Shown piece by piece: positions 1 to 64,000 of a DNA stretch of 64,000 nucleotides. Numbering within the stretch: the stretch's first letter is position 1; each line of letters opens with the position of its first letter. The position numbers and the translations under genes were made by a program. The DNA is from Clostridia bacterium. GTDB taxonomy: Bacteria > Bacillota > Clostridia > Christensenellales > DTU072. The stretch lies in assembly GCA_017403145.1 (NCBI GenBank), contig JAFQOO010000001.1:62001-126000 (forward strand). The letters run 5' to 3'. Under the pieces are notes generated by a model, which did no database searches, was not told where the DNA came from, and saw nothing but the letters and a program-made list of their open reading frames with translations.

Positions 1-126
1 AAGGACTTCACGGGCGGAGATATAATAGAAACCCAAGAAGTACCTATGCACGGACACGAACAATCATTAAAAATTATGCTAGAGGGTAACTCGGCTTTAT
101 ATTTAAAACTAATTAAGGAGGAATAA
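1..126 (+). CDS. glgB: 1,4-alpha-glucan branching enzyme, C-terminal end (partial)
   Basis: Frame 1 is open from the first base to a TAA at 124-126 and gives 41 residues ending in [10 protein letters not shown]. The segment IPMHG-like [14 protein letters not shown] matches the end of the C-terminal all-beta domain of GlgB, where a PMHG/PWHG stretch precedes the last strand and a terminal L-K. GlgB cuts alpha-1,4 glucan chains and re-attaches them as alpha-1,6 branches. Only the tail is visible, so the catalytic GH13 barrel cannot be checked. The position directly before glgC, with the glgC ribosome binding site lying inside these last codons, strongly supports the call and shows one operon. 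Confidence 0.82.
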
Positions 127-128
127 AG

Positions 129-1328
129 ATGCAAGTCAAAAAAGAATGCGTTGCTATGTTGCTTGCAGGCGGTCAAGGCACACGTCTTGGCGCTCTAACA
201 CGTAAGGTTGCCAAACCTGCCGTACCTTTTGGAGGAAAGTATAGGATAATCGATTTTACCTTATCCAATACTATCAACTCCGATATCGATACTATAGGTG
301 TTCTTACGCAATATCAACCCTTCGACCTCAACCAATACATTGGTAACGGTCAACCCTGGGACCTCGACAGATTGGAAGGTGGCGCTTTCGTCTTACCCCC
401 TTACCAAAAGGCAAAGAGCGGTGAGTGGTATAAAGGTACCGCTAACGCAATATATCAAAACATCGATTTTGTAGACCGCTATAGCGCCGATTACGTACTT
501 ATTCTTTCGGGCGACCATATTTACAAGATGGACTATAACAAGATGCTCCAATACCATATCGCAAAGGGCGCCGATTGTACTATAGCTGTTCAAAACGTTC
601 CTATCGAAGAAGCATCTAGATTTGGTATTATGAATACCGATAGCGACGATAAGATTTTCGAGTTCGAAGAAAAACCCAAGCACCCCAAATCCACCAAGGC
701 AAGTATGGGTATTTATATCTTCACTTGGGCAAAGCTAAAGAAGTACCTTATCGAAGATGAATTAAACAAAGCGTCACACAACGACTTTGGTAAAAACATT
801 ATCCCCAATATGCTAAACGCAGGCGAGCAAATGTACACCTACGATTTCAAGGGATATTGGAAAGACGTTGGTACTATTTCTTCACTTTGGGAAGCCAATA
901 TGGATATTTTGGATAACGATAGCGGTATCAATTTGAGCGATAGCGATTGGAAAATTTATGCAAGAAATACTGCTGAACCTCCGCACTTTGTTGGCTCGGG
1001 CGCAAAAATTTCTAACGCTGTTGTATCCGAAGGTTGCGTGGTTCAAGGCGAGGTAGTAAACTCTATTATCTCTCGCGGTGCTACCATAGAAAAGGGAGCA
1101 ATCATAAACGATAGTATAGTAATGCCCAATGCAGTTGTTAAAGCGGGAGCAACCGTAAACCATTCTATTATCGGTTGGAACGCTATTATCGAGAGCGACG
1201 CAAAGGTAGGTTCCTATCAAGAAAAGGCAATCGCCGGCGAATGGCAAATTGCTGTGGTTGGTCCTAACGTAACCGTTGCTAGCGGTGAAGTTGTTAAAGC
1301 AGGCGCTATGTTAGAGGAGGATAACTAA
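129..1328 (+). CDS. glgC: Glucose-1-phosphate adenylyltransferase, catalytic subunit
   Basis: Makes ADP-glucose from ATP and glucose-1-phosphate, the committed step of bacterial glycogen synthesis. The 399 residues fit the family. The N-terminal nucleotidyltransferase fold shows [12 protein letters not shown] (residues about 13-24), [15 protein letters not shown] (about 29-43) and [10 protein letters not shown] (127-136). From about residue 290 a left-handed beta-helix of hexapeptide repeats follows (for example [17 protein letters not shown]). The ATG has AAGGAGG just upstream, inside the end of glgB. It is followed after one base by glgD; in Clostridia and Bacilli GlgC and GlgD form a mixed tetramer, with GlgC carrying catalysis. 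Cytoplasmic. Very secure. Confidence 0.97.
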
Positions 1329-1329
1329 T

Positions 1330-2445
1330 ATGAACAAAAAGATGATGGCAATACTTTTTGCAAGCGGTAACGAATCCAAACTCAATGAGTTAACTTTACA
1401 CCGTACAACCGCATCACTACCCTTTGCTGGTAGGTATAGATTGATAGACTTTGCACTATCTAACTTTGTTAACTCGGGCGTTACCCGTATAGGTATTATT
1501 ACCCGTAACAATTATTCTTCCCTAATGGACCACATCCGTATGGGACGTGATTGGGACCTTAACCGTAAGAATAGCGGTATAGCAGTATTCCCTCCCTTTG
1601 GTTTGAACACTTCCAGAGACGTTTATAAGGGAAAGATAGAAGCTCTTTATACCGTGCTCGATTTCTTAGAAAAAGCTCCCGAAGATTACGTATGCGTATC
1701 TAACTCCAATATAGCAAGCAACATTGAACTCGACGCTATTTTGGAAGAGCATATTGCAAGAGGTGCAGACCTTACTATGCTTTGCCACAAAGCAAACGTA
1801 ACCAGCTCTAAGCGCGTTATCATTACCAAGAACGAACAAGACGTTGTAACCGACATTTGCCAAGTTGAAATTCCTTCTACCGAAGAAAAACTTGTATCCC
1901 TCAATATCTATATCGTTAGAAAAGATTTGTTGGTAAGCTGGGTAGAACAAGCCTATGCTCGCGGATACGTTGATTTTGAAAAGGATATACTCTTCCGTGA
2001 AGTGGAAAATGGTAAGATTTATGCTAAAGAAATTACCACCTATGCCGCAATCGTAGACGACGTTAAGACCTATTATAACCAATCTATGAAAGTGCTCAAC
2101 GACGACGTTCGTACCGAGCTTTTCGAAACGGGCAGAAAGGTATATACCAAAGTTAAGGACTCCGTTCCCACTATCTATGGCAATAAGGCAAGCGTATCTA
2201 ACAGCCTTATCGCAGACGGATGCGTAATCAACGGTACAGTTGAAAACTCTATCCTTTTCCGTGACGTAAGAATAGAGGAAGGCGCCGTAGTTAAAAACTC
2301 TATCATTATGGAGCACGGTGTAGTTATGAAGGGCGGTCAAATAGGTTATACCATTACCGATAAGAGTGTTGTTATCGGTGCAAACCGTCAAATATCGGGT
2401 TCCGAAGATTATCCCATCGTAATTGTTAAGAACAAGAAAGTATAA
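1330..2445 (+). CDS. glgD: Glucose-1-phosphate adenylyltransferase, GlgD regulatory subunit
   Basis: A 371-residue paralogue of GlgC with the same layout: a nucleotidyltransferase-like half (PFAGRYRLIDFALSNFVNSG, about residues 31-50) and a C-terminal beta-helix (SLIADGCVINGTVENSILF). The N-terminal nucleotide loop is degenerate: where GlgC has GGQGTRL, this protein has ASGNESKLNE, and the catalytic-site residues of GlgC are not conserved. That is the known state of GlgD, which has little activity by itself and modulates GlgC. It starts one base after the glgC stop, with AGGAGG at 1315-1320, so the two are translationally linked. Function in this strain is inferred from the family. Confidence 0.93.
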   Translation: MNKKMMAILFASGNESKLNELTLHRTTASLPFAGRYRLIDFALSNFVNSGVTRIGIITRNNYSSLMDHIRMGRDWDLNRKNSGIAVFPPFGLNTSRDVYKGKIEALYTVLDFLEKAPEDYVCVSNSNIASNIELDAILEEHIARGADLTMLCHKANVTSSKRVIITKNEQDVVTDICQVEIPSTEEKLVSLNIYIVRKDLLVSWVEQAYARGYVDFEKDILFREVENGKIYAKEITTYAAIVDDVKTYYNQSMKVLNDDVRTELFETGRKVYTKVKDSVPTIYGNKASVSNSLIADGCVINGTVENSILFRDVRIEEGAVVKNSIIMEHGVVMKGGQIGYTITDKSVVIGANRQISGSEDYPIVIVKNKKV

Positions 2446-2498
2446 TTACTGCTTAACCTATGGTTAACCGTAGGTTAGCTTATTCAAGGAGATATATT

Positions 2499-3917
2499 AT
2501 GAAAATACTATTTGCCGCAGCAGAAGCCGCACCATTTATTAGAACGGGCGGACTAGGCGACGTAGCAGGGGCATTGCCCAAAGCACTCCAAGCCAACGGC
2601 GTAGAATGTGCAGTTATTCTTCCCCTTTATCAAGATATGAAGGCAGAGTATCGCAACAGCTTACAATTCGTTGGCTCAACCACCGTTTCTCTTGCTTGGC
2701 GTAACCAATACGCAGGTGTATTCAAGAGCGCGGTTGACGGAGTAAACTATTATTTTATCGATAACGAGTTTTATTTCAAACGTAAAGGTCTATACGGACA
2801 CTTTGACGACGGTGAAAGATTTGCCTTCTTCTCAAAAGCAATTTTGGAAGTTATGCCTTTGACAGGCTACTATCCCGACGTGCTACACGTGAACGATTGG
2901 CAAACCGCTCTTGCACCTCTTTTCCTAGATTGCTTCTATCGTGATAAAGAGCCCTACAAGAATATTAAGACCGTTCTTGCTATCCATAACATAGAATTCC
3001 AAGGCTGTATGGATAAAGGTGTTATTGCAGACGTATTTGGCATTCCGGCATCCTATAGTAACGTTGCTGAGTACCGAAACGATGCAAATATGTTAAAAGC
3101 AGGTATCGAAGCAAGTAACAAAGTAGTTACCGTTTCCCCCACCTATGCAACCGAAATTTTGGACAAATTCTATAGCTATGGACTAGACGCTATCTTGGAA
3201 CAAAGAAAGTTCAAGCTATCCGGTATCGTTAATGGTATAGACGTAAATCTATATAACCCCAAGACCGATAAAGCACTTTTCAAAAACTATGAATATCGTT
3301 CATATGGTCAAAAGGCTGTTAACAAACACGGACTACAAGAGCTTTTGGGACTTCCCGTTTGCGACAAGCCTCTAATCGGTATGGTAACTCGTCTAACCAC
3401 CCAAAAAGGTATCGACCTAGTGCTTGCTGTAATACACGAGATATTGGAAAAGGACGTTCAACTAGTTGTTCTCGGTACGGGAGATTGGAAGTTCGAAAAC
3501 GCACTACAAGAAATTGGCAAGCAATATCCTTCCAAAATCGGTACTGCAATATACTTTTCCGGCGATATCGCATCCAAGATTTATGCCGCAAGCGATTTAT
3601 TCTTGATGCCCTCCAAGTTCGAGCCCTGCGGTCTATCGCAAATGATAGCAATGCGCTATGGTAGTATTCCTATCGTAAGAGAAACGGGTGGACTAAAGGA
3701 TACCGTTATCCCCTTTAACAAAGAAGACGGTACCGGCGTAGGCTTTACCTTCAAGAGCTATAACGCACACGATATGCTCGATGCTATCAATCGTGCGTTA
3801 GAGTGCTATGGCGATGCAAAACTATGGCGCAACGGAGTAGTAAAGAACGCTATGAAGGAAGACTTTAGTTGGAAAAAATCAGCAAAACAATACATTGAAT
3901 TATACAAATCACTTTAA
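2499..3917 (+). CDS. glgA: Glycogen synthase (GT5, ADP-glucose dependent)
   Basis: Transfers glucose from ADP-glucose to the growing alpha-1,4 glucan. I start at 2499 (472 residues, MKILFAAAEAAPF), because AAGGAG lies at 2486-2491, five to eight bases upstream, and the protein then begins like other GlgA; an in-frame ATG at 2460 would add 13 residues with no site. The N-terminal glucan/nucleotide loop reads RTGGLGDVAGALPKAL, with Arg at the position often held by Lys in the KTGGL motif. HVNDWQTALAPLF and the C-terminal KFEPCGLSQMIAMRYG are typical GT5 segments. It follows glgD after 53 bases with no terminator, so it belongs to the glg operon. Confidence 0.96.
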   Translation: MKILFAAAEAAPFIRTGGLGDVAGALPKALQANGVECAVILPLYQDMKAEYRNSLQFVGSTTVSLAWRNQYAGVFKSAVDGVNYYFIDNEFYFKRKGLYGHFDDGERFAFFSKAILEVMPLTGYYPDVLHVNDWQTALAPLFLDCFYRDKEPYKNIKTVLAIHNIEFQGCMDKGVIADVFGIPASYSNVAEYRNDANMLKAGIEASNKVVTVSPTYATEILDKFYSYGLDAILEQRKFKLSGIVNGIDVNLYNPKTDKALFKNYEYRSYGQKAVNKHGLQELLGLPVCDKPLIGMVTRLTTQKGIDLVLAVIHEILEKDVQLVVLGTGDWKFENALQEIGKQYPSKIGTAIYFSGDIASKIYAASDLFLMPSKFEPCGLSQMIAMRYGSIPIVRETGGLKDTVIPFNKEDGTGVGFTFKSYNAHDMLDAINRALECYGDAKLWRNGVVKNAMKEDFSWKKSAKQYIELYKSL

Positions 3918-3945
3918 TATAAATTGTAGCAAAACAGGAGGCTAA

Positions 3946-6360
3946 ATGACAAACTTAAGTAAAACACAGCTCCGCGAACTCGTCGAACTTAAACTTGCCA
4001 AGAACTTTGGTATAAGATACGACGAGGCTTCCGAAACGACTATGTTCCGTGCTTTGAGCTTGGTAATCAAAGACTTGCTCACCCAAAAGCGCGTTGAATA
4101 TAAAACCAAGGTACGTAACGAGGGTTACAAGCAAGTATACTATATGTCTATGGAATTCTTGCTTGGTAGGTCTCTACGCAACCACCTATATAATATGGGT
4201 ATTTTGGACGATGCAACCGAGGTTATGCAAGAGCTTGGCTTCGATATCAACAAGATTATGGCAGTCGAGCCCGATGCAGGTCTTGGTAACGGTGGTCTAG
4301 GTAGACTTGCCGCTGCATATATGGATTCATTGACCGCGCTCGGTTATCCGGCAGGTGGTTTTTCTATTCGTTACGACTATGGTATCTTCGAGCAAAAGAT
4401 AGTAGATGGTTGGCAAATGGAAATGCCCGATAGATGGCTAGACCAAGGCGACGTTTGGTTCAACAAGAGAAGCGAAGTTTTCGAAGTAAAATTCGGCGGA
4501 CACATTGACGAAAGATGGGAAAATGGTAGACTTATTTGTGAGCAAAAAGACCATACCACCATTTTGGCGGTTCCCTATGATATGAATATTTCCGGTTACG
4601 ATTCCGACGCGGTTAACGTTCTTCGTTTGTGGAGTGCAAAAGCACCCGTTGAACTAGATATGCAAATGTTCTCACGTGGAGAATACGTTAAAGCTATCGA
4701 AGCTAAGGCTATGGCAGAGGCTATAAGTAAGGTTCTATATCCCGCCGATAACCACACCGAGGGCAAGTCGCTACGTTTGAAGCAACAATATTTCTTCGTG
4801 TCGGCATCTATCCAATCCATTCTTAAAAAGCATCTTATCAGCAATAAAGATTTATCCAATCTTTCCGAAAAGGTTGCAATTCACATCAACGATACTCACC
4901 CCACCCTTTGTATTCCCGAACTTATGAGAATACTACTTGACGATTACGGTTATTCTTGGGACGATGCTTGGAAGACTGTTACCGAAGTTATTTCCTACAC
5001 CAACCACACCGTTATGCAAGAAGCTCTTGAAAAATGGCCACAAAGCCTATTTATGAGCCTTCTTCCCAGAATTTATCAAATCATCAAGGAAATCAACCAA
5101 CGTTACTGCGCAGACCTTTGGAATATCTTCCCCGGTGATTGGAATAGAATTGCAAATAACGCAATTTTGAGTGATTTCGAAATCCGTATGGCAAATCTTT
5201 GTTTGGTAGCATCACATACCGTTAACGGTGTTTCTCAACTCCATAGCGATATTCTAAAGAACGACGTATTTGCCGATTACTATAAGGTTGCTCCCCAAAA
5301 GTTTACCAACGTAACCAATGGTATCACCCACCGTCGTTGGTTAGCAGAAGCCAATCCTTTATTAACCGCTTACCTCAAAGAGTTGATAGGGGATAAGTTC
5401 CTAAAGGATGCTAGCGAACTCGAAAACCTTATGAAATATCAAGGTAACGTTCAAGTGCTAGACAGATGGGCGGATATCAAGCTAAAGAATAAGGAACGTC
5501 TTGCAGAATACGTTAAGAAATCTAATAACGTTATTTTGGACCCCAACTCTATATTCGACGTTCAAGTAAAGAGATTGCACGAGTACAAACGTCAACTCCT
5601 AAACGCACTACAAATTTTGTACCTATACAACCGCTTGAAGGAAAATCCTGACCTCGATATTACTCCCAGAACCTTTATATTTGGTGCTAAGGCAGCAAGC
5701 AGTTACTATATTGCAAAACTCATTATGCGCCTAATATATATGATTGGTGAAGTAGTAAATAACGATAAGTCCATAAAGGGTAAACTAAAGGTTGTCTTCC
5801 TAGAAAACTACCGCGTTTCTCTAGCGGAAATCATTATGCCCGCAGCTGAAATAAGCGAGCAAATTTCCACCGCAGGTAAGGAAGCAAGCGGTACCGGTAA
5901 TATGAAATTTATGATTAATGGTGCGGTAACTCTTGGTACAATGGATGGTGCTAACGTAGAAATTCACGAAAGAGTAGGCGACGAAAACATATTCATTTTT
6001 GGTCTTCTTACCGAGGAAGTAGAAAAGCTACGTGCTCATTATAATCCTACCGAATACTACTCGAAAGATATCCGTATTAAGCAAATTATCGACCAACTAA
6101 GGGCTGGTATAGGTGGCGTAAGCTTTGCTGAACTTGCCGACAACCTAACCCGCGCACGTGGTGGTGCTGACCCCTATATGGTACTTGCCGACTTCGGTTC
6201 ATACGTTGATGCTCAAGCAAGAGTAGATAGTACCTATAAAGATAAATATCGTTTCCAAAAGATGAGCTTGGTAAACACTGCAAAGGCAGGATTCTTCGCT
6301 GCAGACCGTAGCGTTGATGAATACGCAAAGCGCATTTGGGGACTAAAGAGTGTAAAATAG
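3946..6360 (+). CDS. glgP: Glycogen/maltodextrin phosphorylase
   Basis: Releases glucose-1-phosphate from glycogen or maltodextrin ends using phosphate and pyridoxal phosphate. At 804 residues it has the usual length of the GT35 family. Recognisable segments are YYMSMEFLLGRSL near residue 65, EPDAGLGNGGLGRLAA (about 106-121), HINDTHPTLCIPELMR, the glucan/phosphate segment VKRLHEYKRQLLNAL, and the PLP-lysine region EASGTGNMKFMINGA. AGGAGG lies just before the ATG. Synthesis and breakdown genes in one operon suggest rapid glycogen turnover. The substrate choice (glycogen versus maltodextrin) cannot be settled from sequence. Confidence 0.96.
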   Translation: MTNLSKTQLRELVELKLAKNFGIRYDEASETTMFRALSLVIKDLLTQKRVEYKTKVRNEGYKQVYYMSMEFLLGRSLRNHLYNMGILDDATEVMQELGFDINKIMAVEPDAGLGNGGLGRLAAAYMDSLTALGYPAGGFSIRYDYGIFEQKIVDGWQMEMPDRWLDQGDVWFNKRSEVFEVKFGGHIDERWENGRLICEQKDHTTILAVPYDMNISGYDSDAVNVLRLWSAKAPVELDMQMFSRGEYVKAIEAKAMAEAISKVLYPADNHTEGKSLRLKQQYFFVSASIQSILKKHLISNKDLSNLSEKVAIHINDTHPTLCIPELMRILLDDYGYSWDDAWKTVTEVISYTNHTVMQEALEKWPQSLFMSLLPRIYQIIKEINQRYCADLWNIFPGDWNRIANNAILSDFEIRMANLCLVASHTVNGVSQLHSDILKNDVFADYYKVAPQKFTNVTNGITHRRWLAEANPLLTAYLKELIGDKFLKDASELENLMKYQGNVQVLDRWADIKLKNKERLAEYVKKSNNVILDPNSIFDVQVKRLHEYKRQLLNALQILYLYNRLKENPDLDITPRTFIFGAKAASSYYIAKLIMRLIYMIGEVVNNDKSIKGKLKVVFLENYRVSLAEIIMPAAEISEQISTAGKEASGTGNMKFMINGAVTLGTMDGANVEIHERVGDENIFIFGLLTEEVEKLRAHYNPTEYYSKDIRIKQIIDQLRAGIGGVSFAELADNLTRARGGADPYMVLADFGSYVDAQARVDSTYKDKYRFQKMSLVNTAKAGFFAADRSVDEYAKRIWGLKSVK

Positions 6361-6379
6361 GATACCCAAAAAGTAGCAA

Positions 6380-8089
6380 ATGTTAAAATTCGATTCTCGT
6401 AATATCACTTATAAAACACCCTTTGGCGCGGTAGCAACCCACCAAAGGGTGCACCTTTTATTCCCCGTGGACAAAGCTATAGGAGCTGTCGGCGTAGGGC
6501 TAGTTTTGCGCGCGGAAAAAACGTGGAAATTCGATATGCACTTTGCAGGTAGCGAGGGCGAATACGATAACTACAAGATAGAATTTATTTTACCTTCTGC
6601 AGGTGTTTACTATTATAGATTCGAAATCGTTACCGAAAAAGGTATTGTTTTCGTAGGTAAAGACGAGAGCGGAAAAGCCATAGTGGGCGACTGGCTCCCG
6701 GAATGGCAACTAACTTGTTACGACAATTCCTACGTTACCCCCAATTGGCTTAAAGGTGGCGTTATATATCACATTTTCCCCGACCGCTTCAATAGGGTGG
6801 AAGATAACGTTCGCCCCGTTAAAGGTCCATTTAAACAATGGAAGGAGCCACTCACCATAGTTGACCCCGACGGTGTATATCGTGCTAACGATTTTTATGG
6901 TGGCAATGCTCGTGGCGTTATGGCAAAGCTTCCTTATTTGCAAGAGCTAGGCATAACTTGTATCTATTTTTCACCTGTTTTCGAATCTTACTCCAACCAT
7001 CGTTACGATACCGCCGATTATACCAAAATCGATAGGCTTTTCGGCAGTGAGCAAGACTTCAAAGCACTTATAGATGAAGCTGAAAAGTATGGTATAAGTA
7101 TAATTCTAGACGGTGTATTCAACCATACGGGTGCAGATTCCATATACTTTAACAAGTTCGATACCTATCCCGAAAAGGGGGCTTATCAATCAAAGGATAG
7201 CAAGTATTACGATTGGTTCACCTTCCAAGAATTCCCCGACGTATACGATTGTTGGTGGGGTTGTACGGTGGTGCCCACGGTATCTAGAAAGGCAAAGTCC
7301 TTCCAAGACTTTATAACGGGCGAGGGCGGTGTTATCGATAAGTGGACGCGACTTGGCGTGAAGGGTTGGCGACTAGACGTCGTTGACGAGCTTTCAACTC
7401 CCTTCGTAAGAGCGATAAGAGAGTCTGCCAAACGTGTAAGTAGCGAAATCGCCGTAATAGGCGAGGTTTGGGAGGATGCTAGTACTAAAGAAAGCTATGG
7501 CGAAAAACGCACCTATTTTCTAGGTAAAGAGCTAGATGGCGTTATGAACTATCCCTTCCGTACCGCAATAATAAACGCGCTACTCCAAAAGGACGGAATT
7601 GCCTTCAAAAACGCAGTTTACGAAATAATGGAGAACTATCCAAAGTGTGCACTAGATTGCTGTATGGGGCTGATAGGAACGCACGATACCATAAGAATTC
7701 TAAACGTATTGGCGGAAGTAAAAATACCCGCAACCAAGAAAGAAAAGTTAGATTACGTTCTTACTAAAGAGGAATACGATAGGGGCGTTAGAAGGGTAAA
7801 ACTAGCCTCTAGTTTGCAGTTCTTCTTGCCCGGCGTACCCACCGTATACTATGGCGATGAGATAGGAATGGATGGTTACGAGGACCCGGTAAATCGTCGT
7901 CCCTATGCTTGGGATAATCCCAATTTAGAGTTGCTAGAGCACTATAAAATGCTTGGCAAAATACACAAAGAATTTGGTAACGAGGACTGCGTTATAAACG
8001 CGCTAAAGGGCATTATAGAGATTAAGCGCGGTTGCTACGTGTTAACCGTTGACCTTGTTAAAGAGAATTTTAGCATTGTAAAAAAGTAA
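6380..8089 (+). CDS. GH13 alpha-amylase family enzyme (neopullulanase / cyclomaltodextrinase type)
   Basis: A 569-residue cytoplasmic enzyme (no signal peptide) with an N-terminal beta domain (about 1-115, CBM34-like) before the GH13 barrel. The barrel shows GVIYHIFPDRFNR, the conserved region I-like DGVFNHTG, the nucleophile region GWRLDVVDEL (Asp near 331), the acid/base region VIGEVWEDAS (Glu near 361) and GTHDTIRIL (Asp near 436). Enzymes of this layout hydrolyse pullulan, cyclodextrins or maltodextrins. As the last gene of the glycogen operon it probably trims branches or debranches phosphorylase limit dextrin; that role is inferred. The ribosome binding site is weak. A terminator follows. 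Confidence 0.88.
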   Translation: MLKFDSRNITYKTPFGAVATHQRVHLLFPVDKAIGAVGVGLVLRAEKTWKFDMHFAGSEGEYDNYKIEFILPSAGVYYYRFEIVTEKGIVFVGKDESGKAIVGDWLPEWQLTCYDNSYVTPNWLKGGVIYHIFPDRFNRVEDNVRPVKGPFKQWKEPLTIVDPDGVYRANDFYGGNARGVMAKLPYLQELGITCIYFSPVFESYSNHRYDTADYTKIDRLFGSEQDFKALIDEAEKYGISIILDGVFNHTGADSIYFNKFDTYPEKGAYQSKDSKYYDWFTFQEFPDVYDCWWGCTVVPTVSRKAKSFQDFITGEGGVIDKWTRLGVKGWRLDVVDELSTPFVRAIRESAKRVSSEIAVIGEVWEDASTKESYGEKRTYFLGKELDGVMNYPFRTAIINALLQKDGIAFKNAVYEIMENYPKCALDCCMGLIGTHDTIRILNVLAEVKIPATKKEKLDYVLTKEEYDRGVRRVKLASSLQFFLPGVPTVYYGDEIGMDGYEDPVNRRPYAWDNPNLELLEHYKMLGKIHKEFGNEDCVINALKGIIEIKRGCYVLTVDLVKENFSIVKK

Positions 8090-8110
8090 AAAATAAGTTT
8101 TATAAAAAAG

Positions 8111-8142
8111 AAAAAAAAGGGAACGTTGAGTTCCCTTTTTTT
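8111..8142. terminator. Bidirectional intrinsic terminator, glg operon / acyl-CoA synthetase operon
   Basis: A run of A, then GGGAAC, a five-base loop (GTTGA), GTTCCC and seven T. The A-run and T-run extend the stem on either strand, so it can stop both the plus-strand glycogen operon and the converging minus-strand operon that ends at 8162. Confidence 0.92.
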
Positions 8143-8161
8143 AACCTGTTTTGGTATTGAA

Positions 8162-9829
8162 TTATTTGGTGTCTTTAAATACGAAATTATTGTTTTCGAT
8201 ACCCAAAGCCTTCTTTGCCATATCACGAAGTACGAATTTTTGGATTTTGCCACTTGCGGTCATAGGCATCTTATCTATGAACTCAACGAAGGAAGGAACC
8301 TTGTGGCGTGCCATATTGTTGGCAACGTAGTTTTGGATATCCTTTTCGGTAACGGTGCTACCTGCTCTCTTGGTAACAAAAGCATAGGCTTCTTCGCCAT
8401 ACTTTGCGCTAGGTACTGCAACTATTTGTACGTCTACTACGTCGGGGTGAGTATAGATAAAGTCTTCGATTTCTTTGGGGAAGATGTTTTCACCACCACG
8501 GATAATCATATCCTTGAGTCTACCGGTAATCTTGTAGTATCCATCGTCGTCTTTAACAGCGATATCACCGGTGTGTAGCCAACCATCTTTATCGATTGCA
8601 GCAGCGGTAGCTTCGGGCATTTTGTAGTATCCCTTCATAACGTTGTATCCGCGTACTACGAACTCGCCGGGGGTACCGTTGGGTACGTCTTCGCCGGTAT
8701 CGGCATCGACTATCTTGGTTTCCATAAAGGGAAGCTCTTTACCGACCGTTGCAACGCGGTGCTCAAGAGTTTCGTCAACGGTAGTCATCGTACAAGCGGG
8801 GCTTGCTTCGGTTTGACCATAGGTGATGGTTATTTGGCTCATATTCATCTTTTCGATAACGTCTTGCATTACCTTGATAGGGCAGGGAGAACCAGCCATA
8901 ATGCCGGTACGCAAAGAACTAAAATCGTAGCGGTTAAAGTCGCGGTGCTCAAGCATTCTTATATACATTGTGGGAACACCGTGAACAGCGGTACACTTTT
9001 CGTATTCGATTGCGTGCATAACCTTCATAGGAGTATACCATAGCAAGGGAACCATAGCGGTACCGTGAGTTACGCTAGCCATAATTGCTAGAACCATACC
9101 GAAGCAATGGAAGAAGGGAACGGGAATACAAAGCTTATCTTTATCGGTAAATTTCATACAATCACCGATTGCAAGACCATTGTTAACGATATTGTTGTGG
9201 GTAAGCATAACGCCCTTGGGGAAGCCTGTGGTGCCCGAAGTATATTGCATATTTACTACATCATCGGGGTTAACTGCGTCTTTTATAGCTTGGAATTCCT
9301 TATCGCTAATAAGAACGCCAAAGTGAGGAACTTGGGACCAATGATACATACCATCGTACCAGTTATCGAAGCTTACGACGTATTTTAAGAAGGGAAGCTT
9401 TGCGTTATTTAGCTCACCGGGCTTAGCGGTGCGTAGCTCGGGGCAAACGGAATATATAATCTTTTCGCAGTCGATATCCTTGATACCATCGCAAATAAAC
9501 AATGCTTTGCTGTCGGAGTTGGATAGTAGATATTCAAGTTCTGCTTCTTTATAGTTGGTGTTAACGGTTACTAGAACAGCGCCGATTTTTGCGGTAGCGA
9601 AGAATAAAATCATCCATTCAGGGTAGTTTGTTGCCCATACTGCTACGTGGTCGCCGGGCTTGATGCCCATACCTAGTAAACCTCTGGCATATTCGTCAAC
9701 TTCAGCGTTGAATTGATAGTAAGTACGTTTGTAGTTTACCTCAATGTACTTGATTGCCAAGTTGGTTGGATACTTTGTTGCAATGTCTTCGAGCATTTGT
9801 CCAACCGTTACGTTAAGTAATTTGTCCAT
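8162..9829 (-). CDS. AMP-dependent acyl-CoA synthetase (long/medium-chain fatty-acid type)
   Basis: ANL-superfamily enzyme that activates a carboxylic acid through an acyl-adenylate and transfers it to CoA. The 555 residues carry the standard core motifs in order: YTSGTTGFPKGVMLTH (A3, about 196-211), TYGQTEASP (A5), GWLHTGDIA (A7), YKITGRLKDMIIRGGENI (A8 hinge) and the C-terminal lysine region MTASGKIQKFVLRD (A10). N-terminal wording and length resemble FadD-like acyl-CoA ligases; the actual acid is unknown. AGGAG lies a few bases before the ATG. It is the last gene of a three-gene minus-strand operon, 30 bases after the alkaline phosphatase gene. Confidence 0.86.
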   Translation of the reverse strand: MDKLLNVTVGQMLEDIATKYPTNLAIKYIEVNYKRTYYQFNAEVDEYARGLLGMGIKPGDHVAVWATNYPEWMILFFATAKIGAVLVTVNTNYKEAELEYLLSNSDSKALFICDGIKDIDCEKIIYSVCPELRTAKPGELNNAKLPFLKYVVSFDNWYDGMYHWSQVPHFGVLISDKEFQAIKDAVNPDDVVNMQYTSGTTGFPKGVMLTHNNIVNNGLAIGDCMKFTDKDKLCIPVPFFHCFGMVLAIMASVTHGTAMVPLLWYTPMKVMHAIEYEKCTAVHGVPTMYIRMLEHRDFNRYDFSSLRTGIMAGSPCPIKVMQDVIEKMNMSQITITYGQTEASPACTMTTVDETLEHRVATVGKELPFMETKIVDADTGEDVPNGTPGEFVVRGYNVMKGYYKMPEATAAAIDKDGWLHTGDIAVKDDDGYYKITGRLKDMIIRGGENIFPKEIEDFIYTHPDVVDVQIVAVPSAKYGEEAYAFVTKRAGSTVTEKDIQNYVANNMARHKVPSFVEFIDKMPMTASGKIQKFVLRDMAKKALGIENNNFVFKDTK

Positions 9830-9859
9830 TAGTATATCTCCTATTGCGATAGATTGAAG

Positions 9860-10957
9860 TTAAAATAATAATTGTTTGATAATATCGTATACGTCGGTGT
9901 TATCAATAAGAGCGGGAATACTGTTTACTCCTATACCATATCCAAAGTAATGGATGTTTTGGGAGGTGTGGCCGGTGCTGTGGAACCAATCGTTGGATAT
10001 TTGGTCAGCGGTTGCCTCTGCGGGGATTTTAAGATTGCCCGTTTCGTGGTCGGCTAGTACCAATACGGTGGTGTTGCCATTCTTTCTTGCCCAAGCAACA
10101 GCTCTGGATACCGCTGCATCGAAACCGTTAAGCTCGTCTATCATCTTATCCATTTCGTTGGTGTGGGAATAAGAATCTATTTTGGAGCCTTCAACCATAA
10201 GGAAGAATCCGTTTTCGTTTTCCAGCTTTGCAAGTGCGGTGTCGGTCAAAGAAGCAAGAGTGTTTCTACCAATGTTGGGTATATCTTCGTCGAATAGACC
10301 AAATATCTTTTCGGAAGTAGAAGCACTGATTTCTTCAAACGATGTGCAGTAATCACGATTATCAGTTTGGATAGAGCTTGCAAGTGCCTTTAGTTCGTCG
10401 TTGTTTAGACCGAATAGAACGTCAACGTCGCTAGCGACTATTTGAGAAGCAATTTCCGCGGTGTTATGACGACTATTACTATGAGCAAGGAATGCGGCGG
10501 GAGTAGCATCGGTTGCAACTTTGGTTGCGACTATACCTACTTTCTTGCCATTTGCCATAGCTTCTTCAGCGATGGTGGTAAGATTTTTACCATCTTTAAA
10601 AGATAGTCTTCCGTTATAGGTCTTTTCACCCGTAGCATAGGTGGTAGCCGAGGCGGCGGAATCGGTTGCTCCTGCAGATAGGCTTCTGGTCATAACCTCG
10701 CCGGTTACGGGAAGCTTTCTCATATTTAGCAGAGAACCATTGTTGTATAGCTCTGCGGTTTTGATATGGTTTATACCCATACCATCACCGATTAGCAAGA
10801 TAAAGTTTTGTGCTTTTTCCTCTACAACGGGGTCGGTACCATAATTAAAGTAATAAACGCCGAATAGGGTAACGCTGGTTGCTATGGTAACTATCAATAC
10901 GCAACTGATAATAATCCATAGAATTTTGTTTTGCTTCTTCAAATCGATTTCTTTCAT
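9860..10957 (-). CDS. Membrane-anchored alkaline phosphatase (PhoA superfamily)
   Basis: Phosphomonoesterase acting outside the membrane. I start at the ATG at 10957 (365 residues, MKEIDLKKQNK), because AGGAG lies five bases before it and the ATG upstream in frame has none. Residues about 11-36 form one hydrophobic segment (signal anchor). Metal and catalytic motifs are visible: LLIGDGMGINH, the nucleophile region GATDSAASATTYATG (Ser in DSAAS), VLADHETGN and STGHTSQNIHY. At 365 residues it is shorter than E. coli PhoA (about 470). Its ribosome binding site overlaps the stop of the acetyltransferase gene, so they are cotranscribed. Phosphate scavenging is the likely role. Confidence 0.9.
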   Translation of the reverse strand: MKEIDLKKQNKILWIIISCVLIVTIATSVTLFGVYYFNYGTDPVVEEKAQNFILLIGDGMGINHIKTAELYNNGSLLNMRKLPVTGEVMTRSLSAGATDSAASATTYATGEKTYNGRLSFKDGKNLTTIAEEAMANGKKVGIVATKVATDATPAAFLAHSNSRHNTAEIASQIVASDVDVLFGLNNDELKALASSIQTDNRDYCTSFEEISASTSEKIFGLFDEDIPNIGRNTLASLTDTALAKLENENGFFLMVEGSKIDSYSHTNEMDKMIDELNGFDAAVSRAVAWARKNGNTTVLVLADHETGNLKIPAEATADQISNDWFHSTGHTSQNIHYFGYGIGVNSIPALIDNTDVYDIIKQLLF

Positions 10958-10965
10958 TTTCACTC

Positions 10966-11955
10966 CTAATATATCTCGTAACAAGCTAGGTCGTAGTAGG
11001 GGATGATGCCTTCAAAAGGATTATCCTTTACTCGTCCGCCTTGACCGAGGCATATCGATATTAGTTCTCTTTCGGTAAGGGGTGTTCCTTGCGAAAGGGT
11101 GGTGGTAAGACTATGGAATAAACCACGTTTTACCGTTAGATTATAGTTTGTACCTTGTAGCTCGAAGCAAACGTTACCGCTTACATTTTCGCTATAAGGA
11201 ATAACTTTTAGTAACTGCTCGGCTGATAGAACCGAACCCATAGAATAATGTATATTTCCCCCTACGAGGGGTAGCGTATAACCTTGCGGTAGGGGCAGTC
11301 CGTCAAAGTATTCTTTTCTCTTTGCGAGAGCTTCGACACAACCACCGTCTTCGCACCAAATATAACCGTTTGGTATACCATTATGGTAAATAATGTAGCC
11401 AAAACCACCGTGTTTTAGTGAGTTGCCAATCAACAACTCCGTTTCTTTTAGACCGCGTAGTTTGTATGCGGAATGGGTGGATATATTGCTATCGTAAAGC
11501 TCGCTTACGAGTGGGATATCGTTTAGCTCCATTGCCCTAAACGTTACGCCTTCCGCTACTTGCGAGGTAGGGGATAGACGGGTTACGTAGTTGATGGTTT
11601 CGAAACCAAGTTTTCTATAAAAGTCGTGGTTGAAAGGGTGTAGCATAACGAAAGGGTAACCCTCGTTTGTAAGCTCGTTTTTTGCCTTTAACACAACCTC
11701 TCTGGCGTATCCTTTATAGCGGTGGTTAGGTGAGGTTGCTACTCCTGTAAGGAATGGTATTCTTATTTGTTTTCCTGCTAGTACCAAGTCGAAGAACCTT
11801 GCGTAACAAGCGGAAAGGATTTCACCTTCGTTTTCAACCGTATAAATCTTGATTTCCGGCAAGCGGTTTTCAAAGAAAAAGTCGGCGTAATCTCCGTCGT
11901 TAAAACAAATCTTATGCAACTTTATCAGTTGATTTTTGACCGCTTCGTCTAACAT
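10966..11955 (-). CDS. GNAT family N-acetyltransferase, Eis-like
   Basis: Acetyl-CoA dependent N-acyltransferase of unknown substrate. The start at the ATG at 11955 (329 residues) has GAGGA five bases upstream; a TTG at 11967 in the same frame is less well placed. The N-terminal GNAT fold contains the acetyl-CoA loop VATSPNHRYKGYAREVV (about 86-102) and HPFNHDFYRKLGF. A second, degenerate GNAT-like half and a C-terminal beta region follow, which is the Eis plan (GNAT, GNAT, sterol-carrier-like). It is the first gene of the minus-strand operon with alkaline phosphatase and the acyl-CoA synthetase. Eis proteins can modify aminoglycosides or peptides, but nothing here shows the target. Confidence 0.8.
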   Translation of the reverse strand: MLDEAVKNQLIKLHKICFNDGDYADFFFENRLPEIKIYTVENEGEILSACYARFFDLVLAGKQIRIPFLTGVATSPNHRYKGYAREVVLKAKNELTNEGYPFVMLHPFNHDFYRKLGFETINYVTRLSPTSQVAEGVTFRAMELNDIPLVSELYDSNISTHSAYKLRGLKETELLIGNSLKHGGFGYIIYHNGIPNGYIWCEDGGCVEALAKRKEYFDGLPLPQGYTLPLVGGNIHYSMGSVLSAEQLLKVIPYSENVSGNVCFELQGTNYNLTVKRGLFHSLTTTLSQGTPLTERELISICLGQGGRVKDNPFEGIIPYYDLACYEIY

Positions 11956-11999
11956 AATTTTCCTCAATCCGCAAAATGGTTAAATTTCGGGATGGTAGT

Positions 12000-12028
12000 A
12001 TATTATCAAAATTTTAATATAAATGCAA
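12000..12028 (-). promoter_or_regulatory. Promoter of the acetyltransferase-phosphatase-synthetase operon
   Basis: On the minus strand TTGCAT (12028-12023), a 17-base spacer and TAATAT (12005-12000) preceded by TG at the extended -10 position. It lies 45 bases upstream of the chosen start at 11955. Confidence 0.6.
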
Positions 12029-12067
12029 GCGCCCGCGTGTAATTTTAGTAAATAATTAAAAAAGGTC

Positions 12068-12096
12068 TTGCAAAAAGCCCGCTCTTATTATATTAT
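12068..12096 (+). promoter_or_regulatory. Promoter of the giant lipoprotein gene
   Basis: TTGCAA (12068-12073), a 17-base spacer and TATTAT (12091-12096), giving a transcript start near 12103 and a leader of about 60 bases before the ATG at 12164. Confidence 0.65.
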
Positions 12097-12112
12097 ATAT
12101 GTGCACACGCGA

Positions 12113-12132
12113 TAGGTGAGTGCGAACACCTA
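12113..12132 (+). promoter_or_regulatory. Small hairpin in the 5' leader of the giant lipoprotein mRNA
   Basis: TAGGTG (12113-12118), eight-base loop, CACCTA (12127-12132), with GCG/CGC able to extend the base of the stem. It lies in the predicted leader, upstream of the GAGG ribosome binding site at about 12150. It could stabilise the long mRNA or control access; that is inference. Confidence 0.4.
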
Positions 12133-12163
12133 GGCGCGAATAAGCAAAACGAGGTTTATTACA

Positions 12164-15100
12164 ATGACTAACAGGCTAAAACTCACAGTTCTAATGCTAC
12201 TAATTATGGCTCTTGCCCTATCCGTACTTGCTTCTTGCACGTCGGTGGGTATTGCTTCGGTTGAAATAAAAGACGACTGCGATTATAAAACTGAATACGT
12301 TATTGGTGATGAACTCGATTTAACGGGTCTTGAACTCGTCGTTACTCGCACTGACGGCGAAGTCTACACCGTATTCGCAACGGACGTTAGAGAAGATATA
12401 AAGATACTAAATTTCAAGACCGATAAAGCGGTTGAAAGTCTAAACGTAGTAATCGAATACAAGGGAGTTGCAACCAGTATCACGATTAAGGTAACCGATA
12501 AAGATAGCGCAACCGCAAAGTATACCGTAACCTTTAGCACGGGTGAAGGTCAAAGAATAGAACCTATAATGGCAGGGGAGTTCGAAACGATATCCGCACC
12601 CGACGACCCCACTCGCGAAGGCTACGTATTCGACGGATGGTACAAGCAATCGACCTACAACGACCAATGGGATTTTAACATAGACAAAGTGGTAGAGGAT
12701 ACCACTCTTTATGCTAAGTGGTCCAAATTATATTCAATAACCTTTAAATACGACCCCGTATACAACGATATTCCCGACGTAGTAAAATACGTTAAAGCGG
12801 GTGGAAGCCTTACCGACGTTCCCGCCCTTCCTCACGTTGAGGGTATGGTGGGTAGTTGGAGCCGTACCACTTTTGCCGATATTTATAGCAACATAGTAGT
12901 TAATGCCGAATACGTTACCGCAACCTATAGGGTTGTTTTCTGCTATATGGATGGCGACGAGCGCATCATACTAAAGACTTTCGAGAACGTTCCTCACGGA
13001 GCAGACCTGGGAGAGCTTTATGCTCAAGAAATTGAAAACCTTAGCAAAAACGAAGTTCCTCAAAATAGCGCAGACGGAACCAAGCATTTCTCGGGTAAAT
13101 GGTCGCAAAGCTACAATCACGTTGTATCCGACCTTACCATCGAAGCTCTATACGAAATCAACAAGTACAACGTATCGTTCTTGCTAAATTATGGCGAAAA
13201 CGAGGCTTATACTACTGCAACCGGTATCACCCATAATAATCCTGTAAACCGTCCCGCAATCGACCCCGTTCGCGAAGGCTATGCTTTCGACGGATGGTTC
13301 AAGAATGCAGAAGGTACCGAGGGCTATGCGTGGAACTTTAATACCGACCGCGTTACCAGCAATACTAGAGTTTACGCTAAGTGGACCAAGCTCTATTATG
13401 TTAGATATTGGGTAGACGAGGAACTCTATCAAACCATAGAGGTAAGAGAGGGCACCAACGCAACGAAGGCTCCTTTGCCTATCAAAGAAGGATATACCGC
13501 AAGTTGGTACATAGGCGAAACTTTGTTGAACGACGACGCACTACAAAACATAGTTGCTGATAAAGATATATTGGCAAAGTTCACTATAAATTCCTATACC
13601 GTAACCTTCTTTAATAACTTTGACGGAACCACGGTTGACGTTCAAACTGTAAACTATGGTAGCGATGCAGTTAGACCTACAACCTTACCGAAGAGATTGG
13701 GCTACAAGTTCGTAAGCTGGGGCAGTACCGACGAAGAAGGTAACGAAATCGAATATAAGAACATCAAGATTGATACCGTTGTACCCGCAAGATTCGAAGC
13801 CGATAGTTATCAAGTAACCATAGTTCCCAACGTTGCAGGACTAGAGAACTCCTATAACGTTACCGCTGTATACGATGCACTAATAGGTTCCGATAGCGAA
13901 ACCGCTACCAGATTGGAACTAAGCTACGAAGGATATAATTTCGACGGCTGGTACACCGACAATGCTTGGACCAAGTCTTGGAATTTGGGAGCAAACGTTC
14001 TAAACGTAAATTCATTGGTTAAGAACACTCTCGATAAGGAAAACCAAACGGTAGAAGAAAAGACCGCTGAAATCGAAGGCAAATTCGCTACTTCCGGTAA
14101 CGTCGTTATGACGCTATACGCAAAATGGTCCAAGATTCATACCGTACTTATTTACGACGAAAACGATATCCCCTTCAATTCTACCACCATAATAGACGGT
14201 AATTATTTGGACAGAGCAACTCTTCCCGAAATAGCAGAAAAAGAGGGTATGACGGGCGATTGGTATTTGCGTGGCGATACGAGTACGCCTTTCGATTTTA
14301 CCCAACCTATCAAGAGTAACGTTGCTCTAGCGATTGCATATAAGGTAAAAGTTTATACCGTAAACTTCTACAAGGGCGTAGGCGATTTCCACTATAGCGT
14401 AAACGTTGAGCATAACGGTCAAATACAAAGCAATATTCCCGACCCCGTTGTCGAAGGTAAAATCTTTGAAGGTTGGGATAAGGACCTAAATCAAATTATA
14501 GTTGAAGATACCGATTATATGGCTATCTTTAGCCCCGTATTCTATACCATAACTTGGTCTTATAATGGTATTACTTATGCAACCACCTCGGTTGAACACG
14601 GTAAGCAAGCAATATTCCCCGTAGAGGAAGAGCTACCCACTCAAGAGGGCTATAAGCTAGTAAGATGGGTTCCTGTAGGCGACGAAAGCTTGGATATCAA
14701 TAACGTTAAGAGCAATATGAACGTTATTCCCGAGTGGAATATAAATACCTACACCGTTGAGTTTAGAGATAAAGAAACAAACGATATCTATTTGCAATAC
14801 GATGGTCAAGCAGAACAAGAATATCAACTAAAATCTCACGGACAAGCTATCGACGTGGATAGCACCGTAGCTAACCCCGTTAAGGAAGGTAAGGACTTCG
14901 TTGGTTGGACTATCGGTAATCGTACCATAAAGTATAATAACGACCTAAGTTCTTGGGTGCTTTCCGGCAGTTACGATAACGATAACGTATATTCCGTAGG
15001 CGATTCGATGGTATCCTTGATTATTAGAGACGACCATTATTACTATTCGTTTGAAACTCCCGCTACTATCTCCAATATGATAGCAAGCGATATTTGGGAC

Positions 15101-18100
15101 GAAAATAAGATTATCGAGTTTACTGCTTCCACCAACGGTTGGGCACTTATTAGGAATAGTACCATTTTGAGCGAAGCAAATAACCTTGCATTTAGCGGAC
15201 ATCTATTCTACGTGGTAACTTCCGATATCGTTTTATACTCCAACCACGTAACCTCGGTTTACGAAATTAGCTACGTAACAAACACCGATACCGATATCGA
15301 TGCAAGAGCTTACGAGCACGGAGCAATTAGCGTAGCTCCCATAGAAAACTTGGAAAAGACCGATTACGTATTTATCGGTTGGTATACCGAGCCCGAATTT
15401 AGAAATAAATATGCATTCGGTACCGCTGTAACTAGCGATATTACCTTGTATGCAAGATGGGAAGAAAAGAGAGATTATACCGAAAACGTAATCTATACTT
15501 TGAACGAAAGCGGTACCGCTTATACCTTGACCGGACTTGGCGAAGGCTTTAACGAGAAGAACGTAGTGGTAGCAAACTTCTATGGCAACCCCGGTTTACC
15601 CGTAGACTCCATTGGAGCCGAAGCATTCAAGGATAACGATATTATCGAAACCATCGACTTACCCAACACCTTGCTAAACATAGGTCCCGGCGCATTTATG
15701 AATATGTCCAAATTGGTAAGTATTGATATTCCCGAAACCATTAGCATTATTCCCGACAATGCCTTTAATGGTGCAACCGCTCTAGAAACGGTAAGCTTTG
15801 GCGATTATCCCGTACTCACCACCATAGGCAAAAACGCATTTGCTAAGGCAACCTCGCTCAAGTACTCGGTTGTAAATGGTAATATCCAAAACTTCACCTT
15901 GCCAGAAAGCTTAACTACTATCGAAAGTGGTGCATTCTTGAATTGTACCGCATTCGACCAAATTTATATTCCCGCTAACGTTATCGATATAGGCGATAAC
16001 GCATTTGCAGGTGCAAACGGACTTAGATACGCCGTATTTAGTAGAACTACACCTGCAAACTTGGGTGAAAACGTATTCCAAAATTATACCTCGCTACAAA
16101 ACGCATTTAGAATTTACGTTCCCAGCTCCGTGATGTATACATCCGGTGCCGCTAACGCAAATTGGAAGCTCCTAAAAGATAAGATTTACGAATCTGCCAA
16201 TATCATCAAAATAGAAGGTGTAGCAGAGTGGTCGTATACTCTTACCACAGATGGTAGAGTAAAGCTTATACAGTATATGGGTAGTATGACCGAAGTCGCA
16301 ATTCCCGAATTCGTATCGCTAAACGGAGAAAACGTTCGCGTAGCTGAAATAGGGGACTATGCGTTCGATGGCAGAATTACCTCGGTATCTCTCGATGCAG
16401 TAGTAGGCATAAGCGCCAACACCTTCGCTTCAACCGAAGTACTAACCAACCTATCCATAACCATAGGTAGCAACAACTCTATTAACTCTACCTATCTATA
16501 CGATGCATACTCGAACGTATCCACATTGAATACTTTGAGCGTATCACCCAACGTTACCATTCTAGATTTGTTCGGTGGTTCTGCTCCTACCGCACTTACT
16601 ACCGTTAAGACTCTAGCAGGCTCTAACAACCAAATGAGCCCCAGCTTCTTAGCAAACTGCGTATACGTTAAAGAAGTTATCATCAATGGTAGAACGGAAA
16701 ACGTTAGCCAAGACGCATTCTTGAATTGTACCGCGCTTGAAAGAGTGGTGTTCGATAATAGAAATTACACCGACCTCAAGAAGATAGAAGCTAACGCATT
16801 CAAGGGTGCTATATCTCTCGATACCTTCGAAATCGTAACCAATAGTGGTTCTACATATGGTATTCCTCAAACCGTAGATACCATTGGCGCAGACGCATTC
16901 GACGGAACCAAGTGGTTGAATGCAAACGATAACGATATGATTATAGTAGGTAAGGGTATTCTATACCGCTATAATGGTAGCGAAAGCATAGTTGCAATTC
17001 CCGCAAGCGTAACCGCAATAACCGCAAACGCATTTAGCGGTAACGTTAAATTAAGACAAGTTTACGTAATTGATATAGAGAACTCCAAACTAGTTAACAT
17101 CGGTGAAGGCGCATTTGCAAACTGCGTAAATCTTGAAGTAATCACATTGCCCGCAAGTGTCGAAGTTATTGGTGCAAGCGCATTCGAGGGCGACAATAAG
17201 CTAGCTAGCGTAATCCACTTTGGCGATGGCGAACCCAACAACATCGGTGAATACGCATTCAATAAAACCCATAGCGAAATGAAGGTTTACCTACCCTCCA
17301 CGGCAAGTGCTTGGTCGAGCCCTTATCAAAGCTCCTTGATTAAGAACATCAAGTTATACGAAGAAAACAGAACTGCTGATGAAAAATGGGTATGGGTATA
17401 TGGTGATGCTATCGGTAACGAAACCAATGCTATTATCATTATTAAAGCATTCGGTATGGTAGGCGGTAATTCCAAGTTAACCGTGCCCGAGCAACTTGCA
17501 GGTAAAGACGTATATGAAATAGCAGACTATGCTCTACCTAGAACCATAGAAAGCCTAGAATATTCCACCTTTATTAAGAACGTTGGCTTAAAACCCTTCG
17601 GCGGTGTAACTTTCGTTAAGGAAATTACCTTGAGAAACAGCTATAACGACCATAGAGTTTCGCCCGAAGCAATGATGAGTCTATTCGTTCAAAACGAAAG
17701 CGTAAGCGTACTCAATACCGTTGCAAGCGTATCATTAAAGAGCTTATTAGGTGGCGTACTACCCGCAAACGTTAAGACCGTTAACATTCTAGATAACTCA
17801 ACCTCTATAGCACAAAGCTTCCTTGAGGATAATATTTACGTAGAAAACATCACCCTTACCGTATACGACAAAGAGGGCGATGCTCTAAAGAACCCCGTTG
17901 TAGTAAACCTTGAAGAAACGCTATCTATTAGTAAGGCTCATAAGTTTACCTCTATCGGTGCAAAAGCATTCCGCAACACCGCTTGGATGAATGCCTACGA
18001 TGGTGAATACGTAATAGTACTTGGTGGCAACTTGGTAGATTATAAGGGTGCAAACAGCATTCTAGAAATCCCCTCGACCGTTGAAAACATTAACGGAAGC

Positions 18101-21100
18101 ATATTCGAAAACGATGAGTTCATCGAAGTAGTAACCATTCCCGCAACGGTAAAGAGCATAGGACGTTTGGCATTTAACGGTGCTAATAACCTTACCAAGA
18201 TATTCATTAACGCAACCACCGCTCCCACCATTTATGGCGATACCTTCGATAACGACGTACTAACCTATAACGGACTAGAAATCTTTGTTCCCGCATCTGC
18301 AATTGACAATGCAACCACAGGTTATGCTCGCGACGATTGGAAAGCTATCAAGCCTTTGAGCAATAGCGGAATAGTTCACGTTAAGAACCAAGTATCCCAT
18401 AACGTTTACGAAGAGTATATTATAAATTCCGCTGAGAATAAATTGTTGCTATCACGCAAGTACAAGGCAACTTATTCCGGAACTTTGGTAACCGAAATCG
18501 TAGAAAACGTTACCGCAATAGCTCCTACCGTAGTAACCGATAAGTCAACGGGCGCAGTATACAATATTACCGCGCTTGGTAATAACGTATTTATGAGTGC
18601 GGTACAAAATATCATACTAGATTTATCACACACCATAAACACCTATACCCTAAAGAACCTTGGTGAAATAGGCGTTGTAACAATAAGTGGTAATACCGCT
18701 TCTCGCAACTTGCAAGGTAGCGATATTATAAATATCTTCAATGCTCACTCCGCACAAACCATTGCTTACGATGGAGCGGTAACTTTGACCGAGCTAGTAG
18801 GTCAAACGGGTGGTATTGGCTCCTTAGTAGGCGTCAAGATTATCGACGGAGTTAAAGAAACCGCCGACGAGCTTCTAAAGGGCTGGACCGACGTAGCAAG
18901 CGTAACCTTCCCCGCAACCATCGAAAGAGTGGGTATCAATTCTCTTGAAGATACCTCTTGGTATAAGGATTATGCTTCCACTACCTATGGTAACGATTTC
19001 GTCGTACTAGGCGGTTCCTTACTATATAAATATAAGGGCGCCGGCATAGGTATGGTTACCATTCCCAGCGCTGTAAAGATTATTAACACCGGTGCGTTTA
19101 GTAACTATGATGGTAGCGCTTGGAGCTCAGCCTTGTACGTAAAACAAATAAGATTCGACTCGGCATCCAAAGCACACACTATTTTGGACTATGCCTTCAG
19201 CGGATGTACTCAACTAAATAGCATCTTGCTACCCACAAGTATGAGTAATATCGCACCCAACGCATTCGATAATACCGCTTTCAACGTAACCGACGGTATG
19301 CTAATCGTAAGCGGTGATAACGACGAAGAAGCAACCCTCGTTAAGTTCGTTGGTACCGAAAGCGACCTCGATGCAGGCACTCTTACCATTCCTTCAAAGG
19401 TTAAGAAGATTGCCGCAGGCGCATTCCAAAACGTAACTGTAATCAAGAAGATTACCTATAATAACGATTCTATCCTAACCAGAATTTGTGAAGATGCGTT
19501 TAACGGTGCAACCGCTCTTGAAACGGTACAACTTCCCTCGTCCGTGGAATTTATAGGCAAGAATGCCTTCTACAACACCTTGTGGCTAGGTAAAGAAATA
19601 CAAAAGGGCGCAGACGTTACCATTGGTAGCATTATATATCAAAGAGTAAACGTAACCTCCGGTAGCACCTATACCCTTTCCGATAACGTAACCTCTATAG
19701 TAGAAGACGCACTTGTTCCCATAGAGCCCTTTACTATCGGCGGAGAAACCTATTATACCTCGGATAGCGTAAAGGTAACCGCATTCGAAATGGTTGATGG
19801 TTCCAGACTACCACAAGCTGAGCTATACTCCGTTCTATCTAAAGAATGGATGACCTCTTTGCGTACCAATGGTCAAGTAACCCTAAGCGGACTAATCGGT
19901 TCCGACGAGCCTCTCGATAACATAACCTCTTTGAGCTTCTGGCCCGGCATAACCTCTATCGTAGCAGGATACGCTGAGAATTGGTCGAACGTAACCAGCA
20001 TTACCAACATTTCTTCCACCGTAACCGAAATTGGCGAAAATGCGTTTAGAGGCACCGCTTGGTTCGATAACCAAAATAAAGAAGGCTTCAACTTTGCAGG
20101 CGAAAGCAGAGTAGTTATCAAGTTCGTTGGCGATGCTACCGATATTATAATAGGTGAATACTATGGCGAAAGAGTAACCGGTATCACCGCAGATGCATTC
20201 AAGGGCAACGAGAACCTCAAGAGCGTAGTATTCGGCGAATACTCCACCATCGAAAAGATTCCCGCAGGCGCATTTAGTGGTTGCGTAAACCTTGAAACTA
20301 TAGTATTTAACGATAATATAACCGAGTATGGTGAAGATGCATTCGCAAACACCGCTTGGTTACTAAATAGCAATAGCGATTTCGTAATTATCGACGGCGT
20401 AATGATAGAATATAAGGGCGCCGGTGGAGATATCGTAATACCCGATGGAACAATCAAGATTTATCCTTACGTATTCCGTGGCAACGATACCATTACCAGC
20501 GTAACCTTCGCAAAGAACTGCTTGATGACCGCTATCGAAGCAAACACCTTCCGCGATTGTGTAAACCTAGAAGAAATCATTCTAAACGAGTATATCACCC
20601 ACGTTGATAGAAGTGCTGTCGAGGGTACCGCTTGGTTGAGCTTGACTTCACAAAGCAACGATAACCCCGTGCTCTATTATGAAAACACCTATTATGGTAT
20701 TAAGCGCGCGGTATTGTACGTAGGTACCAAGTCTTCGTTCACTTTGCTCGGCGACGTAAGCGAAATTACTCCTACCGCGTTTAGAGACGTACAATCCTTA
20801 ACCTATCTAACCATCAACTCCGGTAAGTTGACTGCTATACCCGATGGTGCGTTTATGGGTTGCTTATCACTAGACGAAGTAAATCTTCCCGCAACCATAA
20901 CCCAAATCGGTGAAGACGCATTCTATGGTACTCCTTACCTAACCAAACAAAAGGTAGAGTTCTTTATTAAGAATGGTATCCTTATTAGATATAACGGAAC
21001 TTCTTCAAACGTAGTAATACCCGCAGAAGTAACCTTAATCGAAAGGGGTGTATTCGAAGGAAGCTCCGTAGTATCTATCGATATGAGCGGTGCTAACATC

Positions 21101-22951
21101 GAAACCATTCTAGACGGAACCTTTGCAGGACTTGCAAGTCTAACCGACGTTGTATTCAGTAACGCAACCACCTATATCGGCGAAGGTGCATTTAGCGGAA
21201 CCGCATATTTGAATAACGCACCCGCAGGACTACTAATCGTAAACGACGTTGCACTTATCGCATACGTTGGTGATGAAGCGGAAGTCGTAATACCCGCGGG
21301 CATAAGATATCTAAACGCAGACGTATTCCAAGGCAAGAGCAATTTGGAAAACATAACCTTCGAGGGTGAAATAGAAATTGCTCCTAACGCATTCAAGGGC
21401 GTAAGCAGTTTGGGTTGGATTGATGGCGTAGAATATATCGTTGGCGTAGGCGAAGGTGCATTTAGCGGAACTCAATACGAACAAATTCAAATAGAAAATG
21501 GTTTCGTAGTAGTAAATGGTTTCGTAACCGAATATAAGGGCAACGATACCGAAATCGTAATACCCGCCGACGTAGAATATATCCCCGAAGGTATATTCAC
21601 CGATAACACCAATATAACCAGCGTAGACTTTAGCGCTGTAGTAGGTTCACTATCCATTGAAGCAAACGCATTCCGCAATGCTATCAACTTGAGTAACGTT
21701 GTATTGAGCGACAATATCGATTATCTAGGTAATCGCGCATTCTACAACACCGCTTGGTTGAATTCATATGGTGAATCTCTAATTATCTCCTCACAAGGCA
21801 AACTCCTTGCTTACGTTGGCGAAGGCTCTATCGTAAATATTCCTAATACGGTAAAGACTTTTGCTCGCGACGTATTCAAGGGCAATAAGAATATAACTAC
21901 CGTTCAATTCGCAACCGGTTCTAACGTAGTAATACCCGCCGAAGCATTCAAAGATTGTACCTCACTATTCTCGATAGGCTTCAACGGTACTTTCGACATT
22001 GGCGAAAATGCATTCCAAAATACCGATTGGTATAAGGAAGAAGCAAAGAAGACTGCTAATAAGGGCTTCGTAATTGTAAACGGTGGATTATTGATTGGCT
22101 ACGAAGGAACTGCAACCGATATTGAAATTCCTTCGAAAGTAACCTACATTTACGATTACGTATTCAAGGGTAACGAAAATATCACTTCGTTGACCTTTGC
22201 AAGCGGTTCGGCAATCACTTCCATCAAGGGCGAAACCTTCGTTGGATGTACTCAACTAACCCAAGTAAACTTCAAGCCCATAGAAAAGACCTTGCTTGAA
22301 CTAGATATGGATGCCTTCGAAGGTACTCTTTGGAAGGCAAATCTACCCTCCGACTTCGTTGTAGTAGGCAACAAGCTACTTGCATACGTAGGTAACGGTG
22401 GCGACGTGGTAATTCCCTCGGCTGTAGGCGATAACACCATACTTGAAATATCCGCTAACGTATTCAAGGGTAACACAACTATCACCTCTATAAGCTTCGG
22501 CGTAGGCTCATACTTGAGCACCATACCCGCAGGCGCGTTTGAAGGCTGTGTAAACCTCGAAAAAGTTACCTTCCCCGAAGATATCGAGTACGTAGGAAAA
22601 GATGCATTCAAGGGCACCAAGTGGCTCGAAAACATCTCCAATGGTAACTTGGGCGAGGGTGAACAAGGCACTCTAATAAACGATATCTACGTAATAAAGG
22701 GCAAAGCTCTATTCTACGTTGGTATAAAAGAAAATCTCGTATTGTACGAAGATACCGCCATTACCACCTTTACTAAGAGCACCTTCGAGGGTTCAACCGT
22801 TAAAGTGATTTACGCATACTTCACTAATCCCGCGTTGGTAACCATAGCCGACGGAGCATTCGATTCTATCGAAGAAATTTGGGTACCCGAAGAGTTGTTG
22901 GAAGTTTATAGAACAGCTTGGAGCTCGGTAGCTCTCAAGATAGTATGTTAG
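12164..22951 (+). CDS. Giant surface lipoprotein with Ig-like, InlB-type and BspA-type leucine-rich repeats
   Basis: A 3595-residue exported protein. Residues 1-25 are a lipoprotein signal with lipobox LASC (Cys25), so it should be lipid-anchored on the outer face of the membrane; no LPXTG or C-terminal helix is seen. About 28-110 is a bacterial Ig-like domain (GDELDLTGLELVVTRTDG). About 115-1105 holds many InlB/Listeria-Bacteroides repeats of the form REGYVFDGWY...TTLYAKWSK. From about 1105 to the end are BspA-type repeats (IGENAFRG, LETVxF, VIPxxV), arranged in larger cassettes. Such proteins bind host or matrix molecules in known cases; the ligand here is unknown. It is followed after 63 bases, without a terminator, by another lipoprotein gene. 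Confidence 0.9.
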   Translation: MTNRLKLTVLMLLIMALALSVLASCTSVGIASVEIKDDCDYKTEYVIGDELDLTGLELVVTRTDGEVYTVFATDVREDIKILNFKTDKAVESLNVVIEYKGVATSITIKVTDKDSATAKYTVTFSTGEGQRIEPIMAGEFETISAPDDPTREGYVFDGWYKQSTYNDQWDFNIDKVVEDTTLYAKWSKLYSITFKYDPVYNDIPDVVKYVKAGGSLTDVPALPHVEGMVGSWSRTTFADIYSNIVVNAEYVTATYRVVFCYMDGDERIILKTFENVPHGADLGELYAQEIENLSKNEVPQNSADGTKHFSGKWSQSYNHVVSDLTIEALYEINKYNVSFLLNYGENEAYTTATGITHNNPVNRPAIDPVREGYAFDGWFKNAEGTEGYAWNFNTDRVTSNTRVYAKWTKLYYVRYWVDEELYQTIEVREGTNATKAPLPIKEGYTASWYIGETLLNDDALQNIVADKDILAKFTINSYTVTFFNNFDGTTVDVQTVNYGSDAVRPTTLPKRLGYKFVSWGSTDEEGNEIEYKNIKIDTVVPARFEADSYQVTIVPNVAGLENSYNVTAVYDALIGSDSETATRLELSYEGYNFDGWYTDNAWTKSWNLGANVLNVNSLVKNTLDKENQTVEEKTAEIEGKFATSGNVVMTLYAKWSKIHTVLIYDENDIPFNSTTIIDGNYLDRATLPEIAEKEGMTGDWYLRGDTSTPFDFTQPIKSNVALAIAYKVKVYTVNFYKGVGDFHYSVNVEHNGQIQSNIPDPVVEGKIFEGWDKDLNQIIVEDTDYMAIFSPVFYTITWSYNGITYATTSVEHGKQAIFPVEEELPTQEGYKLVRWVPVGDESLDINNVKSNMNVIPEWNINTYTVEFRDKETNDIYLQYDGQAEQEYQLKSHGQAIDVDSTVANPVKEGKDFVGWTIGNRTIKYNNDLSSWVLSGSYDNDNVYSVGDSMVSLIIRDDHYYYSFETPATISNMIASDIWDENKIIEFTASTNGWALIRNSTILSEANNLAFSGHLFYVVTSDIVLYSNHVTSVYEISYVTNTDTDIDARAYEHGAISVAPIENLEKTDYVFIGWYTEPEFRNKYAFGTAVTSDITLYARWEEKRDYTENVIYTLNESGTAYTLTGLGEGFNEKNVVVANFYGNPGLPVDSIGAEAFKDNDIIETIDLPNTLLNIGPGAFMNMSKLVSIDIPETISIIPDNAFNGATALETVSFGDYPVLTTIGKNAFAKATSLKYSVVNGNIQNFTLPESLTTIESGAFLNCTAFDQIYIPANVIDIGDNAFAGANGLRYAVFSRTTPANLGENVFQNYTSLQNAFRIYVPSSVMYTSGAANANWKLLKDKIYESANIIKIEGVAEWSYTLTTDGRVKLIQYMGSMTEVAIPEFVSLNGENVRVAEIGDYAFDGRITSVSLDAVVGISANTFASTEVLTNLSITIGSNNSINSTYLYDAYSNVSTLNTLSVSPNVTILDLFGGSAPTALTTVKTLAGSNNQMSPSFLANCVYVKEVIINGRTENVSQDAFLNCTALERVVFDNRNYTDLKKIEANAFKGAISLDTFEIVTNSGSTYGIPQTVDTIGADAFDGTKWLNANDNDMIIVGKGILYRYNGSESIVAIPASVTAITANAFSGNVKLRQVYVIDIENSKLVNIGEGAFANCVNLEVITLPASVEVIGASAFEGDNKLASVIHFGDGEPNNIGEYAFNKTHSEMKVYLPSTASAWSSPYQSSLIKNIKLYEENRTADEKWVWVYGDAIGNETNAIIIIKAFGMVGGNSKLTVPEQLAGKDVYEIADYALPRTIESLEYSTFIKNVGLKPFGGVTFVKEITLRNSYNDHRVSPEAMMSLFVQNESVSVLNTVASVSLKSLLGGVLPANVKTVNILDNSTSIAQSFLEDNIYVENITLTVYDKEGDALKNPVVVNLEETLSISKAHKFTSIGAKAFRNTAWMNAYDGEYVIVLGGNLVDYKGANSILEIPSTVENINGSIFENDEFIEVVTIPATVKSIGRLAFNGANNLTKIFINATTAPTIYGDTFDNDVLTYNGLEIFVPASAIDNATTGYARDDWKAIKPLSNSGIVHVKNQVSHNVYEEYIINSAENKLLLSRKYKATYSGTLVTEIVENVTAIAPTVVTDKSTGAVYNITALGNNVFMSAVQNIILDLSHTINTYTLKNLGEIGVVTISGNTASRNLQGSDIINIFNAHSAQTIAYDGAVTLTELVGQTGGIGSLVGVKIIDGVKETADELLKGWTDVASVTFPATIERVGINSLEDTSWYKDYASTTYGNDFVVLGGSLLYKYKGAGIGMVTIPSAVKIINTGAFSNYDGSAWSSALYVKQIRFDSASKAHTILDYAFSGCTQLNSILLPTSMSNIAPNAFDNTAFNVTDGMLIVSGDNDEEATLVKFVGTESDLDAGTLTIPSKVKKIAAGAFQNVTVIKKITYNNDSILTRICEDAFNGATALETVQLPSSVEFIGKNAFYNTLWLGKEIQKGADVTIGSIIYQRVNVTSGSTYTLSDNVTSIVEDALVPIEPFTIGGETYYTSDSVKVTAFEMVDGSRLPQAELYSVLSKEWMTSLRTNGQVTLSGLIGSDEPLDNITSLSFWPGITSIVAGYAENWSNVTSITNISSTVTEIGENAFRGTAWFDNQNKEGFNFAGESRVVIKFVGDATDIIIGEYYGERVTGITADAFKGNENLKSVVFGEYSTIEKIPAGAFSGCVNLETIVFNDNITEYGEDAFANTAWLLNSNSDFVIIDGVMIEYKGAGGDIVIPDGTIKIYPYVFRGNDTITSVTFAKNCLMTAIEANTFRDCVNLEEIILNEYITHVDRSAVEGTAWLSLTSQSNDNPVLYYENTYYGIKRAVLYVGTKSSFTLLGDVSEITPTAFRDVQSLTYLTINSGKLTAIPDGAFMGCLSLDEVNLPATITQIGEDAFYGTPYLTKQKVEFFIKNGILIRYNGTSSNVVIPAEVTLIERGVFEGSSVVSIDMSGANIETILDGTFAGLASLTDVVFSNATTYIGEGAFSGTAYLNNAPAGLLIVNDVALIAYVGDEAEVVIPAGIRYLNADVFQGKSNLENITFEGEIEIAPNAFKGVSSLGWIDGVEYIVGVGEGAFSGTQYEQIQIENGFVVVNGFVTEYKGNDTEIVIPADVEYIPEGIFTDNTNITSVDFSAVVGSLSIEANAFRNAINLSNVVLSDNIDYLGNRAFYNTAWLNSYGESLIISSQGKLLAYVGEGSIVNIPNTVKTFARDVFKGNKNITTVQFATGSNVVIPAEAFKDCTSLFSIGFNGTFDIGENAFQNTDWYKEEAKKTANKGFVIVNGGLLIGYEGTATDIEIPSKVTYIYDYVFKGNENITSLTFASGSAITSIKGETFVGCTQLTQVNFKPIEKTLLELDMDAFEGTLWKANLPSDFVVVGNKLLAYVGNGGDVVIPSAVGDNTILEISANVFKGNTTITSISFGVGSYLSTIPAGAFEGCVNLEKVTFPEDIEYVGKDAFKGTKWLENISNGNLGEGEQGTLINDIYVIKGKALFYVGIKENLVLYEDTAITTFTKSTFEGSTVKVIYAYFTNPALVTIADGAFDSIEEIWVPEELLEVYRTAWSSVALKIVC
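16904..22640 (+). repeat. Tandem BspA-type cassettes inside the giant lipoprotein
   Basis: A recurring punctuation of the form (G/N/D)T-x-W-(L/F/Y/M), or a close variant, occurs about 15 times between residues 1581 (GTKWLN) and about 3487 (GTKWLE). Each is followed by a strand pattern such as DFVIVxGxLLxYxG, then xxIVIPxxV, then VFKGNxxITSVxF, then AFxxCxxLxxV, then IGExAFxNT. Spacing varies (about 45 to 290 residues), so these are diverged modules and not identical copies. Confidence 0.8.
21179..21471 (+). repeat. Exact 23-base direct repeat, in frame, in the lipoprotein gene
   Basis: The same 23 bases (beginning GGCGAAGGTGCATTTAGC) occur at 21179-21201 and 21449-21471. They encode GEGAFSGT. 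The offset is 270 bases, exactly 90 codons, so recombination between the copies would delete or duplicate 90 residues without breaking the frame. Confidence 0.85.
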
Positions 22952-23014
22952 AGTTAATCGGTTTATACCGTTGACTATATAGCAAAAAAAATAACAAAAT
23001 AGGAGAAAAACGTT

Positions 23015-25753
23015 ATGAAAACAAAATTGCTAATTACTCTATTAGTTATTGCGTTAGTATCATCCATCGCGTTTGGCGTTGTGGCTTGTACGCCCGATAA
23101 TAATAATGACGACGGCGACAAGAACAAAGGCAAGAATACCGTTGTTATCGAAACGCTACCCGATATGGTTGACTACGGCGCAGACTCAAAGTATTATGCA
23201 GACGGAAAAGTAGGTTATTCCGATAGTAAAATACTAGAGTGGACCGGCGAGCTGGAAACCAAGCAAGACGAAGAACGCGTAAAGTGGATTGAGTCCGACG
23301 ATGCTAGTTACTGGCCCGATACCGTTGAAGAAATGAGAGAGTTCTACGTTACCTTTGGTACCTATGCCGAAGATATCGATAGCGAAGGCGAAATTAGACT
23401 ACAATCCGCAATCGGTTATTTCGACGTAGAGGGCAACTGGGTTGACGATGAAGCTGCATCTACCATTCAACGTTTGTTTGCATACTCAACCGCATCAGAT
23501 TTTATCGACAGAATGGATAGCGCTCGTGTTGACGAAAATAGAACCGATGGCTTAATCAAGTACATAGTTCGTAACGACGACGCATACGTTCTAGAAGAAG
23601 GTAAAAAGCGTTCTAAGAATGATTACGAGTTCCGTCTTGGATATGCTAGTGCTCTTGAAGACTACGACCAACTTGACGAGCTACAAACCATTTACGACGA
23701 CTTTACCGAGTACGAAAAAGATACCTCTTATGCTTCTCCTCGTTTCGAAACCGAAGAAGAAGTTCAAGACTATATCAATCGTAAAAAGAGAAAGATTTAT
23801 GGTGAAATCTTCACTATCTTTGAAGATAAGGCAGACCAATTTGCACGTTGCGCTATTCAACTTGTAAGCTATGGTATCCAAATTATCGACGACGTTATGA
23901 TGCCTGCTTACGATAACAATAAGGGCGATGGCAGTGAAGTAACGTTTGAAGATTATATTCGCTACGAAATGTTCGACCACGAAACCTTGAGCTACTTCCT
24001 AGCATTTATGGATGCTCAAATCACCTCCTTTAACAGCAATACCTATCAAGCAACCCAAAAGAGCAAGATGATGAGCCTATATGGTTATTATTATCAATAT
24101 CAAAAGGGCGACTACGAAGTATTTGACGATAGCAAGACAGTAGATAACGAAAGATTGGGTAGAGTTACCGAATACGAAGACTTCCTCGAGCTCAACCACA
24201 AAGATTATTTTGATACTTCCGACGAGGCATTGCGTTATCGTGATTACGATAGAAGACAATATGCTGAAGCATATCGCTACTCCTATAATTGTTACACTAA
24301 ATATTACACGGTACAATTGAACTTCCAATCCATTCAAGAAGAAAAGGACCTTGAAGTTTACGTTGGCGGTGCAGGCGCTATCGGCGACTCACTTGTAAAC
24401 GGACAATATGGTACCGCAAAAATGAACGGTCTAGATACCGTTGGTTCCGGACTAACCTATTCTGGTGAAATGCAAAGTGGTTGTTCTATGGGTCTTGAAA
24501 GCACACTAAAGCTTTCCGACGTTAACTGGGAATACACCGGCGTTGACACCAACGTACTCCGTTACAACAACAGAGCAAAGGCTTGGAATGGTTTGAGCGA
24601 AGCTCAACAAGATTTACCCGCTAATAAGATTAAGAAGGTAGATTACGAAATCGCACAACTCGAAAGCCAACAATATGCTATTACCCACAAGACTATTGAA
24701 CACGCAGACCTAACCAAGGCTCTACAATACCAAATCTACTCTTACAGTGCAGACTCCATTCGTTCTATCCAAGCTGCTAAGAAAGACGAAGTTACCTATT
24801 ACCTAGCAATCGACCGCTTCCTAGCAACCGTTCCTTATGATTATGAACAAATCGTTGGCGGTGGCATTATGGTTCCCGAATACGTTAAAGTTGCGTTCGC
24901 AGAGCTAGAAGAAGATGCTGGTAGAAACGATGCTAAGTTTAACAACCTTGATGCAAACTATACCGTAGGTACTGCAAGAGACCAAGCAAACCAAGCTAAT
25001 AATGCAGACTGGGCAGGTATTAAAGATAATATCGCTAAGACCCTTGCAACCGACTTTAACGCATATCATAAGTCCGATGCAAACAACGTAAAATCCGTTG
25101 ATATCTACTTTGAAGACACCCTTATTAGAAAGGTTATGTCTTGTGGTGCTGTTCAAGAAGAACCCTGTCTAGACGGAACCAGCCACTTGTATTGTGATGA
25201 AGAATACGACACCGATTGGGCACTATCTCGTCTACTTGACACCCACGAAGTAGTACTTCGTTATATGGCAGGTCAAGCTGTTGTTACCTTCAAGCAAGTA
25301 ACTCTAAACGACTTTACCGACCCCACCAAGTTCCACAAGGATATCAAGTCTATGCCTAGCGGAACCATCGTTACCGCAACCGAAGCTAAGGCTGCTAAGA
25401 AGTACTCTATGACCTACGTTGATGCTAAGGATACCATAACTCTTGGCACCAGCGACGAAATAGGTACCGCTTGCACCACCGTAACCGATGGTAAATACCC
25501 CGTAGTTGGTACTGCTAGCCAATACTGGGATAACGTTCCCGTATACGAATCTACTCAATTCGCTTGCGTAACCGAAGCGGGCAAGGTTAACACCGGTAGA
25601 ATTACCCTCAAGATTGATAACGTTGAGTACGTATACTCGTTCGTAGGTTGGTACGTTGATGAAAACTTCAAGTACGGCGTACTACTAGACGAAACCTACA
25701 ATTACGACCTAAGATTGTATCCCGGATACATTCTAGAAAAGGTAGTTAAATAA
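23015..25753 (+). CDS. Large lipoprotein of unknown function
   Basis: I do not recognise a family. The 912 residues begin with a lipoprotein signal (hydrophobic 5-22, Cys25 in VVAC) followed by an acidic, Asn/Asp/Lys-rich linker (DNNNDDGDKNKGKN). The middle (about 40-560) is long, charged and rich in Asp, Glu and Tyr, with no membrane segment. The last 35 residues (YSFVGWYVDENFKYGVLL and DLRLYPGYI) look like one copy of the InlB-type repeat found in the neighbouring giant protein (FDGWY ... TLYAKW). AGGAG lies before the ATG. Sharing a transcript, a lipid anchor and this repeat with the giant protein suggests they act together at the cell surface. Confidence 0.75.
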   Translation: MKTKLLITLLVIALVSSIAFGVVACTPDNNNDDGDKNKGKNTVVIETLPDMVDYGADSKYYADGKVGYSDSKILEWTGELETKQDEERVKWIESDDASYWPDTVEEMREFYVTFGTYAEDIDSEGEIRLQSAIGYFDVEGNWVDDEAASTIQRLFAYSTASDFIDRMDSARVDENRTDGLIKYIVRNDDAYVLEEGKKRSKNDYEFRLGYASALEDYDQLDELQTIYDDFTEYEKDTSYASPRFETEEEVQDYINRKKRKIYGEIFTIFEDKADQFARCAIQLVSYGIQIIDDVMMPAYDNNKGDGSEVTFEDYIRYEMFDHETLSYFLAFMDAQITSFNSNTYQATQKSKMMSLYGYYYQYQKGDYEVFDDSKTVDNERLGRVTEYEDFLELNHKDYFDTSDEALRYRDYDRRQYAEAYRYSYNCYTKYYTVQLNFQSIQEEKDLEVYVGGAGAIGDSLVNGQYGTAKMNGLDTVGSGLTYSGEMQSGCSMGLESTLKLSDVNWEYTGVDTNVLRYNNRAKAWNGLSEAQQDLPANKIKKVDYEIAQLESQQYAITHKTIEHADLTKALQYQIYSYSADSIRSIQAAKKDEVTYYLAIDRFLATVPYDYEQIVGGGIMVPEYVKVAFAELEEDAGRNDAKFNNLDANYTVGTARDQANQANNADWAGIKDNIAKTLATDFNAYHKSDANNVKSVDIYFEDTLIRKVMSCGAVQEEPCLDGTSHLYCDEEYDTDWALSRLLDTHEVVLRYMAGQAVVTFKQVTLNDFTDPTKFHKDIKSMPSGTIVTATEAKAAKKYSMTYVDAKDTITLGTSDEIGTACTTVTDGKYPVVGTASQYWDNVPVYESTQFACVTEAGKVNTGRITLKIDNVEYVYSFVGWYVDENFKYGVLLDETYNYDLRLYPGYILEKVVK

Positions 25754-25771
25754 TCACAACTAACTAAAATG

Positions 25772-25803
25772 GAATTCGGCGCAACGCGCCGAATTCTTTT
25801 TTT
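25772..25803 (+). terminator. Strong intrinsic terminator after the lipoprotein pair
   Basis: GAATTCGGCGC, loop AAC, GCGCCGAATTC, then seven T. An 11-bp perfect stem ending the two-gene lipoprotein unit. Confidence 0.95.
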
Positions 25804-25924
25804 GCCCCAAAAAGTAGTGGGCTGGTTTTATAGCAAAATCAAATAAAAGGATACCTATAAAGAGATTTATAATTACCCAAACAGCTGATTTTATTAAAAA
25901 GTAATCAAGGGTATAACGCTAGCA

Positions 25925-25937
25925 TAAAATTATATTA
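25925..25937 (+). promoter_or_regulatory. -10 box six bases before the Na/Pi symporter start (leaderless candidate)
   Basis: TAAAAT at 25925-25930, then six bases, then the ATG at 25937. There is no AGGAG-like site upstream of the ATG, and no good -35 element is seen at 17 bases. The spacing places the transcript start at or next to the ATG. Compare 53277, 55822 (minus) and 55900. Confidence 0.45.
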
Positions 25938-26914
25938 TGTTTAGTAGTATCCTCACTCTTTTTTCCGGCATTGGAACCTTTTTGCTTGGTATGAAGCTTA
26001 TATCTTCGAACCTACAAAAGGTGGCTAGTGGTAAAATAGAAAAATTGTTCAATAGCATTTCCAATTCTAAACTAGTGTCGGTTGGCGTTGGTGTTGGGAG
26101 TGCCGCGGTGTTACAAAGCTCGTCTGCAACCACGGTAATATTGGTATCGCTGGTTAATAGTGGTATAGTAACGCTTATGCAGGCAACTTGCATAATAATG
26201 GGAGCGAATATTGGTACAACTTTTACCGCACTTATAATTTCCTTTAATTACCTACCGATAGGGGAAATGTTTGCATTTTTATCCTTTGTTGGCGTTATGC
26301 TCGTTATGGTAGATAAGAGTGAAAAACTAAAATCAATAGGGTGGATAGTGGGCAGTTGCGGTTTGATGTTCATAGGGCTAGATATCATAAAGCTTTCTGC
26401 AATGGCTCTAAGTGAGTTTTCTTCTTTTAACTCGTTGTTTTTATCCATAAATAGTCCGTTTATTTTGCTGGCTTTGGGCACGCTCTTTACCGCTATAATA
26501 CAAAGTTCAAGTGCTCTTACGGGTATAGTTATCACCTTTAGCCATTTGGGAATTATGCCTGTTACAGGTGCTTTTTATTTGATTATGGGCGGAAATATCG
26601 GCTCCTGTATGACTGCGTTACTCGCTTCGATAGGTGGTAACGTTAACGCAAAACGTACAGCCTTTATCAATTTGCTTTTCAATGCACTAGGGGTATTGAT
26701 TTTCTTACCATTCGTAATCGTTTTTGGCGAAAAAACCGTAAACTTGCTAAAAAACTTATCGGTGTCGGTGCTAATCGCCTATTTCCATATTGCGTTCAAC
26801 TTGATAACCACACTCGTATTACTGCCCTTTACGAAAAAACTAACCGATTTGAGTATGCTTTTTATCTATGATAAAAAAGATAATAATATGCTTGTAATGG
26901 GGGAAAAATTGTAG
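25937..26914 (+). CDS. Na/Pi cotransporter family protein, membrane part only
   Basis: Predicted sodium-coupled phosphate (or related anion) carrier. The 325 residues are mostly hydrophobic and contain the two inverted family repeats with their QSSS signatures: VLQSSSATTVILVSL (about 58-72) and AIIQSSSALTGIVITF (about 187-202), each preceded or followed by GANIGTT or GGNIGSC turns. The C-terminal PhoU-like domain that many bacterial homologues carry is absent. The start at 25937 fits the usual N-terminal helix (GIGTFLLGMKLI) but lacks a ribosome binding site. A separate promoter for luxS lies within its last codons. Confidence 0.88.
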   Translation: MFSSILTLFSGIGTFLLGMKLISSNLQKVASGKIEKLFNSISNSKLVSVGVGVGSAAVLQSSSATTVILVSLVNSGIVTLMQATCIIMGANIGTTFTALIISFNYLPIGEMFAFLSFVGVMLVMVDKSEKLKSIGWIVGSCGLMFIGLDIIKLSAMALSEFSSFNSLFLSINSPFILLALGTLFTAIIQSSSALTGIVITFSHLGIMPVTGAFYLIMGGNIGSCMTALLASIGGNVNAKRTAFINLLFNALGVLIFLPFVIVFGEKTVNLLKNLSVSVLIAYFHIAFNLITTLVLLPFTKKLTDLSMLFIYDKKDNNMLVMGEKL

Positions 26915-26920
26915 TACAAT
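26892..26920 (+). promoter_or_regulatory. luxS promoter
   Basis: TTGTAA (26892-26897), 17-base spacer, TACAAT (26915-26920). It overlaps the 3' end of the Na/Pi gene and gives a leader of about 28 bases before the luxS ATG at 26955. Confidence 0.6.
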
Positions 26921-26954
26921 ATATGCGTATGATTTTAGATTTTAGGAGAAAAAT

Positions 26955-27488
26955 ATGGAACTTGATACCAAGAACGTAGCTAGTTTTCAAATTGACCACA
27001 CCAAATTAAAATGCGGTTTGTTCGTTAGCAGAAAGGATTTAGTAGGTTCTAACGTTATAACCACTTTTGATATTAGAATGAAGCGCCCTTATTACGACGA
27101 ACCTATGGGAACGGGTTCTATCCACGCCCTTGAGCACTTGATTGCTACCTATATGCGTAGCGACTCCTTGTGGGGTGATAGAATAATATACTTTGGACCT
27201 ATGGGATGCAGAACGGGCTTCTATCTGGTTGTAGCAGGCGATTTGGAATCCCAAGATTTGTTGCCTTTTATAGAAAGAACCTTTGATTTCGTTTCCGATT
27301 TTGAGGGCGAAATTCCCGCATCTAACCCCAAAGAGTGTGGTAACTGCTTCGATATGGACCTAGAAATGGCAAAGGTTGATGCAACGTTATATTACAACAT
27401 AATTATTGCACCCAAAAAGGAAAACTTGGTATATCCCGTTAAGAGAGAACGCAAAAAAGCTACTCCTAAAGACACCCCTAAAGAATAA
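26955..27488 (+). CDS. luxS: S-ribosylhomocysteine lyase (AI-2 synthesis)
   Basis: Cleaves S-ribosylhomocysteine to homocysteine and DPD, the precursor of autoinducer-2, in the activated methyl cycle. All key residues are present: HALEH (His57, Glu60, His61), the catalytic Cys85 in GPMGCRTGFY and the metal Cys128 in KECGN. The family length is about 155-160; this protein has 177 residues because of a basic tail (KRERKKATPKDTPKE). TAGGAG lies before the ATG. It is followed after 22 bases by an M29 aminopeptidase gene. Whether the strain uses AI-2 as a signal cannot be told; LuxS can serve only in methyl recycling. Confidence 0.96.
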   Translation: MELDTKNVASFQIDHTKLKCGLFVSRKDLVGSNVITTFDIRMKRPYYDEPMGTGSIHALEHLIATYMRSDSLWGDRIIYFGPMGCRTGFYLVVAGDLESQDLLPFIERTFDFVSDFEGEIPASNPKECGNCFDMDLEMAKVDATLYYNIIIAPKKENLVYPVKRERKKATPKDTPKE

Positions 27489-27510
27489 AAAATATAAAGG
27501 AAGTATAAAT

Positions 27511-28626
27511 ATGGTTGACCAAAGAATTGAAAAACTCGCAAACGTACTAGTAAATTATTCTTGTAACCTACAAAAAGGTGAAAAGATTCTTATTGAAGCA
27601 CGTGGAATAGATTATATGCTTGTAAACGCTATCGTAAAAGAAGTTTACAAAGTAGGCGGACTACCCTTTGTTCATATGGAAGATAACCGCGTTGCAAGAG
27701 CACTCCGTCTAGGTATGACGGAAGAGCTTGCTACTTTGATGGCAAAATTTGACGGCGCTCGTATGGCGGAAATGGATGCTTATATCGGTATCCGTGGCGG
27801 TAACAACTGCTATGAGCTAAGCGACGTTGACCCCGAATTGATGAGCATTTATAATCGTTGCTACAGCCATCCCGTTCATCATGAACTTCGCGTAGCAAAG
27901 ACCAAGTGGGTAGTTTTGCGTTATCCTAACGAGGGTATGGCAGAGCAAGCACGTATGTCCACCGATGCTTTTGAAGATTTCTACTTTAACGTATGTAATC
28001 TTGACTACGCAAAGATGGATAAGGCAATGGATGCCCTTCAAGAGCTTCTTAATAAGACCGATAAGGTTCGCCTTACCGCTGTTGATACCGACCTCACCTT
28101 TAGCATAAAGGGTATCGGCTCCAAGAAGTGCGCAGGTCATATGAATATTCCGGACGGTGAAATTTACTCCGCTCCCGTTAAAGATTCCGTAAACGGATAT
28201 ATCCATTACAACGCACCTAGCGTAGAAAATGGTATTGAGTTCAAAGACGTTCGTCTAGAGTTCAAAGATGGTAAGATTATAAACGCTACCGCTAACGATA
28301 CCAAGGCTGTTAACGCTATATTCGATACCGACGAAGGCGCTCGTTACGTTGGTGAATTCGCACTTGGCGTAAATCCCTACATCAACAATCCTATGGGCGA
28401 TATCCTCTTTGATGAGAAGATAGCAGGCTCTATTCACTTTACCCCAGGTAGCTGTTACGAAGATTGCTACAATGGTAACATCAGCGCAGTACACTGGGAC
28501 CTAGTACTAATACAAACCCCCGAGTATGGTGGCGGTGAAATCTACTTCGACGACGTACTAATTCGTAAAGACGGTAGATTCGTTCTCCCCGAACTTGAAT
28601 GCCTCAACCCCGAAAATCTAAAATAA
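27511..28626 (+). CDS. M29 family metallo-aminopeptidase (AmpS type)
   Basis: Cytoplasmic aminopeptidase removing N-terminal residues from peptides with a two-metal centre. The start is the ATG at 27511 (371 residues), preceded by AAAGGAAG; upstream in-frame codons overlap luxS. Family segments include HMNIPDGEIYSAP (metal Glu), NPYINNPMGDILFDEKIAG followed by SIHFTPGS (Glu and His) and AVHWDLVLI near the C-terminus (His, Asp). The gene is coupled to the next one: its TAA and the next ATG overlap by one base (TAATG). Peptide recycling is the likely role. Confidence 0.9.
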   Translation: MVDQRIEKLANVLVNYSCNLQKGEKILIEARGIDYMLVNAIVKEVYKVGGLPFVHMEDNRVARALRLGMTEELATLMAKFDGARMAEMDAYIGIRGGNNCYELSDVDPELMSIYNRCYSHPVHHELRVAKTKWVVLRYPNEGMAEQARMSTDAFEDFYFNVCNLDYAKMDKAMDALQELLNKTDKVRLTAVDTDLTFSIKGIGSKKCAGHMNIPDGEIYSAPVKDSVNGYIHYNAPSVENGIEFKDVRLEFKDGKIINATANDTKAVNAIFDTDEGARYVGEFALGVNPYINNPMGDILFDEKIAGSIHFTPGSCYEDCYNGNISAVHWDLVLIQTPEYGGGEIYFDDVLIRKDGRFVLPELECLNPENLK

Positions 28627-29870
28627 TGAAAGAAAAGCAAAAGACACAAGACCTCAAAAATTTTGTACCCACTAAGCCTAATAAGCTACTTTATCCGTTG
28701 CTTATTTTAGTGGGTAGGATACTAGGTAAAATCTGGATAAACGCTAAGTTTAAAAAGGACCCTGCTATCAAAGATAGGAAGGGACCTTTCGTATGCGTAG
28801 GTACCCACTCCTGCATTATGGACGTTGCAATGATGATGCTCACTATGAGTCCCGTATCTTTGAACATTGTATGCGGTCGCGACGTTATGACTTGGAACGT
28901 TTTGAAGCCATTTGCTAAGGCGATTGGTCTTTTGCCTATCAATCAATTTGAAATGGACCTAGCATCTATTCGCTCTATGAAGAGGGCGGTAGATAGCGGT
29001 TGCTCGCTAGCACTTTTCCCCGAAGGTAAATTCACTTTGGATGGTAGAGGAATGTACTATATTCCCGAAAGCTTGGCTAAGCTTCTCAAGTTGCTAAAAG
29101 CCGACGTAGTATTTTGCCATAACAATGGTGGCTACTGCGCGCGTCCTCGTTGGTATAGCGGTTTTAAGTATGGTACCGTTGTGAACGAAAGCACTTTGTT
29201 ATTTACCAAAGAACAGCTTGCCCAATTGAGCGACAAGGAAATATACGACGTTCTCAAAGAAAAATTCAAGTTTAACGACTGCTTATACCAACGCGAAAAC
29301 AATCTTCGTTTCAAAGCTAAAAATCCCGCTGAAGGTCTCCATTATATACTTTACAAGTGCCCAAAATGCGGTGAAGAGTACGAAATGGTTAGCGATGCTC
29401 ACTACCTAACTTGCGAAAAGTGTGGCAACAAGGTAGAGTTTACCGAGTATGGTGAGCTTATCCCACAAGGCGACTCGTTTGCCTTTGAAAGAATAGATTT
29501 GTGGTACGAGTACGAAAGGGAGGCTGTTAGAAAGGAAATCGCTAACGATAACTTTGAAATGCGCCACCCCGTAGTATGGGAAAGAGCGGACGAGAACCAT
29601 AATTACGTAGAGCTTGGAGAGGGTGAATTTTTCCTTAACCACGAATATATAGGCTTTGTAGGAAAGCGCTACGACAATGGTGAAGAGGTGCTAATACAAG
29701 TACCTACCCTAAAACAACCCACCATAGTACACAAAAACTCCGAGGCAATAGACCTTACTATAGATACCATAGTAAATCGTTTCTATTTTAAAGAGGTCAA
29801 GTATTCTTGCAAATACAACATCGCAGTAGAGGAACTTTATAGGAAGCACAAAAACCTGCCTATAGACTAA
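28626..29870 (+). CDS. PlsC-like lysophospholipid acyltransferase with C-terminal zinc ribbon
   Basis: A 414-residue protein. The N-terminal half has a hydrophobic segment (LLYPLLILVGRILGKIW, about 23-39) and the acyltransferase motifs HSCIMD (HX4D, near 71) and FPEGKFT (near 139), as in 1-acylglycerol-3-phosphate acyltransferases. The second half is unusual: CPKCGEEY and CEKCGNK (about residues 241-268) form a zinc-ribbon-like pair, followed by about 145 residues of unknown fold. The start is the ATG at 28626, overlapping the M29 stop; an earlier in-frame codon is not needed. Phospholipid synthesis is the likely role; the zinc ribbon suggests extra regulation or binding. Confidence 0.82.
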   Translation: MKEKQKTQDLKNFVPTKPNKLLYPLLILVGRILGKIWINAKFKKDPAIKDRKGPFVCVGTHSCIMDVAMMMLTMSPVSLNIVCGRDVMTWNVLKPFAKAIGLLPINQFEMDLASIRSMKRAVDSGCSLALFPEGKFTLDGRGMYYIPESLAKLLKLLKADVVFCHNNGGYCARPRWYSGFKYGTVVNESTLLFTKEQLAQLSDKEIYDVLKEKFKFNDCLYQRENNLRFKAKNPAEGLHYILYKCPKCGEEYEMVSDAHYLTCEKCGNKVEFTEYGELIPQGDSFAFERIDLWYEYEREAVRKEIANDNFEMRHPVVWERADENHNYVELGEGEFFLNHEYIGFVGKRYDNGEEVLIQVPTLKQPTIVHKNSEAIDLTIDTIVNRFYFKEVKYSCKYNIAVEELYRKHKNLPID

Positions 29871-29886
29871 GTAATTAAAATGGGTA

Positions 29887-29915
29887 TTGCCAAATATCCC
29901 CATTTATGTTATAAT
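29887..29915 (+). promoter_or_regulatory. Promoter of the M28 peptidase gene
   Basis: TTGCCA (29887-29892), 17-base spacer, TATAAT (29910-29915) with TG at the extended -10 position. AAATGGG and CCCATTT flank the -35 region and can pair, probably a weak end for the preceding transcript. Confidence 0.75.
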
Positions 29916-29949
29916 ACCGACAATATTTTTTAATAAAGGAAGAGAGTTT

Positions 29950-31185
29950 ATGTTTAAAAAGTATGCCGATGAAACAATGGATTTCATAAAAAAGATTGAA
30001 GCTGACGGTCCTCGTTTGCCCGGAAGCGACGAAGAAAAAGCAGCTTGCGTTAAAATCCAACAAGAAATAAAAGATAGAGTTGGACTAGACACCAAGACCG
30101 AAGAATTTATTTTCGCACCCAGAGCCAGCATAGGCGGTATTTGTTACTTGGGATATGCGGGACTTCTTTCCATATTGGTCTATTACATAGGTGGTTTGTA
30201 TGGAACCATTCTTGCAGGCTTTGCCTTCTGCTGTATTATGCTTTTCGTAGCTTTACAAGTTATTCGTTATACCGCGACCTTCGACTTACTATTCAAGCAC
30301 GAAAAATCTTCCAATATCATTACCGAAATCCCTCCCGTAAACGGAGAAACCAAGTTTACCGTATATTTAGGGGCTCACTATGATAGCAGTTGGTGTTGGA
30401 AACTTTCACTCAAAAATCCCAATACCGCTATTATCAAAACTGCATACGGTATTTTGGGCGCAATAGCAATGATAGGTATTTGTGTTCTTCGTGCAGTAAA
30501 CGATTTTGTTTATTTTGGCGGAAATGCAGACTATATCATCAATATTTGCACTATGATTATTCCTATTGCAATCATCCCCGGTCTATATTTTATCACCCAA
30601 TACGTTACCGGTGATAAGACTATTGCCAGCCCCGGCGCAATGGATAACCTAAGCGGTATCGGTTCCAATATGATGATAATGAAATACTTTAAAGAGCATC
30701 CCGAAGATATGCCCGAAGGAATGCGCCTTGTATATCTTGGCTTCGGTGCAGAGGAAGCAAGCTTAAAGGGTAGTCTTGACTACGTTAAAAAGCATAAGGA
30801 AGAGCTTAGCGACGGACACAGCTACGTTATTAACGTAGACTCTATAGCCGACCCCGACCATTTTGAAGCAATTATAGGCGACCTATTACAAGGAACAAAG
30901 TTCGACCCCACCTTGATAGGATACGTACACGAAGCATATAAGGAACTAGGAATAGATAATGCAAAATCTATCTATAATCCCGTTGGCGGATGCGACTCTA
31001 CTCCCTTCCGTAATGCCGATATTCCTACCGTTACTATCGCTGCACAAAATCCCACGACTACCTATTATTACCACACCATGCACGATAAATCGGAAAGATT
31101 TACCACCGATACTCTCGATAAAGGTTTGAACGTAATCTACAAGGTAATCAAAAAGATAGCGGAAAAGGAAAACGCAGGAAAATAG
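29950..31185 (+). CDS. Membrane-embedded M28 family zinc peptidase
   Basis: An aminopeptidase-type M28 enzyme (411 residues) with membrane helices. The start at 29950 has AAAGGAAGAG upstream. Metal ligands appear in order: GAHYDSSW (His, Asp), SPGAMDNLSGIG (bridging Asp), GFGAEEASLKGS (catalytic and metal Glu), VINVDSI (Asp) and YYYHTMHDK (His). Between the N-terminal propeptide-like part and the catalytic part are two hydrophobic segments (about 63-105), and two more (about 170-225) are inserted between the first ligand pair and the bridging Asp. This puts the active site next to the membrane. Own promoter and terminator, so it is monocistronic. Substrate unknown. Confidence 0.85.
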   Translation: MFKKYADETMDFIKKIEADGPRLPGSDEEKAACVKIQQEIKDRVGLDTKTEEFIFAPRASIGGICYLGYAGLLSILVYYIGGLYGTILAGFAFCCIMLFVALQVIRYTATFDLLFKHEKSSNIITEIPPVNGETKFTVYLGAHYDSSWCWKLSLKNPNTAIIKTAYGILGAIAMIGICVLRAVNDFVYFGGNADYIINICTMIIPIAIIPGLYFITQYVTGDKTIASPGAMDNLSGIGSNMMIMKYFKEHPEDMPEGMRLVYLGFGAEEASLKGSLDYVKKHKEELSDGHSYVINVDSIADPDHFEAIIGDLLQGTKFDPTLIGYVHEAYKELGIDNAKSIYNPVGGCDSTPFRNADIPTVTIAAQNPTTTYYYHTMHDKSERFTTDTLDKGLNVIYKVIKKIAEKENAGK

Positions 31186-31203
31186 TTAAAACCTTTCAAA
31201 AAT

Positions 31204-31229
31204 AAAAGTCCCCGAAAAGGGGACTTTTT
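31204..31229. terminator. Bidirectional terminator between the M28 peptidase and the PNPOx-like gene
   Basis: AAAAGTCCCC, loop GAAAA, GGGGACTTTT followed by more T. The A/T flanks make it work on both strands for the converging genes ending at 31185 and 31236. Confidence 0.93.
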
Positions 31230-31235
31230 TTAACG

Positions 31236-31712
31236 TTACGACTCGTTTACTAGCTTACCGCATATATGCTCCGGCGTTAATTCCAAAAGTATGGTTCGAG
31301 CGATATTTTCTTTGATTTCTTTCTCGATATATTCGTCGTCGAGCGTGAACTTATGGCTGAGCTTTGTGGTTATATCAATAATTCTATCGCGGTCTTCTAT
31401 AACCTTTATTCTTCCAAAGATGATGACGCTCTTAACGTTTAGCGCCCACTCGCCGTCGTTACGATAGCCTTTATCAAAGAGGCAAAAGGAAACTTTATCG
31501 TTGTTTTTTATGGAGTCAAGCCTATGTCCAATTTTGCCGGAATGGAAATATATCTTACCATCTTCCTCGTTATACCAATGGTTCATAGGCATTCCATAGG
31601 GATATCCGTTATCACCGTTTACCGAAAGAACCCCACGCCTTTCCTTTTTAAGAATGGAGATACATTCTTCCATAGGTAGTTTTCTATTTTTCCTAAGTAA
31701 ATCTCGAAACAT
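31236..31712 (-). CDS. Pyridoxamine 5'-phosphate oxidase family flavoprotein
   Basis: A 158-residue split-barrel protein of the FMN-binding PNPOx/NimA-like group. The start at 31712 (MFRDLLRKNRKLP) is chosen because AAGGA lies seven bases upstream; the frame is open for 14 more codons without a site. Family features are LKKERRGVLSVNGDNGYPYG, the FMN-contact-like YFHSGKIGHRLDSIK and VSFCLF. These proteins reduce or bind flavin-dependent substrates; the one here cannot be named and it is unlikely to be the vitamin B6 enzyme itself. It follows the metallo-beta-lactamase gene by 25 bases on the same strand. Confidence 0.83.
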   Translation of the reverse strand: MFRDLLRKNRKLPMEECISILKKERRGVLSVNGDNGYPYGMPMNHWYNEEDGKIYFHSGKIGHRLDSIKNNDKVSFCLFDKGYRNDGEWALNVKSVIIFGRIKVIEDRDRIIDITTKLSHKFTLDDEYIEKEIKENIARTILLELTPEHICGKLVNES

Positions 31713-31737
31713 CTTATATTCCTTATTAGATATAGGT

Positions 31738-33345
31738 CTATTTGTATTTTGCAATGAGTGCTTTGAGCTCTTGGTTTAGCTTGCGTAGGTCGTGGTTTGC
31801 TCTGCCTTCAAGAGAGGTAACAAGCTTTTGGAATTCGCTTGCAGTTTGCTTCAATGCTCCATATACCGTCGAGGTGTTAAAGCGCTCGCCATCTTCTTGC
31901 TTAGAAGTATTTTGCTTTTTGACGGTATTGCCGAGGTATATAAACTCGTTTGCAATCAAATCATATACAGCTCCGTTATATGGGGCGATGGCGGGTATTT
32001 TGTAGTTTTGTTCAAGCGTCTTTGCAAAACCGTCCGCAACCGTATCCTCACCGTGCGTTACGAATACGCGAGTGGGGGAGGGAACTTCTCTTATCCAACT
32101 TATTAGGTGATTGCGGTCGGCGTGTGAGGAGGTTCCTTCTAGCTTTTTGATTTTTGCACGTACCTTGATGGTTTCGTTAAATAGCTTTACGGTATCGGCG
32201 CCCTCCAAAAGTATGTTTCCTAGCGTTCCCTTTACTTGGTAGCCTACGAATACTATTGTGCTTTCTTTGCGCCACAAGTTGTGCTTTAGGTGGTGTCTTA
32301 TTCTACCTGCTTCGCACATACCCGATGCAGAAAGTATAACTTTTGACTCATAGCCTTTGTTTATAAGTTTACTATCATCCGCAGTTACGCTTACCTTTAA
32401 ACCTTTGAAAGTAATGGGGTTTATCCCTTGGCGTATCAATGCGCAGGTTTCGTCGTCGCAACAATCCTCTACGTTTTTGTTATATATGTTGGTTGCCTCT
32501 ATGGCAAGAGGGCTATCGACGTATACGGGAAAATCGGGGAAATTGGGGCATAGATTACGCATCTTTATTTCGCGTAGAAAATATAGCATTTCTTGCATTC
32601 TGCCTACAGCGAAGGTGGGGATTACTACGTTACCGCCCATAGCAAAGGTTTCTTCTATTATTTTTGCTAGATTGGTTGCATAATCGGGGTCTGTTCCGTG
32701 GTGTCTATCGCCATAGGTGGACTCCATTACTACGAAATCCGCACCGGGAACAGGGGATGGACAACGGATAATGGGCTTGTTCTTGTTGCCGATATCACCC
32801 GAAAATAGAATTGTCTTCGTAATACCTTTTTCGGTAGCGGTAATTTCTATATAACTAGAACCAAGTAGGTGTCCTGCATCTATAAACGTTGCTCTTATGC
32901 CTTCTGCGACGTCTATCGTCTTATTATAGTCCACGCCACGGAAGTTTTTGATTACGCCTTCTGCATCGGCAGTAGTGTATAGAGGCTGGTATTCCTTGTG
33001 TGAGCCACGTTTTGCCTTACGATTGCGCCACTCCGCTTCGTATTCTTGTATGTGTGCGCTATCGAGTAGAAGTATTTTTGCCAAATCTTTGGTACCGCGC
33101 GTCATTAACACCTTACCGCGATATCCTTTTTTATAAATTAAAGGAAGAAGTCCGCTGTGGTCAATATGAGCGTGCGTTACTAAAATAGCATCTATACTGC
33201 TAGGATTTACGGAAAGAGTTTGGTTTTCGTATATATCGGGACCCTGTTCCATACCGCAATCGATAAGAACGTTTTTATTCCCTACTTTTAAAAGATAACA
33301 ACTACCGGTTACTTCGCGCGCAGCGCCTAAAAAAGTTAGTTCCAT
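31738..33345 (-). CDS. Metallo-beta-lactamase/beta-CASP nuclease-like protein
   Basis: A 535-residue protein of the CPSF73/TTHA0252 type. It shows the metal motif THAHIDHSG (about 55-63), the ESTYGDRHH segment, a beta-CASP domain and the C-terminal RMMBL part SSHADRNHLISWI. Members are endo- or exoribonucleases. It has no KH domain, unlike some archaeal relatives, and a charged tail (about 440-535) predicted mostly helical. The second ATG of an ATG-CTT-ATG is taken as start (33345), six bases after AAGGAG. Cotranscribed with the PNPOx-like gene. RNA processing is the best guess; the target is unknown. Confidence 0.87.
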   Translation of the reverse strand: MELTFLGAAREVTGSCYLLKVGNKNVLIDCGMEQGPDIYENQTLSVNPSSIDAILVTHAHIDHSGLLPLIYKKGYRGKVLMTRGTKDLAKILLLDSAHIQEYEAEWRNRKAKRGSHKEYQPLYTTADAEGVIKNFRGVDYNKTIDVAEGIRATFIDAGHLLGSSYIEITATEKGITKTILFSGDIGNKNKPIIRCPSPVPGADFVVMESTYGDRHHGTDPDYATNLAKIIEETFAMGGNVVIPTFAVGRMQEMLYFLREIKMRNLCPNFPDFPVYVDSPLAIEATNIYNKNVEDCCDDETCALIRQGINPITFKGLKVSVTADDSKLINKGYESKVILSASGMCEAGRIRHHLKHNLWRKESTIVFVGYQVKGTLGNILLEGADTVKLFNETIKVRAKIKKLEGTSSHADRNHLISWIREVPSPTRVFVTHGEDTVADGFAKTLEQNYKIPAIAPYNGAVYDLIANEFIYLGNTVKKQNTSKQEDGERFNTSTVYGALKQTASEFQKLVTSLEGRANHDLRKLNQELKALIAKYK

Positions 33346-33438
33346 AAGCATCTCCTTTATTATATTTTTATTATAACATAATTTTTGTTAATACAACCTT
33401 AATTTTTTCACACACTACAATTAAGGAGATTATATTAT

Positions 33439-33963
33439 ATGCGTTCGACAGGAATTGTGAGAAGAATGGACGAGCTCGGTAGAGTGGTTATCCCCAAAGA
33501 ATTGCGTAGGACTATGCGCATAAAAGAGGGCGAAGAGATAGAAGTAATACAAAAAGATGATACCCTGATACTAAAAAAATATTCCGCGGTAAGCGAAATG
33601 TTAGATTTCCAAGCTGAGTATGCTAGTAGTATTTATCGTACAACGGGATATACCGCAATTATTACCGATACCGATAAAATAGTGGCTATAAGCGGTGATT
33701 TATTGAAACGCGCTATAGGTAGCCCCATTGATGAAAGGCTACAAGAGATAATAGGGCTTCGTCGCACCGAAATTTTGAAGGATAGAGAGATAAAGCCTTT
33801 TTTCGAGGTAGGTTGCGAGGGAGTAAAAGGTCAAGTGATAGTGCCGATTATGGTAAGAGGCGATATTATGGGTGCAGTAATACTATATTCCAAGAAAGAG
33901 CCTAACGACACGTTAGTAAAGACCGCTGAAACGGGCGCACACTTTTTGGGTCTAAGACTATAA
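33439..33963 (+). CDS. spoVT: Stage V sporulation protein T (AbrB-family transcription regulator)
   Basis: DNA-binding regulator of the forespore programme in B. subtilis. The N-terminal 50 residues are an AbrB swapped-hairpin domain (MRSTGIVRRMDELGRVVIP, KELRRTMRIKEGEEIEV), followed by a GAF-like domain (about 55-174), which is the SpoVT plan and length. AAGGAG precedes the ATG. Its TAA overlaps the next ATG by one base. In Clostridia spoVT is often next to the MATE-like spoVB and mazG, as here. This is good evidence that the organism can form endospores, though one gene alone would not prove it; spmA and spmB support it. Confidence 0.94.
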   Translation: MRSTGIVRRMDELGRVVIPKELRRTMRIKEGEEIEVIQKDDTLILKKYSAVSEMLDFQAEYASSIYRTTGYTAIITDTDKIVAISGDLLKRAIGSPIDERLQEIIGLRRTEILKDREIKPFFEVGCEGVKGQVIVPIMVRGDIMGAVILYSKKEPNDTLVKTAETGAHFLGLRL

Positions 33964-35519
33964 TGAAAAAATCTTTTGTAAAGAGTGCTACGGTAATGAT
34001 GGTAGCAACCCTTCTTGCTAAAATAATAGGGGCTTGCTACCGCATACCGCTAACAAATGCGCTTGGTGCCGAGGGTATGGGACTATATCAGCTCATATTC
34101 CCTGTTTATGCTCTTATCTTAACCACGTCGAGTGGTGCGCTTCCGCTTGCAATTAGTGTTTTGGTTTCCGAAAATATTGCAAAAGGAAACCTAAACGAAA
34201 ACAGACGATTGGTAAAGGCTTCGATGTATGCCTTGTTAACCATAGGGTTATTACTAAGCGTAGCGCTAGTTCTTTTAAGTGGTGTTATAGGCTCTTTACA
34301 AGGTGTGCAAAACGCAAAGCTAGGTTATATTGCCATTGCTCCTAGTATTTTGTTTGTGAGCGGGATAGCGGTGTTCAAGGGGTGGTTTCAAGGTAATCAC
34401 TTGATGTTTCCAAGCGCGCTTTCGGCTTTAATCGAAGCTATCGTTAAGCTGGTAGTAGGGCTTATGCTTGCCTATCTATTGTCAAGATATGGTGTAGTAA
34501 TACAAGTTGCGGGTGCTTTGCTTGGGGTAAGCGTAAGCGAGGTCGTAACCTTTGTAGTTCTATTTATTATCTACAAAAAACGAAACGGTTCCAAGAAGTT
34601 ATCTTTGGATTTTAAAGGGGCACGCGAGAGCTATAGGGAAATAATAAAAATATCGCTACCAATCACAATAGGTAGTATGATTTTTCCGCTTACCCAATTT
34701 ATTGATAGCTTTATGGTGGTAAATATACTCAAAGCTTCCCTTAGTAGCTCGGTTGCTACAGCTAATTATGGAGTGTTTTCCGGGCCTGTAAGTACGCTTA
34801 TAAACTTACCCGTATCTCTTTCTTTGGCAATAGGTATTGCGGTTGTTCCACATCTATCGAAAAACAGAGAGGAAAGAAATCTTGAGGCTATAAGGTTAAA
34901 GACCTCTACCGCAATTAAGGTGGCGGTTCTTATCGGCGTGCCTTTTGCAATATTATTTATGGTCGCACCTACGGAAATATTGTCATTTTTGTATGGCGGA
35001 CTTTCAAGCGCCGAATTGAAAACGGGAGCGGAGCTACTAACCATATCCGCGCCCACGGTGTTACTTCTCTCTTTAACGCAAATATGCACTTCGGTTTTGC
35101 AAGGGCTAAAGGATACCCGCTCCCCAATTATAAATCTAGCGATAGGGGGCGTAACTAAAATCATTGTATCGCTGATACTTCTTTATACCATAGGTATAAA
35201 AGGCGTTGCATACGCAGGACTTATCGCATTTAGCGTAACTACCATTTTGAATATATCTTCCACCTTTAGGTTGATGGGCAAAAACGGAGATATTATAAAA
35301 AATAGTGGCGTTATCATATTGTTTGGTGGTATAATGGGTATTAGTCTAAGCCTAGCTGTTGCATACTCCCTATCTATTATATGGATTTTGGTAATAGCAG
35401 TAGTTAGTGGTGTAGCATATTTGTTGGCGGTAGTTGTATCCAAAGCATTTACTAACGACGAAATATTGAGCCTACCTTTTGGACACAAAATACTAAAATT
35501 GAAAGGTAAGACGGAGTAG
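33963..35519 (+). CDS. SpoVB-like polysaccharide/lipid flippase (MOP superfamily)
   Basis: A 518-residue integral membrane protein with about 12-14 helices, of the MurJ/SpoVB branch of the multidrug/oligosaccharidyl-lipid/polysaccharide exporters. The N-terminus (KSATVMMVATLLAKIIGACY, then RIPLTNALGAEGMGLYQ) is typical of stage V sporulation protein B. These proteins are thought to flip lipid-linked cell-wall precursors, in SpoVB for spore cortex. The ATG overlaps the spoVT stop (TAATG), which suggests translational coupling. It is followed after seven bases by mazG. SpoVB itself versus a vegetative paralogue cannot be told from sequence alone. Confidence 0.87.
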   Translation: MKKSFVKSATVMMVATLLAKIIGACYRIPLTNALGAEGMGLYQLIFPVYALILTTSSGALPLAISVLVSENIAKGNLNENRRLVKASMYALLTIGLLLSVALVLLSGVIGSLQGVQNAKLGYIAIAPSILFVSGIAVFKGWFQGNHLMFPSALSALIEAIVKLVVGLMLAYLLSRYGVVIQVAGALLGVSVSEVVTFVVLFIIYKKRNGSKKLSLDFKGARESYREIIKISLPITIGSMIFPLTQFIDSFMVVNILKASLSSSVATANYGVFSGPVSTLINLPVSLSLAIGIAVVPHLSKNREERNLEAIRLKTSTAIKVAVLIGVPFAILFMVAPTEILSFLYGGLSSAELKTGAELLTISAPTVLLLSLTQICTSVLQGLKDTRSPIINLAIGGVTKIIVSLILLYTIGIKGVAYAGLIAFSVTTILNISSTFRLMGKNGDIIKNSGVIILFGGIMGISLSLAVAYSLSIIWILVIAVVSGVAYLLAVVVSKAFTNDEILSLPFGHKILKLKGKTE

Positions 35520-35526
35520 ACCTATT

Positions 35527-36555
35527 ATGAACTCATTTACATATTTTACAGGTGAAGATTTTATCCAAAGAAAGATTGCCAATTTTGAGTGCAACATTCC
35601 CATTATAATCGATGGTATAGACGAAGATATTTTCCCAAAAGTAAAAGAAAAATTGCTTTTTAATTTTGGCAAAAACGCTGTTGCGGTAATTCTATCGGAT
35701 AACGGAGAAAGTGAGGAAATCAGTATAGAAAACCTTGCTTATCGTCCGCGTTTGATAATAAAATGCGCCGATTTTGTATATCGTGATTATTATACTTTCG
35801 GCGATTTGGTGGAAATTATTCGCAGGCTTCGCGACCCCGATGGATGCCAATGGGATAGGGCACAAACCAACGAAAGTATTCGTAACAATGCGATAGAAGA
35901 AGCATACGAGTTAGCCGAAGCGGTAGACCTTCACGATAGAGAAAAAATGGTGGAAGAGAGTGGCGACGTGCTTTTGCAAGGACTTTTCCACGCATCGATT
36001 GCCGAAGAAGAGGACTTTTTTACGCCCGTGGACGTTATAAATGGTATTTGCCATAAGCTTATTTCCCGCCATACCCATATTTTTGGAGAAAATAAGGCTC
36101 AAAACGCAGAAGAGGCTCTAAAGTTTTGGGAGCAAGCAAAGGCTGTGGAAAAGGGATATAGCGGACTTGAAGACAAAATTAAGTCTGTACCGGTTACCTT
36201 TGGAGCGCTTATGAGAGCATATAAAATACAAAAAATCATCAAGAAATGCGGTTTTGATTTCGACGATGAAAAGGGCGCTTTGCAAAAGGTTTACGAGGAA
36301 CTCGACGAGCTTATGACCGCGACCACTCCTCAAGAACAGGAAAAGGAAGCGGGCGACGTATTGTTTGCGGTTTTGAACGTGCTACGTTTCTTGAAGGTGG
36401 ACCCCGAGCTTGCGCTAAGCGGAACCACCAATCGTTTTATAAAGAGATTTTTATACGTCGACCAAAAAGCTCGTGAACTTGGTTTTGAGCTAAATCACGA
36501 CAATATGGATTTGATGGAAAAATATTATCAAGAGGCTAAAAAGATACTAGGATAA
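35527..36555 (+). CDS. mazG: Nucleoside triphosphate pyrophosphohydrolase MazG
   Basis: Hydrolyses (d)NTPs to monophosphates and pyrophosphate, cleaning the nucleotide pool or lowering alarmones. The 342 residues contain two MazG domains: LRDPDGCQWDRAQTNESI with NAIEEAYELAEAVD and MVEESGDVLLQGLFH (about 100-165), and a second with VYEELDELMTA and KEAGDVLFAVLNVLRFL (about 255-295), so the metal-binding Glu/Asp set is present in both. The first 95 residues are too short for the tetrapyrrole methylase domain that is fused in B. subtilis YabN and show none of its motifs. The stop overlaps the dusB start by one base. Confidence 0.93.
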   Translation: MNSFTYFTGEDFIQRKIANFECNIPIIIDGIDEDIFPKVKEKLLFNFGKNAVAVILSDNGESEEISIENLAYRPRLIIKCADFVYRDYYTFGDLVEIIRRLRDPDGCQWDRAQTNESIRNNAIEEAYELAEAVDLHDREKMVEESGDVLLQGLFHASIAEEEDFFTPVDVINGICHKLISRHTHIFGENKAQNAEEALKFWEQAKAVEKGYSGLEDKIKSVPVTFGALMRAYKIQKIIKKCGFDFDDEKGALQKVYEELDELMTATTPQEQEKEAGDVLFAVLNVLRFLKVDPELALSGTTNRFIKRFLYVDQKARELGFELNHDNMDLMEKYYQEAKKILG

Positions 36556-37496
36556 TGGTGAAAATAGGTGATTTACAACTAAATTCACCCTTTATTTTAC
36601 CTGCGATTGCAGGCTTTAGTGATATAGGGCTTCGCGTACTTGCATACCGCTATGGTGCGGGACTTTGCGTTACCGAAATGGTTTCTGCAAAGGGGTTGGT
36701 ATATGGCTCGGAAAACACAGCATCTCTTCTTGCAACCGACCCTCGCGAACCCATAAAAGCAGTACAGCTTTTTGGCGGAGAACCGGAATTTATAGAAAAG
36801 GCGATATCTCTAAAAATAATAAACAAATTTGATATTATCGACCTTAACTTTGGTTGTCCCGTACCAAAGATAGTTAAAAACGGGGAGGGCTCTGCACTTA
36901 TGCGCGACCCATATAGAGTGGGTATGATTGTTCACTCGGCGGTTAAGAGTGCGGGAGGCAGACCCGTTAGTGCAAAGATGCGTATAGGTTTTAACGAAAA
37001 CGAAATAAACTGCGTACGCGTTGCCAAGGAAATAGAGGAAGCGGGAGCATCTTTTATAACCGTACACGGAAGAACAAGAGAGCAGTTTTATAGCGGTAAG
37101 GTCAATCTAGATGCTATAAAGGCTGTTAAGGAAAGCGTAAGTATCCCCGTTTTGGGTAACGGAGACGTAACCACTTTGGATAAAGCTAGCGAGATGTTTG
37201 CTCATACCGGAGTAGACGGAATAGCTGTCGCGAGAGGTGCTGTCGGTAGACCATATATTTTTACGGAACTACAAAATAAGGTACCCGAATATGATATTAC
37301 GGAACTCGTAAAAGAGCATTTTGCACTTTTAGAAAGCGTTATGCCGGAACGTGTTGCAGTCAACTGCATAAAGAAGCACGTGGCAGGTTATACCTATGGA
37401 CTACGCGGTGGAAAGGAAATAAAGAACAGGGTTTTCCAAGCAACCACTCGTGAAGAGATACTTGATATAGCAAATTTATTCAAAAATCTTAGATAG
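36555..37496 (+). CDS. dusB: tRNA-dihydrouridine synthase
   Basis: FMN enzyme reducing uridines in the tRNA D-loop. The 313 residues form a TIM barrel with PAIAGFSDIGLR at the start, the catalytic Cys in DLNFGCPVPKI (near 98), the KMRIGFNENE segment, FMN-phosphate residues in VHGRTREQFYSG and GNGDVTTLDKA, followed by a C-terminal helical domain. The family is certain; DusB is the usual single Dus of Clostridia and is used as the symbol on that ground. Last gene of the spoVT-spoVB-mazG-dusB unit, with a one-base overlap at its start. Confidence 0.93.
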   Translation: MVKIGDLQLNSPFILPAIAGFSDIGLRVLAYRYGAGLCVTEMVSAKGLVYGSENTASLLATDPREPIKAVQLFGGEPEFIEKAISLKIINKFDIIDLNFGCPVPKIVKNGEGSALMRDPYRVGMIVHSAVKSAGGRPVSAKMRIGFNENEINCVRVAKEIEEAGASFITVHGRTREQFYSGKVNLDAIKAVKESVSIPVLGNGDVTTLDKASEMFAHTGVDGIAVARGAVGRPYIFTELQNKVPEYDITELVKEHFALLESVMPERVAVNCIKKHVAGYTYGLRGGKEIKNRVFQATTREEILDIANLFKNLR

Positions 37497-37556
37497 TGAT
37501 TTTTATTGGTTTTCAAGAGAAAAAGCAAAAAAATTTAATTATTTTTGGTTAAATAA

Positions 37557-37586
37557 TTGATTACACTACGATAGTAGTGTTATAAT
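37557..37586 (+). promoter_or_regulatory. pgk operon promoter with an operator-like palindrome in the spacer
   Basis: TTGATT (37557-37562), an 18-base spacer and TATAAT (37581-37586) with TG at the extended -10. The spacer is itself a perfect palindrome: ACACTAC, GATA, GTAGTGT (37563-37580). A dimeric repressor bound there would block the polymerase. No known regulator gene is adjacent. Confidence 0.75.
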
Positions 37587-37621
37587 AGATAAGCAAAAAT
37601 TATTTTGTATAGGAGATAACT

Positions 37622-38893
37622 ATGAACAAAAAAACTATTAAAGACGTATCCGTAAAAGGCAAAAAATGTCTAGTTCGCGTTGACCTTAACGTTCCTATGA
37701 AAGGTGGCGTTATCACCGACGAAAACCGTATCAACGGCGCTCTCCCCACCATCAAGTATTTGATGGAGCAAGGTGCAAAAGTTATTCTTTGCTCTCACCT
37801 TGGCAGACCCTACAACATTTTTAACGACAAAATCAAAAAGATTAAGCCCGAAGACGAAAGCAAATCTCGCGAAGAACTCGTTGCGCTTACTCTTAAGAAG
37901 TGCTCTCTTGCTCCCGTTGCAGCAAGACTTAACGAGCTACTAGATAACAAAGTTACCTTTGCTACCGACGTTATCGGCGAATCTGCAAAAGCAGCTGTTG
38001 CTAACCTAAAAGATGGTGAAGTAGTTCTTCTAGAAAACCTACGTTTCCACCAAGAAGAAACCAAGAACGACGAAGCTTTCTGCAAGGCTCTAGCAGAATT
38101 TTGCGAAGTTTACGTTAACGATGCATTCGGTACCGCTCACCGTGCACACGCATCTACCGCAGGTATCGCTCAATACGGTCTATGCGAAGAAGCAGTTGCA
38201 GGCTTCCTAATCGGTAAAGAGCTCGACGTTATGGGTGGCGCTCTCGAAACTCCCGTTCGTCCCTTCGTTGCTATCCTCGGTGGTGCAAAAGTTAGTGATA
38301 AGATTGGTGTTATCAACAACCTACTCGAAAAAGTTGACACCCTTATTATCGGTGGCGCTATGGCTTATACCTTCTTCAAGGCAAAGGGTTACGGCGTAGG
38401 CACCAGCCTTTGCGAACTCGACAAGGTTGAACTTGCAAAAGAACTCATCGCTAAGGCAGAAGCTAAGGGCGTAAATATGCTCCTTCCCGTTGATACCGTT
38501 GTTGCATCCGATTTCCCCAATCCTATTGATGCAGAAATCGCTGTTGAAACCGTTGATTCCAACGCTATCCCCGATGATAAGATGGGCCTTGATATTGGCG
38601 AAAAGACCAGAGCTCTTTATGCAGATGCAGTTAAGAGTGCAAAGACCGTTATTTGGAACGGACCTATGGGCGTATTCGAAAATCCCATTCTTGCAAAGGG
38701 TACCGTTGCTGTTGCTAGCGCACTAGCAGAAACCGATGCTACTACCATTATCGGTGGTGGTGATAGTGCAGCTGCTGTAAAGCAACTTGGTTATGCAGAC
38801 AAGATGACCCACATCTCTACCGGTGGCGGTGCTTCTCTAGAATTCCTAGAAGGACTTGAACTTCCCGGCGTTGCATGCTTGAACAATAAATAA
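37622..38893 (+). CDS. pgk: Phosphoglycerate kinase
   Basis: Makes ATP and 3-phosphoglycerate from 1,3-bisphosphoglycerate. The 423 residues are slightly longer than the usual 390-400 because of an insertion around residue 65-95 ([18 protein letters not shown]). Family segments: [11 protein letters not shown] near the start, [42 protein letters not shown] and [13 protein letters not shown] near the C-terminus. AGGAG precedes the ATG. It opens the pgk-tpiA-gpmI unit. Its palindrome-containing promoter suggests control by carbon supply. Cytoplasmic. Confidence 0.97.
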
Positions 38894-38958
38894 TCGTTTC
38901 ATCGTTATCATACGTTGAAAAAAACGTCAAATAAAAAATCCATAAAGGAGATACTATA

Positions 38959-39705
38959 ATGAAAAGACCTATTATCGCAGGTAACTGGAAAATGAACAAT
39001 ACCAACGCAACCACCAAAACCCTTCTTCAAGAAATCGCTCCCTTGGTAGCTGATGCTAAATGTGAAGTTGTAGTTTGCGTTCCCTATACCAATATCGATA
39101 CCGCTAGAAAAGCTATCCGCGGTACCAAAATTAAGCTTGGCGCACAAAACGTTGCTTGGGCTCCCAAGGGCGCTTACACCGGTGAAATCTCTGCCGAAAT
39201 GCTCAAAGAACTCAAAGTTGAATACGTTATCATAGGACACAGCGAACGTCGTCAATACTTTGGTGAAACCGACCAAAGCGTTAACGCAAGAGTTAAGGCT
39301 GCTCTCGAAGCAGGTCTTAAGCCCATCATTTGCGTAGGCGAAACCCTAGAAGAACGCGAAGCTGGCAAAACTGCAGAAGTTGTTATCCGCCAAACCAACG
39401 GTGCATTCGAAGGCATCGATAAGGCATATCTAAAGAGAATCGTTGTTGCTTACGAACCCGTATGGGCTATCGGCACCGGCAAGACCGCTACCGCTCAAGA
39501 AGCTAACGACACCATCGCTATCATCCGTAAGGCTATCAGAAAGCTCTACAACAAGACCGCAGCTAACGCAATGCGTATCCAATACGGTGGCAGTATGAAT
39601 GCTAAGAACGCAAGCGAACTTATGGCTATGCCCGAAATCGACGGTGGTCTAATCGGTGGCGCATCTCTCAAAGCTGCAGACTTTGCAAAGGTTGTAAATT
39701 ACTAA
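38959..39705 (+). CDS. tpiA: Triosephosphate isomerase
   Basis: Interconverts dihydroxyacetone phosphate and glyceraldehyde-3-phosphate. The 248 residues have the expected length and motifs: AGNWKMNNT (Lys), VIIGHSERRQYFGE (His), AYEPVWAIGTGKTAT (catalytic Glu and flexible loop) and the phosphate-binding IQYGGSMNAKNASELM. AAAGGAG precedes the ATG by about eight bases. It lies 65 bases after pgk with no terminator and only three bases before gpmI. Confidence 0.98.
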   Translation: MKRPIIAGNWKMNNTNATTKTLLQEIAPLVADAKCEVVVCVPYTNIDTARKAIRGTKIKLGAQNVAWAPKGAYTGEISAEMLKELKVEYVIIGHSERRQYFGETDQSVNARVKAALEAGLKPIICVGETLEEREAGKTAEVVIRQTNGAFEGIDKAYLKRIVVAYEPVWAIGTGKTATAQEANDTIAIIRKAIRKLYNKTAANAMRIQYGGSMNAKNASELMAMPEIDGGLIGGASLKAADFAKVVNY

Positions 39706-39708
39706 TAT

Positions 39709-41280
39709 ATGGATAGACAAATCGTTTTAGTAGTAATGGATGGTATCGGCAAGTCCAAGACCGGACTTGGCGATGCCGTTACCGAGGCACGTACTCCCAC
39801 TTTGGATAAACTACTCGCAACTTGCCCCCATACTTACTTAAAGGCACACGGTACCGCTGTAGGTCTACCCTCCGACGACGATATGGGTAACAGCGAGGTA
39901 GGACACAACGCTCTTGGTTGCGGTCAAGTTTATTCACAAGGCGCAAAGCTCGTTAACGAGTCCATCGAAAGTGGCGCTATATACGCATCGAAGGCTTGGA
40001 AGGAGTTAAAAGATAACGTAGTTAACAATAATTCCACAATGCACTTCATTGGCCTTCTTTCCGATGGTAACGTTCACTCCAACGTATCTCACCTTATTGC
40101 AATGCTCAAAGAAGCAAAGCAAGAGGGTATCAAAAAGGCAAGAGTTCATATTCTTCTTGACGGACGCGACGTTCCTGCAACCAGCGCATTGACCTACGTT
40201 GATATGCTAGAAGAAACGCTATCCGCATTGAACGACGATAGCTTCGATGGTAAAATCGCATCGGGCGGTGGCAGAATGAAGATAACTATGGACCGCTACT
40301 GCGCAAACTGGGATATGGTTAAAAAGGGCTACGACGTACACGTTCACGGTATAGGTAGGGGATTTGCTTCCGCTAGCGAAGCTATCAATACTTATAGAGA
40401 AGAAAACGCCGGTATTATCGACCAAGATTTACCCGCATTCGTTATCACCAGCGATGGCGAGCCCGTGGGTAAAATCCAAGATAACGACTCCGTTATTTTG
40501 TTCAACTTCCGTGGCGACCGCGCTATAGAAATAAGTATGGCTTTCGATAACGCCGACTTCGACGAATTTGATAGAGGTAACGCTCCCAAGGTTATGTATG
40601 CAGGTATGCTACAATACGACGGGGACCTACATCTTCCCAAACGTTTCCTAGTAGAACCTCCTTGCATCAAAGATACTTTGAGCGAGTTCTTAGTAGGAAA
40701 AGGGGTATCCCAATATGCTGTTTCGGAAACCCAAAAGTACGGACACGTAACTTATTTCTGGAACGGAAACCGCTCCGATAAGTTTAGCGAAGAGCTGGAA
40801 ACCTTTGAAGAAATTCCTTCCGACAAGGTATCTTTTGACGAACGTCCTTGGATGAAGAGTGCCGAAGTTACCGATGCTATGATTAGCGCAATCAAGTCCA
40901 ACAAATATGGTTTTATTAGATGTAACTATCCTAACGGAGATATGGTTGGACATACCGGTAGCTTTGAAGCAACCGTAATAGGCGTTGAATCTGTTGACCT
41001 AGCACTCGCAAGACTTCTTCCCGTTATCGACGAAGCAAACGCAATTTTGCTTATAACCGCCGACCACGGAAACGCTGACGAAATGCTCGAAAAGAACAAG
41101 AAAGGCGTTCTTCAACCTCGTACCGCACATAGTCTTAACAAGGTTCCCTTTATCGTTTATGGCGTAGATGCAGAAATCGCCGAAAACGAAAATGCCGGTC
41201 TTGCTAACGTAGCTGCAACCGTAGTTAAACTAATGGGCTACGAAGCTCCTCAAAGCTGGGAAGCCTCTATTATCAAATAA
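39709..41280 (+). CDS. gpmI: 2,3-bisphosphoglycerate-independent phosphoglycerate mutase
   Basis: Interconverts 3- and 2-phosphoglycerate using two manganese ions. The 523 residues belong to the alkaline phosphatase superfamily: VVMDGIGKS (Asp), the phosphoserine site DMGNSEVGHNALG, and the metal segment LITADHGNADEM near the C-terminus. The Mn enzyme is typical of spore-formers, where its pH sensitivity lets 3-phosphoglycerate accumulate in spores. It starts three bases after the tpiA stop with no clear ribosome binding site of its own, so translation may be coupled. A terminator follows. Confidence 0.97.
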   Translation: MDRQIVLVVMDGIGKSKTGLGDAVTEARTPTLDKLLATCPHTYLKAHGTAVGLPSDDDMGNSEVGHNALGCGQVYSQGAKLVNESIESGAIYASKAWKELKDNVVNNNSTMHFIGLLSDGNVHSNVSHLIAMLKEAKQEGIKKARVHILLDGRDVPATSALTYVDMLEETLSALNDDSFDGKIASGGGRMKITMDRYCANWDMVKKGYDVHVHGIGRGFASASEAINTYREENAGIIDQDLPAFVITSDGEPVGKIQDNDSVILFNFRGDRAIEISMAFDNADFDEFDRGNAPKVMYAGMLQYDGDLHLPKRFLVEPPCIKDTLSEFLVGKGVSQYAVSETQKYGHVTYFWNGNRSDKFSEELETFEEIPSDKVSFDERPWMKSAEVTDAMISAIKSNKYGFIRCNYPNGDMVGHTGSFEATVIGVESVDLALARLLPVIDEANAILLITADHGNADEMLEKNKKGVLQPRTAHSLNKVPFIVYGVDAEIAENENAGLANVAATVVKLMGYEAPQSWEASIIK

Positions 41281-41314
41281 TAGAAGTTCACAAGCAAATA
41301 TCATTTGTAAAAAG

Positions 41315-41342
41315 AAAGGTAGTTATATAACTACCTTTTTTG
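41315..41342 (+). terminator. Terminator of the pgk-tpiA-gpmI unit
   Basis: AAAGGTAGTTAT and ATAACTACCTTT form a 12-bp perfect inverted repeat followed by a T-run (TTTTTTG). It ends the glycolytic operon. Confidence 0.9.
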
Positions 41343-41386
41343 TTTTTCGTTAACATTATTTTAACATTTCTTTTGGGCTTTCTATA

Positions 41387-41415
41387 TTGACACGCGCGCA
41401 TATATGCGTTATAAT
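41387..41415 (+). promoter_or_regulatory. Consensus promoter of the ABC exporter operon
   Basis: TTGACA (41387-41392), 17-base spacer, TATAAT (41410-41415): a full match to the vegetative consensus. The predicted start near 41422 lies inside the longer open frame, which shows that the protein must begin downstream, at 41450. Confidence 0.92.
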
Positions 41416-41449
41416 AAAAATATTATTTTGTGATAAAGAGGATTTGGGA

Positions 41450-44400
41450 ATGTTTAAACTTTTCCGCAATTTGAAACCAATGGCTTGGATGATAGTAGTT
41501 ATCATCATTCTTGTCACGGGTCAAGCAGTTGCTGAATTATATCTGCCCGAAAAGATGTCCGAAATTATCGACGACGGTATTTATATCGATTACGAGCCCT
41601 TGTACGAGCATTTGGAAATGGAAAAGCCCTCCAGCCTTTCTTCCGTTGACTCCGAAAAAACACTAAAGGGTTACGATGAAGATACAATTCCCGTATTCGA
41701 GATGGTAGAAGGTTTTTCCACCTTTGACCTTGCCCAAGCTATCCAAGAGGAAGAGGGCGGTGATATTACCATCGATTTCGTATTCCGCGACATCCCTGTT
41801 AAAGACAGTCAACAACTCTTTGACGACGTAATGACCCCCTTCCTTGAGGGCCTAAAGCCTTACCAAGAAACCGCGTTCAATTGGCGTGATGCAAACGTTC
41901 AAGAAGACAAGTGGGAAAAATGGGAACCCAACTTCTGGGGCGGATATTACACCGACGAAGACCGCGCGGGTATTGCAGAGGTAGTTAACGCATTGCTCGT
42001 TTTCGACGTGGGCGACAACTACGAAGCCTCTAAGACCAACAAGGCGTCTATAAAGATTGATGGTGGCGAAGACGATATAACCATCAATAGTCTACTTAAC
42101 CAAGACCCTCGCGTAGACGAAGATGCAATGGCAAACGAGTCCAACCGTAGAATTTTGACTGCTTGCATAAGTAGAATGAAGCACTCCGAATACGGTAACT
42201 TGATGCCCATTCCCGTAGATAAAAACGGTAATCGTCTAGCTACCGATAGATATGGTAAAGCATTCGAGCAAGATAAATTGGTTTACGTTTACAGCAATGC
42301 AGACGGTGAACAAGTAGAGACCGTTAAGCAAAGCTACACCGGTAGAGCAGACCCTATGCCCGACTACGAAGTTATTATTTGTAACAACGTTTTGGGATAT
42401 GCTTACAAATATAACGGAGCAAAATGGGTAGACACCTATCGCGGTATTACCGACGACGATGCTCAAGCACTAGCTAGCGAATATAATGCAAGCATTCTAA
42501 TAGAAGCTCTAATAAACAAAAATAAACATCAGTTTACCGACGAGCAAAAGAAGGCCGTTACCGAAGACATAGAACGTATGTGCAAATGGTACGTTGAAGC
42601 GGACGACCATATCTTACTTTCCAACCTCTTAACCTTACGTAACAAAAAACCCGATAGAATTATAAAAGAGATTTCCAAGTACTATCAAACCGTAAAGGAC
42701 GAAAGTGGTGCCATAGTTTCCAAGACTCCTCTAAAAGATAAAGAAACCTTCGGTAGCCAATGGAAGCAATTTTGGATTAGAGTAGGCAACTATCTAACCC
42801 TAAGTGCAACGGGTACTAGCAAACAAGCTTTTGAAGATAGCGTTATAAGGGGCGATATAACCAATTTCAGTATAGCGCTGGTAGAGTTCAAAACCTACAA
42901 AGATATGATGCTTCCCGACGGAGAAACCTCGCAAGTAGACGACCTAGGATTTATTCTAGAGCGCGGTGGCATAATGCTTCTACTAACCGTGGCAGCTTGC
43001 GGATGTGCAATACTTGCAGCACTCCTAAGCTCCAGAATTGCAGCAGAATTTAGTGCTATCATTAGAAGTAAGGTATTCGGCAAGGTTGAAACATTCTCCC
43101 TCATAGAGTTCGATAAATATTCAACCTCTAGCCTTATCACTCGCTCTACAAACGACGTAAACCAAATACAACAAGTATTCTTGCTTATCCTAAGAACGGG
43201 ACTTATCGCTCCCATCACCTTGATAGGCGGAACTATAATGTCTATAGAAAAATCCTTCAAGATGACCGCGGTTATCTTCTATGATATTCCTATCTTGGTT
43301 ATCGCATCGGTTATGGCTGCAAAGGTTGTTTATCCCTTGTTCCAAACCATACAAAAGAAGGTTGATAAGCTCACTCTTATCACTCGTGAAGGTCTAACCG
43401 GTATCCGCGTTGTTCGTGCTTTCAATAAACAAGAAACCGAAAACGAACGCTTTAACGAAGTTAACCAAAGCCTTACCAAGACCGCTATTGCAGTTAATAG
43501 ATGGTGCGCTGTTTTGGCTCCTCTAATCGCTGTAGTTATGAACTGCTCGATGGTTGGCGTAGTTTGGAGAGCTAGCGTACAGATTGCTAATAACGCAGAT
43601 ATAGACGTTGGTGATATGATGGCGGTTATACAATATATGACGCAAATAATGATGGCTCTGGTTATGCTTGCCACAGTATTCGTTATGTTCCCGCGCGCAA
43701 CCGCATCGGCACTACGTATAAACGAAATACTTGCTACCGAACCCGAACTCAAAGACCCCGAAAAGTCAAATCAAAACTTTACCTCGGTTGGCTCTGTTGA
43801 GTTCAAGAACGTAAACTTCAAGTATTCAGCCGAAGCGGAAAACAATATTCTTTCAAATATCAACTTCCACGCCGAAAAGGGTAAGGTTACCGCAATCGTA
43901 GGCGGTACGGGAAGTGGTAAGAGCTCGGTTATCAATTTGATACCTCGTTTCTACGATGCTACCGAAGGTAGTATCTTGGTAGACGGTGTAGACGTTAGAG
44001 AAATGACTCAAGAAGAGCTACGTTTAAAGATAGGCTTCGTACCACAAAGAAGCGTACTCTTTAGCGGAACTATAAAGGAAAACCTTTGCTATGGTAAGGA
44101 AGATGCAACCGACGCCGATTGTTGGGAAGCACTAGAAATCGCTCAAAGCGATACCTTCGTAAAAGAAAAGGAAGGTCAACTAGATGCTAGAGTAGAGCAG
44201 GGCGGTGGTAACTTCTCCGGTGGTCAAAAACAACGTCTTGCCATTGCTCGTGCAATTATTCGTAAGCCCGAAATTCTAATCTTCGACGACTCCTTCTCCG
44301 CACTAGACTTTAGAACGGATAAGAATTTGCGTCAAGCTCTAAAGAAGATTACGGGTAATAGCGCAACCATCATAGTAGCTCAACGTATTGGTACTATTAT

Positions 44401-44536
44401 GGATGCCGACAATATCATCGTTCTTGACGCAGGTAAGATAGTAGGACAAGGTACCCACGAATATCTAGTCCGCAACTGCGACGTTTACCGTGATATTGCA
44501 CTTTCACAAATGAGTGAGGAGGAACTTGGTCTATGA
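41450..44536 (+). CDS. ABC exporter half-transporter with a very large extracytoplasmic insertion
   Basis: First subunit of a heterodimeric ABC exporter; 1028 residues instead of the usual 580 or so. TM1 is at about 12-32 (MIVVIIILVTGQAVAELYLP), and the next helix begins near 503. The 470 residues between, normally a loop of 20-30, are hydrophilic and acidic and should lie outside the membrane. The other helices and the nucleotide-binding domain are standard: Walker A GGTGSGKSS (about 818), signature NFSGGQKQR (about 921). Walker B reads IFDDS with Asp in place of the catalytic Glu, and the switch His is Gln (VAQRIG). The start at 41450 follows AGAGGATTTGGGA. Its stop overlaps the partner ATG. 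Confidence 0.9.
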   Translation: MFKLFRNLKPMAWMIVVIIILVTGQAVAELYLPEKMSEIIDDGIYIDYEPLYEHLEMEKPSSLSSVDSEKTLKGYDEDTIPVFEMVEGFSTFDLAQAIQEEEGGDITIDFVFRDIPVKDSQQLFDDVMTPFLEGLKPYQETAFNWRDANVQEDKWEKWEPNFWGGYYTDEDRAGIAEVVNALLVFDVGDNYEASKTNKASIKIDGGEDDITINSLLNQDPRVDEDAMANESNRRILTACISRMKHSEYGNLMPIPVDKNGNRLATDRYGKAFEQDKLVYVYSNADGEQVETVKQSYTGRADPMPDYEVIICNNVLGYAYKYNGAKWVDTYRGITDDDAQALASEYNASILIEALINKNKHQFTDEQKKAVTEDIERMCKWYVEADDHILLSNLLTLRNKKPDRIIKEISKYYQTVKDESGAIVSKTPLKDKETFGSQWKQFWIRVGNYLTLSATGTSKQAFEDSVIRGDITNFSIALVEFKTYKDMMLPDGETSQVDDLGFILERGGIMLLLTVAACGCAILAALLSSRIAAEFSAIIRSKVFGKVETFSLIEFDKYSTSSLITRSTNDVNQIQQVFLLILRTGLIAPITLIGGTIMSIEKSFKMTAVIFYDIPILVIASVMAAKVVYPLFQTIQKKVDKLTLITREGLTGIRVVRAFNKQETENERFNEVNQSLTKTAIAVNRWCAVLAPLIAVVMNCSMVGVVWRASVQIANNADIDVGDMMAVIQYMTQIMMALVMLATVFVMFPRATASALRINEILATEPELKDPEKSNQNFTSVGSVEFKNVNFKYSAEAENNILSNINFHAEKGKVTAIVGGTGSGKSSVINLIPRFYDATEGSILVDGVDVREMTQEELRLKIGFVPQRSVLFSGTIKENLCYGKEDATDADCWEALEIAQSDTFVKEKEGQLDARVEQGGGNFSGGQKQRLAIARAIIRKPEILIFDDSFSALDFRTDKNLRQALKKITGNSATIIVAQRIGTIMDADNIIVLDAGKIVGQGTHEYLVRNCDVYRDIALSQMSEEELGL

Positions 44537-46473
44537 GCGAATTCGAAAAGGTAAGTTCCAACCAACAACCCCAACAACAAGGGCTCGACCTAGGTCGTGC
44601 TTTGGGCGTAGGCGGTCCCGAAATTAAAGAGGTCGATAAGGCGGAAAACTTTAAGGCTACGGTAATTAGGCTTGTTAAATATCTAAAGCCCCAATACCCA
44701 ATGCTTATCGCTATGATTTTGATAGCGGCAATAGGCGCTTGGTTCGCTATTTGGGTTCCCGATATTATGAAGAAAGTTACCAATGCTTTGGTTGATAGTA
44801 TTCAATACTTCGTCGATATCAGAAGACCTCCTCAAGGTAACGGACAACTTTATACCTATATTGCACCCGTTCTTTGGACTTGTGCTATATTGTACGTACT
44901 AAACGCTTTGTTCCAATTTACCTCCGGTCTAATAGCCGCCTCGATGAGCCAAAGAGTAGTTAGACGTATGCGTACCGACGTTAAGCTAAAGCTTGATAAG
45001 GTTCCGCTTTCCTACTTTGACGGCACTCCTCTTGGCGACGTGCTTTCTCGTTTTACCATCGATATCGAAATGATATCACTAACCCTGCAAGACTCTATTA
45101 ACCAAATCATTACCGGTGTAATGACGGTTGCAGGCGTATTCGTAATGATGGTTCGTATCGACTGGTTACTTGCTATTATCGCGTTAGTTAGCTTGCCCAT
45201 ACTACTCGTAGTATCAAGCGTTATCGTAAAGCGCTCTCAAATTGAGTTTGCTCGTCAACAAAAACGTATAGGTGAACTAAATGGACATATAGAAGAAATG
45301 TACACGGGACACCGCGTAATAAAGCTATATGGACACGAGGAAGAAAGTATATTGACGTACGAGCAAATAAATAAGGAACTAAAGAAGGCAACCAGACGTT
45401 CCCAATTCCTAGCCGGCGTTATACTACCTAGCATCAAGTTTATTGATAACTTGGTATACGTTGGTATCTGCGTAGGCGGTGGTATAAGAGCGGGTACGGG
45501 ACTTGTTACGATAGGTGATATCCAAGCATTGTTGTCCTACACCAGACAGTTTGCTCAACCGATTGAGAACATATCCAATATTGCTAACACTATACAATCT
45601 TCAATCGCTGCTGCAGAACGTGTATTCCAAGTATTCGACCTCAAAGAAATGACCGAAGAGGGCAATAGAAGGATTTGTGTGGAGGACTGCATTGGTACCG
45701 TTGATATCGAGCACGTTGCATTTAGCTACACTAGGGAAAAACCCCTTATTACAGACTTGAGCTTGCACGTAAATGCAGGTGATAGTATAGCTATAGTTGG
45801 ACCTACGGGCGCAGGTAAGACAACCCTTGTAAACCTACTAATGAGGTTCTACGATATCGATTCCGGACGTATACTAATTGATGGCGTAGACATTAACGAA
45901 TATAGCCGAAACGACCTTCGTAGCTTATACGGAATGGTTCTACAAGATACTTGGTTGTTCAATGGTACCGTAGCCGAAAATATTGCTTATGGTAACCCGA
46001 ATGCGACCAGAGAAGAAATCATTCAAGCTGCAAAAGAAGCTTATGCCGACCAATTTATTCAAACGATGGAGCACGGTTACGACACCGTTTTGAAAGAAGA
46101 TGCAGCTAACATAAGCGCAGGTCAAAAGCAACTACTTACCATTGCACGTGCTATATTGAAGAAGCCCAGAATTATCATTTTGGACGAGGCTACCAGCTCG
46201 GTTGATACTCGTACCGAAAAGTACATTCAAAGCGCGATGCTTGCTATGACGGAAGGTAAGACCAACTTCGTTATAGCTCACCGCTTGTCCACAATCAAGC
46301 ACGCACAAGTAATTTTGGTTATGAACCACGGCGACGTTGTCGAGCAAGGTAACCACGAAACCTTGATGGCAAAGAAGGGTTTCTACTACGAGTTGTATAA
46401 TTCACAATTTGCGGGCGTTACCGACGACAACAAAGACGACGATACAGCAGGTTCAAGATTTATCCAATCATAA
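44533..46473 (+). CDS. ABC exporter half-transporter, catalytic partner
   Basis: Second subunit (646 residues). An N-terminal cytoplasmic stretch rich in Gln (about 8-20) precedes six helices, then the nucleotide-binding domain: Walker A GPTGAGKTT (about 421), signature NISAGQKQLL (about 525), Walker B IIILDEATSS (about 546) and switch AHRLST (about 580). The Walker B Glu and switch His are intact while the signature is ISAGQ in place of SGGQ. With the partner this gives one degenerate and one consensus ATP site, as in BmrCD or TM287/288. The ATG overlaps the previous stop by four bases (ATGA). Substrate unknown. Confidence 0.92.
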   Translation: MSEFEKVSSNQQPQQQGLDLGRALGVGGPEIKEVDKAENFKATVIRLVKYLKPQYPMLIAMILIAAIGAWFAIWVPDIMKKVTNALVDSIQYFVDIRRPPQGNGQLYTYIAPVLWTCAILYVLNALFQFTSGLIAASMSQRVVRRMRTDVKLKLDKVPLSYFDGTPLGDVLSRFTIDIEMISLTLQDSINQIITGVMTVAGVFVMMVRIDWLLAIIALVSLPILLVVSSVIVKRSQIEFARQQKRIGELNGHIEEMYTGHRVIKLYGHEEESILTYEQINKELKKATRRSQFLAGVILPSIKFIDNLVYVGICVGGGIRAGTGLVTIGDIQALLSYTRQFAQPIENISNIANTIQSSIAAAERVFQVFDLKEMTEEGNRRICVEDCIGTVDIEHVAFSYTREKPLITDLSLHVNAGDSIAIVGPTGAGKTTLVNLLMRFYDIDSGRILIDGVDINEYSRNDLRSLYGMVLQDTWLFNGTVAENIAYGNPNATREEIIQAAKEAYADQFIQTMEHGYDTVLKEDAANISAGQKQLLTIARAILKKPRIIILDEATSSVDTRTEKYIQSAMLAMTEGKTNFVIAHRLSTIKHAQVILVMNHGDVVEQGNHETLMAKKGFYYELYNSQFAGVTDDNKDDDTAGSRFIQS

Positions 46474-46477
46474 CGTT

Positions 46478-46502
46478 ATGGGCGAGGAAAAACCTCGCCC
46501 AT
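46478..46502 (+). terminator. Hairpin terminator after the ABC exporter operon
   Basis: ATGGGCGAGG, five A, CCTCGCCCAT: a 10-bp perfect stem followed by an AT-rich stretch with only short T runs. Probably an intrinsic terminator, weaker than others in the window. Confidence 0.7.
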
Positions 46503-46583
46503 ATTTATTATTTGGTTATTTGACATCAAATAAAAGGTATATTTACAAAAGTAATTGCTCTTATAAATGTTAGAGTTTTTTAT

Positions 46584-46612
46584 TTGCTAATAATAAACGC
46601 TTGTGATATAAT
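46584..46612 (+). promoter_or_regulatory. Promoter of the PRPP-synthetase-like gene
   Basis: TTGCTA (46584-46589), 17-base spacer, TATAAT (46607-46612) with TG at the extended -10 position; leader of about 27 bases to the ATG at 46646. Confidence 0.75.
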
Positions 46613-46645
46613 GAGCATAGTGTTTAAAATACAACGGAGGAAGAT

Positions 46646-47797
46646 ATGCCCACATTTTTTAGTGAAGTTTTTGACGACGCATCACCCGTTGCCCCTTTAG
46701 GACTTATTGTTTTAGAAGGTGCAAAAGACCTTGGTAAAAAGGTCGACGATTATCTAGTAAAATGGTACAATCAAGACGTTGGTAATCGCAATCCCAGATT
46801 TAAGAAAAAATCTTTCATAGTAGATTCCGTATGTCCTCGTTTTACGTCCGGCGACGGTAAAGGTATGATAAATGATTCCGTTCGTGGCGACGACCTTTAT
46901 ATTATTTGCGACGTTGGTAACTATACTTGCACGTATACTCTATTTGGACAACAAAACCATATGTCCCCCGACGACCACTATGCAGACCTAAAGCGTATTA
47001 TCGCTGCTGCCGGCGGTAAAGCAGAAAGAATTACCGTCGTTATGCCTATGCTTTATGGTGGCAGACAACACCGTCGTAATGGTAGAGAATCTCTTGACGG
47101 AGCTCAAATGCTACAAGAACTATACGAAATGGGTGTTAAAGATATAATTACCTTTGATGCTCACGACCCTCGTATCCAAAACGCAGTTCCACTAATGGGC
47201 TTTGATAACTTCTTCCCCACTTATCAAATTATGAAAGCGCTCCTTACTAGCTTCCCCAACATCAATCTAGATAAGGACCACTTTATGATAGTTTCTCCCG
47301 ACGAAGGCGCTATGAATCGTAACGTTTACTACGCATCCGTTCTTGGCGTTGATTTGGGTATGTTCTACAAGCGTCGCGACTACACCAAGGTTGTTAATGG
47401 TAAGAACCCCATAGTTGCTCACGAGTACATCGGTACCGACGTTGCAGGCAAGGATATCCTTGTTGCCGACGATATTATTGCAACCGGCGACTCCGTAATT
47501 CGTCTTTGCAAGGAACTAAAAGAAAAGGGTTGTGGCAAAATATTCCTTACCGCTACCTATGGTCTATTCACCGAAGGCTTCGATAAATTCGATAAGGCAT
47601 ATGAAGATGGACTATTTACCGCAGTTCTTTCTACCAACCTTACCTATAATCGTCCCGAATTACTAGCTAGACCTTGGTACGTAGGCGCTGATTTATCCAA
47701 GTTTATAGCTTATATTATCTCCAGCTGTAACCAAAATAAATCGGTAACTCCTCTAATGAGTTCAGCTGATAGAATTCACGAGTTATTGGGCAAATAA
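46646..47797 (+). CDS. prs: Ribose-phosphate pyrophosphokinase, long divergent form
   Basis: Makes PRPP from ribose-5-phosphate and ATP for nucleotide, His and Trp synthesis. The 383 residues exceed the usual 310-320. The core is recognisable: DSVRGDDLYIICDVGN, VVMPMLYGGRQHRRNGRES (variant of the RQDRK loop), IITFDAHDPRIQNA and the PRPP loop ILVADDIIATGDSV (about 271-284). The additions are an N-terminal extension and an insertion of about 30 residues before the DSVRG segment. CGGAGG precedes the ATG. It is monocistronic or leads into the following small gene. The family is clear; regulation may differ from class I enzymes because of the changed loops. Confidence 0.87.
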   Translation: MPTFFSEVFDDASPVAPLGLIVLEGAKDLGKKVDDYLVKWYNQDVGNRNPRFKKKSFIVDSVCPRFTSGDGKGMINDSVRGDDLYIICDVGNYTCTYTLFGQQNHMSPDDHYADLKRIIAAAGGKAERITVVMPMLYGGRQHRRNGRESLDGAQMLQELYEMGVKDIITFDAHDPRIQNAVPLMGFDNFFPTYQIMKALLTSFPNINLDKDHFMIVSPDEGAMNRNVYYASVLGVDLGMFYKRRDYTKVVNGKNPIVAHEYIGTDVAGKDILVADDIIATGDSVIRLCKELKEKGCGKIFLTATYGLFTEGFDKFDKAYEDGLFTAVLSTNLTYNRPELLARPWYVGADLSKFIAYIISSCNQNKSVTPLMSSADRIHELLGK

Positions 47798-47805
47798 AAA
47801 AATTG

Positions 47806-47834
47806 TTGCAAAACTTTAAGAAATAGTGTATAAT
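47806..47834 (+). promoter_or_regulatory. Promoter just upstream of the unknown gene at 47845
   Basis: TTGCAA (47806-47811), 17-base spacer, TATAAT (47829-47834). The ATG is only ten bases further, so the leader would be about three to five bases and cannot hold a ribosome binding site. Confidence 0.6.
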
Positions 47835-47844
47835 ATATAAGAAG

Positions 47845-48264
47845 ATGAACGGTCGACTAACAATTACTACCGCAAAAAACGAAATTTACTTCTATTCTAA
47901 CTGTGATTATGCGTATACTAAAAACGATACCGCACAAATAAATTTCGTATATGAAAGCGATTTTCGTAAATATAATATAGTAATTGGAGTCAATCGTGAT
48001 AAACTTGCTTTGAATATTACGTCGTTTGACGTTGACGAAGACACAGAAAGCACCTTTAACGTTTTGACTTTCGCGCGCGGTGGCTCACCAAGACCCACCG
48101 CCGTGGAATTCGAGTATCTCAAGTTTAATTTTATACCAGAGGATGTTTTTGTAGATTACGGAAATGATTTTGCCGATATAGTTTTACGTTGTTCTTATTC
48201 CACAATTACGCAAAATCCACGTTCAACCGTAATGAAGATTTCAGTTAAAATTCCTAAAGAATAA
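47845..48264 (+). CDS. Conserved-looking hypothetical protein, 139 residues
   Basis: I do not recognise it. The protein is mostly beta-strand in pattern, acidic, with no signal peptide, no membrane segment and a single Cys pair too far apart to suggest a metal site (Cys20, Cys122). It has its own promoter almost at the start codon and no AGGAG. The following UlaG-like gene begins nine bases after its stop and has AAGGAG overlapping the stop, so the two are cotranscribed. Codon use resembles the neighbours, and the frame is undisturbed, so it is probably a real gene. No function is proposed. Confidence 0.65.
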   Translation: MNGRLTITTAKNEIYFYSNCDYAYTKNDTAQINFVYESDFRKYNIVIGVNRDKLALNITSFDVDEDTESTFNVLTFARGGSPRPTAVEFEYLKFNFIPEDVFVDYGNDFADIVLRCSYSTITQNPRSTVMKISVKIPKE

Positions 48265-48273
48265 GGAGTATAT

Positions 48274-48927
48274 ATGAAAATTGAATGGTTAGGGCATAGT
48301 TCTTTTAAACTTACCGAAAGTACAGGCATTACCATAGTAACCGACCCCTATGAGGAAGATAGAGTGGGTGTAAAGTTCCCCAGCGTTACTTCCGAAGTAG
48401 TAACCGTTAGCCACGACCACTTTGACCACAACTGTGTAAAAGCGGTAAACGGGGTTAAAACTATTATAGACAGTACCGGCTTCCACGACCTTGACGGCGT
48501 AGAAATATATGGTTTCAAGAGCTATCACGACGAAAAGAAGGGTGCTCTCCGCGGAAAGAACGTAGTTTTCCGTTATAGAATGGATGGCGTAGAAATTTGC
48601 CACCTTGGAGATATCGGCGAGCCTCTAAGCCCAATGTTAGCCGAACTAATAGGCTCCATCAATATTTTGCTAATTCCCGTTGGCGGTAAGTTTACTATCG
48701 ACGCCGAGCAAGCAAAGGAATACGTGGATTTATTGATGCCCGACGTAGTTATCCCGATGCACTATATGTGTGAAGGATACGTAACCCAATTTGACGACCT
48801 AGACGACTTCCTTGATTTATTTGAGAAAAAAGATATCGAGTACGCAGAAAATAGTGAACTTGAATTTGATAGAACCGATTTTGACGGGGAACGCACCAGA
48901 GTTATAGTTCCCATTAAAGTACAATAA
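48274..48927 (+). CDS. Metal-dependent hydrolase, UlaG-like metallo-beta-lactamase fold
   Basis: A 217-residue single-domain metallo-beta-lactamase protein. It begins MKIEWLGHSSFKL, followed by VTDPYEED, the metal motif VSHDHFDHN (about 48-56), HLGDIGEPL and a late VIPMHYMCEG, which supply the two-metal His/Asp set. Relatives include UlaG (L-ascorbate-6-phosphate lactonase) and many uncharacterised hydrolases; substrate is unknown. AAGGAG overlaps the stop of the preceding small gene. It may act with that gene, but nothing else points to a pathway. Confidence 0.85.
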   Translation: MKIEWLGHSSFKLTESTGITIVTDPYEEDRVGVKFPSVTSEVVTVSHDHFDHNCVKAVNGVKTIIDSTGFHDLDGVEIYGFKSYHDEKKGALRGKNVVFRYRMDGVEICHLGDIGEPLSPMLAELIGSINILLIPVGGKFTIDAEQAKEYVDLLMPDVVIPMHYMCEGYVTQFDDLDDFLDLFEKKDIEYAENSELEFDRTDFDGERTRVIVPIKVQ

Positions 48928-48951
48928 TCAATTTAATTTTGTAAATTATTC

Positions 48952-48971
48952 GCCCCTACGTTTGTAGGGGC
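48952..48971 (+). promoter_or_regulatory. GC-rich hairpin in the rho leader
   Basis: GCCCCTAC, loop GTTT, GTAGGGGC: an 8-bp perfect stem 29 bases before the rho ATG. No T-run follows, so it is not an ordinary terminator. It may be the end of the preceding transcript, or a leader element of rho. Confidence 0.5.
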
Positions 48972-49000
48972 AAGAAAAATATATTTTTAGGAGATTTTTT

Positions 49001-50599
49001 ATGAAAATTGAGTACACCGCAAAACAGTTGGATGATTTATCCATTTTTGCACTCCGTGATTTAGCACGTGAATGCGGGCACCACAGTCCTACGAATAAGA
49101 GAAAAAGTGAGCTTATCGAATTTATTTTAGGACTAAAGGGCGAAAGTATCGCCAAAGTTGAAGATGATTCCGCCACCAAGAAACGTCGCGGACGTCCCCC
49201 AAAGAAGAGCAACACACAAGCTCTAGTAGAAGAACAAGAGTCAGTTGAAGAGCAAGCAATTGCAGAAGAAACTATAATATCATCTGTTGAAGACGAAAAG
49301 AAAGAAGAAAAAAAGAATTTTAGAAATAGCTTTTTAGAAAAACCTATAAATAATAATTCTCGTTTTAATACGATAAATAAATTTAATAAAACTAATCAAA
49401 CCCAAGAAACGGAAAAAGAAGAATATAAAGAAAAGACCTTAGACACGAATGAAGTAATGGAAATTCGTGAGGGTGTATTGGAAATTTGCCCCGATGGTTA
49501 CGGTTTCCTACGTGCTCATAACTACGAACAAGGCGAAGGTGATGCATATATCGCAGCTCCCAAAATTCGTAAGAGTGGTTTAAGAAAGGGCGACTACGTA
49601 AAAGCATACGTTAAAAAGCTCGCCGAAAATAGACCTATGAGCGTTCAAGATATTATCTCTATAAATGGAGATGACCCCGAAAAAGCCTTCAATCGTCCCG
49701 TATTTGAAAGTTTAATCCCCATTTATCCCGATGAAAGATATAAACTCGAACTTGCAACAAGTAAAAAAGATTTTGCAATTAGAGCCATAGATTTGGTTGC
49801 TCCTATCGGTAAAGGGCAACGCGCTATGATTGTTAGCCCCCCTAAAGCAGGTAAGACCACGTTGCTTAAAAAGATAGCCAACTCGGTTTCAACCAATTAT
49901 CCCAAAGCACACCTAATGGTACTACTCGTAGACGAACGTCCCGAAGAAGTTACCGATATGCAACGCTCCATTAAGGGCGAAGTAATATATAGCACCTTCG
50001 ATGAAATGCCCGACCACCACACCAAAGCAAGTGAAATGGTGCTAGAAAGGGCAAAACGCCTAGTAGAGCTAGGACAAGACGTAGTAATCCTTATGGATTC
50101 ACTAACAAGATTAGCACGTGCATACAACCTAGTAATCACCCCCACGGGTAAAACCTTGTCGGGTGGTATCGACCCCGGTTCGTTGTATCTTCCCAAGAAA
50201 TTCTTTGGAGCAGCACGTAATATAGAAAACGGTGGTTCGCTTACTATAATAGCAACCGCACTAGTAGATACCGGTTCTCGTATGGACGACGTTATATATG
50301 AAGAATTCAAGGGAACGGGTAATATGGAAATCCACCTAGACAGAAAGCTTTCCGAAAAACGCATCTTCCCTGCAATCGACCTTGCAAGGAGTGGAACGAG
50401 AAGAGAAGAACTATTGCTTTCCGAAGAAGAGTTACTTGGAATATTCGCAGTACGCAAGATGTTAAGCACGGGCGACGTACAAGAGTCCACGGAAAAATTG
50501 ATTTCTATGTTAATGGGCACGGATACGAACAAAGAATTTATCCAAATGCTCACAATCCAAATGAAAGAACTGCAAAAGAAAGGTTACAATTTTGCTTAA
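49001..50599 (+). CDS. rho: Transcription termination factor Rho
   Basis: Hexameric RNA helicase that ends transcription. The 532 residues exceed the 420 of E. coli Rho because of a low-complexity linker. In order: Rho N-terminal helical domain (KQLDDLSIFALRDLAREC, 8-48), a charged Glu/Lys/Asn-rich linker (about 50-145, containing KKRRGRPPKKS, an AT-hook-like stretch), the cold-shock-like RNA domain (EGVLEICPDGYGFLRAHNY), then the ATPase: Walker A PPKAGKTTLLKK, DERPEEVTDM, Walker B VVILMDSLTRLARAYN, and the Q/R-loop region LSGGIDPGSLYLPKKFFGAA. TAGGAG precedes the ATG. Such linkers are common in Clostridia. Confidence 0.97.
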   Translation: MKIEYTAKQLDDLSIFALRDLARECGHHSPTNKRKSELIEFILGLKGESIAKVEDDSATKKRRGRPPKKSNTQALVEEQESVEEQAIAEETIISSVEDEKKEEKKNFRNSFLEKPINNNSRFNTINKFNKTNQTQETEKEEYKEKTLDTNEVMEIREGVLEICPDGYGFLRAHNYEQGEGDAYIAAPKIRKSGLRKGDYVKAYVKKLAENRPMSVQDIISINGDDPEKAFNRPVFESLIPIYPDERYKLELATSKKDFAIRAIDLVAPIGKGQRAMIVSPPKAGKTTLLKKIANSVSTNYPKAHLMVLLVDERPEEVTDMQRSIKGEVIYSTFDEMPDHHTKASEMVLERAKRLVELGQDVVILMDSLTRLARAYNLVITPTGKTLSGGIDPGSLYLPKKFFGAARNIENGGSLTIIATALVDTGSRMDDVIYEEFKGTGNMEIHLDRKLSEKRIFPAIDLARSGTRREELLLSEEELLGIFAVRKMLSTGDVQESTEKLISMLMGTDTNKEFIQMLTIQMKELQKKGYNFA

Positions 50600-50694
50600 T
50601 ATAAAAAAGATAAAAATAATAAAGAGAATTAAAATCCGATAAAAAACAATTTGATTTAAAGAATGAGAAAAAGAAAGGGAATTATAAGTTAGAA

Positions 50695-50722
50695 AAAAGG
50701 TTCGCCACAAGGCGAACCTTTT
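50695..50722. terminator. Bidirectional terminator between rho and the reverse transcriptase
   Basis: AAAAGGTTCGCC, loop ACAA, GGCGAACCTTTT: a 12-bp perfect stem with A and T flanks. It serves rho (plus) and the reverse transcriptase (minus, stop at 50727). The 95 bases between rho and this stem (50600-50694) are very A-rich with no other feature seen. Confidence 0.93.
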
Positions 50723-50726
50723 AGTT

Positions 50727-51941
50727 TTAAAAATCGAAATTTCCGGTTTTTTTGAATTTGTAAAATGAGTTTACCAAACTTTTATATCCAAGCTTCTTAA
50801 TGTCCTCGTATCTAAGATTATAATTAGCTTTGGTATGCTTGCCCGTTGAAATATACCTTATGCAAGAAATCATATATTCGTCGAGAGCTTGTAAACTTTC
50901 CGCAGTAGTGATTGTTGGGAAATACCATCTGCACCAGGTTAAATCGTTTGGGTTAGGGTTATCATAAAATTTCTTATTAAAATGGCGTATATAAGCTCGA
51001 ATAGTTCCCTTCACGTTTGCGTTGTTTCTATTGCGCCAGCGAAGGATAGCCCTTGCTTTTCGTCGCATTTTGCCCCTTATTTTCTCTAAAGCAACGTTGG
51101 AAACGTCAACGCGATTACCATCTATATTAAAACCTAAGAAGTCCCATTTTTCGCCGGGGAGAGTACGAACCTCTTTTTTAGGATTAACGGTCAATTTCTT
51201 TTGAGATAGGAACCATTTTATTTTTTCTTCGTATTCTTTGATGTCCTTTTCGGTTTTGGCAAACACAATAATATCGTCGGAGTATCTTGCGTAGGAAATA
51301 CCGCGTAGGGCAAACCATTTATCCAAATCCGTTAAATAAAGATTTGCCAAAAATCCAGAAATAGGAACTCCTGCCATAATGCCTTTTTTACAAAATGTTT
51401 GTTTTCCATTTTTTAAACAATAGGGCTCTAATAATATAGATTTAATAAAGTTAAGTAGCTCTATATCCTCTTCAAAGGTTTCTTCAAGAAGCTTTATTAT
51501 GCTATCCGTATCAACTGAATTAAAGTAGTCGTGGATATCTACCTTATAGGAATATAAGCTTGATTTTTTTATAGAAGAGAGTAGGGTGCCAATAGCGGTT
51601 TTAACGCTTATATTCTTGCGAAATGAATATAGGTTGTCAGAAAATAGGTGGTCGTAATCGTGTAAAAGGTGGGCAAGAAGCTTCAATACCATATTTTCTT
51701 CGTGATTGAATATAAAAACAGTTCTTTTTTTGCCTGTACGTCTTTTGTTTATTTCAACCATTTTAGGAAGGGCAAAAGACTCGTTGCTAAGTATCTTTTC
51801 AACTATAGGAAGGTATTTTTTATTATCTATAAAGTCGCGGAATTCTTTTTCTTCACGTGAAGAAAAATGTCCGCTTTCTATTTTTGATTGCAAAAATTGC
51901 TCCCAATAGTTTTCATCTTTAAGTTTATGCAATAAGCTCAT
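50727..51941 (-). CDS. Stand-alone reverse transcriptase of uncertain class
   Basis: A 404-residue RNA-directed DNA polymerase. Palm motifs are complete: catalytic Asp135 in YKVDIHDYFNSVD, YSFRKNISVKTAI (105-117), GIMAGVPISGFLANLYL (187-203, where the usual PQG is MAG), the active-site YSDD (220-223), KLTVNPKKE and FLGFNI (268-273). A C-terminal thumb-like part of about 125 residues follows; there is no endonuclease, maturase-X or second enzyme domain. AGGAG lies six bases before the ATG. The gene is AT-richer than its neighbours, is flanked by terminators, and is preceded by a structured RNA. It could belong to a retron, a DRT-type defence system or an undescribed RT group; a group II intron or DGR is unlikely. 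Confidence 0.9.
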   Translation of the reverse strand: MSLLHKLKDENYWEQFLQSKIESGHFSSREEKEFRDFIDNKKYLPIVEKILSNESFALPKMVEINKRRTGKKRTVFIFNHEENMVLKLLAHLLHDYDHLFSDNLYSFRKNISVKTAIGTLLSSIKKSSLYSYKVDIHDYFNSVDTDSIIKLLEETFEEDIELLNFIKSILLEPYCLKNGKQTFCKKGIMAGVPISGFLANLYLTDLDKWFALRGISYARYSDDIIVFAKTEKDIKEYEEKIKWFLSQKKLTVNPKKEVRTLPGEKWDFLGFNIDGNRVDVSNVALEKIRGKMRRKARAILRWRNRNNANVKGTIRAYIRHFNKKFYDNPNPNDLTWCRWYFPTITTAESLQALDEYMISCIRYISTGKHTKANYNLRYEDIKKLGYKSLVNSFYKFKKTGNFDF

Positions 51942-51959
51942 TTGTCGCTCCTAAAAATT

Positions 51960-51985
51960 GGGTACGGACTTTTAAGCCCGCACCC
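51960..51985 (-). terminator. Terminator- or attenuator-like hairpin just before the reverse transcriptase start
   Basis: On the minus strand GGGTGCGGGCT, loop TAAA, AGTCCGTACCC: 11 pairs including two G-U, followed by AATTTTT and then the AGGAG of the RT gene. It could end a short RNA and let only some polymerases read into the RT gene. Confidence 0.6.
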
Positions 51986-52150
51986 ATATAATAGCTGTCA
52001 AGAAGATTAAACAAACATTAATCTTGTTATCTTCAATACCTTGAAAGATAACAAGTTGAATGTTTTACAAGGTTGCACACGATAAAGCTGTCTGCAAAAC
52101 TATAAAATAATACCGTGCTTTACCCATCGCAGACGCTAAGCATTGACAGC
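51960..52150 (-). ncRNA. Structured RNA upstream of the reverse transcriptase (retron-like msr/msd candidate)
   Basis: Read on the minus strand. P1: GCTGTCAA (52150-52143) pairs with TTGACAGC (52001-51994), 8 bp, enclosing the rest. Just inside P1 is CTTAGC (52140-52135), the AGC resembling the branch-guanosine context of retron msr. P2: GTCTGC (52134-52129) with GCAGAC (52095-52090). P3, the longest: AAACATT (52065-52059) with AATGTTT (52019-52013), then CTTGTTATCTT (52055-52045) with AAGATAACAAG (52033-52023), then CAA with TTG around GGTA. The P3 loop segment CAAGGT (52043-52038) is complementary to ACCTTG (52073-52068), so a pseudoknot is possible. P4 follows (51985-51960). No convincing open frame is seen here. 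The pairing is seen in the bases; the function is inferred. Confidence 0.65.
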
Positions 52151-52180
52151 ATTTTATCAATTATTAGCGCTATAAAACAA
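52151..52180 (-). promoter_or_regulatory. Possible promoter of the RNA/reverse transcriptase cassette
   Basis: On the minus strand TAAAAT (52156-52151) with TG at the extended -10, 18 bases after a poor -35 (TTGTTT, 52180-52175) that overlaps the fba terminator tail. The palindrome TAGCGCTA (52172-52165) sits between them. Start would fall inside the 5' arm of P1, which argues for caution. Confidence 0.35.
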
Positions 52181-52204
52181 AAGGAGCTTTTTATAGCTCC
52201 TTTT
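52179..52204 (-). terminator. fba terminator
   Basis: On the minus strand AAAAGGAGCT, loop ATAAAA, AGCTCCTTTT, then GTTTTA. It lies 13 bases after the fba stop and separates fba from the reverse transcriptase cassette. Confidence 0.9.
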
Positions 52205-52216
52205 TGCTTTAACATA

Positions 52217-53152
52217 TTAGTTGAATGCTTTACCGCTACATCCAAGAACGTTTTGAATCTTGTGCTTTACGATTTCTTTTACGCGTTCTCTAGCAGGTCC
52301 CAAGTATTGACGGGGGTCAAAGTGAGAGGGATTTTCGTTAAAGTACTTACGTAGAGTTGCGGTCATTGCCATACGAAGGTCGGAGTCGATGTTAATCTTA
52401 CATACAGCCATAGTTGCTGCTTGACGTAGCATTTCTTCCGGAACACCCTTTGCACCGGGCATATTGCCACCATAACGGTTGATTTCTTCTGCAAGATATT
52501 GGGGAACAGAGCTTGCACCGTGTAGAACGATGGGGAAGTTGGGAAGGCGTCTGCCTACTTCTTCCAAAATATCAAAGCGGAGTTTTGCTTCGCCCTTGAA
52601 TTTGAATGCACCGTGGCTGGTACCGATAGCGATAGCCAAGCTATCAACGCCGGTCTTTTCTACGAATTCTTGTACTTGGTCGGGGTCGGTATAGCAAGCA
52701 TCTGCTGCGGAAACGTTAACGTCGTCTTCGATACCTGCAAGCTTACCAAGTTCAGCTTCAACAACTACACCGTGGTCGTGTGCGTATTCTACAACGTTAC
52801 GGGTAATCTTGATGTTATCTGCAAAGCTCTTGCTAGAAGCATCAATCATAACGGAAGTAAATCCCTTATCTACGCAATCTTTACAGAGTTCGAAAGAATC
52901 ACCGTGGTCAAGGTGTAAGCAAATGGGAAGTCCGGTATCTTCAACAGCTGCTTCAACAAGCTTCTTGAGGTAAGTGGGGTTAGCGTATTTACGTGCGCCA
53001 GCACTTACTTGAAGAATAAGGGGAGCGTTTTCTTCCTTACCTGCAGCAACGATACCTTGGATGATTTCCATATTATTTACGTTAAAAGCACCGATTGCAT
53101 AACCGCCAGCATAGGCTTTTTCAAACATTTCTTTACTAGTTACTAAAGGCAT
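52217..53152 (-). CDS. fba: Class II fructose-1,6-bisphosphate aldolase
   Basis: Zinc aldolase splitting fructose-1,6-bisphosphate into the two triose phosphates. The 311 residues fit the class. Visible are GGYAIGAFNVNNMEI near the start, the zinc/active-site part ICLHLDHGDSFELC (Asp and His, about 77-90), VEAELGKLAGIEDD, AIGTSHGAFKF (zinc His) and the phosphate-binding VLHGASSVP. GGAGG precedes the ATG by seven or eight bases, inside a leader almost identical to that of gapA. Single gene with its own promoter and terminator. Confidence 0.97.
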   Translation of the reverse strand: MPLVTSKEMFEKAYAGGYAIGAFNVNNMEIIQGIVAAGKEENAPLILQVSAGARKYANPTYLKKLVEAAVEDTGLPICLHLDHGDSFELCKDCVDKGFTSVMIDASSKSFADNIKITRNVVEYAHDHGVVVEAELGKLAGIEDDVNVSAADACYTDPDQVQEFVEKTGVDSLAIAIGTSHGAFKFKGEAKLRFDILEEVGRRLPNFPIVLHGASSVPQYLAEEINRYGGNMPGAKGVPEEMLRQAATMAVCKINIDSDLRMAMTATLRKYFNENPSHFDPRQYLGPARERVKEIVKHKIQNVLGCSGKAFN

Positions 53153-53181
53153 AATTGGTCCTCCATATTGTAATTGCCTAT

Positions 53182-53210
53182 ATTATACAACGAAAAAGCC
53201 ATAATGTAAA
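53182..53210 (-). promoter_or_regulatory. fba promoter
   Basis: On the minus strand TTTACA (53210-53205), 17-base spacer, TATAAT (53187-53182); about 30 bases before the ATG at 53152. Confidence 0.85.
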
Positions 53211-53241
53211 ATAAATAATTAAAGTTTGGAAATTATATTAC

Positions 53242-53270
53242 TTGTTAAAAATATTGTTTTACTATATAAT
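53242..53270 (+). promoter_or_regulatory. Promoter six bases before the methyltransferase start (leaderless candidate)
   Basis: TTGTTA (53242-53247), 17-base spacer, TATAAT (53265-53270), then six bases and the ATG at 53277. The transcript start would coincide with the start codon. No AGGAG is present. Confidence 0.7.
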
Positions 53271-53276
53271 TTAAGT

Positions 53277-53999
53277 ATGTTGCTACCAAATGAAGAAATT
53301 TTTGACCTTGAGTGTCACGGATTAAAGATTATCCAATCTAACAAAGGCTACGCATTTACAACTGATGCGGTGCTTCTTGCCAATACCGTAAAAGCCTATA
53401 GGAACGAAACCGTTGTTGAGCTTGGCTCCGGTAGCGCTGTTATAAGCTTGCTTCTTTCCAAGAAAACTCCAGCAAAGGAAATTGTAGGAATAGAGCTCCA
53501 ACCACGCCTAGCAGATATGGCAACGCGCTCTATAGCGTTAAACGAGTTAACGGATAGGGTTAAGATTATAAATTGTAATATGAAAGAGGCGCATTTACAC
53601 CTTACCAAGAGCGTTGACGTCGTATGCGTCAATCCCCCCTATATGGAGTATGATGGTAACGTAGAAGATGCTAGCGAGATTGATATTTGCAAGCGCGAGG
53701 TATTTATCACTCTAAAAGAAGTTGTAGAGTGTGCAAGCCGAATTTTGAAGTATGGTGGTAGATTTTATCTTATCGTCAAGGCGGAGAGGTTAACCGACCT
53801 TATAAGCGCAATGAGGGAGTATAAGATAGAACCTAAAGCTTTTATTCCCGTTCAACCCACCCTTAAAAAAGATATCGATACCATTATCGTAGAGGGTAGA
53901 AAAAACGGTAATAATGGTATAAAGGTATATAAACCTTTGGTTATATGCAACGAAGATGGTAGTTATACCAAAGAAGTAGAGGAGATGTATAGGAAATGA
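53277..53999 (+). CDS. tRNA1(Val) A37 N6-methyltransferase-like protein (TrmN6/YfiC family)
   Basis: A 240-residue SAM-dependent class I methyltransferase. The start at 53277 (MLLPNEEIFDLECHG) fits the family, which begins shortly before LKIIQSNKGYAFTTDAVLLA; a TTG at 53226 would add 17 residues but sits upstream of the -10 box. Motif I is VVELGSGSAVISLLL (about 44-58), and motif IV is CVNPPYM (NPPY, typical of amino-group N-methylation of adenine). The preferred substrate in E. coli is A37 of tRNA-Val; here it is inferred. Its stop overlaps the rsmI start by four bases (ATGA), so both RNA-modifying genes form a unit. Confidence 0.87.
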   Translation: MLLPNEEIFDLECHGLKIIQSNKGYAFTTDAVLLANTVKAYRNETVVELGSGSAVISLLLSKKTPAKEIVGIELQPRLADMATRSIALNELTDRVKIINCNMKEAHLHLTKSVDVVCVNPPYMEYDGNVEDASEIDICKREVFITLKEVVECASRILKYGGRFYLIVKAERLTDLISAMREYKIEPKAFIPVQPTLKKDIDTIIVEGRKNGNNGIKVYKPLVICNEDGSYTKEVEEMYRK

Positions 54000-54799
54000 G
54001 AGGTATTCTATACGTAGTAGGCACGCCGATAGGTAACCTTCAAGATATAACCTTGAGGGCGCTTGAAACCTTAAAGTCCGTCGATATGATTGCTTGTGAG
54101 GATACGCGCCATACTCGCATATTACTCGATAGGTACGAAATAAAAAAGCCTCTCGTTAGCTACTATAAACAAAAGGAGCGCGAGGGTACCGAAAAAATTG
54201 TTGAAGAGCTTGAAAGGGGTGTGAACGTAGCATTGGTTACCGATGCCGGTACGCCTTGCATATCCGACCCCGGCGCAATACTTGTTGCAAAATGTATAGA
54301 GCTTGGTATAGAGGTTCAATCCGTTCCCGGTCCAAGTGCTGTTGCAACCGCTATGAGTGTTGCCGGCGTTTATTCGCCACGTTTTGCATTCATAGGCTTT
54401 TTGCCGGAAAAGAAGGGTGATAAAGATAAGCTCATAGATGAAATAAAGGGATATGATTTACCATTGGTTTTCTATTGTGCGCCCCACGACTTGGATAGAG
54501 TGATAGGTTATCTGTACGAAAAGATGGGCGACCGTCCTTTGACAGTGGTTAAAGAGCTAACCAAGTTGCACGAAACGGTGTACAAAGGCAGGCTCGGTAA
54601 TATCGAGATATTGAACGATAAAGGCGAGTTCGTTTTGATAGTAGAACCGCTACAAAAAGAAGAAAAGGATATCGACGTGGAAGGAGAGCTTCGCGCTTTG
54701 ATAGAGGGCGGAACGCGTAAAAAGGAAGCGGTTAAAATGGTTTCCACAAAATATAATTTACCTAAAAACGACGTTTACTCTATTGCAGTTAAACTATAA
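53996..54799 (+). CDS. rsmI: 16S rRNA (cytidine-1402-2'-O)-methyltransferase
   Basis: SAM enzyme of the tetrapyrrole-methylase fold that methylates the ribose of C1402 in the decoding centre. The 267 residues show LYVVGTPIGNLQDITLRALE at the start, MIACEDTRHTRILL, VTDAGTPCISDPGA, VPGPSAVATAMSVAG and FIGFLPEKKG, all typical. It begins in the four-base ATGA overlap with the methyltransferase gene. It converges on spmB, and the two coding regions overlap by 11 bases (54789-54799), so no terminator separates them. Confidence 0.96.
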   Translation: MRGILYVVGTPIGNLQDITLRALETLKSVDMIACEDTRHTRILLDRYEIKKPLVSYYKQKEREGTEKIVEELERGVNVALVTDAGTPCISDPGAILVAKCIELGIEVQSVPGPSAVATAMSVAGVYSPRFAFIGFLPEKKGDKDKLIDEIKGYDLPLVFYCAPHDLDRVIGYLYEKMGDRPLTVVKELTKLHETVYKGRLGNIEILNDKGEFVLIVEPLQKEEKDIDVEGELRALIEGGTRKKEAVKMVSTKYNLPKNDVYSIAVKL

Positions 54800-55295
54800 G
54801 CCTAGCAAGAGCGCAAGCAACTAAAGTACCGATAAAAGAACTAAACAGGGCGATTGGAATGGCAAGCCCTGTTTTTTTATCCTCTTCAACGGAAAAATAA
54901 ACGCTGGCAACGTAGAATATGGTTTCGGTTGAACCCATTATTATACTTGCGCATATAGAAATATAGCTATCCACTCCGTAGCTAGCATATATGCTTTCAA
55001 GGAGGGCAAGACTACCGCTTCCCGATAGTGGGCGCAGTATGATGAGTTCTAGTAGCTCTTTTGGTATCCCTAGATACATAAATATAGGTGATACTACGTT
55101 GGCTAATAGCTTGCTCATACCGCTCGACTGCATAAGGGATATCGCTATAAATACTGCTACGAGGTTGGGTATAAGGCGTATGGTTAGGTTAAATGCTTCC
55201 TTTATTCCATCGGTTAGACTATCAAGAAAACTTACCTTTTTTATCGCCGAAAGGGTGAATGCGGAAACTAGAATTATAGGCACCAAATAATTCAT
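54789..55295 (-). CDS. spmB: Spore maturation protein B
   Basis: A 168-residue membrane protein with about four helices and a nucleoside-recognition (Gate) domain. LRPLSGSGSLALLESIY (about 88-104) and the preceding LIPNLVAVFIAISLMQSSGM are characteristic. In B. subtilis SpmA and SpmB are needed for spore core dehydration. The ATG overlaps the spmA stop by four bases (ATGA at 55292-55295). The 3' end overlaps rsmI on the other strand. The pair is good evidence of sporulation. Confidence 0.93.
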   Translation of the reverse strand: MNYLVPIILVSAFTLSAIKKVSFLDSLTDGIKEAFNLTIRLIPNLVAVFIAISLMQSSGMSKLLANVVSPIFMYLGIPKELLELIILRPLSGSGSLALLESIYASYGVDSYISICASIIMGSTETIFYVASVYFSVEEDKKTGLAIPIALFSSFIGTLVACALARLIV

Positions 55296-55822
55296 TTTTT
55301 TACTAGTACTTTTACTAAAGCTATGCCTATTGCTGTTGTGATAAATGTGGCAATTAGAGAGGGTAAAATTATATCGATGCTACTTCCTTTTGCGTAACGC
55401 ATTGCAACAACTGTGGTTGGAATAAGCTGAATAGAAAGAGAATTTATTACCACAAGCATAATTTTGTTCTTTTTAGATGCCATATTTTGCATTGCTTTTA
55501 GTCCGCTTGGCGTAGAGGCTCCGCCAATACCGAGAAGGTTGCTACTAAGGTTGATACTTAGCTGTTCATAGGCTTTTTCTTTTTCCAAAGGAAAAAGAAC
55601 ATTGTTAATAGGACGCAGTACTCTTTCGCATTTTTTGTTCACTCCACATCTTTCTAGTATCTTGGTTACGGGAAGCCAAACGCAATAGGAAGCGAATAAT
55701 AGTGGTAAAAATTTAATAGTATTTTCACATCCTGACATTATGCTTGGAATAAGGGTTGTCGGTTCCTTTATAATTATCAAAATCGAACACCCGATATAGA
55801 TACATAGAAGGACAATATTCAT
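55292..55822 (-). CDS. spmA: Spore maturation protein A
   Basis: A 176-residue membrane protein of the same Gate family as SpmB. Typical segments are GCENTIKFLPLLFASYCVW, LLGIGGASTPSGLKAMQNM (about 95-113) and NSLSIQLIPTTVVAMR. Works with SpmB in spore core dehydration; the molecule moved is unknown. There is no AGGAG before the ATG. On the minus strand TAAAAT (55833-55828) lies five bases before the start, giving a possible leaderless mRNA. In B. subtilis the operon is made under a sporulation sigma factor; the promoter here cannot be assigned. Divergent from uxuA with 77 bases between. Confidence 0.93.
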   Translation of the reverse strand: MNIVLLCIYIGCSILIIIKEPTTLIPSIMSGCENTIKFLPLLFASYCVWLPVTKILERCGVNKKCERVLRPINNVLFPLEKEKAYEQLSINLSSNLLGIGGASTPSGLKAMQNMASKKNKIMLVVINSLSIQLIPTTVVAMRYAKGSSIDIILPSLIATFITTAIGIALVKVLVKK

Positions 55823-55864
55823 ATTAAATTTTATTCGTGCGCGTAATAAATATTACAAAGGGTA

Positions 55865-55893
55865 TTGATTTACAAAATTTGGTGTGATAAAAT
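55865..55893 (+). promoter_or_regulatory. uxuA operon promoter, six bases before the ATG
   Basis: TTGATT (55865-55870), 17-base spacer, TAAAAT (55888-55893) with TG at the extended -10, then six bases and ATG at 55900. No AGGAG in between, so the mRNA may be leaderless; a second in-frame ATG at 55906 is the alternative. Confidence 0.65.
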
Positions 55894-55899
55894 ATAGCT

Positions 55900-56940
55900 A
55901 TGAAAATGACGTTTAGATGGTATGGTCCTAAGGACAGCATATCGATACAAAGTATATCACAAATCCCCGCAGTCGAAGGCGTTGTCTCGGCAGTTTATGG
56001 GGTACCCGTTGGCGAGGTCTGGAGCGATGAGGCTATTCTTACTCTAAAAAACACCGCAAACGCTAACGGCTTAACCTTTGAAGTGGTAGAATCTGTTCCC
56101 GTTCACGAGGATATCAAATTAGGTGCGCCCACCCGCGATAAGTTAATAGCGAATTATTGCGAAAATATAAGACGTCTTGCAAAGCACGGCGTTAAATGTA
56201 TTTGCTACAACTTTATGCCCGTTTTCGATTGGCTACGTAGCGAAATGGAGCGTCAATTAGCCGATGGCTCTAACGCGCTCGCATACGATGAAGAAACCGT
56301 GCTTGCTCTCAACCCCCTCAAGACCACTCTTTCACTCCCCGGTTGGGACGAGAGTTACACTCACGAGGAAATGGTTGAACTTTTGAACGCATATAAGGAT
56401 ATCGACGAGGATAAGCTTTTTGAAAACCTAAAGTATTTCCTAGATAGAGTTATCCCCGTTGCAGAAGAATGCGACGTAACTATGGCTATCCACCCCGACG
56501 ACCCACCGTGGGGTATTTTCGGCTTGCCTAGAATTATCACCGACAAGGTAAATCTAAAGAGATTTTTGGATTTGTATCCTAGTAGATATAACGGTGTTAC
56601 TTTCTGTACCGGTAGCTGGGGCGCAAGCGTAGATAACGACCTTATCGAAATGATAAATATCGCAAAGGGTAGAATTCACTTTGTACATTTGCGTAATATT
56701 AAGCACACCGGCTATAGAAGATTCGAGGAATCGGGCCATCTAACTTCCAAAGGAAGTTTGGATATGTACAAAATCGTTAAGGCACTAGTCGACGCGGGCT
56801 TTGACGGATACGTTCGTCCCGACCACGGTAGAATGATTTGGGGTGAAACCGGTAAACCCGGCTACGGTTTGTACGATAGAGCTCTTGGCGCGATGTACCT
56901 ATACGGACTAATCGAAGCGGTTGAGCAAGAAAACAAATAA
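55900..56940 (+). CDS. uxuA: Mannonate dehydratase
   Basis: Dehydrates D-mannonate to 2-keto-3-deoxygluconate in hexuronate breakdown. The 346 residues have the family length. It begins MTFRWYGPKDSISIQSI, contains VPVHEDIKLG, YNFMPVFDWLR, the metal/active-site stretch AIHPDDPPWGIFGLPRI (about 197-213), FCTGSWGAS, HLRNIK and RPDHGRMIWGE. First gene of a run of five that extends to 61637. The ATG has no ribosome binding site; see the promoter at 55865. The substrate is known from the family, not shown here. Confidence 0.94.
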   Translation: MKMTFRWYGPKDSISIQSISQIPAVEGVVSAVYGVPVGEVWSDEAILTLKNTANANGLTFEVVESVPVHEDIKLGAPTRDKLIANYCENIRRLAKHGVKCICYNFMPVFDWLRSEMERQLADGSNALAYDEETVLALNPLKTTLSLPGWDESYTHEEMVELLNAYKDIDEDKLFENLKYFLDRVIPVAEECDVTMAIHPDDPPWGIFGLPRIITDKVNLKRFLDLYPSRYNGVTFCTGSWGASVDNDLIEMINIAKGRIHFVHLRNIKHTGYRRFEESGHLTSKGSLDMYKIVKALVDAGFDGYVRPDHGRMIWGETGKPGYGLYDRALGAMYLYGLIEAVEQENK

Positions 56941-56960
56941 TTGATAGTTTAGGAGAAAAT

Positions 56961-57806
56961 ATGAAACGTTATAACGTAGATTTAAGCGGTAAAAACGTTG
57001 CCATTACCGGTGCTGCAGGTGCAATTTGCGCAGAGTTTGCTATCGAAATGGCAAAGGTGGGAGCAAGAGTTGCTCTACTAGATATAAACTTAGAAAAGGC
57101 ACAAGAAGTTGCCGATAAGATTAACCAAGCAGGTGGTTTTGCACGCGCATATTATGCAAACGTACTCGACCGTGCTTGCCTAGAGGAATGCTACGAAAAG
57201 GTAGTAGCAGATTTCGGTTCCGTTAACATTCTCGTTAACGGTGCAGGCGGTAACCACCCCAGCGCAACTACCGATAAGGAATACTATGAGGCAGGCGATA
57301 TCAACGACGAAAGCGTAAAGAGCTTTTTCGATTTGCCCAACGCACCCATTTCCAAGATATTCGACCTTAACTTTACTTCCATTTTGTTGACCACCCAAGC
57401 ATTTGCAAAGGGTATGGTTGAAAATGGTGGAAATATAATAAATATTTCCTCTATGAATTCCTATCGTCCTTTGACCAAGATACCAGCATATTCTGCAGCG
57501 AAATCGGCAGTTTCCAACTTTACCGAGTGGCTAGCAGTTCACTTTGCAGGTGTGGGTATAAGAGTAAACGCAATAGCTCCCGGATTCTTTGTAGGTAACC
57601 AAAATAGGGGCTTGCTTTATACCGATAAAGGCGAACTAACTCCCCGTTCACACAAGATTATTTCCCATACTCCTATGGGTAGATTTGGTGAACTTAGCGA
57701 GCTGGTTGGCACTCTTATGTGGCTTGCCGACGACGAGTTTAGTGGCTTTGTAACCGGTATCGTTGTTCCCGTTGACGGTGGATTTAGCGCATATTCGGGT
57801 GTATAA
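56961..57806 (+). CDS. SDR-family oxidoreductase, probable D-mannonate oxidoreductase (fructuronate reductase)
   Basis: NAD(P)-dependent short-chain dehydrogenase, 281 residues. The dinucleotide loop reads TGAAGAICAEFA (about 16-27), where Cys replaces the last Gly of TGxxxGxG, a change seen in the fructuronate-reductase-like SDR branch. NGAGGN, the catalytic Ser in NISSMNS, YSAAK (Tyr and Lys) and the C-terminal VVPVDGGFSAYSGV complete the fold. Coming 20 bases after uxuA with AGGAG, it most likely reduces fructuronate to mannonate, the step before UxuA. That role is inferred from family and context. Confidence 0.85.
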   Translation: MKRYNVDLSGKNVAITGAAGAICAEFAIEMAKVGARVALLDINLEKAQEVADKINQAGGFARAYYANVLDRACLEECYEKVVADFGSVNILVNGAGGNHPSATTDKEYYEAGDINDESVKSFFDLPNAPISKIFDLNFTSILLTTQAFAKGMVENGGNIINISSMNSYRPLTKIPAYSAAKSAVSNFTEWLAVHFAGVGIRVNAIAPGFFVGNQNRGLLYTDKGELTPRSHKIISHTPMGRFGELSELVGTLMWLADDEFSGFVTGIVVPVDGGFSAYSGV

Positions 57807-57838
57807 CATCATTTAGTTTAACGCAGGAGGAGAGAATT

Positions 57839-58765
57839 ATGAAAGTCGCGATTTCGGGCTTTTATGACGAAGTTAGTTTAAAGTTAGACCAACAAATAGC
57901 ATTGCTTAACGAGTTGGGCGAAAAATATATGTGTCCCCGTATGGTTGATGGTAAAAACATTGCCGACTATACGGTAGAGGAGTTTGTAGAGAAGATTAAA
58001 CCTCGCCTAGATGCTCACGGTATCAAATTTAGCTCTATCGGTAGTCCTATAGGTAAGGTTGATATCAACGACGAAGCGGGCTTTGAAAAGCAACTCAAAC
58101 AGCTAGCCGAACTAGTAAAGATTTGCGAGGTTATGGATTGCAAGTATATAAGAATGTTCAGTTTCTTTATGCCAAAGAATTGCGAGCCTCAAAAATATCG
58201 TGATAAGGTACTTGAAAAATTATCCAAGTTCCTCGACGTAGTGGAAAATAGTTCGGTTATACTGCTCCACGAAAACGAAAAGGAAATCTATGGTGATACT
58301 TACGAACGTTGTCTTGACTTGTATCACACCATAAATAGTCCCAAGTTCAAGCTTATATACGATGCTTCCAACTATATCCAAGTAGGTTGCAACCCCAACG
58401 TTGCGTACGAGGCGGTAAAGGAATACGTAGTATACTATCATATGAAGGACTGCGATGCCGAAACCAACGTAGAGATGCCTCTTGGCTTAGGGTTTACTGA
58501 CTATAAATCCATATTCAAAGATTTGGAAGCAAGAGGTTACGAAGGCTTTATGACTATGGAACCTCATACCCAAAAGTATGCTCTTGGTAGAAGAGTTATG
58601 GGCTTTTTGCCCTTCTTAAAATTCGTTAAACCCGATTTTTACAAGGGCTTCCGCAAGATAGACAAAAAACTTGGAGTATCTTTATTCAAGAAGATTACAC
58701 CTAAAGACGTATTCGTTATGCAATACGAAAATCTCAAGAAATTCCTAGAAGAAGCAGGTAAATAA
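57839..58765 (+). CDS. Sugar phosphate isomerase/epimerase family TIM barrel protein
   Basis: A 308-residue protein of the xylose-isomerase-like/AP-endonuclease-2-like barrel group. Metal-binding style segments are visible: LLHENEKEIYGDT (His, Glu), YDASNYIQVG (Asp), YYHMKDCDAE (His) and MTMEPHT (Glu). Such proteins interconvert sugars or inositol derivatives. GGAGGAG lies before the ATG. It is directly followed (one base gap) by a Gfo/Idh/MocA dehydrogenase, a common pairing for isomerisation plus oxidation of an unusual sugar. Substrate unknown. Confidence 0.84.
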   Translation: MKVAISGFYDEVSLKLDQQIALLNELGEKYMCPRMVDGKNIADYTVEEFVEKIKPRLDAHGIKFSSIGSPIGKVDINDEAGFEKQLKQLAELVKICEVMDCKYIRMFSFFMPKNCEPQKYRDKVLEKLSKFLDVVENSSVILLHENEKEIYGDTYERCLDLYHTINSPKFKLIYDASNYIQVGCNPNVAYEAVKEYVVYYHMKDCDAETNVEMPLGLGFTDYKSIFKDLEARGYEGFMTMEPHTQKYALGRRVMGFLPFLKFVKPDFYKGFRKIDKKLGVSLFKKITPKDVFVMQYENLKKFLEEAGK

Positions 58766-58766
58766 T

Positions 58767-59918
58767 ATGGATAAGTTAAGATATGGTATCATAGGTGTTG
58801 GTAAACAAGGCTCGAAATATGCTTTTATACTTACTTCGGGCTTGGTAAAAAATGCTACCCTTACCGCTGTATGCGATATAGAAGAAAGTCGTATTGCTTG
58901 GGCAAAAGAGAAGCTTGAAGGCAAAGGCGTAAAGGTATTTACCGATTACAAAGAAATGATAGATAGCGGTTTATGTGATGCAGTTATGGTAGAAACACCC
59001 CACTACGACCACCCCGTAATCGCAACCTATGCTTTGAGTAAAAATATTCACACTCTAATCGATAAGCCTGCTGGCGTTTATACAAAAGCCATAAGAGAGC
59101 TTAACGAGTATGCCGAAGAAAAGGCAAAAGAGGGAGTTAAGTTTGGTATTATGTATAACCAACGTACCAATCCCCTATATAAGTATGCAAAAGAGCTCGT
59201 AGAAGCGGGTAGAATAGGGGAACTCAAGCGTATAAATTGGATAATTACCGATTGGTATCGTCCCCAAGCCTATTACGACCAAGGCGGTTGGAGAGGCACT
59301 TGGGAAGGTGAAGGCGGCGGAGTACTTATCAATCAATGCCCCCATCAATTGGACCTATTCCAATGGCTAGGCGGTATGCCCTCAACCATTCGCGGATATG
59401 CTCAAGTAGGTAAAAATCGTAACATCAGCGTTGAAAACGACGTTACTGCATATATGGAGTACGCTAACGGAGCCACCGGCTTGTTCGTAACCTCCACGCA
59501 CGACTTCCCCGGCACCAATAGACTAGAAATAGATGGTAACAAGGGTAAACTTGTAATAGAGGGTAATCGTTTGGAGTTCACCGAGCTCGAAGTTGCAGAA
59601 ACCGAATTTAACGCAACCAATAAAAAGTTTATGCCCAAAATCCCTTCCAAGAAAATCGTTAAGAAGATGAGCAAGTTGAGAGAGGGATATATGTACGTTA
59701 AAGAGCAACATTGTGGCATTATGAAGAACTTCACCAACCACGTTTTGAATGGTGAAGCTCTAATCGCTCCCGGATGCGAGGGCATCAACGGACTAACCAT
59801 TTCTAATGCCATACATCTATCAAGTTGGCTAGGTAAGGAAGTTAAACTTCCTATCGACGAGGACCTATATATCGAGGAACTCAATAAACGTATTGAAGAA
59901 GAAAAAAATAACAAATAA
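58767..59918 (+). CDS. Gfo/Idh/MocA family oxidoreductase
   Basis: NAD(P)-dependent sugar dehydrogenase, 383 residues. N-terminal Rossmann fold: GIIGVGKQGSKYAF (about 7-20), VCDIEESR, the MVETPHYDH segment and DKPAGVYTKA, a variant of the EKP motif with its catalytic Lys. The C-terminal alpha/beta part has GWRGTWEGEGGGVLINQCPH followed by QLDLFQWLGG, the usual region with the active-site His. It starts one base after the isomerase stop. Probably oxidises or epimerises a sugar or sugar acid in the uxuA operon; the substrate cannot be named. Confidence 0.88.
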   Translation: MDKLRYGIIGVGKQGSKYAFILTSGLVKNATLTAVCDIEESRIAWAKEKLEGKGVKVFTDYKEMIDSGLCDAVMVETPHYDHPVIATYALSKNIHTLIDKPAGVYTKAIRELNEYAEEKAKEGVKFGIMYNQRTNPLYKYAKELVEAGRIGELKRINWIITDWYRPQAYYDQGGWRGTWEGEGGGVLINQCPHQLDLFQWLGGMPSTIRGYAQVGKNRNISVENDVTAYMEYANGATGLFVTSTHDFPGTNRLEIDGNKGKLVIEGNRLEFTELEVAETEFNATNKKFMPKIPSKKIVKKMSKLREGYMYVKEQHCGIMKNFTNHVLNGEALIAPGCEGINGLTISNAIHLSSWLGKEVKLPIDEDLYIEELNKRIEEEKNNK

Positions 59919-59939
59919 ATAACACTATAAGGAGTAATT

Positions 59940-61637
59940 ATGAAGACCGGTTGGTACAAAGACGCAGTTTTTTATCAAATCTACCCCAGAAGCTTTTGCG
60001 ATTCTAACGGAGATGGTATAGGTGATATCCGTGGTATTATCTCTAAACTAGATTACCTAAAAGACCTAGGTATTAACGCAGTATGGCTTTCCCCCGTTTA
60101 CAAAACTCCCAACGACGATAACGGATATGATATTTCCGATTATCGCGACATCAATCCCGAATTCGGCACCCTTGATGATTGGAAGGAAATGATAGCTGGT
60201 ATGCACGAACGTGGCATAAAGCTAGTTATGGACCTTGTTGTAAACCACACCTCCGACGAGCACGCTTGGTTCCAAGAATCCAGAAAGAGCAAGGATAATC
60301 CATATCGTGATTACTATATTTGGAGAAAGGGCAGAGGTAAAGATGGCAAACGTCCTCCAAATAACTGGTCCTCTCGTTTCGTAGGTCCCGCTTGGGATTA
60401 TGACGAAGCTACCGGCGAGTGGTATCTACATTTGTTTAGCAAAAAGCAACCCGACCTCAATTGGGAAAATCCCAAAGTAAGACAAGAGGTTATCGATATT
60501 TGTAACTATTGGTTCGAGCTTGGCGTAGACGGTTTCCGTTGCGACGTTATTACCTATATCAGTAAGGCAGACGGTCTACCCAACGGTAAGTGGAACCCCG
60601 TTATGTGTGGTGATGAACATTTTGTTCTTGGTCCTAACATTCACGAATATCTAAACCAAGTAAATCGTGAAGCTTGGTCAAAGTACGATACTATGATAGT
60701 CGGCGAAGCTATCGGTTGTAAGTACGTAGACGCACCTTCCATCATTGCCGAAAGTCGTAACGAACTAGACAGTGCTATCACCTTCGAGCTAATGGAAGTA
60801 GATATGTGGATGAACTTCTTCCCCTTGAAGTTAAATCTTCCCAAGTTCAAGGCAGTTCAACGCGGATGGCAAAATCTACCCAAAGAATGCTGGAATACCC
60901 TTTACTACGAAAACCACGACCAACCTCGTTCCATAACCCGTTATGGTAACGGATATGGTATCTATAGAAAGGAACTAGGCAAAATGCTAGCAGTTTCCTA
61001 CTTTATGCTCCGTGGTACCCCTTACGTTTACGAAGGTCAAGAAATCGGTATGACCAATATCGACCTCAAGCAAGAGGAATACGTTGATATTATGGCAACC
61101 CGTATCTTTAGCATCATCGGTAAGGTAGCACCCTTCTTGATGCCTATCGCACGTTGGGCAATGAGCAAGCGCGCTAGAGACCACGCAAGAACTCCTATGC
61201 AATGGGAAGATAAGACGGGCGCAGGTTTCACTACCGGTAAACCTTGGATGAAGATTAACCGCAATTTGGGTGAAATCAACGTTGCTCACGACCTAAAGAA
61301 CCCCAACTCTATCTTGAACTTCTATAAAGAGCTTATCGCGTTTAGAAAGGGCAACGAAGTTATTCGCGACGGTGAATATATCGAATACTTCGAAAAGCAC
61401 AGAAAGGTATATTGCTACGAAAGAAATCTAAACGGACATCGTTACATAGTAATTTGTAACTTTGCTGAAAAGAAGGTAAGCCTTAACGTTGACAAGATTC
61501 CCGGGGCAAGTGAAGCCGAACTCATTATTCACAACTGGGCAAATGCACAACAAAAGTTAGGCGATAGCATATTACTTCGTCCTTATGAAGCTGTTGTATA
61601 TGAAATCGGTGGAACAAAAAACGGTGTAGAGAAATAA
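59940..61637 (+). CDS. GH13 alpha-glucosidase (oligo-1,6-glucosidase type, GH13_31)
   Basis: Cytoplasmic glucosidase, 565 residues, that removes alpha-linked glucose from oligosaccharides. The protein begins WYKDAVFYQIYPRSFCDSNG as in oligo-1,6-glucosidases. Conserved regions: DLVVNHTSDEH, the nucleophile region DGFRCDVITYI (Asp near 200; the V-I after it helps set linkage), acid/base VGEAIG (Glu near 256) and ENHDQPRS (about 324-331). AAGGAG lies upstream. It ends the uxuA operon, suggesting that the operon handles a glucose-containing uronate or oligosaccharide. Linkage choice is inferred from family. Confidence 0.93.
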   Translation: MKTGWYKDAVFYQIYPRSFCDSNGDGIGDIRGIISKLDYLKDLGINAVWLSPVYKTPNDDNGYDISDYRDINPEFGTLDDWKEMIAGMHERGIKLVMDLVVNHTSDEHAWFQESRKSKDNPYRDYYIWRKGRGKDGKRPPNNWSSRFVGPAWDYDEATGEWYLHLFSKKQPDLNWENPKVRQEVIDICNYWFELGVDGFRCDVITYISKADGLPNGKWNPVMCGDEHFVLGPNIHEYLNQVNREAWSKYDTMIVGEAIGCKYVDAPSIIAESRNELDSAITFELMEVDMWMNFFPLKLNLPKFKAVQRGWQNLPKECWNTLYYENHDQPRSITRYGNGYGIYRKELGKMLAVSYFMLRGTPYVYEGQEIGMTNIDLKQEEYVDIMATRIFSIIGKVAPFLMPIARWAMSKRARDHARTPMQWEDKTGAGFTTGKPWMKINRNLGEINVAHDLKNPNSILNFYKELIAFRKGNEVIRDGEYIEYFEKHRKVYCYERNLNGHRYIVICNFAEKKVSLNVDKIPGASEAELIIHNWANAQQKLGDSILLRPYEAVVYEIGGTKNGVEK

Positions 61638-61685
61638 ATATAAACTCTATATTAGCACAACAAATAAAATCTGAATAAAATAAAT

Positions 61686-61718
61686 AAGAGCCACTCTAAT
61701 GAGTGGCTCTTTTGTTTT
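61686..61718. terminator. Bidirectional terminator between the GH13 glucosidase and gapA
   Basis: AAGAGCCACTC, loop TAAT, GAGTGGCTCTT then TTGTTTTT: an 11-bp perfect stem. It can stop both converging units. Confidence 0.93.
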
Positions 61719-61731
61719 TGTTTGAACTTGA

Positions 61732-62751
61732 TTATTTGAGTTCGCTGAAGTACTTGATGGTTCTAACCATTTGGCTGGTGTAGCTGTTTTCGTTATCGTA
61801 CCAAGATACTACTTGAACTTGGCTGTTGCCATCTTCCATATTCATAACCATAGTTTGGGTTGCATCGAAGATTGAACCATAGGTGCTACCAATGATATCG
61901 CTAGAAACGATTTGGTCTTCGTTGTAAGCGTAAGATTCGGTTGCAGCTGCCTTCATAGCTTCGTTGATGCCTTCCTTGGTTACGGTGCCTTCTACAACAG
62001 CGATAAGGATGGTGGTGGAGCCGGTAGGAGTGGGAACGCGTTGTGCGGAGCCGATGAGCTTACCATTGAGTTCGGGGATAACAAGACCGATAGCCTTTGC
62101 AGCGCCGGTGCTGTTGGGAACGATGTTAACAGCGCAAGCTCTGGAACGACGAAGGTCGCCCTTTCTTTGAGGACCGTCAAGAGGCATTTGGTCGCCGGTG
62201 TATGCGTGAACGGTGGTCATGATACCGCTCTTGATAGGTGCATAATCGTTAAGAGCCTTAGCCATAGGTGCAAGACAGTTGGTGGTGCAAGATGCAGCAC
62301 TGATGATGTTATCTTCTGCCTTGAGGGTGGTGTGGTTTACGTTGTAAACGATGGTGGGTAGGTCGTTGCCTGCGGGAGCAGAGATAACAACTTTACGAGC
62401 ACCTGCGTCGATGTGTGCTTGAGCCTTTGCTTTAGAGGTGTAGAAACCGGTACATTCGAGAACTACGTCAACCTTGAGTTCGCCCCAGGGAAGTTCTGCT
62501 GCGTTAGCTTTTGCATAGATGGTGATTTCTTTGCCGTCTACGATAATGCTGTTATCGGTAGCTTCTACTTTGTGAGAATTAGCATAGTTGCCTTGGGTGC
62601 TGTCATACTTTAGAAGATGAGCGAGCATTTTGGGGCTGGTTAGGTCGTTGATAGCTACAACTTCATAACCTTCTGCGCCGAACATTTGTCTGAAAGCCAA
62701 ACGGCCGATTCTGCCGAAGCCATTGATAGCAACTCTTACGTTATTTGCCAT
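61732..62751 (-). CDS. gapA: Glyceraldehyde-3-phosphate dehydrogenase, type I
   Basis: Oxidises glyceraldehyde-3-phosphate to 1,3-bisphosphoglycerate with NAD. The 339 residues show the NAD-binding [15 protein letters not shown], the catalytic Cys in [17 protein letters not shown] (about 148-164), the HAYTGDQ segment (His) and the C-terminal [19 protein letters not shown] lies seven to ten bases before the ATG. It is not in the pgk cluster but 22 kb away, with its own promoter that carries a long palindrome. No cggR-like gene is next to it. Confidence 0.98.
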
Positions 62752-62790
62752 ATTGATTGTCCTCCATAGAGTTTTATTGTTTATTTTTGG

Positions 62791-62811
62791 TTATAGATAT
62801 TATATCTATAA
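62791..62811. promoter_or_regulatory. 21-base perfect palindrome over the gapA -10 box
   Basis: TTATAGATAT, one T, ATATCTATAA: two 10-base arms around a single central base. It covers the gapA -10 hexamer (62804-62799 on the minus strand), a place where a bound repressor would block transcription. Confidence 0.7.
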
Positions 62812-62828
62812 AGAAAAGGTTTTTGCAA
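62799..62828 (-). promoter_or_regulatory. gapA promoter
   Basis: On the minus strand TTGCAA (62828-62823), 18-base spacer, TATAAT (62804-62799), about 48 bases upstream of the gapA ATG. Confidence 0.7.
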
Positions 62829-62871
62829 CTGTTTTTACACAAGTTACCCAAACCTTTTCACATTTTTTTAT

Positions 62872-64000
62872 TTATTTTGCAACGATATTTATTATCTTAT
62901 CCTTAACGTAGATAACTTTGATTACGTTTAGTCCGTCAATAAGGTGGAGTTCGTTAACCTTTTCCATAACCTCGTCTTGGCTTGCTCCGCGACTTACGGT
63001 TACTCTACCCTTTAGCTTGCCCATAATTTGAACGGGGATTTCGATGCTATCTTCTACAAGCTTAGCGGGGTCGTACTTGGGCCAGCTTGCCTTTTCTATC
63101 TTGCCACCGGTTACGATTTCGTAAATTTCGCTTGTTAGGTGGGGAGCTACGGGGTTGAGTAGAATGGATAGGGTGGTTAGTTCTTTCTTGGTTACCTTAC
63201 CGCGAGAGGATATGGTGTTAAGAGCAGTCATTATCTTTGCTATAGCGGTGTTGAACTTGCAAGCTTCGTAGTCGTCGCTAACAGCTTTGATAAGAGCGTC
63301 TAGGTTGAGGTCGGAAGTGTCGCAGTTCTCTACGAGTAGGTCTTGTAGCGACCAGAATCTTTGGTGGAAACGGTTGCAACCTTTTATGCCTTCTGCACTC
63401 CAAGGAGCGGGCTTCTCATAATCGCCTATGAACATAATAAATAGACGGAGAACGTCGGCACCATATTGCTTTACAACGTCGTCGGGGTTAACTACGTTAC
63501 CGCGAGACTTACTCATCTTTTCACCATCGGAGCCAAGTATTAGACCTTGATAGGACCTTCTAACGTAGGGTTCTTCGTGTTCTACAACACCGATATCATA
63601 TAGGAATTGGTTCCAGAAACGGCTGTAGATAAGGTGGCGAGTAACGTGTTCCATACCACCATTATACCAGTCTACTTGTCCCCAATATTTGTGTGCGTCG
63701 GGGTTAACGACGTGGTTATCGTCTTTGGGGCTTTGGTAACGTAGGAAATACCAGCTTGAGCCTGCCCATTGTGGCATAGTGTCGGTTTCGCGCTTAGCGG
63801 GAGCACCGCAAATAGGACAAGTGGTGTTTACCCAATCGGTACACTTGGTTAGAGGACTTGTGCCATCATCGGTGGGGGTAAAGTCTTCTAGGGTGGGAAG
63901 AGTTAGGGGAAGTTCATTTTCGGGAACGGTAACTTGACCACAATGAGGACAATTGATAATTGGGATAGGTTCGCCCCAATATCTTTGACGATTGAACGCC
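62872..64000 (-). CDS. leuS: Leucyl-tRNA synthetase, C-terminal part (gene runs off the window)
   Basis: Charges tRNA-Leu with leucine. The frame is open from the TAA at 62872 to the window edge (about 375 residues visible); the Met at 63777 is internal. At the edge RQRYWGEPIPI is seen, then the zinc-ribbon-like insertion NCPHCG ... KCTDW ... TTCPICG, the MPQWAGSSWYFLRY segment, the catalytic KMSKSRGNVVNPDD, the anticodon-binding helical domain and the short C-terminal domain ending IIVK-like (KIINIVAK). The 5' half lies beyond 64000. It follows the gapA promoter region tail-to-head on the same strand, separated by 120 bases. Confidence 0.96.
   Translation of the reverse strand, partial: AFNRQRYWGEPIPIINCPHCGQVTVPENELPLTLPTLEDFTPTDDGTSPLTKCTDWVNTTCPICGAPAKRETDTMPQWAGSSWYFLRYQSPKDDNHVVNPDAHKYWGQVDWYNGGMEHVTRHLIYSRFWNQFLYDIGVVEHEEPYVRRSYQGLILGSDGEKMSKSRGNVVNPDDVVKQYGADVLRLFIMFIGDYEKPAPWSAEGIKGCNRFHQRFWSLQDLLVENCDTSDLNLDALIKAVSDDYEACKFNTAIAKIMTALNTISSRGKVTKKELTTLSILLNPVAPHLTSEIYEIVTGGKIEKASWPKYDPAKLVEDSIEIPVQIMGKLKGRVTVSRGASQDEVMEKVNELHLIDGLNVIKVIYVKDKIINIVAK

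What the first reader, a model, noticed from the sequence alone, without database searches (positions are those of the whole stretch)
50722..52178. Self-contained reverse transcriptase plus structured RNA cassette between rho and fba
A lone RT gene and about 190 bases of folded upstream RNA are bounded by terminators on both sides. The RT has YSDD at its active site and MAG where most bacterial RTs have PQG, and no maturase, endonuclease or adjacent effector gene. Known bacterial RT systems with an upstream RNA include retrons and the DRT2/DRT9-type defence systems. The RT does not show the retron NAxxH or VTG signatures, so this could be a poorly described class in which RT and RNA alone form the system. 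The AT-rich coding sequence suggests acquisition separate from the neighbours.
Basis: partly seen in the sequence, partly recalled or inferred. Interest (0 to 1): 0.9.

Follow-up and report, generated by a model that had tools for sequence, protein, structure and literature searches.

The report
UG26 reverse transcriptase with partner RNA
This bacterial genome carries a small inserted cassette, a reverse transcriptase and a separate knotted partner RNA, that belongs to a catalogued but apparently experimentally unstudied branch of anti-virus reverse transcriptases, so the find is real but is a new member of a known kind.

Summary
The RT (50727-51941, minus strand, 404 aa) matches PADLOC RT_UG26 over its full length (541 bits; next family 123), and the upstream RNA matches Rfam RT-5 above its cut-off. 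It is a DRT-type enzyme, not a retron, group II intron or DGR. A covariance model built without the window finds the RNA at E=3e-19. Across 67 RNAs the structure covaries strongly, including a pseudoknot (354 of 357 standard pairs). The RNA is a partner, not a cis leader: RT and RNA are inherited together even where 4-10 kb separate them (25 of 25 genomes checked), and 1 of 37 RT-less genomes has the RNA. Sister genomes have an empty fba-rho junction, so the cassette is probably an insertion. A third gene, RTasCOG2852, lies directly upstream in 35 of 93 loci, including the window's nearest relatives, but is missing here. Most likely mechanism (inferred): an RT-RNA particle making protein-primed, RNA-templated cDNA for phage defence, as in DRT9/DRT10. 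The template site is undecided: DRT10-like direct repeats are absent from the P2 bulge and only modestly enriched after stem P3 (post hoc p about 0.001). New member of a known kind.

The parts
50727..51941 (-). UG26-type reverse transcriptase, 404 aa (catalytic D135, D222, D223; MAG 189-191; YSDD 220-223; C-terminal Y378, Y394)
   Evidence: PADLOC RT_UG26 E=3.2e-163, 541 bits over 1-398; catalytic Asp invariant in 93 loci; AlphaFold2 mean pLDDT 91
51994..52150 (-). partner RNA of the RT-5 family, closing stem to closing stem
   Evidence: Rfam RF03026 at 52048-52138; model R1 at 52027-52158, E=3e-19; covariation in relatives
52143..52150 (-). P0 closing stem, 5' strand GCUGUCAA
   Evidence: pairs with 51994-52001 UUGACAGC in the MFE fold; P0 covaries in relatives
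51994..52001 (-). P0 closing stem, 3' strand UUGACAGC
52128..52136 (-). pseudoknot 5' strand GCGUCUGCG
   Evidence: pairs with the hairpin loop at 52090-52099; 354 of 357 standard pairs over 51 RNAs, 5 of 7 positions with changes on both sides
52090..52099 (-). pseudoknot 3' strand, loop of hairpin P2b (UUUUGCAGAC)
52102..52110 (-). single-stranded bulge between P2 and P2b (UUAUUUUAU), hypervariable and A/U-rich in relatives; candidate template 1
   Evidence: position in alignment; no direct-repeat enrichment; variable even within one genus
52013..52065 (-). stem-loop P3, longer in the window than in relatives
   Evidence: MFE fold; P3 pairs covary in relatives
52002..52012 (-). single-stranded segment after stem-loop P3 (GUUUAAUCUUC) with the conserved UU[UC]AA motif; candidate template 2
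   Evidence: motif in 62 of 67 RNAs; direct-repeat (A-B-A') enrichment in relatives, post hoc p about 0.001
51959..51986 (-). terminator-like hairpin between RNA and RT, followed by ATTTTTA
   Evidence: terminator scan; a similar hairpin is at the same place in L002-L005
52179..52204 (-). terminator of fba, upstream boundary of the cassette
   Evidence: terminator scan; the same kind of hairpin follows fba in sister genomes L128 and L129
50699..50718 (-). hairpin with T run after the RT gene, downstream boundary
   Evidence: sequence

Best explanation
The cassette is a UG26-type (DRT-like) system reduced to its RT and its RT-5 RNA. Shown here by sequence analysis: the RNA is a conserved, pseudoknotted molecule in its own right, it is inherited together with the RT even where other genes separate the two, and the cassette sits where sister genomes have an empty fba-rho junction. 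Inferred: the RNA folds around the RT, a single-stranded segment of it serves as a short template, DNA synthesis is primed by a C-terminal tyrosine of the RT (Y378 or Y394), and the resulting cDNA acts against phage infection, as in DRT9 and DRT10. The window's nearest relatives also carry an upstream RTasCOG2852 protein; this copy has probably lost it, so it may be a minimal or partly disabled system.
For: RT_UG26 full length, 541 bits, and a match of all 20 aligned relatives. The next UG groups by score are UG27, UG17 (= DRT10), UG4 and DRT9, and among solved structures the DRT9 complexes rank just behind a group II RT. RT-5 RNA in the window, next to the RT in 18 of 20 first relatives, in 67 of 93 loci within the stretch fetched. 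Whole structure: 91% of cells paired against 72% in shuffles, 474 double-sided changes against 144; pseudoknot. Co-inherited without linkage: 25 of 25 RT genomes with exactly one RNA, 1 of 37 RT-less genomes. C-terminal Tyr378 in 93/93, Tyr394 in 87/92; C-terminal Tyr or Ser priming is shown for DRT9 (PMC12483538) and DRT10 (PMC12632851). Empty site in sister genomes.
Against: No experiment exists here on binding, cDNA or defence. In family f209 the system is near-universal (78 of 115 genomes, 49 of 62 good ones), unlike a typical patchy defence gene. No close relative was found in the viral, phage or plasmid collections. Conserved C-terminal tyrosines may be structural. The template position is undecided.
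Confidence: 0.6

Rival explanations
1. The RNA is a cis-acting leader that controls transcription or translation of the RT gene, not a template or partner.
For: In the window and most relatives the RNA lies directly upstream, with a terminator-like hairpin between it and the RT, as an attenuator would.
Against: In 24 g413 genomes the RNA is about 4-10 kb from the RT, with opposite-strand genes between, or on another contig (three genomes), yet is always kept as one copy; 36 of 37 RT-less genomes lack it.
Confidence: 0.05
2. Telomerase-like, DRT10-type mechanism: the segment after stem-loop P3 carries an A-B-A' template and the RT makes long tandem repeats. (A special case of the best explanation.)
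For: Repeats such as GAUUU-AAU-GAUUU, CUGUU-AAAUU-CUGUU and UGUUUC-AAAGC-UGUUUC in relatives; summed repeat length 100 against 88.4 (sd 3.35) in cross-sequence shuffles of 28 non-redundant segments, p=0.0013, while control windows along the RNA gave z from -2.8 to 1.9. The position, after a stable stem-loop, is the one described for DRT10 (PMC12632851).
Against: The segment was chosen after the P2 bulge failed the same kind of test. The second UU also pairs in P0, so its conservation has another cause. In many RNAs, the window included, the repeat is only 2-3 nt, near chance. Twenty-five further g413 RNAs were almost identical there and gave no independent test.
Confidence: 0.3
3. A host-domesticated RT-RNA with a non-defence role, at least in family f209 where it is near-core.
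For: Near-universal single copy in f209; the RNA is found in 75 of 188 genomes of that order, all in two genera of that family; no phage or plasmid carriage.
Against: The nearest RTs by profile are defence RTs and the associated protein is in PADLOC's RT-associated set; outside f209 the distribution is sparse (15 of 391 genomes of the class, six of them f209 and one the window's own).
Confidence: 0.15
4. A decayed cassette: RT and RNA without the lost COG2852 partner are inactive remnants.
For: RTasCOG2852 is upstream in the window's nearest relatives L002, L003 and L004 and absent from the window genome.
Against: The RT is intact with all invariant residues, and the RNA keeps its pseudoknot in a compensated form, GUCUGC/GCAGAC. 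Many loci without the partner next to the RNA have intact RTs.
Confidence: 0.15

Closest known systems
UG26 reverse transcriptases (PADLOC RT_UG26, a DRT group)
   Same: Full-length profile match, 541 bits; all 20 aligned relatives match it too.
   Different: No difference found in the RT; the window copy lacks the RTasCOG2852 gene found next to many UG26 RTs.
Rfam RT-5 RNA (RF03026)
   Same: Above gathering score in the window and in 18 of the 20 relatives checked, upstream of a UG26 RT.
   Different: The Rfam consensus printed by cmscan shows P1, P2 and P2b; the closing stem P0, stem P3 and the pseudoknot are added here. Whether the Rfam entry itself notes a pseudoknot was not checked.
DRT10 (UG17): RT, ncRNA and SLATT protein (PMC12632851)
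   Same: UG17 is among the nearest PADLOC groups; a separate structured RNA; a possible A-B-A' template after a stem-loop; conserved C-terminal hydroxyl residues.
   Different: The associated protein is RTasCOG2852, not SLATT, and is absent here. The repeat signal is much weaker than the 85-95% of RNAs reported for DRT10.
DRT9 (UG28): RT and ncRNA (PMC12483538)
   Same: RT with an RNA partner, among the best structural matches, conserved C-terminal tyrosines.
   Different: DRT9 has a universally conserved poly-U template; no such tract is universal here. The RT is shorter (404 against about 490-500 aa).
Retrons and group II intron RTs
   Same: Shared RT fold; group II RTs are the best Foldseek matches.
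   Different: TIGR04416 and retron St85 models are far below their cut-offs; no maturase or endonuclease gene, no retron signatures.

Membership tests
UG26 RT (DRT group) | full-length match to the UG26 profile, well above all other RT profiles | tested here: met
   541 bits over profile 1-397 of 398; next 122.6 bits
UG26 RT (DRT group) | intact catalytic aspartates | tested here: met
   D135, D222, D223 in 93 of 93
UG26 RT (DRT group) | RTasCOG2852 protein beside the RT (frequent, not universal, so not strictly defining) | tested here: not met
   35 of 93 loci have it; none in the window genome at E<=0.01
RT-5 RNA (RF03026) | score above the curated gathering threshold | tested here: met
   53.9 against 45.7 bits
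DRT anti-phage system | protects cells against phage | not testable with these tools
   no experiment possible; no paper in the held library was found that studies UG26 RTs
Class 2 DRT mechanism (DRT2/DRT9/DRT10) | separate, co-inherited structured RNA bound by the RT | tested here: inconclusive
   co-inheritance and structure shown; binding not testable
DRT10 | A-B-A' template after a stable stem-loop | tested here: inconclusive
   absent in the P2 bulge; modest enrichment after P3, post hoc
DRT10 | SLATT-domain partner protein | tested here: not met
   no such gene beside the window RT; the protein beside relatives is RTasCOG2852
DRT9 | universally conserved poly-U template | tested here: not met
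   bulge and P3-P0 segments carry no universal U tract
Retron | retron RT signatures and profile score | tested here: not met
   retron_St85 84 bits, cut-off 235; no NAxxH or VTG
Group II intron RT | TIGR04416 score above cut-off | tested here: not met
   128 bits, cut-off 300

The most novel reading that the evidence does not exclude
UG26 with RT-5 RNA is a second bacterial system with telomerase-like repeat addition: a pseudoknotted RNA with an A-B-A' template after a stem-loop, an RT that primes on its own C-terminal tyrosine, a COG2852-type partner instead of a SLATT protein, and near-core status in one family that points to a lasting cellular role.
Probability: 0.25. Interest if true: 0.75.

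Novelty: new member of a known kind. Interest (0 to 1): 0.45.

Why it matters
It ties two catalogue entries together, the UG26 RT group and the RNA family RT-5, and shows by covariation and by co-inheritance at a distance that the RNA is a trans-acting partner. That gives a concrete, testable RT-RNA pair, with named template and priming candidates, in a DRT group for which no experiment was found in the held literature, and a case (family f209) where such a system is almost a core gene.

Tried and rejected
P2 bulge as an A-B-A' template: direct repeats not enriched over shuffles (10 against 9.9 expected with repeats of 3 or more; 63 bulges, sum 132 against 132.4). Position-coupling test in the bulge: best of 107 tests p=0.002, not significant after correction. 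Cis-leader reading: rejected by separated but co-retained RNA and RT. Accessory protein as a new family: Pfam and NCBIfam gave nothing above cut-off, but PADLOC knows it as RTasCOG2852, so that claim was dropped; its predicted fold has no significant PDB match, a restriction endonuclease being the most suggestive weak one. Viral, phage and plasmid carriage: no close relative. Group II intron or retron: rejected.

Full report
What is there. A 404-codon reverse transcriptase lies at 51941..50727 on the minus strand, with fba upstream and rho downstream, convergent. Directly upstream is a structured RNA. Rfam's RT-5 model matches 52138..52048 at 53.9 bits, above its gathering score of 45.7. The stretch 52158..51955 folds with a z-score of -6.4.

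What the RT is. PADLOC's RT_UG26 profile matches residues 1-398 with 541 bits; the next family scores 123. Group II and retron models stay far below their cut-offs. The predicted structure is confident (mean pLDDT 91). Its best structural matches are group II RTs, then DRT9 complexes; the match to group II RTs reflects the shared fold and is not a membership test. In 93 loci (window included) the catalytic aspartates, MAG and Y378 are invariant, and Y394 is present in 87 of 92. I did not build a tree with all RT classes; placement rests on the profile scores.

What the RNA is. Relatives were gathered from GTDB genomes. Model R1 was built from 17 relatives without the window. It finds the window RNA at E=3e-19, with no other convincing hit in 64 kb, and 67 of 93 loci carry the RNA in the stretch fetched. 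On that alignment the whole structure has 91.0% standard pairs against 71.9% in shuffles, and 474 double-sided changes against 144. Part of that fit comes from alignment to the model itself. The pseudoknot was not in the model, so its count leans less on the fit: 354 of 357 cells form standard pairs over 51 RNAs, five of seven positions show changes on both sides, and 104 of 119 Watson-Crick pairs over 17 distinct combinations exceed all 5000 shuffles, whose maximum is 92. The window itself has the compensated form GUCUGC/GCAGAC.

Partner, not leader. In many g413 genomes the RNA and RT have drifted apart. Whole-genome searches of 24 of them, mostly those whose RNA was missing from the fetched stretch, and of the window genome each found exactly one RNA. 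In these 24 it lies about 4-10 kb upstream of the RT, with opposite-strand genes such as a glycosidase-like gene between, or on another contig (three genomes). Of 37 genomes without an RT hit, one has the RNA (G975). The three loci left without a detected RNA (L107, L109, L111) belong to the most distant RT clade. RT and RNA are therefore kept together without being neighbours, which a cis-regulatory leader would not need.

Insertion. None of 12 same-genus genomes has an RT hit at E<=1e-60 or the RNA. In two close sisters, with fba 98-99% identical, the fba terminator runs directly into convergent rho, and several others share the fba-rho order. With its lower G+C, the cassette is most simply a gain in this lineage. 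I did not look systematically for terminal repeats; no recombinase gene adjoins.

The third component. A small protein is encoded directly upstream of the RNA, always on the RT strand, in 35 of 93 loci across several families. Pfam and NCBIfam give no match above cut-off, but PADLOC matches 14 of 17 members as RTasCOG2852, best E 1.5e-61. Its model has a confident C-terminal alpha/beta domain without a significant PDB match. The window's closest RT relatives L002, L003 and L004 have it and the window genome does not, so loss is likely.

How it may work. By analogy with DRT9 and DRT10 (PMC12483538, PMC12632851), the RT would bind the RNA, copy a short single-stranded segment and attach the DNA to its own C-terminal tyrosine. 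This is inference. I first tested the variable bulge between P2 and P2b as a DRT10-like template and found no repeat enrichment. I then noticed direct repeats in the conserved segment after P3 and tested that: p=0.0013 for summed repeat length on 28 non-redundant segments, against control windows with z between -2.8 and 1.9. Because the segment was chosen after seeing the data, and further g413 RNAs were nearly identical there, this is a lead and not a result. In the window the repeat is only UU...UU.

Distribution. The system is sparse in the class (15 of 391) but present in 78 of 115 genomes of family f209, and the RNA is confined to two genera of that family within its order. This is unusual for a defence system and is left open.

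Judgement. The novelty is lower than it thought, because both halves are catalogued families; what is added is their pairing, the pseudoknot, the evidence for action in trans and the missing partner. That RT-5 was described by Weinberg and colleagues in 2017, and that the UG groups were set out by Mestre and colleagues, is from my own knowledge; those papers were not read here, and the RT-5/UG26 pairing may already be recorded there.

Noticed in passing
f209 genomes: UG26 RT is near-universal in one family (78 of 115 genomes; 49 of 62 good ones) but sparse elsewhere, unlike a typical defence gene.
   Followed up: partly
P2 bulge in g413 RNAs, L180-L204: The bulge is hypervariable between species of one genus while the P3-P0 segment is nearly constant; its A/U-rich make-up and length of about 8-10 nt are kept.
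   Followed up: partly
g569 loci such as L062, L073, L080, L124: In this genus an extra hairpin appears to sit in the bulge, leaving only about 4-5 unpaired bases.
   Followed up: no
L033, L141, L144, L145, L147, L149 just upstream of the RT: A gene for a roughly 794-aa HD-GYP-like protein ends at the base before the RT start, suggesting translational coupling.
   Followed up: no
L003, L004, L025 around the RT: Neighbouring genes encode SPFH/zinc-ribbon and TIR/TPR proteins; in L004 the COG2852-type domain is fused to a TIR/TPR protein.
   Followed up: no
G975:C3:18306-18436: RT-5 RNA in a genome without a UG26 RT hit: an assembly gap or an orphan RNA.
   Followed up: no
L017 (G825), L040 (G1003), L054 (G1019) and a few others: A few relatives show one in-frame stop in the matched RT stretch, so some copies may be broken or end early.
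   Followed up: no
window 52013-52065: Stem-loop P3 is much longer in the window RNA than in its relatives, by an inner hairpin of about 11 pairs (CUUGUUAUCUU...AAGAUAACAAG).
   Followed up: no
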